Shown: positions 1 to 64,000 of the stretch, piece after piece
How positions within the stretch are numbered: the stretch's first letter is position 1
How the letters are laid out: every line of letters starts with the position of its first letter
Source of the DNA: Isoetes taiwanensis
Lineage: Eukaryota > Streptophyta > Lycopodiopsida > Isoetales > Isoetaceae
Direction of reading: 5' to 3'
Length of the DNA stretch: 64,000 nucleotides
NCBI GenBank assembly: GCA_021234155.1
Contig: JAJEKV010000033.1
Coordinates: 9,765,641-9,829,640 of the forward strand
Position numbers and translations under genes: made by a program
Notes under the pieces: generated by a model
The model's input: only the letters and a program-made list of their open reading frames with translations
Database searches by the model: none
Told to the model about the DNA's origin: nothing

Positions 1-740
1 ATCTTCTCGAATTTTTGTTACGCATCTATTATTTTACATTACTTTAGGATGGAAATAGTTCTAAACTTTCGGCAACTTCGGTTTTGGTACTTTGCCTATG
101 CTATCGGGGCTGTGCTACCATGCAGGGGGCCTCTCGATATAAAAACATGCGAGAGTTGTTGAAGCTCTTACAATCTCGACCTTTGCTATTGCGGGTTTTA
201 TTTGGTGTGCATATAACCTTTTCCTTTTATCATTTAAAATTTCGAGAATGTTTTTGCTTTCTTAAGAACACGGGAAAACCAGCGGTAAGCGGATCAAGCT
301 AAACCAACTTCGTGTGCATTGCCAAGCGACCGGATTGCGAGGCAATTGCAGCCGAATCCACCTAAAGGATCGACTAGAAATAGTTTTCAAGGGCAATCGC
401 TACTCGACATCCCAGAAGAAATATATGGGCGCTTGGCCATACCTCAAAGGGTAGGGGTAGGGAGTTGTATATAAAAAAGCGGCGAGAGAAAAGAGTGGGG
501 CACAATAGGAGAAACAATAGCCCTGTAGTAGAAAAAAAAAAAAGGGGGATAAAATTTATTATATATATTTAAAAATATGCATGCAAATGCAAGTAGTATT
601 TTATTAAACCGTCAAGATGGGCGGTTGAGATCTTCATCCCATTTTATTATGTTAGATATTGGCCCTTGAAATTGATGGTCGAGATTGGCGACCACGATGA
701 GCGGCTAAGATGTTGATCCAAGTCCTCTAATGTGATTGGC
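1..740. other. Non-coding DNA, no supported gene
   Basis: Open frames here are short and have no recognisable protein character. A poly(A)-like run lies near 531-543, followed by an AT-rich stretch. At 686-696 there is a sequence resembling the tRNA-Arg primer site seen in the gypsy element at 14428, but no long terminal repeat end could be placed beside it. I see no gene. Confidence 0.6.
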
Positions 741-744
741 CTTG

Positions 745-1040
745 CGCCATGTGTTTCCCTCCGCCCTGTGCTTTCCTCTCTGTGTTTTTCCTCTCTCCCC
801 TTGACTATGGCGGCTTGGCGATGGCGAATCGGTGAGCTCCTTCCTATGTTTTCCTCTCTCCTGTGCTTTCCTCCTGTTTTTTTCCTCTCTACCCCTTGGC
901 TGTAAGCCCCTTGGCGATGGTGAATCCGTGAGCTCCTCCTGTGTTTTTCCTCTCTCCCTCTGCTTTCCTCCCTGTTTTTTTTCCCTCTCTCCCCTTGGCA
1001 ATGGCCCCTTGGCGTTGGCGAATCGGTGAGCTCCTTTGCT
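745..1040. repeat. Tandem repeat, ~97-bp unit, three imperfect copies
   Basis: Three successive units share a pyrimidine-rich block (cctctctcccc), a ttggcgatggcgaat block and a gtgagctcc block. The gtgagctcc anchor falls at 832, 928 and 1026, giving spacings of 96 and 98 bp. Overlapping frames read across the array on both strands, but their composition simply follows the repeat, so I do not call a protein. Confidence 0.7.
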
Positions 1041-1700
1041 TGGCGATGGCAAAGCTTCTTCTTGATGTGGGTGCTCTGTCATTTGCATCAAGCGGTATAA
1101 AATGGCACGTAAAAAGGCCGGGGAAGATATCAAGAACATCAAGGTCATTACATAGATCCATCGATGGGGCCGAAAATGGCTCGGCGCTACGGATCGGAAG
1201 GGTAGTCAAATGGACATGAGCTGCAATAAATCCGGACAAGACAATGCGGACATCCTAGATTACGAATAATTAATTGTTACGAGTTTGGAGGGTCGGCTAT
1301 GCGATGAAGGACTGCGAGAAGATGTGGCTTGGACTCAAGGTAACTCGGCAAAAGCATATTCAGTCGCTCTCTTGATCTTGTAAAAATCTAATCTGTTCTT
1401 TCAATCACGGATGACCTAGTCGCCCATCACGGAGCTTAGTTGCGAGATCCTTAAAGATGACTTAATCCAGCAGTGGATTTGGAATGAGGATCGAAGAAGG
1501 CTTGGCGACTCTTGTCACGGGGAGGGGCTCGTGGATCGGTAAATCTTATTCTACTCTCTATTTCCTCCCCGATTGCATATGCCCATGATGTATTTCTAGA
1601 AACTACATAGGCGGTCGTTTCTATGAATATGAAACTAGAACGTAGTAAGAATCTTTGCAAGCTAATTGTTTTGATATGCATTTGAAACTGGAAAAGGACC

Positions 1701-1760
1701 AACATTGTTGTCTTTCTAAACCAATTTTTGAACATTGTTGTCTTTTTAAACCAATTTTTG
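1701..1760. repeat. Tandem duplication of a 30-bp unit
   Basis: The 30-bp unit starting aacattgttgtcttt is present twice in immediate succession (1701-1730 and 1731-1760), with one C/T difference. It is a local slippage-type duplication. Confidence 0.85.
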
Positions 1761-3127
1761 AATAAAAGGTTAGTCCAAAATTTGGCAATGAGCATACGAT
1801 TGTTCTGTCTACTTCAAAATAAGATCAATTGAGCACTCAATATTCTATTGTGTTTGTTTTGCGGGAAGAGCATTGTAGCGGCTTTTTTTCTATGAAGGGG
1901 TGGTATCCGCGGTGTTTTATTATGCGGAAGAGAGGATTAGAAAGCTGCAGAGAAAATGCATTTGGCGACCCTCCATTTGTAAAGAAACATCTGCGAACTT
2001 GTCAAAGGTTGTTAAAGGGATCTTTCTTTTCTTGAGAATATTTTGGCATAATGAAAGGAAAGCAGAGACAAGTTTGCAAGGCGGCGATTGCCATGAAAAG
2101 AAGAATATGCATATCATTTACTATGTATCAAATCAGCTCCATGGCAAGAATTTGAATAAAGCAAAATTGAGTTTATACAATATATAAATTTGTGAAAATA
2201 TAATCGTGTTTCAAGGCAAGCTTGAGTTTAAATATGGAATCAATTAAGATCAAAACTTAAAGGCAAACTTGAGTTTAGTAGACATTCAAATGATGCTTGC
2301 TCCATGATGTTTTTCCTTTTAGTAGATTGAAATTATCAATAGCTAATATATAATTTTTTTTTTTTGAAAAATTGAGTGCCGCGTGTCAATATTTGATTGG
2401 TTAGACGGATGTTCGAGGCGGACCAAGCGGGTTGTTTCTCTAAATTTAAATAAAAGCCACATATATTTTATTTCATTGAAACAACGACTATATTAAGAAA
2501 CAACGTGTCTACTTCTTAATAGCTACATATCAAATCAAGGAAAACAATGTTCCCTATATGTGGATTTCTTTAAAACTACATTATTGTTTTTAAGAAAACA
2601 ATAATAACTTTTAAAAATACATATATAAAAAAAAAAGGTATATCTAATAACTACATATTGTAAGTAGTAAAACAACATTTGAAAACAACAATTATTCTAA
2701 AATAATACATGTGGATTTCTTAGATATTGCATTATTTTCTTTTTGTGAAAACAATGTTAACTTAAAGAACTACAAGTGGAGAAAACAAAACAACACACAT
2801 TGAAAAAAAAAAAAACTATTCTTTTTCAATTTTCCGCGTATTAATATTCAAACCTACATGTGTTTTTGGAATACAAAAACAGCGTGGCTCCTCAAAAACA
2901 ACGGTCAAGGAAAAACCACACGTTGACAAAAGTTCGTGAAAAACAATAGTGAAAAAAGGACCGTTGATCAAAAACAAAAAGCCGCGAGAAAAACCACGGT
3001 GGAATTTTTGCCAAAAACCACTTGTCTCTTTGTGCAAATCGGATAAGCGGGCTCACGTGGACTTTTGGGGTCATTTTGGTGTTGTTTTTGGCATAAAACA
3101 ACACTTCCGTACAACTAAAAAACAACT
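1761..3127. other. AT-rich non-coding stretch
   Basis: No gene is supported. Between about 2440 and 2820 the sequence is strongly A/T-rich with recurrent aaacaac and gtggatttctt words, suggesting an old degenerate tandem repeat. The small open frames around 2816-3167 on both strands overlap each other and look random. Confidence 0.6.
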
Positions 3128-4240
3128 GTGGACCAAAAATTGGGGTCAGTGTGCTCCCCTGCTTTGAAATTGGTTAAATACTGGGTGGAGGAATCCCATA
3201 TTGTTGGTAGCAAAACTCTGAAACATTGCCTCCCTGATTCTGCCTTTTTTCAACTAGTCCCATGTTCAAACACTTCCCCTATCATTAGGAGAATGTTGCA
3301 AGCTTGGAATCAGGCATCTCTTTGCTACAGGCCACCAGTGGTTGATGCTCGATGCAAGGATATTAAAATGTTTTGGCACCCTGATCTGGTTCCCCAAACA
3401 GTTGGTTGCCTGGCCCTTCAACACCCACAGAAGTACATGCAGTGGTTCCTGGCTGGTTATAAAAGCTTTGGGAACTTATGGTGTGAGGAAGACAGCAGTT
3501 GGACTACCTGGGAGGAAGTGAAACAAAAAATAAAAGGTTCAACCTTAGACAAAAAAAATTTCAATAAGATCATGGGACTGATTAAGAACCTCCAGGATAT
3601 GGCAGCTCCCTCCAATAGTTGGACCTTAAACAACAAGGAGACTTATTCAGTTAAGGACATATATAGTGCTCTGCTAGGCAACACACAATCAAGAGCATGT
3701 TCCCTCTGGCCTTGTGATGAAGATACCTTAGCCTCAGTATGTGCTAAAGGCTGGAAAAATTATGGAGCTCCTAAGATCACTACTTTCAGATGGATCTTGC
3801 TGCACCAGAGTCTTCAAACTAATCTCTCCAGATCCAAATCTGATAGCAATATTTCTAGTTTGTGCCCCTTGGGATGTGGAATGACAGAAGACTCAAACCA
3901 TGTTTTTCTATGTTCAAAAATAGCTGAAATTTGGACATGGACTTCACAAATTAATCTGGGTGCACCTGCAAATCTCCTGGAATTTCTAAATGGTAGTTCC
4001 AGAGTCACAAGTACTTGCAGAATTTTAACATGCTGGATCATTTGGAAACATAGGAATTTAGTGGCTATTGAAAAGAAAGCTATCAATCAGCATTGGATTA
4101 AAGCCAAGCTCACGGAGTCTCATCTGAGGACCACGACCACGCCCACAAAGCGCCAAAGGGGCCAAATACGACAAAGCACGGGATCGGATTGGAAGATTCC
4201 AAGGACTATTTCATTTTTACTCCAATTCGCGAGAATTTAA
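3128..4240 (+). pseudogene. LINE ORF2 C-terminal fragment (RT zinc-binding domain)
   Basis: A 370-codon open frame resembles the end of plant L1-type polyproteins. Residues of the reverse-transcriptase zinc-binding region are visible: C-P-L-G-C-G, then E-D-S-N-H-V-F-L-C, followed by a tryptophan-rich segment with C-W-I-I-W-K-H-R-N typical of the LINE tail. The reverse-transcriptase core and the endonuclease are missing, so the fragment is non-functional. After about codon 335 the sequence becomes Arg/Thr-rich and no longer looks like the family, suggesting a frameshift near 4125. The start codon is fortuitous. Confidence 0.75.
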
Positions 4241-4890
4241 TGGTGTTCTTCACGGATCATCGAGGAGGAGGATGATCGGATGGGAGCCCCAGAAGTTACG
4301 ATACTTAGGGTTCTTGATGGAAGAAATTTCAAGAATCAAAATGGAAGAAAAACATGATTCTACTTAAACAAGAGGTGATTCATGCGGGGGGCCATTAAGA
4401 AGGCTGCTTAAAGAGGCGAGGCTATCACGGAGACACAATGGTTTAAAGCCTATGTTGAGGCTCTGTTTCACCCATGGCGACAAAGGAGGGAAGCTTAGGG
4501 TGCTTATGCTAATGGACTTCACCTCATATATTGTTAAGGAGTTGGACGAAATGCTCAGTGTGTTTGGCAACTCCAGAGTCTCTGACTTATCTCTGCAGGA
4601 TCTGATCGAAGCAAACAGCTAAAAGTCAGGCATAGCACTTAGCTATTCCAGGAATAGCAATGCTTTTTTGGATGTTTCTGTGTGATTGGTTAAATTTTCA
4701 TGCTACATTATGAACACAGGAATTGGCAACCTGTATATGCCCTATGTAGTTCTCTTAAAGCAGGTTGTACCTCCATATATGGAGGACTTACTTTTTATTA
4801 ATAGGTCTCCTCTGGAGTCCTATTACATTTTGATGTATCTTAACTAAACTATGAATAAAAAAACCCACCTTGCCTTCAAAAAAAAAAAAA
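3128..4890 (+). mobile_element. 5'-truncated L1-type LINE with poly(A) tail
   Basis: The fragment keeps only the C-terminal part of a reverse-transcriptase ORF, a 3' UTR of roughly 650 bp and a terminal A run (about 4878-4890) just after a ttgccttc motif. This is the usual outcome of incomplete target-primed reverse transcription. The A run touches the first base of the macrosatellite array at 4891, so the element marks the left edge of that array. I could not identify a convincing target-site duplication. The 5' boundary near 3130 is approximate. Confidence 0.75.
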
Positions 4891-7800
4891 CCCTCAAATC
4901 GTTTCGGACTTCCATCCTTGATATTCATTTGGAAATACCAAGTTACGCCTTTGGCGACCCTAGAAAATTGGCGGGGAACAATTTTCTAGGCGGGGGATAA
5001 GGACAAAATACTAGACAATTATAAATGTACCATATTTTTCCAATAGAAAATCCTATATTCCAAGTACAACATCAATACAATAGTTTCTTTGTGAATACTA
5101 TAAGTATTTCCAAATTGTATAATTTTTACTCATCCCAATCAAGCTTACAATCTTAAAACAATAATTCTGAGTTCAAAATATGTCCCTTGATTTCCCAATG
5201 GAAATATCTTACTTGAAGTCTTGTTTTTGAACCATCGACTTAGAGCGATAGATACATCAAAGCATGGAGCAAGAAACACGGTTACTGCTAAAGAGAACCA
5301 AAGGACGGTTAGCCTTAATCGGGGTAAGAGCCTAAGCTACTAACAGTGTGATAGGATTTTCTTGGGTATTCCCCTTCACCATGACTTTAATGGTACTAGT
5401 GTCGATATGTAAACATTGAGCAAAACTCAGTTTCAGGGACTTATAATACGGCATAATGGCATACGGTCATAATTACCCAGCAGATTCTGCCTAGCATATA
5501 GTCATAACTATCCAGCATATAGTCAGACGGTACTCCCTTACCTTGGAGTCATATCTGAAGCCCAACTAATCATTAAAATTTACTGTACACATACATCATT
5601 AGTGCAGCAAGTGAAGTGCAATTCGTAACTTCTTATGCAATTGTATCAGCATAAACATCATTGTATACTCTGCTATCACAGACCTGTTATTTTAAATTTT
5701 CAACAGCAAATGCATTATCTATCCAGCAATAGATTATATCCTGCCCATAGGATCCAGCAAATTCCAGCAGTAGATCTATCCATAGATCTGAGTACCAGCA
5801 CCAGACATAACATATTTAAAGCAGCAAACAGCACCAAATGGTGTATTTTCCTAATCTACCATTTTCTTCTATCTAAAGCATCTTATATCATGTATATTGT
5901 AGTGGATTTACTCCATTACTGCCTTAATATTAGTTGTGACGGTTCATTTTAGCACCATTATTTGTAGTCTCCATCCTCAAAGGCTCATGCCCCTTTCATA
6001 TTCATGTAAGCACCAGATCTAGCATTTTATCTATAATTTCTTCAAACATGAAACCATACAAGTCCCTTTATTCTATCTTTCCATCTATTGCATTTAAGCA
6101 ATCTACATAATCTCTATGATTCTACTTAGCACCTGCCCAGCAATATTTTTCATATCTTAGCATTCTACGTACAAAATTCTGCATGAATGCAAATAGGTTA
6201 GCATTAACACGAATGATATTAAGCTCGAGGAGGGCAATCCCTTGAGTTGTTTTCTTCTTTGCTATATATTTGCGGAATCGTCCTTTGTGTGACCACCATT
6301 GTCGCCAAGGATATCTTCATTTTCCTTGAACTTGGCTAGAAGCTCTTATTTCTCGCTATAGCTATGCTACCTTCTACATTCTCATCATTCCCAACCGCTA
6401 CCTTAGAAATTTCTAGCTCTTCAACCTGATTTAACTTGTTTCATAGCCTTAGGAATGCCCAACTCTTAGCATCTATCCTGTAGGGGCGGAATCGATTATC
6501 AAGCGGATGCCCCATCGCCACATTTTATTACGCCTCCCCGTCCTTAGCAAGGATTTACCACCAGCGGTGGGTGTACCTAGGTATCCGTAAATATTATCCA
6601 AAGTTTCAAATACCATTATCTTTTTTCTTTTCCGGCTACTTCTCTTGCCGGGCGTGCTTCTCCATCTTCTCTAATGTATGTATCGGTAGGAACCCTAAGT
6701 TACGGATATTGAACCTAAAAAGTGAAACAATCCGTAGCCACAAGTGTTTATTTTTGTTTTCATGTGCCTTGGTTATTCAAGTTCATGCAAACGTGCATAT
6801 AATAACCACATGCAAAATAATAACCCCATGCAAAAACTTTTTGTTCAAGCATGTGACAAGTGCCTTGCATGCACCCAAAGGTTGCATGCATTTGCAATAC
6901 AATGTTTCAACGTAAAAATAAGGCTATGTTTTAAAAAAACTATTATTTGCACGACAAACTTTGTACTCATGCCCAAGCCCAAACCTTTGGGCAAGGAGAC
7001 CTTGTACATGCCAACATGCAATATTTGCCCTTACAATGTATACAAGTAAACACTAGGCATAAGATCTTGAATACCAACAGGCCTTCCAAGTATTATCTAG
7101 GTTATCCATCCATGGTTCGTTTGAGAAACAATACTCCTCAAATGCGCATATATCAGTATATTTATAATAAAAAATCCTTCCTCCAACGGATTTGTTGTTG
7201 GTGGGGCTATTGCTAGTTTTACTTACAAAACATTTAACAGCAATATATACAACAAGGAGTGCAGGGCCTTGCTGTACGCATAGGCCCTGCCCTCACAATG
7301 CCTTTAACTGCTTTTTGCATTCCTGCACTTTATTGTTACACGTCTTCTTAAGAACTCCAACAGTTATGCCATAATCTTTAAGTTACGCACCCTATCTTCC
7401 ATGATTATACAATAATCAAGAGGATTGTTCCTTGTTCAAGTATCTTAGGACAATTTTGTATATTTCTTTTCTGCCAAAGCATTTTTCTGCATATGGTATT
7501 TTTCTTTCCTAGCAGTATGTTCAGTGTCAGTCATCTTTTTCATGCATACTCCAATCTGGAGCATGATTTAACTCTTGGCAAATGCCTCAAGAAACCTTGC
7601 TTTCTAGATCCACAATGATACCTTGAATGCTAAAGCCACAAAATGGGATATGTTTTAATCCTCTTGGCAAATGCCTTTCTAGTTATGTATTGTGGAAATT
7701 CCCAGATCCGTTGCTCTATTTTGTCTAATTGTTGGCTCCACATATTGTTCCAGTTTGGATTTACGTGATATGCTTTAAGCAAATAGCATCAAGCCTTTGT

Positions 7801-8210
7801 GGATATAATTATGTTCATCTTTCCTGGCATCATCCTACAATCATAAGCAAATGCATTAGAATAAGTTTTTTTGTAATAAATACCCAAACCCTGGTTTCTA
7901 GTAGAATTTACGCCCATGGCAAAAGTCAAAATCAGGGATATGATTTAACCATATGGCAAATGCCAAAACGGGCGTGATTTATCTCATTGGCGAATGCCTT
8001 TCTTAGTTATGCTGACCACATGATAAGATGACTTATCTGACCAGATTTGGGCTGCCACTAACATGTCCATGTTATTTGAAATATACCCGTTCCTCCATCT
8101 ATTTTTTCATCCTATAAACATAGGCAAATGCATTAGAATAAGTTTTTCCTGTAATATTTGCCCAAACCTGGTTTCTAGTATAACTAGAAAACTGAATTTA
8201 ACTAAAAAAA
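4891..8210. repeat. Macrosatellite unit A (~3.32 kb)
   Basis: This is the first unit of a head-to-tail array, defined from the ccctcaaatc anchor at 4891 to the same anchor at 8211. It aligns through its whole length to units B and C, with uninterrupted identical stretches often over 100 bp. It has no long open frame and no rRNA, tRNA or transposase signature. A perfect 9-bp stem with a 12-nt loop (gcagggcct/aggccctgc) lies at 7261-7290. A ggcaaatgc word recurs several times between about 7570 and 8130. Function unknown. Confidence 0.9.
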
Positions 8211-11200
8211 CCCTCAAATCTGTTTCCAGACTTCCATCCTTGATATTCCATTTGGAAATACCAAGTTCTGCCTTTAGTGACCCTAGAAAAAATTGACAAG
8301 AACAATTTTTCTAGGCCGTGATAAGGACAAAATACTAGACAATTGTAAATGTACCATATTTTTCCAATAGAAAATCCTATATTCCAAGTACAACATCAAT
8401 ACAATAGTTTCTTTGTGAATACTATAAGTATTTCCAAATTGTATAATTTTTACTCATCCCAATCAAGCTTACAATCTTAAAACAATAATTCTGAGTTCAA
8501 AATATGTCCCTTGATTTCCCAATGGAAATATCTTACTTGAAGTCTTGTTTTTTGAACCATCAGCTTTGAACGATAGATACATCAAAGCATGGAGCAAGAA
8601 AACCGGGTTACCTGATAGTAGAACCAAAGGACAGTTAGCCTTAATCGAGTAAGAGCCTAAGCTACTAGCAATAAGCGATAGATTTCTTGGGTATTCCCCT
8701 TCACCATGACTTTAATGGTACTAGTGTCAGTATGTAAACATTGAGCAAAACTCAGATTTCCAGGACTTATGTACAGCATAATAGCATACGGTCATAATTA
8801 CCCAGCAGATTCTGCCTAGCATATAGTCATAACTATCCAGCATATAGTCAGACGGTACTCCCTTACCTTGGAGTCATATCTGAAGATCACAGACCTGTTA
8901 TTTTAAATTTTCAACAGCAAATGCATTATCTATCCAGCAATAGATTATATCCTGCCCATAGGATCCAGCAAATTCCAGCAGTAGATCTATCCATAGATCT
9001 GAGTACCAGCACCAGACATAACATATTTAAAGCGACAAAGCGACCAAATGGTGTATTTTCCTAATCTACCATTTTCTTCTATCTAAAGCATCTTATATCA
9101 TGTATATTGTAGTGGATTTACTCCATTACTGCCTTAATATTAGTTGTGACGGTTCATTTTAGCACCATTATTTGTAGTCTCCATCCTCAAAGGCTCATGC
9201 CCCTTTCATATTCATGTAAGCACCAGATCTAGCATTTTATCTATAATTTCTTCAAACATGAAACCATACAAGTCCCTTTATTCTATCTTTCCATCTATTG
9301 CATTTAAGCAATCTACATAATCTCTATGATTCTACTTAGCACACCCCAAAGAATATTTTTCATATCTTAGCATTCTACTGCGTACAAAATTGCGCATGAA
9401 TGCAAATAGGTTAGCATTAACCTGAATGATATTCGCCTCCAGAGGGCAATCCCTTGAGTTGTTTTTCTTCTTTGCTATATTTGCAGAATCGTCCTTTGTG
9501 TGACCACCATTGTCGCAAGGATATCTTCATTTTCCTTGAACTTGGCTAGAAGCTCTTATTTCTCGCTATAGCTATGCTACCTTCTACATTCTCATCATTC
9601 CCAACCGCTACCTTAGAAATTTCTAGCTCTTCAACTGATTTAATAAGGTGTTTCATAGCCTTAGGAATGCCCAACTCTTAGCATCTATCCCAGGGGCGGA
9701 ATGCGATTATCAAAGCGGATGCCCCATCGCCACATTTTATTACGCCTCCCCTGTCCTTAGCAAGGATTTACCACCGGTGGGTGGTACCTAGGTATCTCGT
9801 AAATATTATCCAAAGTTTCAAATACCATTATCTTTTTTTTTTCCGGCTACTTCTCTTGCTTGAGAAGCGTGCTTCTCCATCTTCTACACTTGTATGTATC
9901 GGTAGGAACCCTAAGTTTCTGATATCCAGGAACCCTAAAAGTGAAACAATCCAGTAGCCACAAGTGTTTATTTTTGTTTTCATGTGCCTTGGTTATTCAA
10001 GTTCATGCAAACGTGCATATAATAACCACATGCAAATAATAACCCCATGCAAAAACTTTTTTGTTCAAGCATGTGACAAGTGCCTTGCATGCACCCAAAG
10101 GTTGCATGCATTTGCAATACAATGTTTCAACGTAAAAATAAGGCTATGTTTTAAAAAAACTATTATTTGCACGACAAAAAGCCCAAACCTTTGGGCAAGG
10201 AGACCTTGTACATGCCAACATGCAATATTTGCCCTTACAATGTATACAAGTAAACACTAGGCATAAGATCTTGAATACCAATAGGCCTTCCAAGTATTAT
10301 CTAGGTTATCCATCCATGGTTTGTTTGAGAAACAATACTCCTCAAATGCGCATATATCAGTATATTTATAATAAAAAATCCTTCCTCCAACCGTTGTTCG
10401 GGTGGGGCTATTGCTAGTTTTACTTACAAAACATTTAACAGCAATATATACAACAAGGAGTGCAGGGCCTTGCTATACGCATAGGCCCTGCCCTCACAAT
10501 GCCTTTAACTGCTTTTTGCATTCCTGCACTTTATTGTTACACGTCTTCTTAAGAACTCCAACAGTTATGCCATAATCTTTAAGTTACGCACCCTATCTTC
10601 CATGATTATACAATAATCAAGAGGATTGTTCCTTGTTCAAGTATCTTAGGACAATTCTGTATATTTCTTTTCTGCCAAAGCATTTTTCTGCATATGGTCT
10701 TTTTCTTTCCTAGCAGTATGTTCAGTGTCAGTCATCTTTTTCATGCATACTCCAATCTGGAGCATGATTTAACTCTTGGCAAAGGCCTCAAGAAACCTTG
10801 CTTTCTAGATCCACAATGATACCTTGAATGCTAAAGCCACAAAATGGGATATGTTTTAATCCTCTTGGCAAATGCCTTTCTAGTTATGTATTGTGGAAAT
10901 TCCCAGATCCGTTGCTCTATTTTGTCTAATTGTTGGCTCCACATATTGTTCCAGTTTGGATTTCTGCATATGCTTTAAGCAAATAGCATCAAGCCTTTGT
11001 GGATATAATTATGTTCATCTTTCCTGGCATCATCCTACAATCATAAGCAAATGCATTAGAATAAGTTTTTTTGTAATAAATACCCAAACCGGTTTCTAGT
11101 AGAATTTCGCCCATGGCAAAAGTCAAAATCGGGGATATGATTTAACCATATGGCAAATGCCAAAACGGAGCGTGATTTATCTCATTGGCGAATGCCTTTC

Positions 11201-11406
11201 TTAGTTATGTGCACCACATGATAAGATGACTTATCTGACCGATTTGGGCTGCCACTAACATGTCCATGTTATTTGAAATATACCCGTTCCTCCATCTATT
11301 TTTTCATCCTATAAACATATGCAAATGCATTAGAATAAGTTTTTCCTGTAATATTTGCCCAAAACACGGTTTCTAGTATAACTAGAAAACTGAATTTAAC
11401 TAAAAA
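8211..11406. repeat. Macrosatellite unit B (~3.20 kb)
   Basis: Second head-to-tail unit, bounded by the ccctcaaatc anchor at 8211 and 11407. It differs from unit A by a clean deletion of about 113 bp (unit A 5561-5673) and by many small changes clustered at CAG/CTG trinucleotides. The hairpin of unit A is conserved at 10462-10491 with one loop substitution. No gene is supported; the short open frames repeat those of the other units. Confidence 0.9.
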
Positions 11407-13660
11407 CCCTCAAATCTGTTTCGGACTTTCCATCCTTGATATTCCCATTTGGAAATACCAAAGTTCGCGCTTTTGGCGACCCTAGAAAATTGATGGGAAC
11501 AATTTTCTAGGCGGATAAGGACAAAATACTAGACAATTATAAATGTACCATATTTTTCCAATAGAAAATCCTATATTCCAAGTACAACATCAATACAATA
11601 GTTTCTTTGTGAATACTATAAGTATTTCCAAATTGTATAATTTTTACTCATCCCAATCAAGCTTACAATCTTAAAACAATAATTCTGAGTTCAAAATATG
11701 TCCCTTGATTTCCCAATGGAAATATCTTACTTGAAGTCTTGTTTTTTGAACCATCAGCTTAGAACGATAGATACATCAAAGCATGGAGCAAGAAACCTGG
11801 TTACCTGCAGTAGAACCAAAGGACAGTTAGCCTTAATCAGGGTAAGAGCCTAAGCTACTAACAGGTAAGCAGTAGGTTTCTTGGGTATTCCCCTTCACCA
11901 TGACTTTAATGGTACTAGTGTCAGTATGTAAACATTGAGCAAAACTCAGATTTCCAGGACTTATGTACAGCATAATAGCATACGGTCATAATTACCCAGC
12001 AGATTCTGCCTAGCATATAGTCATAACTATCCAAAGATATAGTCGAGAAAAGTACTCCCTTACCTTGGAGTCATATCCAAGCCCAACTAATCATTAAAAT
12101 TTCTGTACACATACATCATTAGTGCAGCAAGTGAAGTGCAATGTGAACTTCTTATGCAATTGTATCGGCATAAACATCATTGTATACTACGCGCTATCAC
12201 GGAGTTATTTTAAATTTTCAACAAGCAAATGCATTATCTATCCAAACAATAGATTATATCACGCCCATAGGATCCGGCAAATTCCAGCGATGAGATCTAT
12301 CCATAGATCGAGTACCCGACACCGGACATAACATATTTAAAGCAGCAAACAGCACCAAATGGTGTATTTTCCTAATCTACCATTTTCTTCTATCTAAAGC
12401 ATCTTATATCATGTATATTGTAGTGGATTTACTCCATTACTGCCTTAATATTAGTTGTGACGGTTCATTTTAGCACCATTATTTGTAGTCTCCATCCTCA
12501 AAGGCTCATGCCCCTTTCATATTCATGTAAGCACCAGATCTAGCATTTTATCTATAATTTCTTCAAACATGAAACCATACAAGTCCCTTTATTCTATCTT
12601 TCCATCTATTGCATTTAAGCAATCTACATAATCTCTATGATTCTACTTAGCACCTACCCAGCAATATTTTTCACATCTTAGCATTCTCGTTAAAATTCTG
12701 CATGAATGCAAATAGGTTAGCATTAACCTTGAATGATATTCGCCTCGAGAGGGCAATCCCTTGAGTTGTTTTGCTGCTGCTATATTTGCAGAATCGTCCT
12801 TTGTGTGACCACCATTGTCAGCAAGGATATCTTCATTTCCCTTGAACTTGTGCTACCTTCTACATTCTCATCATTCCCAACCGCTACCTTAGAAATTTCT
12901 AGCTCTTCAACTGATTTAACAGTGTTTCATAGCCTTAGGAATGCCCAACTCTTAGCATCTATCCCAGAGGGGCGGAATCGGTATCAAGCGGATGCCCCAT
13001 CGCCACATTTTATTACGCCTCCCTGTCCTTAGCAAGGATTTACCACACTGGTCGTGTACCTAGGTATCTGTAAATATTATCTAAAGTTTCAAATACCATT
13101 ATCTTTTTCTTTTCCAGCTACTTCTCTTGCCAGAGAAGCGTGCTTCTCCATCTTCTGCTTTGTATGTATCGGCCGGAACCCTAAGTTCTGGATATCCAGG
13201 AACCCTAAAAGTGAAACAATCCGTAGCCACAAGTGTTTATTTTTGTTTTCATGTGCCTTGGTTATTCAAGTTCATGCAAACGTGCATATAATAACCACAT
13301 GCAAATAATAACCCCATGCAAAAACTTTTTTGTTCAAGCATGTGACAAGTGCCTTGCATGCACCCAAAGGTTGCATGCATTTGCAATACAATGTTTCAAC
13401 GTAAAAATAAGGCTATGTTTTAAAAAAACTATTATTTGCACGACAAACTTTGTATTCATGCCCAAGCCCAAACCTTTGGGCAAGGAGACCTTGTACATGC
13501 CAACATGCAATATTTGCCCTTACAATGTATACAAGTAAACACTAGGCATAAGATCTTGAATACCAACAGGCCTTCCAAGTATTATCTAGGTTATCCATCC
13601 ATGGTTCGTTTGAGAAACAATACTCCTCAAATGCGCATATATCAGTATATTTATAATAAA
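11407..13660. repeat. Macrosatellite unit C, truncated (~2.25 kb)
   Basis: Third unit, collinear with units A and B until the sequence corresponding to about 7165 in unit A, where it breaks at an A run (13658-13672). At several diagnostic places in its first part (11760-11880) it reads what appears to be the ancestral CAG/CTG form, while in its middle (12160-12330) it is the unit with disrupted CAG/CTG sites. The A-run junction could mark a retroposition or repair event. Confidence 0.88.
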
Positions 13661-13674
13661 AAAAAAAAAAAAGA

Positions 13675-13744
13675 GATTTCAGGAATTGTTATTTTTACAT
13701 CCACATCAAATCCCCCTAGAACCCCCTGTTATTTTGCTACATAT
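13675..13744. repeat. 70-bp direct repeat, left copy
   Basis: This segment starts gatttcagg and ends ttgctacatat. It recurs at 21176-21244 just beyond the 3' LTR of the gypsy element, with one substitution and one single-base length difference. The two copies flank the tRNA-like segment plus the whole gypsy insertion. Confidence 0.85.
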
Positions 13745-13937
13745 TCTAAACGAGGTGCAATCAGATTCGTCGATCCTATGACCCAGATCGTATGTTGGGG
13801 CCTCTGGGCACCTCTCATTTCGCTTATAGTCATTTATGATTGGAGACGCCTATGATTTTGAAATATGAAATACGATTTTGCCTAAGGTTTTGAGGGAATA
13901 TCGAATCTCTATACGACTTTGCCTAAATATTAGAATA

Positions 13938-14016
13938 TGGAATACGGGGGCTCGAACCTCTACCGAAATTAACTCAATGTTCTAATAAAGCTACTTTAAC
14001 CAACGTACCCAGTGAA
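13938..14016 (-). other. tRNA-like sequence, probable SINE head
   Basis: Read on the minus strand, this stretch has a good pol III B-box (ggttcgagccc, plus-strand 13948-13958). Upstream is a degraded A-box-like gttggttaaag. Spacing and overall length are tRNA-like, but the stems are not convincingly paired, so I do not call a functional tRNA. A tRNA-derived SINE head with its body running down toward about 13745 is the simplest reading. A decayed tRNA pseudogene is the alternative. Confidence 0.45.
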
Positions 14017-14114
14017 CTAATGTGATTAATTTTTATCTTGAATCTATGTTTTTTTATAACAACCCATTCAATTATTTTAAGAATATATGTTCTATGATTC
14101 TTGGGGTGGTCACT

Positions 14115-14424
14115 ACTCACCACACTTGTCACCACTCATCACACTCACCACTATTGAGGTGGTATAGAAGACAGTATAATGTATATGGAATGATATACGC
14201 ATATGCACGCGTGCAGGATATTTGCACGTATACATTATGGAGGGATGATCATCACTGGGTTATCTGAGCAAAAAGAGAAGAACGGAGAGACGGTGTATTG
14301 AGAGAGAGTATTGTGCTTGATCGAGCTATGGAGATGATGTTGTGCATTGCATAGATTTGATGAATTGAAGCTTGGAGTATTGGTTTTCCATCCTTCTTGC
14401 AAGGTTAGAGTTCAGGCTCTAACA
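14115..14424 (+). repeat. 5' LTR of the Ty3/gypsy element
   Basis: It aligns with 20883-21173 over nearly its full length and ends in gctctaaca. Its start is eroded relative to the tgttgcc start of the 3' LTR, so the left edge is approximate. It has an extra ~18 bp after the CAC-rich head. The LTRs differ by several substitutions and indels, so the insertion is older than the nested element. Confidence 0.8.
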
Positions 14425-14427
14425 ATT

Positions 14428-14441
14428 TGGCGACCACGGTG
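14428..14441 (+). other. Primer-binding site, tRNA-Arg type
   Basis: Four bases after the LTR end is tggcgaccacggtg, close to the complement of the 3' end of plant tRNA-Arg including its CCA. Use of tRNA-Arg is a known trait of several Tat/Ogre elements, so this supports the clade call made from the second RNase H. Confidence 0.65.
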
Positions 14442-14771
14442 CTCGATAGACCATTGATCGGCAAGAATTTCCATTGAAAAAGGAGTTGTTACCATTGGTA
14501 TTGGTGATCGTTGGTAAAGAACGACACCATTGAGAAAAGAGCAATTTCTTGTGTGAAGGGGATTTTGCCGTAATTGATTTGTGGGGTGCAATTTGACAAG
14601 GGGAGCATAGTTTCATGCCCAAGAGAAGTAAGAAGGATATCTCACCAAGTTCGATCGTAACAAGAAGCGGACCGGTGAGTCAATTTTTGGGCTCAAAATT
14701 GCATCAAGATTCAATTTCGTTTTCAGATTTGGGAGCAGATCTGGGGGTCTAATTCTCAGATCCAGGAGGTT

Positions 14772-15155
14772 TTGATTCCATTTACCGATCTAGAAGGTAA
14801 TCCAATTTCGTTTTTCAAATTGAAGGGAGATTCAATTTCGTTTTTCCAATTTCAAGAAATCCAAGAAGAGGCAGAGATGGCTTTATTACCACCTATGGTA
14901 TGGGGTTTTCAGACAATGGGGATTCCAAAGTTTGATGATCTGGTGGATCGGGATCCTTTGAAGCATATTGTGAAGTTTGAGAGGTATTGCCAGCAATGTA
15001 AGTTACCGGCTGCTGATTACTTGCTTTGGTTTCATAGTTCTTTGCAAGATTCAGTGGAGGAATGGGCACAAACCCAGCCAGATACCATGACATATCAGGA
15101 ATTAAAGCATTCATTGCTAATTATCAAGAAGTCCATGGTAAGGACAAGACTATAA
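14772..15155 (+). pseudogene. gypsy gag fragment
   Basis: A 127-codon frame contains a retrotransposon gag-like segment: F-D-D-L, then D-P-L-K-H-I-V-K-F-E-R-Y, then W-F-H-S-S-L, then V-E-E-W-A. This matches the helical capsid region in arrangement, although it is short. The frame ends early, and 15156-15440 has no coding character, so most of gag, including any zinc knuckle, is lost or out of frame. Confidence 0.6.
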
Positions 15156-15445
15156 AAAGGTGGACAAATTTCTTCGCAATTGGCACTACTCTTGGTTCTT
15201 GCACCTTTTTATATACATCCCTTAATGGGACATCTTTTGGGATGTAAATATATAAGAAAAGAGAAAAAAACCATATTTTTTAAGGTTAACACATATGGCT
15301 TGTATTGAAATACATCATAACCATATATCACTTGAAAGATCTTTTCATTCTGCATCTAATGCAACAAACGCCGCAGCATTTTCATGAGTAGATCAAAAGT
15401 TATAGGGAAAAAATGACAGCAATGAAGTTGTTAATGCTGCATTAA

Positions 15446-16351
15446 TTGCAGTTTGATGTAGAGTACTCATTCTATTGGAGGATTCTTATGGGGACAAAAG
15501 GAGATCTCAAATTACCTCTAATGACCTCTTTTCCAAAGGCTTTGAAGGGACAAGCTTTGAAGGTATCAGCACCTAAGAAGGTGCAATTTAATGTGCTGCC
15601 CACAGAACAGTTTCAGTCTATAGAAGAAAATCAGCCCATAGTGATGCCTCCTATGGTAGATGAGGAAATTCAAAATGAAGATGGTGTGATCAGCCAAGTT
15701 TTGGCCACTAAAGTTACACTTACTCTGGAGCAATTGATGCATTATTCTCCAAATTTGTTGCAAGAGTTAGGGGGAAGAACAAAATCAGAAATTTCAGTCC
15801 AACAAATCATTTCAAATGATACCAATAAGAGTAGAATGGAGCCACCAGCCCGGCAATCCAAGAATCCAGGGCCATTTCTTTGTGATGTGAGTATTAATGG
15901 ATATTTAATCAAAGACGCCAACATAGATACCGGCAGCGGAGTGAATGTAATGCCTTACCATATAATGCTTCAAGTTGGATTGAAAATGATGGAACTGACA
16001 ACTATGATGCTCAAAGCATTCAATCAAATGAAGGTGCAGCCTATGGGAGTCATAAGAAATGTCTTATGCAAAGTCTATGAGGTGGAAGCAATCTTGGATT
16101 TCATGGTTTTGAAATTTCTAGAGAGTGTGCATGCTGAAACTTATACTTTGTTGTTGAGTCGTACATGGTTAGATGCCGTACAAGCTGAGACTTCATGGAG
16201 GAAGCGCGAAATGAACATCTTTCAAGGAGAACACAAGGTTACTATAGATCATCCTCTGAAATCAGCAAAAGGTACCTTTCTTTGCAATCCTTCTTTGAGC
16301 AGCACGCAGTTAGAAATCAGCAAAGAGAATGCTATGGTGTCAGGGCAGTAA
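15446..16351 (+). pseudogene. gypsy aspartic protease region
   Basis: This open frame of 301 codons has a retropepsin-like domain in its second half (about residues 145-265). The active-site motif D-T-G-S-G-V-N-V-M-P is visible at about residues 161-170, followed by a beta-rich region and a terminal R-T-W-L-D-A segment typical of plant gypsy proteases. The N-terminal ~140 residues are linker-like. Together with 16373-16600, which continues in another frame, it joins the protease to the RNase H that follows. The protease itself has kept its catalytic residue. Confidence 0.75.
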
Positions 16352-16602
16352 GGTCTTAGTTGTTTTCATGTCTTGGAAGTGGGTGACAAGGAAGATAAGA
16401 CTTTGTACAAGTGGTTAAAAGGTACTCAAATTTCAGAAATATGTCATTTACAGCAGCAAGTTGCAGATAAGTATATCCAAAGACTTGAAAGTATTGGTGA
16501 AGATGAGTTACAAGAGACTCTTGTAAACATGCAGGAGGAGTCCATTCAAAGACCCATTGGTGAGACTTATTTCAGCAAGGTATTGATCAAGGTCAAGTAG
16601 AG

Positions 16603-17418
16603 ATGTTGATTTTGACATCAAGCATGGATGGAATAAACAGAAATCAGCCCACTATGGAAGGACAAATGTATTTTGATGGTGCATTCTCTAAACTCAAGAA
16701 TTATGGAGGTGTAGGAGTATTTCTGATATATGGGCATAAAAAGAAGATTGTTACATTGAGTATGCCATGCACTGCAAGCAGTAATAATGAGGCTGAATAT
16801 CATGCACTTATTCAAGGGATGACTTTAGCAAAGAAGAAGCATGTTGATTGTTTAACTATTTTTGGAGATTTGGTGTGTCAACAACTTATGGATCAATTTC
16901 AGGTTTTAAGTGCTAATTTGAAAAGCTTACATCAACAAGCCATGGATTTGAAGGCGTATTTTCAGCAGTGCATTGTGGTACATGTTCCAAGAGAACAAAA
17001 CAGTGTGGCAGATGCTTTAGCACAATCGGCAATGGTGCAAGCAGCTTGGTGGCATGCGCACATTCTAGAGGATGAGGTAAATCAGATCAGTCCATGTTCA
17101 TCACAGTCATCACAGTCACCACATGCACCACATTCATCACATCCACCACATCCATTACAGTCACCACAGTCATCACACGCACCACATTCATCACACTCAC
17201 CACATTCACCACATTCATCACAGTCACCACATTCCGTCAAGAATATCAATATTTCTCAAGGAAATCAAGAAAAATTGGTTACTATTGGAGGCGATCTTAC
17301 TCAAGAGGAGGAACGTGATTTGATATCTTTGTTAAGAGAATTTAGAGATATTTTGGCAAGAGATTACAAAGAATTAAAGGCATTCCACCAGAGGTTGTGG
17401 TTCATATCATTGATTTGA
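16603..17418 (+). pseudogene. Additional RNase H domain (aRNH type) plus repetitive linker
   Basis: Residues ~20-150 form an RNase H of the plant/archaeal-like type. All four acidic positions are visible: Y-F-D-G-A, N-N-E-A-E-Y, F-G-D-L-V and V-A-D-A-L. It lies between protease and reverse transcriptase. In the Tat elements I know of, such an extra RNase H usually lies after the native one, so the position is noteworthy. It is followed by a Ser/His/Pro linker (about residues 165-207) encoded by a CAC/CAT-rich trinucleotide repeat. Near 17370 the frame shifts and the start of reverse transcriptase continues one frame over. Confidence 0.75.
17095..17232 (+). repeat. CAC/CAT/TCA trinucleotide repeat linker
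   Basis: About 140 bp of cac-cat-tca-cag triplets encode S/P/H-rich sequence in the gypsy frame and give Thr/Ile-rich or His-rich frames in the other two registers. Those other frames should not be annotated as proteins. The LTR heads carry a similar CAC-rich run (14117-14153), which hints at shared origin or parallel slippage. Confidence 0.8.
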
Positions 17419-18222
17419 AACAAGGATCAAAACCAGTCCAACAAGCTCAAGAGAGAATGAGTCCAGCAATAGAGGAGCAAGTAAAGGGTGAAGTCATGAA
17501 GCTTTTGGAGGCGGGATTTATTGTACCAGTGCCAAATTCAGATTGGATCAGTTCTATTGTACTAGTGAATCCGAGTATGCATTTATTACAGGGATCTCAA
17601 CAAAGCTACCAAAAGAGACCATTTTCCTACACCATTCATAGACACCTTGTTGGATATTGTTGCAGGAAATCAGGCCTATTCTTTCTTGGATGGTTACTCA
17701 GGATATAATCAGATCCAAATCTATCCACCACATCAAGCAATGATGGCTTTTCGAACACCTTTTGGCATTTATGCTTATAAGATATTACCTTTTGGCCTTA
17801 CAAATGCTCCAGCCACATTTCAGCGAGCTATGACATATGCTTTTCATGACATTTTAGACTATTTGAGAGTCTTTATAGATGACCTAACCGTGTTTTCAAA
17901 TCCAAGAAGGGATCATTTGGATCACCTCAGAAAAGTTCTTGAAAGATGCCGATTGTATGGCATAAGTTTGAATCCTGCTAAGTGTATTTTCTTCACTAGA
18001 GGGGGAAAACTATTGGGCAATTATGTTTCAGAAAAGGGATTACAAGTGGATCATGGTAAAATTGCAGCCTTGGAGAAAGTGAAACCACCTACAAATGTAT
18101 CCCAAGTGAGAAGCTCATATGGCCAACTCAGTTTTAATAGGAGGTATTTGCACAATTTTGGTAAAGTAACTCAGCCACTTGTGGATTGTATGAAGCAAGG
18201 GCAGAATTTTAGATGGAAGGAG
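17370..18222 (+). pseudogene. gypsy reverse transcriptase
   Basis: This is the reverse transcriptase of the Ty3/gypsy element, read across two frames. Visible family blocks are a basic entry segment with E-A-G-F-I-V-P-V, then D-L-N-K-A-T, then F-L-D-G-Y-S-G-Y-N-Q-I, then F-R-T-P-F-G and P-F-G-L-T-N-A-P-A-T-F-Q. The catalytic box reads F-I-D-D-L, an accepted variant of Y-x-D-D. A short piece between the first two blocks is deleted, so one palm motif is missing. The coding sequence is then cut at 18222 by the nested LTR element. Confidence 0.85.
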
Positions 18223-18560
18223 TGTCAAGGTTGCACCAAGAAAGGGAGAGAAGGGGATGCACACCAATATCCGAGAGCGCAAGCTCCCAAAACAAAGGCA
18301 AATTCGAATTGTATTCAATGCTCTGTATCAATACATGAAGTACAATGATATAAACAAAACGGTGATACTAAGAATAGTATTAGCCGTTCACCCACCGCCC
18401 ACTAATAACAGCCGTTACTTAGTTAGGTCGGTGCTCAGTGCTGATAAGGTGCTGACTCTGTTCAGTTCAGCACTTTCTCAGCACCACTGTGCTGAGTGCT
18501 GAGTCACTGCTTCTGCACGTCTAGCAAGATGGTGGTCTCGATATCATATATATCTTGACA
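18223..18560 (-). repeat. LTR of nested element (3' in element orientation)
   Basis: The 338-bp repeat begins tgtcaaggttgc and ends atatatcttgaca, with TG/CA ends. It matches 19577-19914 except for about two substitutions (near 18305 and 18322). On the plus strand it contains gctgagtgctgagtc-type short repeats near its right third. Confidence 0.93.
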
Positions 18561-18644
18561 CTCCTCCTTGATGAGAGATCGCCATCTCCATGCTCAGCCT
18601 CCTCCTCCTGGAGATAAGATCTGAATCTTGGTCAAAACTGTCGC

Positions 18645-19023
18645 TTAATCAGGGTCATCTGAAAAGCTCAGAAACCAAGTTTGCATGAAGAGATCAGCTC
18701 TATTCTCTCTGATAGGTAAATAGACCTGCTGATCAACCACTGTATCAGAAACAATAAGTCGATAGAGTTTGTCTTTGATATCCACAATTGTTTTGCCAAG
18801 AGGAACATGAAAATTATAGAGCCTCGATATGGGCAATAGAAGCATCAGATATGATTACTTCGTTAAGACTTATGGATTCAACAACCATAAATGCAGCTAC
18901 TCCAACAATGCTAGGTCGAAATTCTCCATGAAAATCAAACCTTAGTACCTTCGCTTGACCTTGATCAAGTGTTGCTAGAAGTAAAGAGTCAACTGCTCCT
19001 CCTTGCTTTGGAATCATGATCAT
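18645..19023 (-). pseudogene. Unidentified coding remnant inside the nested element
   Basis: Two minus-strand frames (18814-19023 and 18645-18845) overlap by about 30 bases and read like a single ~120-residue product with one frameshift. The composition is protein-like, but it does not resemble protease, integrase or reverse transcriptase. It could be the degraded C-terminal part of gag or a captured host fragment. I do not recognise it. Confidence 0.35.
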
Positions 19024-19079
19024 ATATGATGCATATTCAACTCCTTCACAATCAAGTGAATTAAGATCTCCTCCTTGAT

Positions 19080-19526
19080 CTAGAAACAGAAAAGAGTTGA
19101 GTGCCTCATGATCTGCTTCATGTGATCTGAGAACTCGTCAAGACTTTCAGCAGTCTCGTCCCAGCACATATCCATCACCTCTGCATACAAGTGCCCAATC
19201 TTATGGGTCTTTTGGTCATGCTTCTCAATGAGAGCATGCCACAAATCGTGGCTGTTCTCTTGCTGGAACTCATCAAGGATAGAGTCAGCTAAGGAGAGCC
19301 CGATATATGCCATCGCCTTGTCATCTCAGCGCTGCCAAGCATGCAAATCAGCAATATTCTTGGCATCCGGTGCAGGTTCTTGGCCATTGACAATTCCCCA
19401 AACTCCTTCATTCTTGAGAATGAAGATCATTCTACTTTTCCATTGCTGGAAACCTGTGCCGTCAAAGATTTGAATCGCATGACTGCCAGGGAAGGTAATC
19501 TGGTTGTAGCTTGCATCCTTCTCCAT
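19080..19526 (-). pseudogene. copia-type gag (UBN2-like) with one in-frame stop
   Basis: Two frames on the minus strand are the same reading frame, separated by a single TGA at about 19323-19325. The upstream part has F-D-G-T-G-F-Q-Q-W-K and N-E-G-V-W-G-I-V-N-G, the usual start of Ty1/copia gag. After the stop comes A-Y-I-G-L-S-L-A-D-S and a helical D-L-W-H-A-L segment. The stop probably replaced an arginine codon by C-to-T deamination (CGA to TGA), as is common in methylated plant repeats. Otherwise the capsid-like region is well preserved. Confidence 0.8.
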
Positions 19527-19576
19527 TGCTGTGTTGATCTTGAATCAATCTCAGCACACCTAGTGCTCTGATACCA

Positions 19577-19914
19577 TGTCAAGGTTGCACCAAGAAAGGG
19601 AGAGAAGGGGATGCACACCAATATCCGAGAGCGCAAGCTCCCAAAACAAAGGCAAATTGGAATTGTATTCAATGCTATGTATCAATACATGAAGTACAAT
19701 GATATAAACAAAACGGTGATACTAAGAATAGTATTAGCCGTTCACCCACCGCCCACTAATAACAGCCGTTACTTAGTTAGGTCGGTGCTCAGTGCTGATA
19801 AGGTGCTGACTCTGTTCAGTTCAGCACTTTCTCAGCACCACTGTGCTGAGTGCTGAGTCACTGCTTCTGCACGTCTAGCAAGATGGTGGTCTCGATATCA
19901 TATATATCTTGACA
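19577..19914 (-). repeat. LTR of nested element (5' in element orientation)
   Basis: Second 338-bp LTR with the same TG/CA ends. The primer-binding site for initiator tRNA-Met lies immediately beside it at about 19559-19576 on the minus strand. It is followed on the plus strand by the target-site duplication aggag and the resumed gypsy coding sequence. Confidence 0.93.
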
Positions 19915-19919
19915 AGGAG

Positions 19920-20300
19920 GACGCTCAAGAAGCATTTGAATGGTGCCTTGGACAATTGAAAGAGAGAAGTTTGCTGATTCCTCCAAGAATGAGTGAGCCA
20001 TTTCATTTATTTTCTACAGTTTGGGAGCAAGCTTTGGCTGTCACACTATGTCAGATTAGCAAAAGCATTATGATGTGAATTACTATGCTAGCAGGCTATT
20101 AACTCCACAAGAGCAGAAATGGACTCATGTGGAGCATCTTGGGTTGGCATTGAAGTGGGCCTTGAATAAATTTATACATTATCTTCTTTCTTCACAATGG
20201 AATTCAGCAAATGTACAGTATGTCTACATTCATATGGATGTGAACCCATTGCCATGCATTTACAATAAGACTGTCCAAGATCCTAAGTTTACATAATGGG
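19920..20300 (+). pseudogene. gypsy native RNase H region, degenerate
   Basis: After the nested element the gypsy polyprotein resumes with A-F-E-W-C-L-G-Q-L-K, then F-H-L-F-S-T-V-W-E-Q-A-L-A-V-T-L-C-Q, then Y-Y-A-S-R-L-L-T-P-Q-E and A-L-K-W-A-L-N-K-F. This is the RNase H normally fused to gypsy reverse transcriptase. The expected T-D-A-S motif reads S-T-V-W, so the first catalytic aspartate is absent. A stop lies near 20075 and another near 20296. Loss of activity here would be tolerated if the upstream extra RNase H had taken over. Confidence 0.7.
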
Positions 20301-20323
20301 CTCTTATCATACAAGAATTTGAA

Positions 20324-20836
20324 TTGAAGTATGTTAAGATGGCTCAAGGAGCTCATAATCCAAGTGCCTATTTGAGTAGTGGTGCTGAAATAGAAGAGGA
20401 AACAGACCAGCTAGTAGCAGTTCAGGATAATGGTGTATTACAAGGGTTCATTGAGACCATGGATCTTTGGTATGCCAATATATACAGGTATTTACAAGAT
20501 CAGACTTATCCTTCATCATTTTCAAAGCAACAAAAGCATGCTCTTAGAGTACAAGCCGCTGGTTATGTGGTGCATGAGGCTATTCTTTATAAGAGGACTA
20601 TGGAAGGTCTCTTATTAAGGTGTGTTGCTGGTCAGCAAACTCATGATTTGTTGCAGCAAGCACATGATTGTCAGGGGCATTTTGCAGCCAGAACTACAGC
20701 TAGGAAGATCCTTCATTGGGGATATTATTGGCCAACTCTTTACAAGGATACTAGAGACTTTGTTAGCAAATGTAAGAAGTGTCAAAGGCACAAGCAGTTA
20801 ACAGGCCATAATATATGCCATTCCATCCTATTTTAA
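20324..20836 (+). pseudogene. gypsy integrase zinc-binding domain, truncated
   Basis: This is a 170-codon frame. Its C-terminal third holds the H2C2 integrase zinc finger: H-D-C-Q-G-H-F at about residue 115 and C-K-K-C-Q-R-H at about residue 154, with the intervening W-G-Y-Y-W-P-T-L. The catalytic D-D-E core that should follow is missing. The frame ends shortly after the finger and the 3' LTR begins about 45 bp later, so there is a large 3' internal deletion. No polypurine tract is visible. Confidence 0.8.
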
Positions 20837-20882
20837 GCGTACTAACAACAACAAGATCCAACAAGATCCTATTGTAAGTTAC

Positions 20883-21173
20883 TGTTGCCACACTTGTCAC
20901 CACTCACCACACTCATAGAAGACAGTATACTGTATATGGAGTGATATACGCATATGCACGCGTGCATGATATTTGCACGTATGCATTATGGAGGGATGAT
21001 CATCACTGGGTTATCCGAGCAAAGAGAGAAGAACGGGGAGACGGTGTATTGAGAGAGAGTATTGTGCTTTATCGAGCTATGGAGATGATGTTGTGCATTG
21101 CATAGATTTGATGAATTGAAGCTTGGAGTATTGGTTTTCCATCCTTCTTGCAAGGTTAGAGCAGGCTCTAACA
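20883..21173 (+). repeat. 3' LTR of the Ty3/gypsy element
   Basis: The LTR starts tgttgcc and ends ctctaaca, a matched TG/CA pair. It keeps the CAC-rich head, a palindromic region with catatgcacgcgtgca and the same terminal 130 bp as the 5' LTR. It is followed by atgat and the right copy of the 70-bp repeat. Confidence 0.85.
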
Positions 21174-21175
21174 AT

Positions 21176-21244
21176 GATTTCAGGATTTGTTATTTTTACA
21201 TCCACATCAAATCCCCCTAGAACCCCTGTTATTTTGCTACATAT
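21176..21244. repeat. 70-bp direct repeat, right copy
   Basis: Partner of 13675-13744. If the gypsy insertion is mentally removed, the two copies would flank a spacer of about 350 bp containing the tRNA-like sequence. This suggests either a small element with terminal direct repeats or a local duplication that predates the gypsy insertion. Confidence 0.8.
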
Positions 21245-21734
21245 ACATAACAGTATGGGAAATATTTTTAATTTTGAATTTGTCCAATGCTTTTGAGAAA
21301 AATGTAAAGTGTATAATACATGCCTTTTTTTGCTCTTTCTCAATGTTCAAATGCTTCTTCATATTGATGTCCTTGTATCTATGTTTGAATTTGTCCAATA
21401 TCAAACATAAAGTTATGCCCTGGGAATGCCCAATTACAACTTAAAATATGTTTATGAAAACTATTGTCATAACAATTTGAACTGCAGAATATTTAAAAGA
21501 TAGATTCAAAGAACCATGCCAGATGGCTGTAATATCTGTTTTCAACTTATAAAACCATGCTTGGTAAAACTTATATCCAAAAACACAAGCATGGTGCATC
21601 AAATCAAATTTAGATCTCAGATTTATCAAACTCACTTTCCAGTACTATAGGAGAAGTTTCATTCAATAAAGCACATTTGTTTCCACCTTTGGTTATGGAG
21701 TACTCATCCATATTTGATTCAGCAATCGTATTTA

Positions 21735-23147
21735 TCAAGAAGGTGTAACTGGATGCAAAACATGGGCGATCATCTTTCTAGGATCACTTGTGACTCTTGG
21801 AGGAAATTTAGGCACAATCCTCTTCTTAGACTTCCCAATAGATGTTCCTCCACCTGAGTAAGATTTTGGAGTAAAGGATAGTTTGCTGCCCTGACCCTGA
21901 AATTTCAAAAAAGTAATAGGTTTTATTATTTTTTTTAAAGATATCAGCAAGCTTGTTGTTTTCAAATTGCAATTCCATCCAGATTACTGCTTGGTGCTTT
22001 GGCAAAAGCAGAAGTCATTTCAAACATGATTTTTCTGATTTCCAAATATGAGACAAATGCCAGCGCAGCAGGCCTAAAAATGCCATTAATGCATTTAGTA
22101 AGAGCGACCATCTTGCCTATTGATAAAGCACCTGGAAAAACAGTCTCCAAGTTATTCAACAGGAACCAAATGGCATGATCAAACCACACTATTGAACAAG
22201 GACATTCGTCTCCATTCTTCCTTATCATTTTGATATCCTTTTCACACTTGCATGTGAAATAAGGGCAATGAGTTCTCCACATTCTTTTTAAGTAAAAATC
22301 CTCTTATACCATGTTTGGGTAGGCTATATGTCCTTTTTGACAAATTTGTATCCCTTTGCCTTTGATGCAAACCAGTCCAAAAAAATCCATACCAAATGGA
22401 ATATCACCAACAATTTTATTGTAAGTATTTTTCAAGCTTATGTGCTGCTTGGTTAGCAGCATTAACTTCATCTTTTGTGTACCCACAAGTGCACTCCAAG
22501 TATTGTTAATTGGAGCAAGAGCCCCAAAATTCTGACTTCTCCAAATAGCATGTTCATACATCACACTGTAACGCTCTGTTATTATAGGAAAACATGCAAA
22601 ATTGGCTAAGTTCAAGTTTGGTACTTTATCCAAATAATCTAGATCCTTATTTGCAGATTCACTAGAGACATTGTGCTCTATATTGTCACCATCCACAAAT
22701 TCTTCATCATTTAGATCCTTGTCTAGAAAGAGGTAATTATCCGCTTCCTGATTTTTTTCCACTGTTTTGTTACTTGTTTGGACAGTGGACTCATCCACAA
22801 AAGTTGCAGAAATATCATTAGCATCTTGTAATGCTATCAAGCCTACTAAGAAGATTCTGGCCATGCTATCTTCGAGGCAAGTCCTATTAAAAAATAGAGT
22901 GTTCACTTCATTATACATCATATTGATGGCTTCCTTGCACTTGATATACTCAAAATTTACTTTTTTCATTTGTTGGTACAAACGGAACCACCCATTAAAG
23001 CCCAAGAAAGTGACCAGAGATTTGTTTTTATCACAAAGATTTACCTCTTTGAACAAGATAAAGGAATGCACTTCTTTATTTCTGATACAAGCTATGATAG
23101 TCTGAACTGCCACTGTCAATGTTATATTAATTGTATTTGAGCAGCAC
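21735..23147 (-). pseudogene. Unidentified minus-strand coding locus, broken
   Basis: The longest frame (22304-23119) has 272 codons starting from a non-ATG codon and is open a further ~9 codons upstream, to an AG-like acceptor near 23148. Its middle is acidic (D/E-rich, near residues 100-165), and the C-terminal part has an aromatic segment (G-M-D-F-F-G-L-V-C). After a single TAA at 22304 the same frame continues with a Cys-containing segment (C-P-Y-F-T-C-K-C, then E-C-P-C) to about 21962. A basic tail in another frame (21735-21900) follows a splice-acceptor-like tttcag. It may be a spliced host gene or the body of an uncharacterised element. I recognise no family. Confidence 0.45.
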
Positions 23148-23713
23148 TAATTCCTTTATCCATTGATTATTATTGTCATCTTCTTCACTTCCAGCTTTGG
23201 AAATTTCCTATATACATCAATGTTGTTAGTTTACTCATATGATTTACACCTAAAAGAAAGTAATCAAAATTAAGGTCCCTAATATAACTAGAAAGCTGAG
23301 TAAAGAAAAAAAAAACCCTAAACAGGTGCGTGATAATCTAGGCCTTAATCAGGTTACAGATTTTACCTTTTTGATTGACACAATCCGAGATGATAAAGAA
23401 TTCCTTAATTTTATTCCACTTTACAAAACAATAGCATAATCAATATAGAATAGAATAGAATAGAATAGAATATACATTATTGTCCCTTGTGCCCTGAGGC
23501 CCCTGGACTTATGTAGCATGGGCGAGCTCCCTGATGGGTGCTACTAGCACATCACGCTGGTTTTATTGTAGCCTTTTCTGAAGGCTCCACTTTTTTTCTA
23601 TTAATACCGGCACCCCGCTTTGGATCGGCTTCAAGGTCGTGCAGAGGTGCGTCGTTATCAATCAGCTTTAAGCTGAGCATTTTTGGGCAACTATGATTCG
23701 CCTCCCGGGCGGC

Positions 23714-24226
23714 TCATAACAGAAGCCCCTTTTCTTTATGTACTTCCCGATGCCTTGTCGTCATTTCCCGTATTGCGTCCACCAAATCTCTCATTGTTTC
23801 TGTCCTTGCCATCATGGCATGTACGGGCTGGCCCCATCTTATGTTTCTGTATTTGTTCCCGATGTCTCCATATATTGGGCATTCATTGAGCATGTGATTC
23901 TTGTCCTCCACTTCCCCTCTGTCACAGATTTTGCATATCCGATCGTCTTTCTCTACTCTCCTCCATCTGTCCTTTTCAATTCTTAGGTCATGGCTCCCCA
24001 TCCTAAATCTTGCTAGGATATCCCTCCTGAATTTTCCTAGTAGATTATCCTGGTACATCTGCTGCCCTATCCGTTGTTCTGGGTTGAAGACTGTCATAAG
24101 CCAAATTGTCTTGGGCCCTGTGTGTTTTTGCAACCATGCTTGCGTAGCCTTGTTTGCCCAGTCCTCATTCCATTCGCCTTCGTTTATCAGGTCGCTCATA
24201 TTCATCCCCATTTCTCTGGTCCACAC
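23714..24226 (-). pseudogene. LINE ORF2: C-terminal zinc knuckle
   Basis: A third frame carries the C-terminus: a Trp-rich segment, R-R-D-I-L-A-R-F-R-M-G-S-H-D-L-R-I-E, and the zinc knuckle C-K-I-C-D-x(7)-N-H-M-L-N-E-C-P. This knuckle binds nucleic acid during target-primed reverse transcription. About 240 bp of apparent 3' UTR separates this frame's end from the simple-sequence tail. Confidence 0.85.
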
Positions 24227-24599
24227 TGCTACATCCCTAAATCATCCATTGCTCGCGATAATGTGTGATTTTGCTGACTCGCTGATCGCGATATTCGCTA
24301 ATTTATTCGGTTTCCCACCGCATTATTTCTTATGAGGTATCTGATAGTCTTCTCCCATGCCCTTACCTCCATTGGTTTACGCCCCGATCTCATATACTAT
24401 GATTTGTTTCGCGGTGTATTTGTTCTCATTTCAATTCTGTTTATGCCATTGCACGAGAATTCCTTCTGTTTTCCCATTTCTTTTCGTTAGCCCCGGTCCC
24501 CAAGCCTCAGCCCCGTATAGTTGCGTGGTCGCGATCACTGCACTGAACAGATAGCATTTGATTTCCCAGTCTATTATTAGCTTTTATTGCAGAAATTTT

Positions 24600-25187
24600 T
24601 CATATTATAGTAACTCCCAATGGCTGTTTGGAATCTTGTATGCGCCCCTTTAGTCCATTTCCTGTCACAGGTGTTGTCGTGCGTACCCGGTATCTATACT
24701 CTGTTGATTCTTCTAGTTCTGTTCCCAAATACTTGAACGGTTTGTGTCTATTCCTGTTGCCGAAAAAGACTATTTTGGTTTTTGCAAGATTTACTGTCAA
24801 CCCTATCTTTTCGCAAAAGATCTCCAGCAGTTTCAGTAACCTGTGCATTCCCTTGTTTTTTGTGGCCATCATGCTCAGGTTATCGGCATATAACATGATG
24901 GGTACCTTGGTTTCCCCTAGTGTAGGAGCGTCCATGTCCCCTTGCTGTTCTGCTATGAAATCTTGTAACGCATCTATGTATATTCCGAACAGTATTGGGG
25001 ATAACGGGCATCCATGCTTGACTCCCATGTCGCAATCTATTGCTTTTCCCTCTTCTTCCATTTTTGCATATACACTATAGTACAATCTTGCAATTGCCCC
25101 TACCATGTCTCTTGGTGCCTCTATATCTATGAGCCTCTGTATGAGCTTCTCCCTCGGAACTGTGTCAAAAGCCTTCCTAAAGTCCAC
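24600..25187 (-). pseudogene. LINE ORF2: RT palm domain with altered YADD box
   Basis: Continuation of reverse transcriptase in a second frame: D-F-R-K-A-F-D-T-V-P, then K-H-G-C-P-L-S-P-I-L-F-G-I-Y-I-D, then M-L-Y-A-D-N-L-S-M-M. The catalytic Y-A-D-D has become Y-A-D-N, which would abolish polymerisation. The region ends with K-T-K-I-V-F-F-G and Y-L-G-T-E, normal for the family. Between about 24230 and 24600 the thumb region is present but broken by stops. Confidence 0.85.
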
Positions 25188-25218
25188 AAAGCAGCATATT
25201 ACTTTCTTCCCCTGATTT

Positions 25219-26965
25219 CTATTCTGTTCTATTAATATCCTGAGGGTTACTAGGTGGTCCGTGGTTGAGTGTTCCAGCCTGAAACCTGCCTGCCCCTTGT
25301 GCTCTCATGTTCTCTATCTCTGCCCATTGTTTCAACTTATTGTCTAAGACCTTTCCAAACCATTTTGCAAAGATGGAGCTCACCATTATGGTTCTGTAAT
25401 TTCTAGGTTCCTGTCCGCTCCCTCCCTTGTGTAGGGGTATGACCCTGTTGTACGCCCATCTGTCTGGGAGTCCCGTGTGTATTATGCCGTTGAATATATC
25501 TGTCACTTGTTTCCGTAACACAGTGTCTGCACATTTTAGTAATTCCACAGTTAGTCCATACAGGTTTGGAGCTTTGTTGTTGGCCATCCTATTTAGTGCT
25601 ATCATCACTTCCTGTATGCTGAAACACGGTGTGTCCATCTCTTGTAGTTCTGGTATTGGTGCTGGGGAAGCCCCGGTCTTATACAATTTTTCAAGGTATC
25701 TCTCCCATCCGGCTGCCCCAATGTTGCCTTGTGTGTTCCCATTTTTCTTATTTCCTTGTCTTTTCCCTTTAAATCCTTTCCAAAATTTTCGGGGTTGCTT
25801 TTTGAGTAGTTTAGCCAGTCCCCATTGGTGCTGTACCAAGTTTTTGTTTCTCTTTGCCTTCAGCATCCTCAAATATACCACTTTTTCAGTTTGATATGTC
25901 TCTCTTCCTTTCTGCTCTCTGACCTTTCTTTTTTGTTCTCTGCACTCATCATCGTACCAGGTTGAGGCCTTGAAGGTATTATTCCCCCTTTTTCTTCTTC
26001 TCTTCCCAAAAACTTCTGTTGCCACTTTCACTGTTATATCATTAAGCATGTCCCCATTTTCGTCTGCCCTGTGTTCCCCCCAATTCCATTTTCCCATTTC
26101 TTCTTTGATAGACTGCACAAATGTGTCTGCATGTTTATCTTGAAATTGTATTTTCAACTTCCCCTTATCCTTCTCTATCCCCTGTTGTCTGTCATTTGAA
26201 GCCTGCTCATTTCCTGTAAGTGTTAACTGTATGGGCCTATGACTTTCCCTTTTTCCGATCGGCCATTCTAGGAGTATAAATCCCAAGACTATCTCCGCTG
26301 CTGTGTCATTCATTATCACATAATTTACTATACTTCTCCCGTGTACGTTCTGGCTCGTGAAATTCCCTGACCCTTCCCACCTCTGTACTCCATTGGCTAT
26401 AATGACCCCCGTAGCTGTGCATACCTCGAGCAGTAGGTCCCCTTTAGCATTGACTTCTGCCCTGTCCTCTGTATGTCTTTCCCACTCCTGTGATCTTGTC
26501 GTGTGTGTCCATTGTCCATTTATATCCTCTATGCTTGTGTTTTGTGCTTGTTCCTGTCCTGTTCTGGCATTCAGATCACCTATTAATATCATTGGTCCCT
26601 GTTCCTTCCATTTCATCATAGTCTCCCCCAGTTCTAACAGTTCTAGCTTATCACTGCTCGGTGGGTAATATGCTATAATCAGAATTAAATCCTTTTTGTT
26701 TTGTAACATCATGTATCTCTTATTGACATCTGAGTGTAAAATACATGCACTGTTTACTACATTTTCTTTGACATAGCAGGCTAGACCTGCACTCCCTCTT
26801 CCTATCTTAAAATCTTTGTCTTTCCAGCACGTGAATAGCTGGTACCCCTCCTCCTCCGGCAGCCGTTTTATGTTGTGTTCCCATGTCTCTACCAGACATA
26901 TTATGTCACCTCCAGCCTCTCCCCGTCATGCCAAGGGTATCTAGTACAGTTCCAGTACCATATCG
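25219..26965 (-). pseudogene. LINE ORF2: endonuclease and N-terminal RT
   Basis: The frame runs from about 26915 (D-I-I-C-L-V-E-T-W, the endonuclease E-T-W motif) through A-Y-Y-P-P-S-S and G-D-L-N-A-R-T-G to E-S-H-R-P-I. In active enzymes the last motif is S-D-H-x-P, so the catalytic aspartate before the histidine is gone. A long basic linker follows. Then come reverse-transcriptase blocks with A-L-N-R-M-A-N-N-K-A-P, where the usual G-P-D-G reads N-L-Y-G, and Y-R-T-I-M-V-S-S-I-F-A-K. The frame is lost near 25295, just before the Q-A-G-F-R block, by a one-base indel. Confidence 0.85.
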
Positions 26966-27126
26966 TCAGCGTCTCTTTCCTCGAGGTTGTCTCGGGGTCT
27001 CCGTATGTTCTGCTCCATTTCCCATTCTTCCCGGTCATCCCCTGGTCTTTGTGATCGGGGTTGGATCCATGTTTCCGGCTTGGGCTATTCGGTCTGCGCC
27101 GTTCCCTTTTCCCCCTCTTTCTTCCT

Positions 27127-28136
27127 CTACGTGCTTTGACTCATTTTAGGAGACTCACTGGCGTTATTGCCCTCCCCTCCCCGGTGCCATGATTTCACGT
27201 CCCTTGTGCCGGGACCCTCGGTGGTTGATGTTCTCCTTCCCCATATCCGTCGATCTTCCTGATTCCAGCCTCTCATATACTGTCCTTGTCCCAAGCACTT
27301 TGTGAGTTCGTACCCTTTTGTGCGAGAAACACCTTGCCATTCGACCCACATGCGTATTCTGCTTTGATTGAGGTTCCTTGGCCTTGGCCCGACTCCTGCA
27401 ATGTAACCCTTGGCGTTGCATATTTGTTAGAGCTTCTGCACCTTGATCCCGATTCCTCAGCACGGGCCCCATCGCGATATTCTCTCCTTAGGCTGTCGGG
27501 TCCACGAGTGTCGGGGTTTATGTGCCTCGGCAGTCCCTCTCCATTGCTTTTTTTTGATCGTACGGCTTTGACAATGACGCTCCGATGCTCTTTGAAGACC
27601 ACCTCTATTACTTCCTTGATCCTTTCGAATATGTCCTCATTAGGTTTCTCTGCTACCCCTATCAGCCTAACGTCATGCTTAATTCTATTCTATTCCTCAT
27701 ATTCCATGATATGCGGTTTTATTTTATCAAATGATTCCTATGCATCCAATTCAAAATTTTCTTTTTCTAATTCAACCAACCTCTTCAAGATTTTGGCTCT
27801 CTCCTCCTCAATCTCGTCCATTCTGCGCTGCATATCCTTGCTTGTCTTCTCCACTCCCTTTATCCTCATGTCCATGCTGGAGATGGCTATTTTGTTACGG
27901 TTGACCGTTTCTGCCAGCGTGTTGAGTGCATCCATGCTGGGTATTCTGGACTCCAACTGCTTGTTCATCTGCGCCAGAAAATCTTTGAGGTCCTGCTGGC
28001 TTGCTGGTGCCCTTGCCGTATCTGCTCTCTTTAGCTGGCTGAGGCTGGTGCTTTCCGCCATTGCTTTGAAATGCAGTGTGCCGCTGTACTCTTCGTCCGG
28101 GTAACCGCTACAGGCTCTGCGAGGCGATATTGTCAT
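27127..28136 (-). pseudogene. LINE ORF1 (coiled-coil, RNA-binding-like)
   Basis: Reading begins at an ATG at 28136; a second ATG near 28061 starts M-A-E-S-T. The first 132 codons contain a heptad-rich coiled coil from about residue 50, ending with a leucine/lysine/glutamate stretch before a TAG. Past the stop, a segment with V-R-L-I-G-V-A-E and E-V-V-F-K-E-H (27570-27690) looks like the RNA-recognition fold of L1-type ORF1 proteins. Further frames down to 27127 are basic and scrambled. Such proteins coat LINE RNA and act as chaperones. Confidence 0.65.
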
Positions 28137-28140
28137 ACTT

Positions 28141-29670
28141 CTTCTATTAAGTATATATATTGTACCTTTAATTCAAAATTCACCTGTTAATTCTAATTTT
28201 GAATTTGAATTTTAGGATAGCCATTCATTAATTATTCTGCCCCCACTACTTATTATTCATTCTGCCACGTGGTTCTCAATCTGCATAACCAATTAAAAAA
28301 TGGTTAGATCTATGCATTTTTGAAAGGTTCTAGTTAAGGGAATTAAATCTAACTCTATTTGGTAGACCAATTTAGTACTCTTTTATTCCTTTTCGGCTTA
28401 AGCAATCCTTTATCTACACGAGCAGAATTATCAATCACCCCAAACAAATCTACCATGAAATTATTGCTTAAATGCTATTTAAAGCTTTATCTCCTTGTAA
28501 AATACTCTCTGCACATACTAAAAGACTAGATTATAAACCTCATATTTGTATGCTGCCATAAATTCAGCCTAAGGTCCATCCATTGCTTGCCCAAATCCAC
28601 ATTCGGATAATTCGAGAGGTATTGTAATTTAAGGAGATGTTGCTTTAGTAAGACTTGCATCAGCTATATTTTTTATGTTGGTTGCAGATTGCAGGCTATT
28701 AAATTGCAGGCGCAGAGACCCATGAATGTTTGAAAAGTCTTCCCTGCTTGAATTTTCTCAGTATTCAGTTTGTTTGTAGCCCTTTGTACAAGGTGAGATG
28801 GAGAAGACCTAGACCTATATGTATGCATTCTTTGCTGGACCTTCTAGGTATATCTAGGATAGAAACCAAAATTCCAAACTCTTGTACACAATACTATTAG
28901 TCTCATTCATCAAGTTCCAGCCTTGCAGACATAGTATTGACCTCATTCATCAAGTTGCACCCTTTTAGAGAGGAAGTTAACTCCAGTCTAGAATTGTGAA
29001 AAGAAGATACATGCAAGTAGGTAATCATTAAATTGGAATTAGGCTTGCAACTGCCATGGGCAACAATGAATCTGTACATTCGCTTTGTGAGTTTGCACAA
29101 ATAAAAAACAAACAATTGGTCTCCATAGTATGATAGTTTTTTATTTGTCTTCAAATTGTGCTTGGGTTATCCAAGGCTGTCCAATTTCCAAGTTTTAACA
29201 CCCATGAATGTTTTATGCAAACCAAGCACCCAAGCACCATCTTTAAGAGCAAAATGTGCCACACCAGATCCTCATTAAATAATTCAAACTTTTCCTCTGT
29301 ATAATCTGTGAATGTCAAACTTTTCCCCTGTGGATAATCTGCCTCTTTGTGGCCAATGTTGTGAATTACAAAATAGACAGATAGCAAATGTGTTTGAGAG
29401 GATGAGAGGATGGTCAAATGATGAACAATATCTACGGGTGACCTTTAGAGGATTGCAAAGTCCAAGCTTTGTGAATAGAAAGCAACTTATTTTATGCACA
29501 TGTTCAGGTAGATTTTGAGCGGTAATTTGAACTTTTACAAATTCACCTTGAATGCCTGACAACAATGATCACCTTCATACCCTGATTGTTTACAAAAATA
29601 AATATCTCAGCCTTCTCTTACAATCCCATTTGCAAGCCAGACATCAACAAGCAGCAAGTCATCTTTCAGT
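28141..29670. other. Non-coding DNA, no supported gene
   Basis: The sequence is AT-rich. Minus-strand frames at 28903-29565 overlap each other in different registers and none shows a recognisable domain. A short near-repeat of ctcattcatcaagtt occurs at about 28900 and 28943. I see nothing else. Confidence 0.55.
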
Positions 29671-29814
29671 AAGTATGATTTATCTGCGTTTCAAGATAAG
29701 CAGATAAATCCACTTCTTGAGGCTAGTTGAATGGTCCTCTATAGTATTTATATCCATCTTGTCATGATTCATCCTTATCAGCCGTCTAATAGCCTCTCCC
29801 CTTTGGTTAATTGT
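29671..29814. repeat. 144-bp module, copy 1, with 11-bp hairpin
   Basis: The module matches 34693-34836 with two substitutions in 144 bp. It contains a perfect 11-bp inverted repeat (gatttatctgc at 29677-29687 and gcagataaatc at 29700-29710, 12-nt loop), then 12 nt, then ctag followed by t. That arrangement resembles a Helitron 3' end, but similarity between the copies continues about 90 bp beyond ctag, which weakens that reading. Confidence 0.85.
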
Positions 29815-32800
29815 GGATGTGCGCTTACCTAATCTCTTTCTCTTTCATAGGGTGGTTTTGTCCTCTTTACATCGTGGATTGTGGTTTCTTATGCTGACAA
29901 GCAATTTGAGCTTTGAGATTTAGGGTTTATCCCAGCTATCATTACCTAGAACAACCGCTCCAGTGTTTTGGTAGATTGTATTCATGCCTTAGGACTTCAT
30001 TTTTCTATCGTCCTGTCTCAAACGGCACAAAACTTTATACATCAAAGCGAAGTGGAGTTCTTGCAGATTTGGATAAAGATTCAATGAATCAAACTTCTGT
30101 TCTGCATCATGGACTGTTTCACTGGCTAGTTGGGCGTTCTTCTCGCCCATATTTTCTCTGTAGAAGGAGGCAGGAAAGTCTCGCAACACCTTTATGGTAT
30201 CAACAGGCTGAAGTTGCAGTTTTCTTAGAATCGGTTGATTCTGGAATGCAAAGTTATAGGTAAGTTTTTTACTTTAGGTCATTTTTCTGAGGTTTTAACC
30301 CAGGATTTGATTCAGTCATCCTGGTGCTCTTTCGGACATTGGTGTATTTTCGATGTGTTTTTCCGCTTTCTGCTATTTTGCAAGCTATGTAGTTTAGGAT
30401 CTCTTCTAGATGGCCTTTTTCTCCTTGCCTCCTTTCTCTCGATGCTTTCTCTCTTCGTGCATCAAAGTGCTTCGCTGGATTGCCTTATCATGGTTTCTTA
30501 TGCCAATTCCTTTGTTCCCTTGCTTTCTGGTATGTTGACCATTGTGGCATTGTGCAAGTTCTCAGATAGTTCATGCCAAGTCCGACTTCATGTCTATCTA
30601 TAGATTGGGGCTTAGTTTTCTATCATCCACGGTTTATAGAAAGCCCTATTATTTGCACTTGTGTAACCGACCTGCTATTCTATGCTGGTTTTGTTCCATA
30701 AGCACTTATGGCGGCAGTGGTTCCAACCCCTGCTTGGCCACTCCATTTTCTGAAGAGCGAGTAGAGCTTACCAGTTCACTTCCTTAGTGAGCTACCAGTA
30801 TCAGTTTGTTTATTTCTAGCTGCAACCGATAACAACTTTCTTCTAGCTTGACTTGGGAGGCTTTTACTGGTGGTATCCTTCTTATGGCTTTCTGAACAGG
30901 CCCCCAGATATTTAATTTCAGGTCTTGATTGCCTATTCATTTCCCTGTTTACTGTGTGAAGCAAGTTGCAACGAATTTCATCTTGATTGCCTTTTAAGTT
31001 TTGTGTTTACTCTTGCTCTGAAGCTAGTGGTAGGGGTCTGCATTGTATTGCTGCTTGCACTAACTTTACACTGGTCTTAAATTTTCTTTTAATACTGCTT
31101 GCTACAAGGTGATCCGTGCTATTCTCTGGTTTGGGCAATACTAATCTATTTAACCTTCTTCTATTGCTACAAGGAGATCGCGTTGCTTTGCAATTAGGGC
31201 AATATTTGATCTGAGTGTTTTTTACTATCTTATTAAACATAGGATCTTTTGCTTTCTAGTTTGCACAGTTACTTATTTTATAAGGTGTCGCATTTGTGTT
31301 TTCCTGTAGTTTTCAATTTGGCATCTCTAACCTTAGTTTCTAAAGCCTTCTCTTTTTTGGAGATAAGTCAAATCTATTTAGTCTTTCATATTCGGTATGA
31401 GCTCCACGTGTTACTTTTGATTTATGGATCTTGCACTTTTACTTGCTGCAGAAGAGCAGAGCTCAACCTTAAATCCATATTCATGTTTGTGTACATGTGC
31501 TAATACTGTTTGGTGCGTAGGTAGATTATGCATGCAAATAAACTAACGTATTGGTTACATTTTCTCGGGATAGAGTATGTTCTGTTTAAATAACTCTGGT
31601 TGTAGTTTGCACATCCATCCTTGAAGCTTTTAGGTTGGATATAGAGTTCAACTTCACATATTTTATGTACATTGTCCTAGCTTTCAGATATTTCAGTCAT
31701 TTTTTCATGTCTTTTGGATGTTCATATTGTTGGTTCAGGAGTATGAATTGCAGTTCAGCTGATTCGAAATTCCTTTTGGTGGCACATAGAGCAATGATGG
31801 CAGTCGAGATTCTATTTAATCAAGTTTACCTATTTATTTTCAACCCAATTCAAAGCTAATGTCATGTGGTGGTTGCGAATGCTTGCTAGTGTAACATTGC
31901 CGTTGTTCAGAATCAGTGCTTATCGTGGAGGCAAGTTTGTGGCTCTTTGGTTAAGCTGTTGAGTTCTTGTGCTTTGAACACGGTTTCAACTTGTCGGTTG
32001 TCGATTTCCTGTTATATTCATCAGACCTTTGTTTTTGCATTCTAAGTTTGCTCCTCTGGGTGCCGATCTTGTACATAGATGTTTGTGCAAACAAACGGTA
32101 GACTTTTGTTTTCTCGTTGTTGTGATGAATCTTTGCCCTTTGATCTTAAGCTTAGGCGTCTGTGCAAACACGTAGTTAGGGTTTTATTTTCTCACCTGTG
32201 TTGTGCCTCTCTGCCTTTTAAGTCACAAATACTGTTGTCATACAGTGTCACATTCGTAACAGATGCTCCTAGAATTTTGGGCTCTGAGATCCTGCTTCAG
32301 AAACTGCCAGATTCTAAGCTAATATTTTCTCAACTTTTTATAGTGTCGCATTTCATGCGTTATTCATCCGCTTTACGTTTAATACTGAGATGCGTGGTAA
32401 TGTTAAGAATATGGTGCCGAGCATGATTTGTAACTCGTAATATGTTTAGCAATGTCTTATTCCCATGCTTCACATTTTGATATGTCAGCCTTGTTATGAA
32501 ATTACCCCTCTTCACCCGTAGACCAGGAAATATGGTTACATGGTGGAGATTTATAGATTTTATAGATTTATTCTCGTCCCATGGCCTTGTGTGATTTAAG
32601 AGTTTTAGGTTCTCACGTTCGACATTGGTGGCTTAGTCATACTAATGTTGTTATAGCATGGTGTTGGAGGTTTGGTCCCAATGAGAGTAATTGTGGCATG
32701 TAAAGTTTTTGAGTTATGAGCAAGTTTTGATTTGAGACTTCCACTTTTATTCTGGCCATGTACATTTTAGAGTTTTATGGTCAAGTTACTTCTCTCAACA

Positions 32801-34646
32801 GTTACGCATCGGCTAAATACAGGGTACGTTGACTAATTAGGAGTTGGTGTTTGGTGTTTACGGAAGTGAACCTTCACTTGGAGTTTGTTTTGGTATCGAT
32901 GTTTTATTCATTTTTCTTGCATGTGGATGTGCCTTGCCTTTCCTTTCCTTTTGAGCATTGGAGTTTCTGGGGGTTGACATTTTGTGCCTTCCATGTGATT
33001 GGCGTCTTAATTATATTTCTTTACCTACTCATGGACTACTCTCTTGTGCTTTCCTGCACACGTTTATTCATTAGTTGATTATTGCTTGATATGAGTATTG
33101 CTTAAGGGGTTGATGATCTACATTTATGAGTGAATGGTTTGGGTGGTTCATGCATTGAGCTTTGAGTCCTGATGCTTTGCATGTTGAATTATTTCTATTA
33201 TCTAAAGTTGGATAGTTCCTGGATTTCCTTGAGTGTTGGGTTGGCTTTCTTTGCCTTTTTTCTTATTTTTGGCAAAGCTTGTGTATCGAATTCTTAGTCT
33301 TGCACACTCATTTCAAATGGCTTAGCGATTTTCATGCAATCTCGAGAATCCCTTGTGGACGTTCCATGTGCTCAGGCTTGGTATTGGTGGCATAGCAATA
33401 CTGTCATTTGGTTATGGTAAAGTGTTGGGGAAGTTAGGTGCTAATGAGGGTAGTTATTGGCATATAAATCATCTTTGTTTGAATTGCCGACATTTTTAGA
33501 TTTGAGTTTTATATCTCCTTGGTCGTCTGGGTTTGTTGCTTGAGTGCAACTATGCATCTTTAGTTACCAATGTTAATTTATCGGGTTTCGGGGAGTGAAT
33601 TGCATTTCGTAAGTGCATCTTTGAAGGATCTCTTTTGTGAGTGGGGGCATTCTCATTAGGACTTGAGTTATTGAGAGTTTTTGGGTTCCTATCATTATTT
33701 GCTTTAGTAGGATTATCTAATTGGGCAGATGGACATGGGATGTTTCAAGATAATTATGTCATAGGTTAAGAATCAGTGGCTGAAGATGTGGATAATTGAT
33801 GTAGATTAGGAATTAGTGGTTGAGGATGTAGAGAGTTGCTATCGGTCATGACTTATTTGTTCTATAGGTAGGTCTTGTGAGATGGTAGTATATGGGAGGC
33901 ATAATGGTAACAAGTATAGGATAGTGTGAGTTTAGGTTTGGTTATTGATACTATCTACGTTGCTTTGATCTTTGTAGTTGAAGTGCCAGCAAATTTGGGA
34001 CCTCTTTCTTGTTTCTCCTCCTATTTTAAGTTTGAAGCCTTTGCTTCCTTGTGTCTTGTCCATACACCTTGCTTCACTATGGTTTTGTAAATTTTCTTAT
34101 TTTCCTTTTTTTGCTTTATCTCTTCTCTTCTCCTTACAAGTGGCTTGGACTTTCTTTGGATTTTTTGACTCTTATTTGGAGGTTTAAGATTGACTTGGTT
34201 ACACTTGGATAGTTATGTTTCTCTGGGATGGGTTATGATCTGGCTCATGCACTTTGTGTTGCATCTAGTAACTTAGACATGGTAGAATTTGTGGGAGTTG
34301 GGTTTGCTTATGTTGAACTTTACATGTTGGATGCATATCTCCCTCATTTCTCTTTTAATATGGTTAGTTGTCGCATCTACCTTGATCTCTTGGCTTAATC
34401 TCTTGCTAAGTTGATCTCTTGGCTTAATCTCTTGCTAATGTTTCTCTGCCTTCCTGGCATTTAATGTGGCATCAAACCTTTACTTTCTCTTGCAATGCCT
34501 GCTTAGTTATACGTCTTGATTGGCTCTTGATCTTCAGAATAACCTTTGTCTCATTACCTTCTTGCCTAGATTTGGTCATTATACTCCGTTTAGCCTTAGA
34601 TTTTAGAGATGAGGTTATTAGGTTCTTTCTTTTCTGCCTCTTTTTT
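29815..34646 (+). other. Long T-rich, intron-like region
   Basis: The plus strand is strongly T-rich over almost 5 kb, with many ttttct and ttgctt words, as in plus-strand plant introns. A strong donor (atag|gtaagt) lies at 30260-30266. A minus-strand frame just left of it (29989-30240) has plausible protein composition, so strand is uncertain. A 29-bp tandem duplication lies at 34382-34439. I find no chain of coding exons. It may be the intron of a long or non-coding transcript, or sequence carried by a transposon. Confidence 0.4.
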
Positions 34647-34694
34647 CAGCATGCTTGTTTGGTTGTTTCCGTTGAGTGCAACTAGGCTCTAGAA
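34647..34694. repeat. 48-bp direct repeat, left copy
   Basis: It starts cagcatgcttgtttgg and ends ggctctagaa. It is repeated at 35581-35633 with a 5-bp expansion. The two copies flank an 886-bp segment that begins with the second copy of the 144-bp module. Confidence 0.85.
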
Positions 34695-34836
34695 GTATGA
34701 TTTATCTGCGTTTCAAGATAAGCAGATAAATCCGCTTCTTGAGGCTAGTTGAATGGTCCTCTATAATATTTATATCCATCTTGTCATGATTCATCCTTAT
34801 CAGCCGTCTAATAGCCTCTCCCCTTTGGTTAATTGT
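34693..34836. repeat. 144-bp module, copy 2
   Basis: Second copy of the hairpin-containing module at 29671-29814 in the same orientation, about 5.0 kb away. After its end the sequence is a short cccaccc run, unlike the first copy. Its left edge coincides with the end of the 48-bp repeat. Confidence 0.85.
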
Positions 34837-35094
34837 CCCACCCACCCACCCTTGCACCTTGTCTTAGATTTTTTTTTGTTCGTCATGTTCAGACCCTAAC
34901 TCGTGTTGTGGTAGCTTGTCTTGAGCAGTGCTAGCCTTTCTCGCTAAGAGTTTTGGTTCATGTGCTATTGTAAGAAGCTAGCTTTTTTCGCATGGATGTA
35001 CCATCTTGTATATCCTAAGGATCAAAGGATGGCCCTTATGCTTGGGGCTGCCATTTTTTGCACTCTTGATGTGTAGAGTTTTGAGGGGTCTTTG

Positions 35095-35250
35095 TGGAGG
35101 GTCTTTGCGCAGAGAATCATGGCCCTCGTGCTGTGTAATGGTACTATGATCTGGAGTGGTGACACTCGTGCCAAGTTTGTGACTTGGGATAGTGGCCCTC
35201 GTGCCCAGGATATAGTAGCCCTCGTGCCAAGAATGAGCCCTCGTACGCGT
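35095..35250 (+). repeat. Short degenerate repeats of gccctcgtgc
   Basis: The words ccctcgtgc / cactcgtgcc / ccctcgtac recur five or six times in ~150 bp at uneven spacing. It is a degenerate short repeat. The open frame across it follows the repeat and is not supported as a gene. Confidence 0.55.
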
Positions 35251-35580
35251 TGTTTCTTCTTTTTGCAGGTTTGTTCAAGGATGGATTTGGACTTATGACC
35301 ATGATGTGGTTCATTATGGTTATAGCATTAAGGGCTTGGCGAGGCTCTTGGCTTGTTGGGGTCGTGGTCTAGACATTAGCTATGAGGGCATATGAACCTT
35401 TGTACAAAATTTATTCGTGTTCATATATATATTATTTGCAGCAATTAATGATCTTTGTATGCCCAAAAAGGCCGGTGTGCATGAGGGATTGGTGAAGTGA
35501 TGATTTTTCAAAGTGAAACGAGGAAGTGTTGTAATATGGATTTGGAAATAAGGGGGAGGGCCATATGGCTCATTCATTAT

Positions 35581-35633
35581 CAGCATGCTTGTTTGGTTGT
35601 GTTGTTTCCGTTGAGTGCAACTAGGCTCTAGAA
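35581..35633. repeat. 48-bp direct repeat, right copy (53 bp)
   Basis: Right partner of 34647-34694, with tgttg inserted after ggttg. It closes the 886-bp segment. The DNA that follows (tttagattttatg) presumably is the original downstream flank. Confidence 0.85.
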
Positions 35634-36127
35634 TTTAGATTTTATGATATCCTATGCATACGTTGTCATAATCATGGATTTACATAGGCCTCAATCAAGG
35701 GATGGAGAGTGCTCGGGGCGTCATTTCACTACTTCAGTCAAGACCTTCACTAAATGGATGAAGTATGCTAGACGTGTCGTTCGGACATTTGTCATGCATT
35801 AATGCCCCTTATGCTCACCCTCCTATCTTTCTTAGCATATTGAATACAAAAACCGCAAATTCAACTTTACATACAAATGCAACAAGAGGCAACATCATCA
35901 GCAGATGTAAGGAATCAAGTTCAATTCTCATATTGTTTCAAGCTTAAAACCAAATTCCCCTCCCCCCCACCCAAATAAGGAAAAAGTTACTAAATCATAT
36001 ACCACACCATTCAACGCATTGGGCAACTCCTTCCTAAAAATACACAACATGCGAGGCTTTGGACAGCTCCTTGCTAGGGATGCATAGATCTAACAGCTTT
36101 ACATCTCTACAATAGAACCTTATCTAT

Positions 36128-36156
36128 GCCCGGCAATGCCGGGCACCCATTACTAG
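36128..36156 (+). mobile_element. Probable Helitron 3' terminus
   Basis: A 7-bp GC stem with a 3-nt loop (gcccggc-aat-gccgggc, 36128-36144) is followed by eight bases and ctag, then t. This is the layout of plant Helitron 3' ends: hairpin, short spacer, CTRR, insertion before T. The 5' TC end was not located, so the extent of the element is unknown. It could include some of the T-rich region upstream. No Rep/helicase coding sequence was seen, so a non-autonomous copy is most likely. Confidence 0.5.
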
Positions 36157-36479
36157 TCTCATACAAATTAAGTTCGGCTCATGAATAAGTTCCCTTACAA
36201 TTAAGGGTATTTCCAAAAAAAAAAAAAAGTAAACGTGAGGTGCTTGGTAAATCATATATGCTGGAATTAAAATTCGTTTTTCTAACTACTGAGATTTAGG
36301 GTTGAAAACATGAACATCTACAGGAAGAGAGGCATATGATTAGGTATGATGGAAGAAAAGATCCAGAGCTGGAACGTAAGCCTGGTCCCTGGTATGGATC
36401 TAAACCTATTTGGCTGTGTGTTACTGTAACAAGGGCAGTCGCTGGGCCTTTATATGGCCCCTGAATCGATGTGGCAAAC

Positions 36480-36596
36480 ATGAGAAGCCTCCGAATTCTG
36501 CTCAGTTTTTTGTTTCTTGTAGTCTTGTTTCTGAGCGCTAGCTATGGTCAGGAAGAAAGGAGATCTGAATCTGGCTACAAGAAGAAGAATGGTTGA
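36480..36596 (+). CDS. Small ORF with signal peptide
   Basis: A 38-codon frame begins M-R-S-L-R and has a strongly hydrophobic core (about residues 6-20), then S-A-S-Y-G and a charged tail with K-K-K. This is a textbook secretory signal peptide with a likely cut near residue 21-24. A TATA-like tttatatgg lies about 30 bp upstream of the ATG. The frame stops at a TGA directly after the basic tail, so it may be a first exon of a secreted-peptide gene or an eroded copy. I cannot assign a family. The overlapping frame from 36544 is listed separately. Confidence 0.4.
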   Translation: MRSLRILLSFLFLVVLFLSASYGQEERRSESGYKKKNG

Positions 36597-36882
36597 GGAA
36601 AATGCCAAAGAGACAAAGAAGCAGAAGTTGTTTTCCTTTCATTAAATCGTGGCCCCCTTGTGTGATAAGGCAAGTAAAGCAGCATGCTCAGTTGAGAACT
36701 CTGTGAGCAATGAAGGGCAAGCTCTGGAACTAGCTTCTGCTACACCTGAGAAGGTCAAGAATCTTGAATACATTGAGGAAAGTGGAGACAGAGAGCAGAA
36801 TTGCAATAACATGACTCCTGCCAAAGACTCAACTATTGGTACTACACAAGCAATTGGCACACATCGAGCTCGTCAGGTCTGA
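36544..36882 (+). pseudogene. Unidentified Lys/Glu-rich frame with one stop
   Basis: Starting M-V-R-K-K-G, a basic 33-residue segment ends at TAA (36643-36645), and the same frame then continues open for about 78 codons. The continuation is Ser/Glu/Ala-rich and hydrophilic, ending R-A-R-Q-V. It may be a broken exon, or chance; no domain is visible. It overlaps the signal-peptide ORF in another register, so at most one of the two is likely to be real. Confidence 0.3.
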
Positions 36883-37363
36883 TCTATACAAATTATTTAT
36901 GCTTATGCAGTTCTTCAATGATGAAACTAGGTGCTGCTATCAATTATAGTTAATGATAAAAGATCTATTGATAGAACTCTCAGATCATGTACTTCACAAA
37001 GTTATGATGTAGATCTACTATTCTTCATAACCCGAAGGGATGGAATCATGATAGAGGGATGTGGTCACAACATGGAAAGAGACGCCAAACTGGAAAACCA
37101 AGCACGGAGAAGCCTCTCTCCTGCCTGGTATCAAAGAAAGAGAGTCAAGGGAACTGCTGAGAAAACGCCGATGAGAAGTCGATGAGAAGAAATAGCGATT
37201 CCCAAATGAACTAGAGCCCCAAAAAATGCATGCATGGGAGAATGCATGCTCGCCTCTTCGAGAATACCGATCCGATGACTCGAGGTATGTCACTTTTCCT
37301 TGGTATTTTCTTTTTGTTAACTTTGAATCATGTATTGTAAGGAAGGAAGGAAGGAAGGTACTT

Positions 37364-40300
37364 TTATCGTCCACGGAGACCAATCGGTCTATGGGACCCA
37401 ATACAAAAACGCAGCAAGCGGATTACTGCCCGGATTAAAAACCCCGCCCGAAGGGTTTTCGAGGGAAAACCGTGGCAAAGAATCCGCCCACGACAAACTA
37501 ACATACAAAATGCGTAAACACCCAAATATATACAAATCATGCACCGCACCCGCAGCTGCCTAATCAACGAGCAGCAGCCAGCGGGGCAAAGGTGACCTCG
37601 CAGGTCCAAGATTCTCCGAATGTAATGCGACCCGGGCACGCGTCGACGGCGGTGTGTTCATCAAGAAATGTAAGGGCAAGTCCGCCGTATTTAAGGGGCG
37701 TGATCCGCCCGGACCGACAACGCTGGCAACTCAACGGAAAGTGTGAGACTCATCCTCAATGGCACTCGTTTGACAAAGACGGACAGAGCTTTGCCCCGGG
37801 GGCTCCCCAATCCACCGCCGCCCGCCTCGACGCGAAGATGGTGGGCACCTCAGGCGAATGGAGGCAATGAGTCTTTTTGAGGGGGTACGGTGGGAACGCA
37901 GTGAGAGCCGTGGGCCCCGAGCTAACATGGGGTTGATGTGCTCCTTGTAATGGGTCATTTTGACCTCGCTCTAGAGCGCCGGGTCCCAGAGCTTGCCAAG
38001 GAAACAAGCGCCTAGGTAGTCCCGCTAGGGCCGCCACGACGGCCGCCGTGGTCCACCCGCGACGACATTCTCTCCTCGCGACGCTCCATCCGGGCGAACC
38101 ACCGATCTCTCTTACCCTCCAACAGGGCCCCTAAGCCGCCTGCGGACTCATTGCCCAGGTGTAAGCCAAAAGGGAGCCGAGCATCACCCATAGTAACCAC
38201 TTTCTCAAAATAGACGATGTGTCTATCAAGGGCTGCCCAATCGGGCGGGAAGAATCCGGTTTCCCCGCAGCAGACCGATAGGGAACTGGGTTTCACCCCA
38301 AGTGCCCGTGCCAAAATGCCTTTTGCACCTGCCCAAGTCGCTCCATGTCGCCAAAGAGACGACAGGGCCCCAAACCTCGACCCCCGCATTTAAGGACAGC
38401 TCGACCGGCCCGAACAGATGTGGACCGATGGCCCCAATCATAGAGCTCGCCCGGTGACTATTGTTCCGATGGCATAAAGCGCTTTCTGGGCTTTGTCACA
38501 CGCATAGCGGATAGACGCCTCCCGCCAGAGCGAGGAGGGGAACTCCACCCTTAGATACTTGTAGGTGGGCGTGGACGTCCACGATCGGCCCCCGATATGT
38601 GAGTGCAGGAGGCATGGGGTGACGCGGAAGAGGATATGAGAACCACCCCGGTCTTGGCGATTCACGCCAAGATGTCCAGTAGCCCCGACAAAATGTGTCT
38701 AGGGCATCCGGTGAGACCGCATAGCCGGGGTGTGGGCCAAAAAGCCAACATCGTCCGCGATAGATGAGTCGGGCGGATGACTGGTGCAAAAGTCGTATGC
38801 CATCTCCCCATGCTCAAGAAGCCGTGGCTCTAACCGATCAATGTAGAGGCCAAAAGTGTTGGCGAGAGGGGGCAACCTGGGACCGATACTACTAGTGAAT
38901 GCTTGGCCCGTCCACCGCATCCCGCCAAAACAACTCTCATACAACTCGTGATATGGCATTCTCGCGACAGTGCGGTGAGCCCGGGAGCCTGATTGACGCA
39001 GTCTAGCCTACGCTTTTCAGGGAACCGTATCAAAAAGCCTTGAAGTCCACAAAGCGGCAATACAAGTCCCGCCGATGATTCCGGGCTGTCTTCAATCGTG
39101 CGCTAGTGTGAAGATATGGTCAATCGTTGAGTGGCGGGGTCTAAAGCCCGTCGTGTGTGAGGGCTCGCGACATCTACCGCCTCGCCGCCCGGGTCAATTT
39201 GTTGCTCGAGAATGCCACCAACGGTTTGGCAAACACCGAGCTAACCATGATCGTCCGGTAATTGGCGGGACAAAGGTGGGTCGCCTGCCTTGTGAATGGG
39301 AACAACCACGCTTGTGGTCCATTGTCGGGGAGACCTTCCCGCAATGCTCGTTGAGCAGGGGTAGTGAGGACCGGCACAAGCGGCTGCCCTGCCCATTTGA
39401 GTAACTCGGCCTGCATACCATCGAGGTCAGCTGCCTTCCCATTAGCCAGCCGTTGCAGGCCCTCCTCAACATCCTCCTCCACGAGAACCAATGGGGGGCC
39501 ATCCTGTGGGGGTATGGGCGTACGCGTCCCTGGCGGGTCATAGAGCCTTTGCAAAGTACTGTTTCCACGCCCGGGTGTGATGTCCCCTGTAGGCTCGGAT
39601 CGGCCTTCAAGCACTCTGCGCCAAAAGGTTCGAGGATGAGTGTCCAAAGAGGCCAAACATCTCCCTCGATGCTTGGCAAGGTACCGCGCCTTTGTCTCCT
39701 TCAGATGGGCGCGGTACTGTGTGGTGGCCTGCAAGCGGGTACCTGGATCCAGAATGTGACGGAGCTGCCGCTTGCGTTCTTTACACTCCGCATCAAACCA
39801 TCGGTTACGCGGGAATGTTGCTGACCCTGAGCGGCGACGCGGGGTCGGCCAGCACCTGCCCGCCGTGATCCCGTAATAGCGAAGTCACCGGGTAGTGCCT
39901 GGCCGCTTCTAGTGTGGAGGTCCGCTATTACCGGGGGAGGGCATCCATGAGCATCTCGGCGTAGTCCTCTCGCCGCTCATAATCTAGTTTCAACCGAGGG
40001 GCGCGAGGGGGCTGGCATAGTGGGGGTTCTGGCGGCTTGCCAAACCAAGTCCAAATAAAGTGGGAGGTGATCTGAGTCGACCTCCTCATCCCGACTGTCT
40101 GTGCCCACCCGGAAACGACTGACGAGATGCATATCTTGCGCAACTACGAGCACATAGTCCACCACACTAGACCCTCCCCCCTGATTGTCCTGTCTGCATG
40201 TGCACTTGGAGAATCGCCACCCGCGGATGTGCCATTGCAAATTATCAAGTCAAAAATACCACATAGCAGGGAGCAACTATCTCGCCAAAGCGAAAGTGAC

Positions 40301-40880
40301 GGCTGTCATCCGATCCTCGTGGGCGGTGTTGCTTCAAGGGGCGTAAACAGGACATCGGGTCGTGAGGGGTCAAGTCGCATGGGTTGCTCTACTCCCCGTC
40401 CAGTGCATTGAAGTCTCCAAGAAGGACGACCCTACCCAAGCTATTGGTGCTGCCGTATGTCATCATATAGATCGACATAAGGGTCCATCCTATCCGCGAT
40501 CGGGTGGCCGGCGATAGAAGGTGCTCATGCGGAGGGAAATAACAAAGGCCGTAAAAGAGGGTTGCCACCGGTATTATGCACACGAACCCACAAGTACCGG
40601 TTGTGTCCGTTCGCCTTCTCCGGAGGGTAACCGAATGTGCCAAGGTTGTCCAAAGAGTAGCAAGCCACTCCACCATGACCTCTCTCGGCCTGCATGTGTA
40701 TTGAAGACCGAGAAATGTTGGTAACCCGCCAGATCGTAGCTCAGGCTCAAAGATGCTCCCATGTCTCCATGAGGAAGATGAGATCCATATCGGCCGCCAT
40801 CGAAGTTCGACCGCCCCCTTCGCCAAGGGAAGCCTCGACAATTCCATGAGACCACCCGGAGGCACAATTCCTATTTATCG
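37364..40880 (-). pseudogene. LINE ORF2 (endonuclease, RT, C-terminus), multiply frameshifted
   Basis: The endonuclease starts near 40850 (S-W-N-C-R-G), with G-D-F-N-A at about 40400-40430 and an intact S-D-H-L-P-L near 40060. Reverse-transcriptase blocks follow: L-A-N-G-K-A-A-D-L-D-G and N-Y-R-T-I-M-V-S-S-V-F-A-K (39240-39450), G-L-Y-I-D-R-L-E near 38840, and A-D-D-V-G-F-L-A-H at 38735-38763, where one extra base disturbs the Y-A-D-D codons. The thumb and tail fill 37.7-38.5 kb. The C-terminus is S-H-R-P-I-G-L-R-G-R with TAA at 37364-37366. Catalytic residues look conserved apart from the frame breaks. Confidence 0.8.
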
Positions 40881-41487
40881 CCAGGGATGGTATGCGCTAC
40901 CGAAGTCGCGGGGGAGGACTCGGAAGCAGAGGTCGAAAGGAGAAGTAGATGGAGCGGAGGCGCGATGTGGTCGAGAGGGCATGGGTCGTGGAGGGAGCGC
41001 AGGAGTAGGAGCAGGAGAAGGGGGGGGGGCGGTAGGAGAAGCGTATGTGGCCACGCGGTAGCCGGGATTGGGGCCGCGGGTCCGCAGCAGCGTGTCGCCG
41101 TTTTAAAATGTGCATCCCGCCGAACCACCCCGCGCGACTTCCGGGTGGCTTAATGCCTCCCCCCGACAAGCTCCTATTTGCGCTCCTCCCGTTGCAGACC
41201 GTGTGAGGTCCCGGCCCACGCATGTGGATGTCCCTTCAAAGATCCGCCCCGGGCGCAATATGGCATCACGCACTGCGGCATCCGCAACCCGGGAATATGA
41301 CAATGCGGTCACGCCGTGCCGAGCCCCATGACGGCTGCTCGAGAAATGTGAACTGCCCCCGGAATGTCATCCGGACGAGAATGTGTGTTCGAATGTTGTG
41401 GGCGAGACTTCCCCTGCTTCCGCTCGCATGCCCCGAACTACCGATTGTGGCCTCCTCCGCCAAGGCCCCCGAGTTCTACGCCGCTGG

Positions 41488-42489
41488 TCAAAGGTGGGCG
41501 AGGGCCGGGTCCCGTGGCCGGGGTGGTGGTGGCCGGGATGGCGGGAGTGGCCGGAGGGCGGGAAGCAGCGGCGGGGCCCGGCCGCCTGCGGAGGCCGTGG
41601 TGGGCGGGTAGCGGGCTGGCCGGGAGCCGAGGCGTTCTGCGGCCTTGTGAAGCCTGGGAGCACGGCTCTCTTGCGTGGGGGCCGCCGTTATTATCTTCCT
41701 CGCCAAGACCGGGCCGCCAAGGCCGACTATGAACCCCTGAAGTGGAGACCTGCTGTCTATGGATGGTTGCCCGCACCCCCTCGGAGCTCCGGGCTCAGTG
41801 GGGCGTGCTCGAGGCTCCCCAAGACACGCGCCGAGGGCTGGGCTTGCCGTTCCGATCTTACTCTCGAGAGATCCCGGGTTTGCCCGGCCGCCCCCAAGAG
41901 CAGCCTGCGCTTCCCGTGCCATGGTGGTGGCTGCCTCCACCTCTGACTGAAGCCGAGACACCGTGACCATCGTCTCCTGCATTGCGCGCTCCCTCTCCTG
42001 TGTCATGGTGTCCAGAGTGATGAACACAGAGTCTAGGCGGGCCCGCATGTCACCGGCGACCTCCGCTCGGCTTTGTTGCCTTTCGGTGTGCCGGGCCAAG
42101 GCCATCTTCCACATGCGTCAGGCGGTCTCGGACACTGTGATGCGGTTCTTCTCGACCACCATTTGCCTTTTGAGCACATGGGATGCCGAGGACTCCATCT
42201 CCACTGTCATGCCAGCCAGGCGGGCACTGTTAGCCTCAATACGAGCACTGTTAGCCTCCACTCTCGCTTTGACATGGCTCCAATTCTCTGCCGAGGCAGG
42301 AGTTCCTATGTGGTCTGAGCAATCAATCCCTTCCGGCCGGGCTGGCCTCGCTGAGGGGGCCTTAGCCTTAGCCCGAGCCTCCTTCTTCATGGAGGATGAC
42401 TCTCCCCTGTCCATGATGGCTGATCGGGACCGTTTGTGCGGCGGCCCTTCTCCTTGGGTTTCCCAGGCTGGCCCATCTTCTGTGGCCAT
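41488..42489 (-). pseudogene. LINE ORF1 with long coiled coil
   Basis: The ATG at 42489 (M-A-T-E-D-G-P) opens a frame that runs to a single TGA at about 42118 and continues in the same frame to 41488. A nuclear-localisation-like K-R-S-R is near residue 17. A coiled coil with E-A-N-S-A-R-I-E-A-N-S-A-R repeats runs from about residue 60 past the stop to about residue 190. The C-terminal part is Pro/Arg-rich. A further fragment at 41266-41463 may be the RNA-binding part in another frame. The stop lies in a CTG context and may be a sequence error. Confidence 0.7.
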
Positions 42490-42760
42490 GACTTTCAAAG
42501 TTTGAGGGGTCTATGGCTGCGGAAAGGTGCTTAGAATCCAATTTGGGGACTCAAAAACGCGGGCAGAGCACCTTTTGGGGGTGTGGGGGTCTTGGGGGTT
42601 TCAAAGTTTGAGGGGTCTCTGGCTGCCTAAAGGGTGCTTAGAATCCAATTTGGGGACTCGTAAAGACCAGGCAGAAAGCACCTTTTTGGGGGTTTGGGGG
42701 TTTTGGGGGTGCCAAAGTTTAATGGGTCTCTGGCTGCCTAAAGGGTGCTTGTAAGGCCAA
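42490..42760 (-). repeat. Tandem ~108-bp monomers in the LINE 5' UTR
   Basis: About 2.5 copies of a unit lie immediately upstream of ORF1. Each starts (plus strand) caaagtttgaggggtct and contains gtgcttagaatccaatttgggg and a G-rich g(g)tttggggg run. The repeat starts at about 42493, 42599 and 42710. On the minus strand this gives C-rich monomers stacked before the ORF1 start, like the promoter monomers of some mammalian L1 elements. Confidence 0.8.
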
Positions 42761-43967
42761 AGTACATAGTTATTATGCCCACATATAAATATACACAATA
42801 ATCATTTGAGTGGACCATCCTTCAAATACTCCATCAAATTAATAACAATAAAAAAAAAAACTTTATTTCCATAAACCAGTAATGAAGATATATACAATTG
42901 GAATATAGGATTCAACACCCTTTGACACATACAAAGGCAATATTTTGCAGTGCAGTATAATTCTCAAGTAAAAAATAAGGTCTTGCTAAAGGCACATTAA
43001 AGCTCCTTCTAAATAGAGGATGCTTGTTTTCAGTCCAAAGATGAGATTTTGTTGCCAATAGTTGGTTATACTTTCCAATAGTTGGTTATACTTTTCATTC
43101 TTAGGTGGATGGATTCCGCCCCCCCATATACTAAGGCTGCTTGTTTTCAGTCCAAAGATGAGATTCTTAGTGATAGTCGGTTATACTTGCCATTCTCGAG
43201 TAGCTGGATTCTGCCCTCCAATGTTTTCTACCTAGTAGGTAGAGAACCATTATGGGTGAGGATGGATTCGAACCCTTGGACACCGTGGTTCATAGCCACA
43301 TACGATTCCATTGTGTCTTCAGCTTCCTAGGTGCATTCAAGGGCTTCTTGTCGACATGCTTACAACATGATCAACGGGGGTTAGCTGCAAGGAATATCTA
43401 GTGTTATAACAGGGTTTTTTTCTGTTTTTGTACTGTTTTCTCTAAGGTTTTCATATGATTTGGTGGCCGTATTCATCCAGGTGTATTTAGTATTTCTAGA
43501 GTGCACCCTTTTGTTAGCCGTTGATTTTAGAAAAGGGGGCAAATCCTGCGGTGGAGGCTTTTTTGTGGTGGGTGTGAATATCCTCCCATTATTTTTAGGG
43601 TTTTTTTTAGGGTTGTGTGGATTAGGGCCATTTTTATTATCAGAGATAAATCAAACATAGGGCTTGCTTCTGGTTTATGTGGAAATGATCCGGTGAAGAA
43701 GATGGTCGATTCGGGGTCAATATCATTGCGTCGTTCTCGTCAACCCTAGGGAGCTACACTATTCTTCCGCTGGTGGGTATCATTTTTTCCATTTGGTTCT
43801 CGCTAGGCAAATGTTTGCATGCAAGCTCATATAGAGGCTTCCTTTCAGAAGAGCTAGAACCTCAGATACAATCCATGGTAGCTAATTTCGATGATGCAAG
43901 GGTTAGACAGAAACCTCTGGTTATTCTTATTTATTGAGAAGCTGTGGCCAGGCAAGGCTTTATCAGA
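42761..43967. other. Non-coding DNA with a local duplication
   Basis: A ~85-bp segment containing gcttgttttcagtccaaagatgagatt and gttatactt is present at about 43022-43105 and again at 43138-43215. Within the first copy, ccaatagttggttatactt is itself doubled. There is no convincing gene. T-rich, intron-like DNA continues to about 43960. Confidence 0.6.
43264..43320 (-). other. B-box-containing tRNA-like/SINE-like segment
   Basis: On the minus strand ggttcgaatcc (plus 43264-43274) is a perfect pol III B-box. Upstream of it is a 4-bp stem with a 7-nt loop (gtgg-ctatgaa-ccac) at anticodon-arm distance. The D-arm and acceptor stem are not recognisable. It is probably a SINE relic or tRNA pseudogene. 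Confidence 0.35.
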
Positions 43968-43994
43968 GGAAGGAAGGAAGGAATGAAGTATATT

Positions 43995-44744
43995 TTAACG
44001 TCCACGGAGGCCAACTGGCCTATGAGACGGAAGTTGATGAATTGCTATCTCAGAGCATCTGAGATCGGCATGAGCTGCTCGGATGTGTGCATATGCGGGA
44101 CATTCCTGTAGAGCATGGTGTTCATCTTCTACTATCTGCATGTGACAGCACTGGCATAATCTCTCATGCCGGGGGATTCCCTGCCCTCCATCCGTACCCC
44201 AGCGGCCTGTCTCAATTCTGAGATGGTGGGACCCTGTCCTTATTGCAGCTATAGCTCTCCGTTTCTTGGTAGAGATGTGTGCCTTCAAATACTGGTGGAG
44301 GCCATGTTCAAGCGACGAATTAACCTGCGTGTGGTAGTGCTCTGTTTTGGGCTTTGCAAGAGTGGGCGCATCCCACAGAGAGGTAGCAAAGCGCTCATTC
44401 AAATGCAGCTCCTGTTCCACGATATCCGACATATCCATAATCTGTTGATAGTCTATGGACCATCTTGCGAACCATCCCCTATAATGCTCCTGCCACACTC
44501 TCTTCAGACGTTGTGGCCCTTGTGCTAATAAAACCTTATGGAAATACGCAAGGTGCATGCGCATAGCAGAATGCTGCAGGGGCCAAAAGCCAGTCTCATA
44601 CAGCAAAATCGGATAAGGCACCATGTCCTTGACACCTAGGTTGTATGTCAGGAAAGCCTTCTGTACCCTCTCTAGCTTATCCCAAGTACCCTTGCTAACC
44701 GCTGGCCCCCAGACCTCTACCCCATACAGCAATACTGGTTCCAC
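43995..44744 (-). pseudogene. LINE ORF2 thumb and zinc-knuckle C-terminus
   Basis: This 249-codon frame is uninterrupted. It shows L-L-Y-G-V-E-V-W-G-P (typical start of the LINE thumb region), R-T-G-S-H-H-L-R-I-E and the zinc knuckle C-Q-C-C-H-x(6)-E-H-H-A-L-Q-E-C-P. It ends S-H-R-P-V-G-L-R-G-R-stop, with TAA at 43995-43997. The stop is only about ten bases from the simple-sequence tail, so there is essentially no 3' UTR. Confidence 0.88.
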
Positions 44745-45160
44745 AATCGATTCCCAGATACTTAAAGGTCCTTATAACTTCCATCCTTTGTCCTTTGTAA
44801 TAGAAGTCTGGGACATCATGCTGCGCAAACAGGATTGGCAACAGCTTGGTTTTCTGCTGGTTGATGGTCATTCCTGCTATGTCACAGAATTGACTGAGAG
44901 CATCCAAATGTTCCTGCATACTCCTAGCTGTATGGGACAATAAGCCCAGATCGTCTGCATAGAGCAACTGTTTTACTGTATATGCCTCTGGCAACTGCGG
45001 GCCACTGTGGGACATGTAGCTCCTGCAAGCGTTGCCACAACAGGTCCCGAGGGACCGTATCATATGCCATCTTAAAATCCACGAAACAGCAATACAAGTC
45101 GCGTCGTGCATTGCGGCTAGCTTCCATATGGATTCTGAGAGTAAAAATATGATCACTCAT
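44695..45160 (-). pseudogene. LINE RT palm fragment, YADD intact
   Basis: Two overlapping frames give D-F-K-M-A-Y-D-T-V-P-R-D and then Q-L-L-Y-A-D-D-L-G-L-L-S-H, with K-T-K-L-L-P and F-K-Y-L-G-I-D. The catalytic Y-A-D-D is intact. Between the two frames the S-P-x-L-F-G block is damaged. The frame is lost again near 44720, just before the thumb. Confidence 0.85.
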
Positions 45161-45175
45161 ATAGGACTGCTTTAC

Positions 45176-45469
45176 AGAGTAGTATTTTTATTAGGAACCT
45201 GCTCATTCAGATGTATGGTGAATGTGGCAGTTTGGATGACGCAAGAGCTGTCTTTGAAGAAACTCATTATCGAAATCCTTTTACTTATTTCAGCTTATGC
45301 CCGAAATGGGCACGGTGATGAATCTCTGCGTCTTTTCCACACATTGTTGGATGATAATTTCAAAGCAGATAAAATCACCTTCATCACAGTCCTTGATTCT
45401 TGTTCCAAACCACCTGTCCTGGAAGAATGTAAGCTGGTTCATGGACATGTAGTTGTTAACAGATTTTAA
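45176..45469 (+). pseudogene. PPR protein fragment (PLS type), frameshifted
   Basis: Plant pentatricopeptide repeats are readable: one frame gives M-Y-G-E-C-G-S-L-D-D-A-R-A-V-F and the next gives A-Y-A-R-N-G-H-G-D-E-S-L-R-L-F followed by F-K-A-D-K-I-T-F-I-T-V-L-D-S-C-S. These are the hallmarks of P, L and S repeats in organelle RNA-binding and editing factors. The fragment covers about 2.5 repeats, has a frameshift near 45270 and ends at a stop. No organelle transit peptide or E/DYW tail is present, so it is a relic cut by the neighbouring LINE. Confidence 0.8.
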
Positions 45470-48400
45470 ATCCCCTTTCTGAACTTGGCTGCGGGATGCA
45501 TCAGCTCAGATTTGAAGAAGTGCAATGGCTTATAGTTAGAGGGAAAAAAACCTTGGTGATAATAACCTGGAACGTGCTTAGTTTATGGAGCAACTTGTTA
45601 ACTTGTTTCGAATTATCCGTTCTTCAAATTTCTCGCAGATCTTTTCCGATTCAAGCCCACTTGAAACATCGATTTTTGATTTTTTCATTTGCCTCGTAGA
45701 CCACTTGCATCCATTTCCTTTATATCCTCTAATCAAGCCTCTGGATGTGTTCATTTTTAGACTCTGTTATTATTTGATTTGATTTGATTTGTTATGTGCT
45801 TCTGGAAACAACCATTAGGGATTGCCCAACTTTGTTATAAAAGTACTGTGACATTGCCAATATCTAGCATTATAACAGGGATAATGCCATAATGTGGTTT
45901 TTCCAAAGAAGAATTTGCAATCTTGGCAGCTCGGGAATGATTATAAATCATATCTTGTTTTTATCCTATGAATATTCTTATTTGTGGATGCCAATGCCAG
46001 TTATGATTGCCATTTCTTTTGTATTGATGCTCCCTCTTTGTGGAATTAAATCTGTTTTACATATGCCATATGCTTATGAATGCTTGCCATGGCAAAACAG
46101 GCTTGCATTGATACCAGCACATGTTACCATATGCACTAGCATATGCATGACAATGTGCAGTTTACAATAGAAGGGGGTATTTATTTTGACAGTTGATTCT
46201 CTTGGACTAGTGGCAATGGGAATAATTTGTTTGTCTTGATGTTTTTGTGCTTTTTAGTAATTAATATTTAGGCCCATAACATTTACCTATGTTTGCGTTA
46301 GTTAGGGCCCGAAGGGCCCAAATGTTTTTTTAATATAACAATCAACAGACAACTATCATTAACATTTTTAACACAAACCATTGTATTTAACACGTTTTAA
46401 TTAAAATCCCCCTTAAACCCCCTTTGGTTTGGGTGCATATTCACACGGGGGGTTACGTAGGGCAACGAGAGCTGCCGGATGGGCATATTTGCCCTTTATT
46501 CCTTGATCTGGACCGTACATAGCAATCTTTGTTTGTGGGGTATGCATGTACAAGTTTTTGTATACTGTATATTGAGATTTGTAAAATACTATAAGGTTTG
46601 AGAGAATGTACTTAATGGTGTTAATTTTGTACATGTATTGTAAATCCAACAAAGTGTTAAATATTTACAGTCAATTTTGAGAAGAACAAAGTTCGGAACC
46701 AAATTTTTACTTACAATATGGATGCCCGTGAATTTATGCATTAATAATGACAATGCCTACTGAGAATGCAAATATTGCTTTTTTAGACGACAATAATGAT
46801 CTGTAGCATCTCAAAGGATCTATTTTGAATGGTCACACTGGACTTCTAGATGCTAATGCTTTGGGAGTCAAAATCATTTGTCAAAGCAAAGGAGAAAGTG
46901 GGTAAGCATGCTTATCGCACGTGAATTATATGCCTGCTTGACCAAGAGGTGCCTATTTTTGAGGTGCTCATCTAGGGGACAATGGTGGAAGTGTGAGACC
47001 CTGTGAAACAGGTTTGTCACGATAGAGAAGTTGCAAAACCTCTTGGAAATACTCTTAGAAACTGATCATGTTGTAATGAATTTGCCAGCTTCAGCAATTA
47101 CATTTCTAGGTAGGCGCATAAACTTTTGAAGCCATATATTTTTTGATAAAAATATAATTATAATTACATAAAGTTATTGATGTAGGATCATGCCAATTAT
47201 TGAATTTTAACTTAATGCTATAATTTACAGATGTGTTCCGTGATCCTTTGTCTAGGGAGACCTAGAAAGCTGCAATGCATTTTATGTGATCCAATGAAAC
47301 TACTAGTGATGTTGTCTAAGTTAGTAGCTTTATTATATGGTAGCACCATCATATCGCTACACAACTTAAGAATTTATATCGAACCTGGATTGGCTTAGAC
47401 TGGCTAGTTCTTGCTTATTCAGGTTCTTACTTGTCTAAAGTTTAAGTCATATGTTAATAACTAGATGTCCTTTGCTCCCCCCATTGAGAACATGAAGATG
47501 AAAGGATAATTGGAAGTTCCCTATCAGGGTCATCTTTATGGATTGTTCGAGACGTAGCTTCAAATAAGGTATTCTTACTAACTTTGAGTTGTCTTTCCTC
47601 TTGAGCTTGATGTACAAAAGGTTTACCACATTTGATGTAGGTCATGGAATGTTTAAGCTTTCAACTACCTAAAAGCGCGCCATTTAGAGACCAGTTGGAA
47701 TCTCGAATATCTCAAGAACTTATTAAACAGTTATGAACTGTTGGTTATAACATCTATGCAACAAACACATATTAACACATTTGTTTGTACAATCGTTCCT
47801 TCAAGCTTCTTGTAATGAGCTAATTGTAATGTTTTTCCATATAAATGTAAAAAACAAGGACATCATCAATACTGTATGTATCAGTTCGTGATTTACAAGT
47901 TGCTTCGTTTGGAGTATTTACAAGGTTTAGCTACAATGCCATGTCCATATACCTCAACTTTCATTGGTCCAAATGGTTATCAAATTAAACCTTGGTGCTA
48001 GATATTGGAGTGTGAAGCTTGGTCAGAATGTCATTTCTTTATCCATATTTGTTGTTCATCTTCCTTTCATTTTGGAAAATTTTGGGGTGTGTGCTCGAAA
48101 AGAAAGGACCAATGCTTTTGATCTTCGGCCATTGTTCAAATTCTAGCCTCTTTTATTTAACGCCTTTCATATGAAACTCAAAAAGTTAATGGGACTGTAT
48201 TTCAAGTCTATATGTGTCTGTGAATTCATCTCCATGTTAAATTTGCATGTACATGTGGAGATTCACAACTTCCTTTTGAATCGATATATGTGAAACGCTT
48301 GGAGAAGTACCTAAATGAAAAGTTGAGCAAGAATTGGCTTCTTGATATTAGGTTAACTATGCCAACATATAAGGTCAAACAAGTTTAATAAGTAGCAAAT

Positions 48401-48770
48401 ATGAGTTAGGCCTATAATTCTAATGTCCGTACAAAGGCTAATTGGCCAGTTGTATGAATTGACTAGCACAGCTTCGCAAACAAAACTCAAAACTTCTAAC
48501 CTAAGAAAATGACACTTGATATTCATAGCATTTGCATGGCTCCACCCAAAACAAAAAGAGCCAACACAAAACGATGAAACAGAAACTATAAAAACATAAT
48601 CTCGGGCCAGAGGCCAACCCTTGTGCGCAACACCTTGTTATCATTAATTCAAACATCTATTCTATTTACTCACATCTATTATTCAATCAATCACCAGATA
48701 TCAAGTAAGTCAATTGCGAGTGCACACACAATAAAATTGGACTTAAATAGGGTTATCCAGCATCACCCAC
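45470..48770. other. Non-coding DNA, no supported gene
   Basis: This long stretch holds only short, overlapping frames. A perfect small inverted repeat gggcccgaagggccc lies at about 46306-46320. AT content is high. No repeats above about 30 bp were noticed. I see nothing that supports a gene. Confidence 0.55.
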
Positions 48771-48782
48771 CATGTTTGGAAT

Positions 48783-49830
48783 TTGCTAGATGAATTAGAG
48801 AAGCAGCTCAAGCAAAACTGTACACATGGGTTAGTTTTAGGATGGATTATAATACAATTATTGCTGTATACATATGATATTCTTTTGTTAGATAGATTCA
48901 ACGTTGGGATTGCAACAACAGCTAGAGGTATTAAATGCTTTCTTCCAACATGGAAAGCTAAAACGAAAATTATGGTATTTGGCTCTGGCAAGAACCATGC
49001 ATTTTACTTTGGTTGCAAAGAAGGAGAACATGTCCCAATATGCAAGTACTCGGGACTAAAAGTTACTGATAATTACAAGTGGAATTGCAATAAATGAGCG
49101 TGTGGTAGGGGGCAAGAAATCCCTTTTTGCTAAGCAAGCTAAATACAATAGGATTCACTTGCGAGACTGGACTATGAAGTGCCATCTATATAAAGCTTTA
49201 GAGAAACCAGTCATAAGCAATGGAAAAATATTGAATTTGTAAAAAAACGGTTCCTAATTAGCGAGTTCGGTATCAAAATTCAAACACCATATCGTATCAT
49301 AGCAGAAATAGGAATGCTACCATTGGAAGGCGAAGCCGTTCGTCAGTTTCTTTTGTATATAGTGAGGATGCAAACTATGTCTACTGATAGGTTGTCCTTT
49401 ATTGCATTGCAAGAATCTCACCAAACTGGTTGGTCCACATCTGTTTGGCCATTTCTTACCATCATGGTAGTCACCTTGGACAATTTACCTACAAATGCAT
49501 TGGTTATCCTCAAGCTTGTTATGGATAAGATGATCGACAAGCTGTCAGATTTGTAGGATGAGGGTTATCTCCCATCACCTACAAAATGAGCGTGGAAGGT
49601 GGTAAAGAATCTAGCGGTCCGAAAGAACGTGCAACATATGTGGATTAGGGGAAGTAGAGGTTGCGCAACACTTTTTTATTGCATGTCTAGCTTATTTAAA
49701 AGACAACATGATATCAAAAGCAGAACACTTAACTTTTTACAGATGCCTTCAGCAAAATTAGCATCTTTAATTAGAGATTTGTGGCAAGCAAGAGAGGCTC
49801 ATTTGACTCATAACCTAGGCACTTAATGTG
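48783..49830 (+). pseudogene. Relic LINE ORF2 fragment, plus strand
   Basis: A heavily mutated LINE C-terminal half is readable in shifting frames. At 48850-49080 the box reads Y-T-Y-D-I-L-L-L instead of Y-A-D-D, followed by K-T-K-I-M-V-F-G and a K-Y-S-G-L block. At about 49255-49330 there is F-G-I-K-I-Q-T-P-Y-R. At 49610-49690 a zinc knuckle C-N-I-C-G-L-G-E-V-E-x-A-Q-H-F is followed by a cysteine. It is older than the other LINEs in the window. Confidence 0.7.
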
Positions 49831-50372
49831 ACCACAGAAGTCCTTTTGTAACTTATTGGTATAATATTCTAAATACATAATGCATGCTACAAAATATGTC
49901 ACGGGCTGATCTCCCAAAGATCCTGGAAGATCAGTCAAGAAGCCCAAGTTCTTTTTTTTTATGTTACTAAATGTGGGCAAACCAAAGTTAATGCAATTGG
50001 TTGGAACAAGGATAAGCAGACTAAGGAAAAAGCCTTACCCATGGATAAATAGTAAGTTGGGTCAGTTTTTTCTTCCGGTGTCACGTCACATTCGCCAAAC
50101 TTGTGACAGATTCTTGGTTACCTGTTCAACTGGTGAAGAAACAACCCAGCGTGACAGTGAGTAGGCTGCCGAAGTTCAGAAACTATGTGAGATTATTTTA
50201 CAAGCTGTGTTCAGAAGCTGTTTTTAGAAGCAATTACTTCAAGAAAAGCCGAGTCCGATCTGTATTTCATGCTTGCCATAGCCATGACCTTAGTTAGCCA
50301 TGATTTGTGCTCCATGCTTAGCCATAGGCGTGAATGTCAACAGAACAAAAAAACCTCCCAAACTATGATATT
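49831..50372. other. Upstream flank of the host gene, no feature seen
   Basis: Short open frames only. The region lies between a relic LINE and the structured element at 50373 and probably contains no coding sequence. Confidence 0.5.
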
Positions 50373-50441
50373 GCAGGGGTAAACCATCTGGTCCCGCGGG
50401 AATTTTGCTCCCGGCTATCGCCGGTCAGGAAAATCCCCTGC
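50373..50441. other. Compact multi-stem inverted-repeat element
   Basis: An outer 7-bp stem (gcagggg 50373-50379 with cccctgc 50435-50441) encloses two inner hairpins: the 10-bp palindrome tcccgcggga and ccggc-tatc-gccgg. The layout is a three-way junction of 69 nt. It is about 250 bp upstream of the host gene's first exon. It does not match a tRNA or hammerhead consensus. It could be a transposon end, a structured RNA or a protein-binding palindrome. Confidence 0.5.
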
Positions 50442-50577
50442 CAAAACCGGAAAAGGGTCCAAGATGGCTTACCCCTATACAACATACCAGAGCTTCATAA
50501 GTAACTTGAAGATCCTTAAGCACACCACTACAAACGGACTTGTTTAAAACAAAAAAACATGAGATAAAAAATGGAAC

Positions 50578-50590
50578 GCCACGTCATCAA
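50578..50590. promoter_or_regulatory. bZIP-type ACGTCA element upstream of the host gene
   Basis: The sequence gccacgtcatc combines a G-box half (CACGT) with the TGACG core on the opposite strand. This is a recognised plant bZIP binding form. It lies about 105 bp before the ATG at 50693, a normal promoter or 5' UTR distance. Function is inferred only from the motif. Confidence 0.35.
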
Positions 50591-50692
50591 AAAAAATATA
50601 TCGGGCAAAAAACATCCGTTTGTTCCTCGTTCCTAAAAAGAAAGGGTCTTTTGTTCCTGCGTATCTAAAGAGAGTCGTTTGAAGCGGCCGAC

Positions 50693-53600
50693 ATGCTTCC
50701 CCACCAGGGCTATTACGTCGCTGGCCCTTCGGTATGGTGGGGATACGGCAGTTCTGGAGTACCTTATCCTACAATGCCAGAGGTATGGCCATTTCTGCTT
50801 GTTTTAGGTTCTCTATGTTTAACGCAGAAACCAAAATGATGCGTTTGCTGAGATTCATATTAGTATCCCAGTAATTTGCACGAAGGAGAACGATTTCTTT
50901 GTCCTCGCTGCAAATTTGTTTAATTTCCCCTTTTTCGTGCCAGTTTGCTTCTACCTTGCCATTTTTACTGCACTCAGAACGTTTATAGTTATATAGACAG
51001 AGAATGGAAAATTAATTTTGAACAGTGCAAAAGAAAGTGCCATGTGTTGATGCTAAAGTTCATTTAGGGAAGCCCAGGAGGATGCATCCCTTTAGGCATA
51101 TAATGATCCAGAAGGCTTACGGGTACAAAGCCTATTTGACTATAGGAAATATGAATTAAGTTGCTGAAACATTAGCTTCGTGTCCTTGCCATGAGATTGT
51201 AGTACTGTCAACTTTAATTAATGAGTGAATGTAGTGGCATCCAAAATATGAATGTAGTGGCATCCAAAATCCCTCAACATCAGGCTCCTTGGAATTATGA
51301 TACTCCTAATGATGGCTTTATGAACAGCATAAGTTTCTGATTTGTTTATTAAGTGCATCAGAAGCTAAGTGGTATTTCGAAATAGAGTCCTATGAAAGGA
51401 TGAAGTGTTGCAACTTGAAGGGGCCTGGTTTACCTGCAGAGCTGTGATGGGAGCAGCGGAGATGAATGGTCGAAATATAGACTGGAATGTGCTACTGTAT
51501 ACAAAGTTTTACTGCACAGGAGTGATGCACATCATCAGGTTGATTGAGGCAAACATCAGTAATGAGTTAATATTTGAATTTAGTGGAAAATGCTGTAAAC
51601 CTCTCATGCCTCAGTGAAATAGAGAAAATACTCTGTTCGATATAGGAGAAGTGGCAAAAGATCAAGGGGTAATGATTCAGGCATATGACAATTATATTCT
51701 TACTGTGATGCCCAACTTTCGGATGTCTCAAAGAACTCAGGTTTTTCAGGCAAAATTTTGTCTCATATGCACGAAGAATTTTAACTAGTTATAGGTAATA
51801 TTTTGATACCAATTTGGACGCTTCTATTTTGTTTCCTCTTCTTTCCAAATGGGCATAAATTGAGGTACACACAGCATGGCTGGACTTACTACTTGATTTC
51901 TGTTCTGAAGCCCTTTGCTTTTATCACAATTAATTTATTAGTGCTTCAAAAGTTCATAAACTTTGTACTCATATATGAAGTGCAATGCTTCATCAGTTCA
52001 CATACTTACATGTGCTAGTTTCAGGGAAGTCAATGGATGCACACAACAAAGGAGCATGTGCTGAACGACCAACAGAAGGTTTTTGAAATTTGTGCCATTG
52101 CTTTTATTGTACAGGAGGTTACAGGTTGTTAGGCACAGAAAGAATTTGTGATTACTTGGAATGGTTAATTACAGGGAAACCAATCGGTCCAGCAGAAGAA
52201 AAGAAAATACATAAAGACAACCCCATCAAAGCAGTCTAACCCACATAATCAGCAGAATGTATGTTATTTCGTTTCTGTTCTTCAATTTTTTATCTGACTC
52301 CGTTCTTAAACTTGTACTAGCCAAATGATTAGATGTAAGTTATGAGACAAGAATTTGTTGGCAATCCCAATTTTTGCATGATGCACATTTATAGTAAACT
52401 TGTGAAGGATAGTATGTGCATCACGAGATAAAAGGAACAAAAAGTATAACAGAGATATCTTGTTTGATCTTGGTTTTAGGTAATAGTTACAGACATTGCC
52501 TGACACACAGTGGACCAATTACAGGGAAACCAATTGATGCATCCAAGGAAAGTAACTTACATACAAACTACATCAACAATGGAGCAACAAAAGGTATGTT
52601 TGTGGGGATGCTTTTTCTTTTTATGTCAGAAATACCAGTGCTATGATTGGTCATATGTAGCCTTTCTGCCGTATGTACCTTCCTGCATTTGTCTTAGCAT
52701 GAATTAGTGATTTGTCATACAGACCTATCTATGAAGCTCCAATATTTTCTCATACTTGATTACAGGGGAATCAACCGGTGCAACAGAACCAAATAAAGTA
52801 CATGCAAACAATGCCAACAAAGGATTATAATTTGAATGATCCGAAAAGAGTGAGCATATATAATCTGATAACTTGTCTTTGTTCCATTTCATGTTCTATT
52901 GGTCCATTGCTAGTAAAAGAATAGATATTGATTACACGGCAATCAATTGATGGAGCAGGGCAATGTAAGGTACATACATACTATGCCAGCAAAGCCATAT
53001 ACACCAACAGATCAGAAAAAGGTACACTAATACCTCAGGACATTAGCTCAATTTTCTTGTGAACTTTTTATATGACAAACATTAGAATGTTCACCGGTCA
53101 TATTTTTTTAATTACAGAGTAACCAAATGATGCTGCCCAAGCAGCATGTACAATCTATGCAGATCATGCCACCAAGGGAAGGTGCAGCAAATGAGAAGGT
53201 ACACCATGTATCTGTCATATTATGGATGAGCAATGGCCACAAGAAACTGCCTTGATTGAACACATTTCTTGTATCCTTTTTTTCAAATCGTGACATGAAT
53301 TTAAAGAGTTTTTTTGTTACAGGGAAATCAGTTGATGCAGAATCACATAAGACTGATGCAGACATTATTGCCAAAGGATCAAAAGGTGAACCTTGTTTAT
53401 ATTCTCACCTTTTGAACTTGATAACACTTACAACAATCATTGAGGAAGAGGTTCCATAATGAAACTATCAGAGATAGCCTAAACGTCATCAGCACTAAGG
53501 GACAGACGGCCATCAAACTTGTCTTAAACGATATATATATTTTTTCTTCTTTTAATTATTCATGAATATATTTCATAGAAGTTCGTAAGACCAGGATCAT

Positions 53601-55538
53601 AAACAAAGAACCCTCTTAAATTACAGGGTAATCAATTATTGCAGCAGAAGAAGAAAATAAGAGACAAAGAATTAAGGGACCATACCTTAAACCAAAAGGT
53701 TTGTTATCTGTTTGCTTCTACATGTTGGTGTCTAATTTGATACACAACCCGAAGGAATGAATTAGCTCTGCCATAAAACGAGGAAAACAAACATTATTCA
53801 TATGCATGTATAGACCCTGCACTGAGCTGTCATTCTAGTCCCTATTGTCTAGGGTGAATATATTAAAATTTTCCTTCTCGTATGTGACTGGAAGCAGAAG
53901 TCTACAGGAACGAAGGAGGATAACCCAAATAGTCAGCAAAAGGTGTGCTTGTATCTCATACTTAGCTAAAAGCTTTTTCAAATGCCATGTGCCCAGTAAA
54001 ACAGATTCTGATTTCAAATACAGGGGAATCAAATGGTGCAGCAGACTCAGTTGGAGACAATGGGGCCGAAGGAGGTGCCTTCGAAGGATAAAAAAAATGT
54101 ATGTCTTACACTGATAATGGAAACATAGCAGACTTAATTAGCATAAATTTGAGTATTCTGGAACCTTAATAATGAGGCTCAATTACAGCAGACTATCATT
54201 TTGGACTTAGTAGGACTTCTTTACAGGTCAATGAATTGACGAAGAAACTAGATACAGAAGCAGCACCCCTCCAGGAGAATGCTCTGAGTGAAACCCAGAA
54301 GGTATGGTCGGTCACATTTACTATGCTGACCTTTAAATGTCAACCGCGGTACACCCATAGGAAAAAGGGAAAAGAATTTCTTCTGGGCTTTGGAGCCTCA
54401 GAATGCCTGAGGAACTTAATCGTGATGTGTGATATTACTTATCGATTCTATATTACAGGAAAACCAACAGAACCGGAAAAGGAGTCTTGAAACTACAACA
54501 TCAAATGGAAATTCTGGTTTTAGCGTTGAATTTCCACATCAAATGGTATGTCTTAATTGAAATGGACTGGCTATATTTTTTCAATACCGAATGTAGCCTG
54601 TTTTTCAGGAAGCAAGAAGAGAGAAACGTGCAACATATGCCCGAAACTGGTATGCAAGGCTATCAGAGGAGAGAAAATCTGAATCAAGGAGGAAAAAAGC
54701 ATTATATGCCCGAGAATACAGAGCAAAAAGGTTGGGCCTATTTCCTGAGGGGGAAGAAGGAACCTTTGCAGAGCAACCTAGTGGAGTTGATGGCATGGCT
54801 TCAACTCCAGGAATGGGGAACACAGAGATGTTGAGAAGTGATGAAGAGGAAAGAAATGTTATTGATGGTAAAGCGGACAGAAACAGACATGCAAATGTTG
54901 CATTATCGCTAGAAAATGTAAGGGCCAGGTATTGTCAACGATGTTTTACAGAAATACTAGAAGAGCAGTCACAAGGGTATCAGACATGGCTCAGTATGCA
55001 ACAGCGATTGGCCATAATTAACCATGAAGGAAGTGCAGTACCTGCTAATACAATGGAGAATAGGGCAGGGAAAATAAACTATGCAGAAACTCCAGAACAG
55101 TTTTTTGCTTGTAATGCAGTTGTTGATGGTCGGCAGAGTATAAGGAATCAAGAGGCAAGTGCTGAAATAGCTAAGAACAACGAAAGAAAAAAGAAAAAGG
55201 CAAGAACGATGCATCTGGTTGAAATAGCTAAACAAAATGCAAGAGCAAAAGCCTGTCAAAAAGAGACTGAGCTTGCAAGAATAAAGGCAGAATCATGCAT
55301 CACAAAGACGGAAGCATGCATCACAAAGACGGAAGCAAAGACGGAAGCATGCATCACAAAGACAGAAGCATGTATCACAAAGGTGCAAGATAAATGCGTC
55401 AAAAAGACACAAGATAAATGCATCAAAAAGACGCAAGATAAATGCTTCACAAAGACATACACCACAAAATCGGAGATAGATGCAGGGCTTGCACTCATGC
55501 TTTTGAGTGAGGCATCTTTGAGACATTGTAATGACTAA
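50693..55538 (+). CDS. Candidate host gene with tandem phase-0 GNQ micro-exons
   Basis: Predicted exons: 50693-50782 (ATG; M-L-P-H-Q-G-Y-Y start, Gly/Tyr/Pro-rich), 51681-51740 (less sure), 52025-52078, 52175-52258, 52525-52593, 52766-52849, 52938-53021, 53118-53198, 53323-53385, 53627-53698, 53898-53942, 54024-54098, 54227-54301, 54459-54545 and 54609-55538. Every exon length is a multiple of three and every junction is phase 0. The frame stays open throughout, giving about 650 residues. Most micro-exons follow tta-CAG and begin G-N-Q-(L/M/P/S), often then Q-Q and later Q-T-M/T, and end in K before GT. One exon (52938) lacks an AG acceptor. The N-terminal two-thirds is therefore Gln/Asn/Lys-rich and probably disordered. 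The C-terminal exon is basic and helical, suggesting a nuclear or nucleic-acid-binding role, but I recognise no family. Further exons between 50783 and 51680 are possible (for example 51440-51496). Confidence 0.7.
54609..55538 (+). CDS. Terminal exon of the GNQ gene: basic region, coiled coil and short repeats
   Basis: The exon follows tttttcag and is open for 309 codons to TAA or TGA-type termination at 55538. It begins with an Arg/Lys/Tyr-rich basic region in which a Y-A-R-N-W-Y / Y-A-R-E-Y-R theme occurs twice (about residues 9-45), which could bind nucleic acid. An acidic patch follows, then a mixed region with C-Q-R-C. A Lys-rich helical stretch comes next (about residues 185-225). The tail consists of short tandem repeats: A-C-I-T-K-T-E (about four times) and D-K-C-(V/I/F)-K-K-T-Q (three times), giving regularly spaced cysteines. 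The last residues are an ordinary helix. No known DNA-binding family is matched with confidence. Confidence 0.75.
   Translation, partial: EARREKRATYARNWYARLSEERKSESRRKKALYAREYRAKRLGLFPEGEEGTFAEQPSGVDGMASTPGMGNTEMLRSDEEERNVIDGKADRNRHANVALSLENVRARYCQRCFTEILEEQSQGYQTWLSMQQRLAIINHEGSAVPANTMENRAGKINYAETPEQFFACNAVVDGRQSIRNQEASAEIAKNNERKKKKARTMHLVEIAKQNARAKACQKETELARIKAESCITKTEACITKTEAKTEACITKTEACITKVQDKCVKKTQDKCIKKTQDKCFTKTYTTKSEIDAGLALMLLSEASLRHCND
55296..55460 (+). repeat. In-frame short tandem repeats in the terminal exon
   Basis: A 21-bp-type unit (gcatgcatcacaaagacgga) is repeated about four times, then a 24-27-bp unit (caagataaatgc...aaaaagaca) three times. All changes preserve the reading frame, which supports selection for coding. 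The Cys-rich frames on the opposite strand are shadows of this repeat. Confidence 0.8.
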
Positions 55539-57632
55539 GAATTTGTTTTGTACATGTTAATTCTTATTATTTTTGTATCATAAGGCCTTCCTGCTCCTAT
55601 GGTGGCCAACAAGAGTCACGTTAATCCTTATAAATTAATCATGAGTTATCAGTCTTTACATTCGAAGGTGACAGTGATTCAATCGATAGCTTCCCTCATT
55701 CTGCTAATATTAATCCTGGATCTTGAGTTCCCAAGGATACAGGTTTTGACGTTGTAACAGTTGATGTTCAACAAAAGAATTGGTGCTGCTGCTGCATATG
55801 GCCTAAATTTATGCTGTCTCAAGATGGCAGATTCAATATATGCTATGACAACATTTCATAAATTCAAGGTACGATTTGACCTGAAAGTTCCACTGTACAT
55901 ATCTTTGCCTAAATGAAGACAAATTATTGAATGATTAGATTTTGCTGTGTCTTAAAACCAGAAGTGCGTATGAAAGGCAAATATGGAAGTCTTACCATTT
56001 TAGTTGGGCTTGCCCACCAATTAACACTTTTGTTGCTGCAGGATGATGGGGACAAATCCTACGATACAGTGTCTTCTTTTATAAGGATTTTGCCTACTGT
56101 CCTTTTGGATTTAAATTGGAAAAAACCCATTTAGAAAACCTCTTTAAAGCCCTTATGTTTAAGCTTATTCCACCAATGCATGAATGTTTACACTTTTCAC
56201 AAGATGCCCCTCTCTATGCAAGTACAATTTAGAGGCCCTTTATTCGGAGGTGGTCCCGTGATTTTGAAAAGCTTAAAACATGTGCATCTTTAGGAACCAA
56301 ATCTTAAGCGCATTTTATGGGTTCATCGTGAGGACGTTTCATTAGTTTGGGTAAGTAAATCTATATATCGACCGAATTTTTAAGCAACTTTAAGAATCAA
56401 AACTGTTGACTTATTGCAAGAAATTGATTTGTTATTGTCGGTAGAGACTTGGGCATGAAGCTAATATGTTAGCTTAAATGCTAGCTAGCAACAAGTAAAT
56501 TACAAACATAAGCTTTTGGACATGGAGGTGGAATACGATGTCAAGGTCCGTGATATTGAATTTCAGCGTGAGCACTTTACTATGCCATAGATCCATTGGC
56601 TTTCTTTTTGAGTAACAACATTTGGGTTCGTATTCCATTCGATATGTAACAACATTCAATTATAACTAGTTGCTAGATTTTGTCTAAATGAATGAAATAA
56701 CCAAAACTCTAACCTTGGTTAACTAATTTTTAGGGCATATTATCTCCTTCATTTGCTTAAAGAAACCTCTTATGGTAAGAGTGAGACCTTCAATCAACTA
56801 TATGTGGGTGATTTTTACATTGTCTCCTCTTATGGTAAGAGTGAGAGACCTTCAATCAATTGTGCATCTGTAGGTAATTTTAACATTGTCTCCATTGACA
56901 TCTTTTTTATTTTTTTGAAGTGGCTTTGGTTTCATGTGCCAAAAAAGCTTGTAAATGCTTTTTTGGAGTATTCTTGCAAATTTTGCACCGTCAGTTCAAA
57001 TTGCATTAATTCTTATTGTCCATTCTTCCTTGCATTTGGAGATGGTGGTCAACCACAATTGTCAAGGTTGAATCCTCCTATTTTCTTTTGCCATAAAGTC
57101 CTATTGAAGCTCCAAAAGACACGTTGAAGCTTTACGTATGTGGGCGAACCAAACTCCTTATAATCCCTATGACCACCTACACAGAATTGAGTGGCTTTGG
57201 CATTCCCCAAGGTGGCAATGAATATAAGACACTTTTATCACGCCAAATGTTTTAGAAGCGTTTACAACATTCAAACATGAGGCAGTGCACATGAAAAATT
57301 TGTGGATTTTAACATAAAAACGAAAGGAATGGCTATGGTTGCCTGATATCTTTGTACACTTCCCTAAACTTTCGAGCAGCTCCAATAAGAAGATCCTTTA
57401 CTCCAAGCATAAATGACCATACTGCATTGTAAAGCCCCTGTTACGTAGTCTAATGTCATATAGTCTTAAGCTAACAAGTAGTGCCTTATTCATTTTCCTA
57501 CCATTTGTCTTGTAAATGCTTTAGACATTCAATTCTAATGAATTTGAATTCGAGGAAGAGAGCACTAATATGCTTTTAACTGAAGAGATATTAGATGAAC
57601 TAGTTTATGATGCTGAATGTACATTTTGAAGG
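55539..57632. other. Non-coding DNA downstream of the host gene
   Basis: The first few hundred bases are AT-rich and probably include the 3' UTR. At 56766-56895 a ~64-bp unit beginning cctcttatggtaagagtgag is present twice in tandem. Weak LINE-like remnants may exist near 57100-57400 but are too decayed to support. No gene is seen. Confidence 0.5.
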
Positions 57633-57690
57633 TCTTCTAGACCCGATGGTCTCACATACGTAATAATAATATTTCATTTCATTTCCGTGT
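57633..57690 (+). mobile_element. LINE 3'-end fragment with stem-loop and TTTCA tail
   Basis: A very short LINE end, plus strand: agaccc-gatggtct forms the same AGACC/GGTCT stem as the larger elements. It is followed by tacgtaataataat and a tttcatttcatttcc tail. Only about 50 bp were copied, as happens in extreme 5' truncation. Confidence 0.45.
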
Positions 57691-57819
57691 CTTTAATATT
57701 CCTCCCCTCCTGTCCCTCCTTGCCTCCCTCCCAAAGGTCACAACCTTAATAATTAAGGTTGTGATCTACTAGACAAGAACTATCGCTCTTCTATAAGGAC
57801 AACCTAATGGAGATTTCTA

Positions 57820-58200
57820 CATCCTACAAGTACTTGGACCTTGTAGTAAAAAAAAAAACTTTTGATGGAATCGAACAGTAGAGCAGAGAGTCAATGGAGG
57901 GCTTGAAGCCTTTTTTGCCATGCAAAGAAAATGCCTCAAAGCCAACATATAGACATTCAACCAACATATGAGTTTGATGTTTGGGGGCATGCCTAAATTG
58001 TGACAGAAAATTGGGAAGGTTCATAAGAAATTTCTATACGCAGAATTTGGTGTCAGATGCAAACTCCATATGAAATGATGTTGACTGAATGCATCATGCT
58101 ACCCCTTGAATAATTACAAAAAAACTCGAGCTGCTCATTTAAGCTCTAAATGGCGTGGGAGATCGTAGCTGCAATTTGTTCCATCTTAAGAAAATTGCAA
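57820..58200 (+). pseudogene. Relic LINE thumb fragment
   Basis: Plus-strand frames read A-M-Q-R-K-C-L-K-A-N-I, then M-F-G-G-M-P-K-L, then F-L-Y-A-E-F-G-V-R-C. The last matches the relic LINE at 49255-49330 (F-L-I-S-E-F-G-I-K-I) in position and context. Stops and frameshifts are frequent. The minus-strand frame over this segment is a shadow. Confidence 0.5.
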
Positions 58201-60169
58201 GTGTGATTTTCATTGATAGATTCTATTATATCGATACAAGTTCTGCAATTAGGGTTTATGATTTCATGTTTAAGGGGATATGTCTCATGTATCATGTTCA
58301 ATTAGATAATTAAGCATAACACTAACAAAAACTGATACCAAGAGGTATCTAGAAACAACTGAAATATAATCTGGGAGCCTATACGAGCTAAAAACTAGGT
58401 AATTGACATAAACATGCCCTAAACAAGTTCTTGAGAAGAATGACAACATCTCCAACAAAGTTCACACAAGAATTAATCAGGCATTGAAAGCTTTCTAAAG
58501 AGATCTAAGTATAAAACAAGAAGCATTTGATGAGACTTGGACTCACTTCTGAATGGCTTCTTGAATGGAATAGTGCCCTCGGATTGCCTATAGACCTTAA
58601 TTTTGAAAGCAGTGGAGAGCTTGTCGTGATAATTGAATTGCGCCTTCTGAACCTTGTAGAGTGCCAAGAATCAAGGAAGGAGCACTTATGATAATCTGAG
58701 AAGCCCCTAGAAACAATGTGACGAGCGTCTGCTTGAACAATCTCTACAATCAGCAGGTGAAAATAACAAAATAAGAATGGACATTCAGATGCGATGTTCA
58801 AATTTTGCATGAAGCAAGTTTGAAAGTATGTCAGTGTCTCAACTACCTTGAGATTTGTCCAATACAATATTGCATGGGCAAATATTTGAATTTGGTTCAT
58901 GATGCCAAATTTAATTTTTGGGCGTATCACGTACTATCGCCCAAAACGGCCAACTTCTTTTTTTGGAAAGTCACTGAAAATCCCCTCCCCCCATCCCCCC
59001 CCTCTTTGGGCCGTATTTAAATATGCATAGTTTTTTATTGTCTTATGTTAGTACGTTTGCGCGGGCAGTTGTTTAGAGTTTCTTCCGCCTTCGTTCATAG
59101 TCGCAAAGATTGCAGGCGCGATGTTTGTAAGCTCAAACACTTGGCTTATAATAATATTGTTTTTCTACCCGTTGTATAGGAAGCCTGACAGACATAACAT
59201 CATCAAGTAATACAAAGGAACGAGAGGCAGACATAGGGTGGGAAGTGTTTGTTCTTGTACGACAGTGCGCCATAGAAAATATGAATCAGAGTTTAAATGC
59301 ACCCAGAGATCTGATGCACGTGGCGGATTCGAGATTTTTTCTCGTCTCAATATTTACGGAACCGTCAAGGAGACTGTAGGACAAGACGCATCTTCTCTTT
59401 AACATCTTATTAGCATGTTCCACAGTGGATCATCATCATTGACAAGGTATCCAACATATGTAGTGATGAATGTCAAATACTATCCAAACTATATCAAATT
59501 GACCTAACTACAGTTAAATTACCACAACTTATTTGCTATTTTTGCCGTCTTCCTAAGATGGTCTGTGTGGAGTTAATAACAACGACTGTTAACATTTTTT
59601 GGAGAAGTTAAGATAATGTCATGTTTTATATCGCTACTTCTCTGTTTTATTTTTTATTGTCTCTCCTTTTTATGATGCTTCCAAGGATCACCAATGCGAT
59701 CCTTAAAAAATGTGGCTTACTTGTTTTTATCATGTTAGATGTTAGATGCGTAATTTTGTGTATAGTGCTTGGAAGGATTGCATCTGCGATTTTCCCAAGG
59801 CTTTCCCAAGGCTTTATTACTCGTAATGTCCATATGAGTTGCCATTAATTTGGCTTAGATGAAGATGGGTCGACAACAAATGGAGAGGATGGAAATTGAA
59901 GCAGTTGTCGATCCCGATGCTAATCATGATGTTGTTAGGGAATCTTCTCCATAAAATGTCTTGTGTAATTTACTATATGTAACGTTCAAAGTGCAATACA
60001 AAATCATTTAACCTTGGATCACAATTTATGCTATGATTCTTAAGTATAGAATGCTTTCAACCATGCTTTGCTCACTGTATCACATATTTTGGTACTAAGC
60101 ATGCAACTTTGTTCAGTTTAGTCATTATTTGATTTTTTTTTGTTCAAAAAAGCCGCATTGATGATCTTC
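58201..60169. other. Non-coding DNA, no supported gene
   Basis: There are only short frames. A 7-bp inverted repeat (aaggatc/gatcctt) lies at 59683-59704, and cccaaggcttt is doubled near 59795-59815. The hydrophobic frame at 59621-59848 reflects T-rich DNA. I see no gene. Confidence 0.5.
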
Positions 60170-60179
60170 TTCATCTTCT

Positions 60180-61000
60180 GAGGTGGAAAACCAATAGAAA
60201 GTGATCTGCTTCCAGACAGTCTTGTATACTAAAATCCACTATCCTTCCTGTCACATGGTCTGTTGCAAGAAGATAATCCACCACATTAGATCCCCTACTT
60301 TGGGGCCCTCTAGATGTGACTCTACCTGATAGCGGATATTTAGATGTAACATCGCCAAATCTACCCGCACAAATTTAATAAATGGTTGCCTTGTGGTGTA
60401 ACATATTCATAGTCATCCTCTATTTTTCATGCCCGACCTGCCATTTGTATTTCATTGTTATTCAAAGTATCCAACCAGATGGCATCCTTTGATGTACACA
60501 AAATATTTGTTTGTCTAGGACTCCTCTTCCGTTAAAATCTCCTACTAATACAACTTCCCCTAAAGCCATTAGCTCTAATGTTTGTTGCTCCAGGTAATAA
60601 ACAATCTTCTGCTCACTTGGTTGTATACTGGAGAGCCACGAGGTGGAAAATAACATCTCCCTATGAATAATTTACAATCTGTATCGCAATTTCAATCCAA
60701 ACTGTTTGTTGTGATTTAAATTTATCTATCGCTCTATTGGTCTCCGCGGACGATAAAAACAATTCTATTCTATTCTATTCTAAGGCAATGTTCAAATTCC
60801 TTACTATAAATCTTTGAATCTCCTATATACAACTTTCTTCATGCTTATGCGTTTCCAAAAAAAAAGACAACATCCCAATTTTTAAGATCTGCTGCAATTG
60901 ATCCAGCCTTTAAAGCATCTAGTCCATTTCTATTCCAAGAACAGCCTCCACTATTACCTTATTGCCTCTCCAAAATGCTTTCTTTCTTTCCTGTCTTGCA
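60180..61000 (-). pseudogene. LINE endonuclease remnant, interrupted
   Basis: The N-terminus near 60900-60960 gives S-W-N-R-N-G-L-D. The middle part (60462-60656) gives G-D-F-N-G-R. The C-terminal part near 60180-60330 gives N-V-V-D-Y-L-L-A and A-D-H-F. These are the expected endonuclease motifs in order, each in a different frame. Confidence 0.6.
60661..60785 (+). mobile_element. Nested LINE 3' end with (TTCTA)n tail, plus strand
   Basis: The plus strand reads attggtctccgcggacgataa, coding I-G-L-R-G-R-stop, which is the same C-terminus as the LINE at 37364. It is followed after about six bases by ttctattctattctattcta (60763-60782). It lies inside the endonuclease of an oppositely oriented LINE, so it is a secondary insertion. 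Confidence 0.65.
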
Positions 61001-61099
61001 TCTTTCATTTTTTGTACCTCTTCCTTGAAATTGCATTTTTGTTAAGTCTTCATTAACGCAGATGTGTTTCCCTTTCAAAAATTCCCTGCTCCTCATAAC

Positions 61100-61986
61100 C
61101 TATAATTTCCCCTCTTTATTTACTGCTCTAACCACAATATTTCTTGTTCCATTGTCCCTTTTTCGAACACGAAAAGCTTCTTGGGCTATTTGTGGGTGTA
61201 CTTGTAAGCTTTGAGCAAAGAAATTCCTGACTGTTTCAAGAGTGTTCTCTCTATCTTCTTCAGGCAATCCTGTCATTTTCACATCAAAAGGCCTTTTATT
61301 GCCTTTTCTTCTGTTGATCCATCAAGTAATCCATGTTGTCATTTAGCTGCTTTAACAAGATCCACATCAACCACTACCAAGACTGCATTCTCTATTTTCA
61401 AACTACTTATCTCTGCTCTAATCTGTTGGTTTTTAGCCTGGAGATTGGATAAAGATGTATTGACAAAGAGAAGCATATCAGCCATACCTTGTAGGAGATT
61501 GACAGTTGCAGTCTTCCTTGCCCTTGGCTGCCCATTTTGCTCCATCATCTTAATCGTTACCTTCCTAGCTTCTACCATTTCATTCATCATCATCTATCTG
61601 GCAGCCACCATTTCGCTCACATCAGAACTGGAATCAATGCATGCCCTTGCATCATATGGTTTCCTGCCTTGTTTTTGACAGACATTCAAATGATTATGGA
61701 GCCTTGTCATACCCATTGCCTTGCCTTTACTGTCATATGTATCAGATTTTGGGAATGAATCCTTATGATCAGAAAATTTGTCTGCCCCTAAATCGACATC
61801 GGCCAAATTCGTAGCAGTTTTCTCTCGACTTTTTTTAGCCCGGTCACCTGGATCAGATTTTGGAGATAAATCCTCTTGATCGGAATCCACCCCTAAATTG
61901 GCATGTGCCAGGTTGATAGCAGCAAACTTTTTCTCGCAATTGTTCCTTTGTGTGTTCGCCCTAGTGGCTTTCTGAACATGCGCCAT
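61100..61986 (-). pseudogene. LINE ORF1 (coiled coil and RNA-binding-like), broken
   Basis: ATG at 61986 (M-A-H-V-Q-K-A). The N-terminal part contains two diverged internal repeats of an L-x-x-D-x-x-D-H/E-x-S-P-K-S-D theme. The next frame (61339-61593) is a coiled coil with L-S-N-L-Q-A-K-N-Q-Q-I. A third (61100-61282) reads M-T-G-L-P-E-E-D-R-E-N and V-R-K-R-D-N-G-T-R-N-I-V-V, like the RNA-binding domain of L1-type ORF1 proteins. Confidence 0.65.
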
Positions 61987-62009
61987 CGCCAAAGGAGGGA
62001 GGGAGAGAA

Positions 62010-62075
62010 AGATATGAAATGAAATGTAATGAAAAACAATTGTATTATTACGTCCGTAAGACGTCCAAACCAGTC
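62010..62075 (-). mobile_element. Possible LINE 3'-end fragment
   Basis: On the minus strand gtcttacggacgtaataatac is followed by a degenerate cattacatttcatttcat tail, similar to the ends at 57633 and 37364. The stem-loop is not as clear as in the others, so this is tentative. Confidence 0.35.
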
Positions 62076-62201
62076 ATCATCAATTATATGCGTCGTCAAG
62101 TAATAATGCATTAACCCCCTACCGCTTCCTCGTCCATCTGTCCAGCTAAATCTAAATTTTGTCCAGCCCCTAGTAAATAAACAATAGTAGCTTTTTGGCA
62201 A

Positions 62202-63858
62202 AATTTGAAACTAGTCTTACATGAACCATTTTGAATTGTCCGACTATTTCCTAAAGAACAATAACTGCCACTTAAATGGATGATGACTGCTACTAATATT
62301 GGTTAAAACATTAAATGTAGAATTGCAAATCTTGGTTTAGGTAACCAAGGATGATATGCCCTTGAAAAAGCTGAAGAGGTAGATCCATGCCCACACATTC
62401 TTTGCAACAATCTGAATTACTTTATAGAAAATGTGGAAACTTAACAAAAAACTTCTTTGATGGGATTTGTGGCCATCTCAATCTTCGCAGCTTCTCCAGT
62501 CTGGCCTTGTTTTCGAAGTCTGCAAACACTAGGATGTATGCTGGGTAGTTATTTTTTAGAAAATAAAAAAATTATCCGTGACCTCCATCTCCGTGGCTCC
62601 GTGCCCATTTTTGGCCGAATTTCTAATTTCCCTGGCCTTAGATTTGTAAGACTAGAGATTTGTAAGACTAGAGATCTGATGGTGCAAAAGAAGCCACATC
62701 AGATTTTGATGAGATGGAAATTACACGTGGATAGGCTAAAATTTGAGGAAAGGCTGTAGGAAAAGTAGGGCTGGTGTGCTGAAAAAAAAAGAAAGACTGA
62801 ACCTATTAATGAAGAAAGAGGCACTCAGTGGAAGAAGAAGTCGTTTTTCTTGGATAGAAACATGGTGTCAAAAGCCACCAATCTCCGCCATACCATCATC
62901 ATAGTGCTCTTCTTTGATTAGAAGTGGATGCCCTCCGATGCAAACCAGAAATAAAAACTGGCATACTTTAAAAGGTAACCAAGGTCGTTTGAAGAAGGAT
63001 AACTAAGCAACTTCGAGTTTATATCACCAAAACCACACTCTTTTTTTCAATATGCAATCAAATTAAGAAAATTAAATGCAGAACCATAAGACAAGACATT
63101 CTTCATTGACAACTAGGACGCCTGTCATGTGAACCAGTTTAATTTTGCACTGGTTCTTCAACAAGGATCAACAAATTCCGTCCTCGCTGCTTTTTTAGTG
63201 CCTCAGTACTAAAAGTTTTAAAAGCTTGAACATTGTAAAAAGTTCAATGCTTAAAGCCTGTCGAAAACTCAGCATGAATATGACAGCATACATACAATTT
63301 ACCTGAACTAGAGAAACCAGCAGAAAGTACAAAATGTTCAATGAAAAATTTCATACCCGAAAAACTGGTTAAAGTCTAAACCTAACAGAATAGAGAGCTG
63401 ACCTCTATGAACACTAAATACTGGGTAAACCCTAAACCTAACAGACCTAAAATCTTCACTCAGATCTAGATAATATATCAGCTCATCAAGGTTCAGAGGA
63501 TTGACAGATTCAAGTAATCATCATAGCGAAGATCCAGAAAACAGTATGGGCAATGGTTCACTCAGTGCTTCTTAGAGGGTTGTGCCCACATATGGAAATC
63601 CATCAGGTCACAGTTATATCATCATTGTGAACCACTAAAATCCCAAATTTTCAGTAAACTAAAACAGGAAACAAAAATAGGCTTCGGTTATGCTGGCATC
63701 AGATAGGAGCGAAAGACAAGTAAGCAGAGTAATCAGAGCATAAAATGCTCATATGAACTATGCAAATCATCACTGCCAACAATGTCCGACGCGTTTATCA
63801 ACAATCAATCAATAACCTCAGCTTAATATATCCACAAATTTCTGCAAGAACTAGCTTA
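62202..63858. other. Non-coding DNA, no supported gene
   Basis: There are only short frames. An 18-bp unit (agatttgtaagactag) is doubled at 62641-62676. The plant telo-box core aaaccctaa is at about 63427-63437, within a doubled ctaaacctaacag theme; such boxes are common in promoters and 5' UTRs of growth-related genes. Confidence 0.45.
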
Positions 63859-64000
63859 CCTCCTGAAAAGAGTGGTCTCAGATATCCAAGGAAGATTAAA
63901 CCGCATCAGCACTCAAGCCTTGCAAGGCGAGAACTCTCGGGCGGCCACTGCGAATGTTTGAGAAACAAGCCTTAAGATTATCATCATAGACCGCAGATGA
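63859..64000 (-). other. Possible first exon (5' UTR) and splice donor, minus strand
   Basis: On the minus strand ttcaggag|gtaagcta at about 63851-63865 is a strong splice donor. The 140 bp upstream of it are GC-richer than the surroundings, without a long frame, as expected for a 5' UTR exon. The telo-box further along the same strand would fall in its first intron. No downstream coding exon was identified in the window. Confidence 0.3.

Follow-up and report, generated by a model that had tools for sequence, protein, structure and literature searches.

The window, a 64,000-nucleotide stretch of the Isoetes taiwanensis contig JAJEKV010000033.1, contains a predicted gene of 14 exons on the + strand, spanning positions 50693 to 55538. 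Rebuilding the exon model base by base gives 630 encoded residues; under this model all 13 introns are in phase 0, with lengths inside the window of 63 to 1242 nt, and every exon length is a multiple of three, exons 2 to 13 measuring 45 to 87 bp. A preliminary description of this DNA had given the same exon coordinates and lengths, including a 309-residue last exon ending at 55538, and had proposed that phase-0 exons with lengths in multiples of three maintain a continuous frame. The rebuilt model confirms each of these points (14/14 exons, 630 open codons) and shortens the product from the approximately 650 residues first suggested. The exons are as follows.

Exon 1, 50693 to 50782, + strand: start codon, MLPHQGYYVAGPSVWWGYGSSGVPYPTMPE; donor GAG/GTATGG; same sequence in the second copy on scaffold C1050
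Exon 2, 52025 to 52078, + strand: diverged cassette beginning GSQ, 54 bp, acceptor TTTCAG, 19.9 bits
Exon 3, 52175 to 52258, + strand: GNQ cassette, 84 bp, with the NLS-like motif KKRK
Exon 4, 52525 to 52593, + strand: GNQ cassette, 69 bp
Exon 5, 52766 to 52849, + strand: GNQ cassette, 84 bp, nearest to exon 3
Exon 6, 52938 to 53021, + strand: GNQ cassette, 84 bp, 3' splice site TTACAC, possible start at 52959
Exon 7, 53118 to 53198, + strand: SNQ cassette, 81 bp
Exon 8, 53323 to 53385, + strand: GNQ cassette, 63 bp
Exon 9, 53627 to 53698, + strand: GNQ cassette, 72 bp
Exon 10, 53898 to 53942, + strand: predicted, 45 bp, without a cassette start (KSTGTKEDNPNSQQK), -23 bits; same in the second copy
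Exon 11, 54024 to 54098, + strand: GNQ cassette, 75 bp, acceptor ATACAG
Exon 12, 54227 to 54301, + strand: possible diverged cassette beginning VNE, 75 bp, 12.7 bits
Exon 13, 54459 to 54545, + strand: diverged cassette beginning ENQ, 87 bp, 15.3 bits
Exon 14, 54609 to 55538, + strand: 309 residues and stop, basic, helical

The chosen frame contains no stop in the 321 codons of exons 1 to 13, against 18 and 15 stops in the other two frames, counts that overstate the case because the exons were selected partly for their openness.

The small exons share a cassette-like beginning. Eleven matches to TTACAGGGNAAYCARNNG (TTACAG plus GNQ, with up to two mismatches) occur in the 64 kb, all on the + strand and in order from 52019 to 54470, while shuffled sequences contain 0.61 matches on average and 3 at most. 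A PWM of 10 intron and 15 exon bases, covering the acceptor and exon start and used with a cut-off of 9 bits, assigns 30.7 to 35.3 bits to the eight core cassettes (23 to 30 when each is left out in turn). The diverged exons 2, 13 and 12 reach 19.9, 15.3 and 12.7 bits; because the top score across 20 simulated windows is 13.5 bits, exon 12 taken alone does not stand above chance by this measure. Exon 10 (KSTGTKED...), at -23 bits, is no recognisable cassette; it looks unrelated to the others and would be the least certain exon of the model. Two stretches of intron 1, near 51068 and 51650, had been suspected by eye to be dead cassettes and fall below the 9-bit cut-off.

The shared features are less uniform than the preliminary description implied. 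The acceptor TTACAG, there called near-identical throughout, precedes 8 of the 12 small exons, with ATACAG at exon 11, TTTCAG at exon 2, AAGCAG at exon 10 and TTACAC at exon 6. GNQ itself opens 7 of the 12, with SNQ in exon 7, GSQ in exon 2, ENQ in exon 13, VNE in exon 12 and no cassette start in exon 10; the terminal lysine is found in 8 exons and missing from the remaining 4. Tandem duplication of exon-plus-intron units had also been proposed. Alignment of these units to each other bears this out for the exons, 13 of whose 78 pairings exceed z = 3, but not for the introns: with 8 nt next to the donor and 20 nt next to the acceptor trimmed off, none of their 78 pairings does. Demonstrable homology thus takes in the exon and, of the intron, no more than its final ~8 bases (ATTACAG). 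Because the introns are unalignable, only duplication of an exon with its 3' splice site is supported, and duplication of whole introns would have to be inferred. The closest exons are 3 and 5 (z 9.1), followed by 5 and 6 and by 4 and 6, and a two-exon block duplication, from 3-4 to 5-6, is possible. Among cassette exons the entropy at positions 1, 2 and 3 of the GNQ codons is 0.16, 0.31 and 1.07 bits, respectively. Variation is therefore chiefly at third positions, indicating that the copies were kept alike as protein, as expected under selection on the protein; the cassette duplications themselves are judged to be old. Collectively, the exon homology and the intron phases support a tandemly duplicated array of symmetric phase-0 exons in a host gene.

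Besides exon 10, the part of the exon model that is uncertain concerns exon 6, which is preceded in both genomic copies by TTACAC, without an AG. Because of this acceptor, exon 6 is probably either skipped, which removes 84 nt and keeps the frame, or begun at an in-frame AG located 21 nt inside the exon, which leaves 63 nt, also in frame.

The second copy lies on another scaffold of the I. taiwanensis assembly (1,658,258,908 bases in 1110 contigs).

49862 to 59011: duplicated segment (~9 kb), matched on scaffold C1050, with the gene copy at ~494.3 to 499.2 kb of C1050

The C1050 segment contains a later insertion of 4.6 kb, which has inverted ends of 30 bp and is marked by a TTA duplication. 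The gene copy of this segment retains all 14 exons with identical splice-site bases. The two copies differ at 11 of 1893 coding positions, 5 of the changes being nonsynonymous and 6 synonymous (dN 0.0033, dS 0.016, dN/dS ~0.2; one-sided binomial P 0.024 for two copies and 11 changes). Their introns differ by 0.87% and by several indels, whereas the exons show no indels. Although the changes are few, the low dN/dS and the indel-free exons speak for selection and for a working coding gene. The copy was also considered as an unpurged allele; a segmental duplication is the likelier origin, since similarity between the two loci stops at 49862 and 59011 and the sequence outside is unrelated. Low-Ks gene pairs on separate I. 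taiwanensis scaffolds have been described as possible recent segmental duplications (PMC8566536). Queried with a DNA pattern and with a cassette peptide composed by hand to resemble the consensus, the 1.66 Gb yielded no cassette outside the two loci among the best candidates scored, a search that a diverged array could escape. As a separate observation on this assembly, its rbcL copy has a Thr codon where the start Met would stand, as RNA editing would allow.

The spliced model predicts a protein of 630 residues, 72 kDa and pI 9.5. Its middle region is of low complexity, and the glutamine richness reported for it in the preliminary description is supported and extends to asparagine and lysine (Q 15%, N 10%, K 12%). 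NLS-like motifs are present in exon 3 (KKRK) and exon 14 (KKKK), and by eye no hydrophobic signal-like core is seen in the N-terminus, MLPHQGYYVAGPSVWWGYG. An AlphaFold2 model of exon 14, computed without an alignment, contains four helices (mean pLDDT 67, pTM 0.27), a confidence below what a fold search would need. Pfam returns only noise for exon 14, the spliced product, exons 1 and 2 and a basic module at the start of exon 14, namely Cornifin at E 0.021 and VioE at E 0.088, neither of which reaches its curated cut-off. A PDB sequence search finds no match for exon 14 and, for the basic module, a best match of only E 1.5. The earlier view that no named family has this layout thus stands for the whole protein, which lacks a Pfam or PDB match, but not for the layout itself, as duplicated symmetric exons are a known kind. 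Three further features lie in exon 14.

54618 to 54734, + strand: basic module REKRATYARNWYARLSEERKSESRRKKALYAREYRAKRLG, resembling Helitron RepHel N-termini (27.6 bits, Helitron module profile)
54834 to 55250 (core 54917 to 55250), + strand: stretch of exon 14 copied elsewhere, with stops, in at least six Helitron-like elements
55283 to 55457, + strand: in-frame tandem repeats of 21-, 33- and 24-bp units, with CITKTEA and DKCxKKTQ

The basic module links the gene to Helitrons. RepHel proteins of this genome contain a basic WY module repeated in their N-termini, and residues 4 to 42 of exon 14 match the profile of that module with 27.6 bits, the best of 2000 composition-kept shuffles reaching 14.3. 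Pairwise comparison of the exon 14 start with RepHel N-termini of the same genome gives E values down to 4e-9 over 66 residues. Helitron_like_N (PF14214) adjoins the module in 3 of the 4 long frames scanned by Pfam with the module in view; for two other module frames, the fetched stretch was cut or there was no Pfam hit. The remainder of exon 14, beyond ~40 to 66 of its 309 residues, has no match among the RepHel N-termini compared. Moreover, RepHel proteins carry Helitron_like_N, Rep and helicase domains, whereas Pfam finds none of these in the spliced product or in exon 14 of the Isoetes gene.

Pieces of exon 14 also occur elsewhere, at no fewer than six loci. They run from 54834 or 54917 to 55250, are 78 to 93% identical and contain stops. 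The repeats that hold them start with CTAGCAG and end with a GGGTT-AACCC hairpin followed by CTAA, and the genome contains 707 occurrences of the exact 20-base 3' end of this Helitron-like family, against 0 for the reversed control. On sequence grounds, these pieces are gene fragments captured by a Helitron-like family, a process known from other plants, as in one example (PMC2575219). One locus (L015), with 160-bp direct repeats, had suggested LTR elements, a reading dropped because the element ends in the GGGTT hairpin and CTAA and is thus Helitron-like. A placement of the gene itself inside an element of the same family was likewise rejected, as the ends of that family are not in the window. 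A further fragment, on C13, comprises exon 1 and part of intron 1 at 89% identity; it adjoins sequence that reads by eye as receptor-kinase-like. The surroundings of the gene are transposon-rich.

We think it probable, with some reserve, that the locus is a protein-coding host gene of I. taiwanensis, present in two recent copies, whose middle has grown by duplication of symmetric phase-0 exons; most likely the gene is lineage-restricted and its product a predicted nuclear protein. The rival with the most in its favor, which we nonetheless consider unlikely, is a domesticated Helitron product, in which exon 14 would derive from a RepHel N-terminus, the cassettes would have been added, and the protein would still act on Helitron DNA. 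The 27.6-bit match of residues 4 to 42 and the position of the module beside Helitron_like_N in three of four frames are what such an origin would leave. However, the match covers only ~40 to 66 of 309 residues, with no RepHel counterpart to the rest of exon 14, and the module may instead have moved from hosts into Helitrons. Less likely still is a non-functional remnant, that is, an old or transposon-assembled gene in decay, the onset of which would show in exon 6, while the C1050 copy would be no more than a segmental duplicate. The TTACAC acceptor in both copies, the scattered stop-bearing gene fragments, Helitron-like and other, and the transposon-rich neighborhood would all fit such decay, but 14 exons intact in both copies, the lack of exon indels, a dN/dS of ~0.2 and the third-position variation among cassettes argue against it.

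The origin of the array can also be read in another way: one large exon would first have held an in-frame tandem repeat, into which introns were later inserted again and again, always at the same site of the repeat. In favor of this reading, the introns are mutually unlike and in-frame tandem repeats do exist within exon 14. Nevertheless, the introns share the same point of the repeat, phase 0 and their final ~8 bases (ATTACAG), and duplication of exons with old, diverged introns is the simpler account, so that we regard serial insertion as very unlikely.

The favored host-gene reading suggests how the locus could have been built. Repeated duplication of a GNQ-start exon of ~54 to 87 bp, together with its 3' splice site, would have lengthened the middle of the gene, and because the duplicated exon is symmetric and in phase 0, cassette number can change without a frameshift. 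The predicted nuclear protein would begin with a short Tyr/Trp/Gly/Pro-rich N-terminus, followed by a flexible Gln/Asn/Lys-rich spacer of ~290 residues formed by the cassettes. The helical C-terminal part, opening with the Helitron-type basic module, would likely bind nucleic acid or protein. Cassette count would set the length of the spacer, and skipping of single cassettes would give splice variants with a shorter spacer in the same frame. Exon 6, whose acceptor is without an AG, is the foremost candidate for such skipping and would be the first to go. That a lineage-specific plant gene joins a Helitron-derived module to ~11 cassettes spliced in many combinations, and so encodes a nuclear protein whose Gln/Asn-rich spacer is tunable and which acts perhaps on Helitrons or chromatin, strikes us as highly improbable.

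Tandem duplication of symmetric exons is an established process, and to our knowledge the cassette array described here is unusually long for a plant gene. In grass CENP-C, in-frame exon duplication has occurred in the fast-evolving middle region (Talbert et al. 2004, PMC549713). That case involves exon pairs in few copies, whereas the Isoetes gene has ~11 single-exon cassettes, and we claim no homology. In the micro-exon genes (MEGs) of Schistosoma, numerous small exons (6 to 81 bp), the majority divisible by three in length, are joined to longer exons (PMC10526429). In these genes, as in the Isoetes gene, skipping of a small exon keeps the frame, a shared design for which, again, no homology is claimed. 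In contrast to the MEGs, which belong to a trematode, encode secreted proteins with a signal peptide and have introns of 100 to almost 5000 bp, the Isoetes gene is from a plant, encodes a basic protein with NLS-like motifs and an N-terminus lacking, by eye, a signal-like core, and has short introns.

If transcribed as modelled, the gene would be a compact plant case of a disordered region that grows and shrinks by whole symmetric exons, and the duplicate copy, together with several Isoetes species, would allow cassette number and splicing to be compared. Its evolution as a host gene would be tied to Helitrons twice, through the module in its last exon and through the copying of that same exon by Helitron-like elements.

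Part of exon 14, the terminal 309-residue exon of the GNQ cassette gene, has been copied by a high-copy Helitron-like family, the termini of which are 5' CTAGCAG and 3' GGGTTAGGCAACCCTGCTAA, with 707 exact 3' ends in the whole genome. The flanks of its copies are A-rich. Contigs designated C belong to the same I. taiwanensis assembly, and L-numbers denote loci on them.

Repeats and related loci
Window 4884-13663: large direct repeats, about 3.3 kb each, 92-95% identical
Window 17097-17234: 9-bp minisatellite TTCACCACA, in frame within a retroelement open frame that carries RNase H
Window 55283-55457: in-frame tandem repeats of exon 14, units of 21, 33 and 24 bp
C1087, C1045, C1044, C1018, C1096 and C935 (L010-L015): Helitron-like loci with part of exon 14
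C13, about 45.9-46.6 kb, minus strand (L051): exon 1 and part of intron 1, 89% identical
C1050, about 501.2-505.8 kb (L009/L055): 4.6-kb insertion in the segment of the second gene copy

The fragment on C13 adjoins a putative receptor-kinase fragment (read by eye), the two making up a chimeric captured segment. The insertion on C1050 is PIF/Harbinger-like, with terminal inverted repeats of 30 bp and a target-site duplication of TTA, and is younger than the segment duplication.

The assembly also contains a second, very AT-rich plastid rbcL-atpB contig, C840 (L057), a possible contaminant of bryophyte-like appearance. Its rbcL differs from that on C1052 (L056), in which a Thr codon replaces the start Met.

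Within the window, the 3.3-kb direct repeats are arranged in tandem, and the minisatellite encodes a Ser/Pro/His-rich linker. Besides its cassette exons, the gene thus has a second way of expanding, through the in-frame tandem repeats of exon 14.
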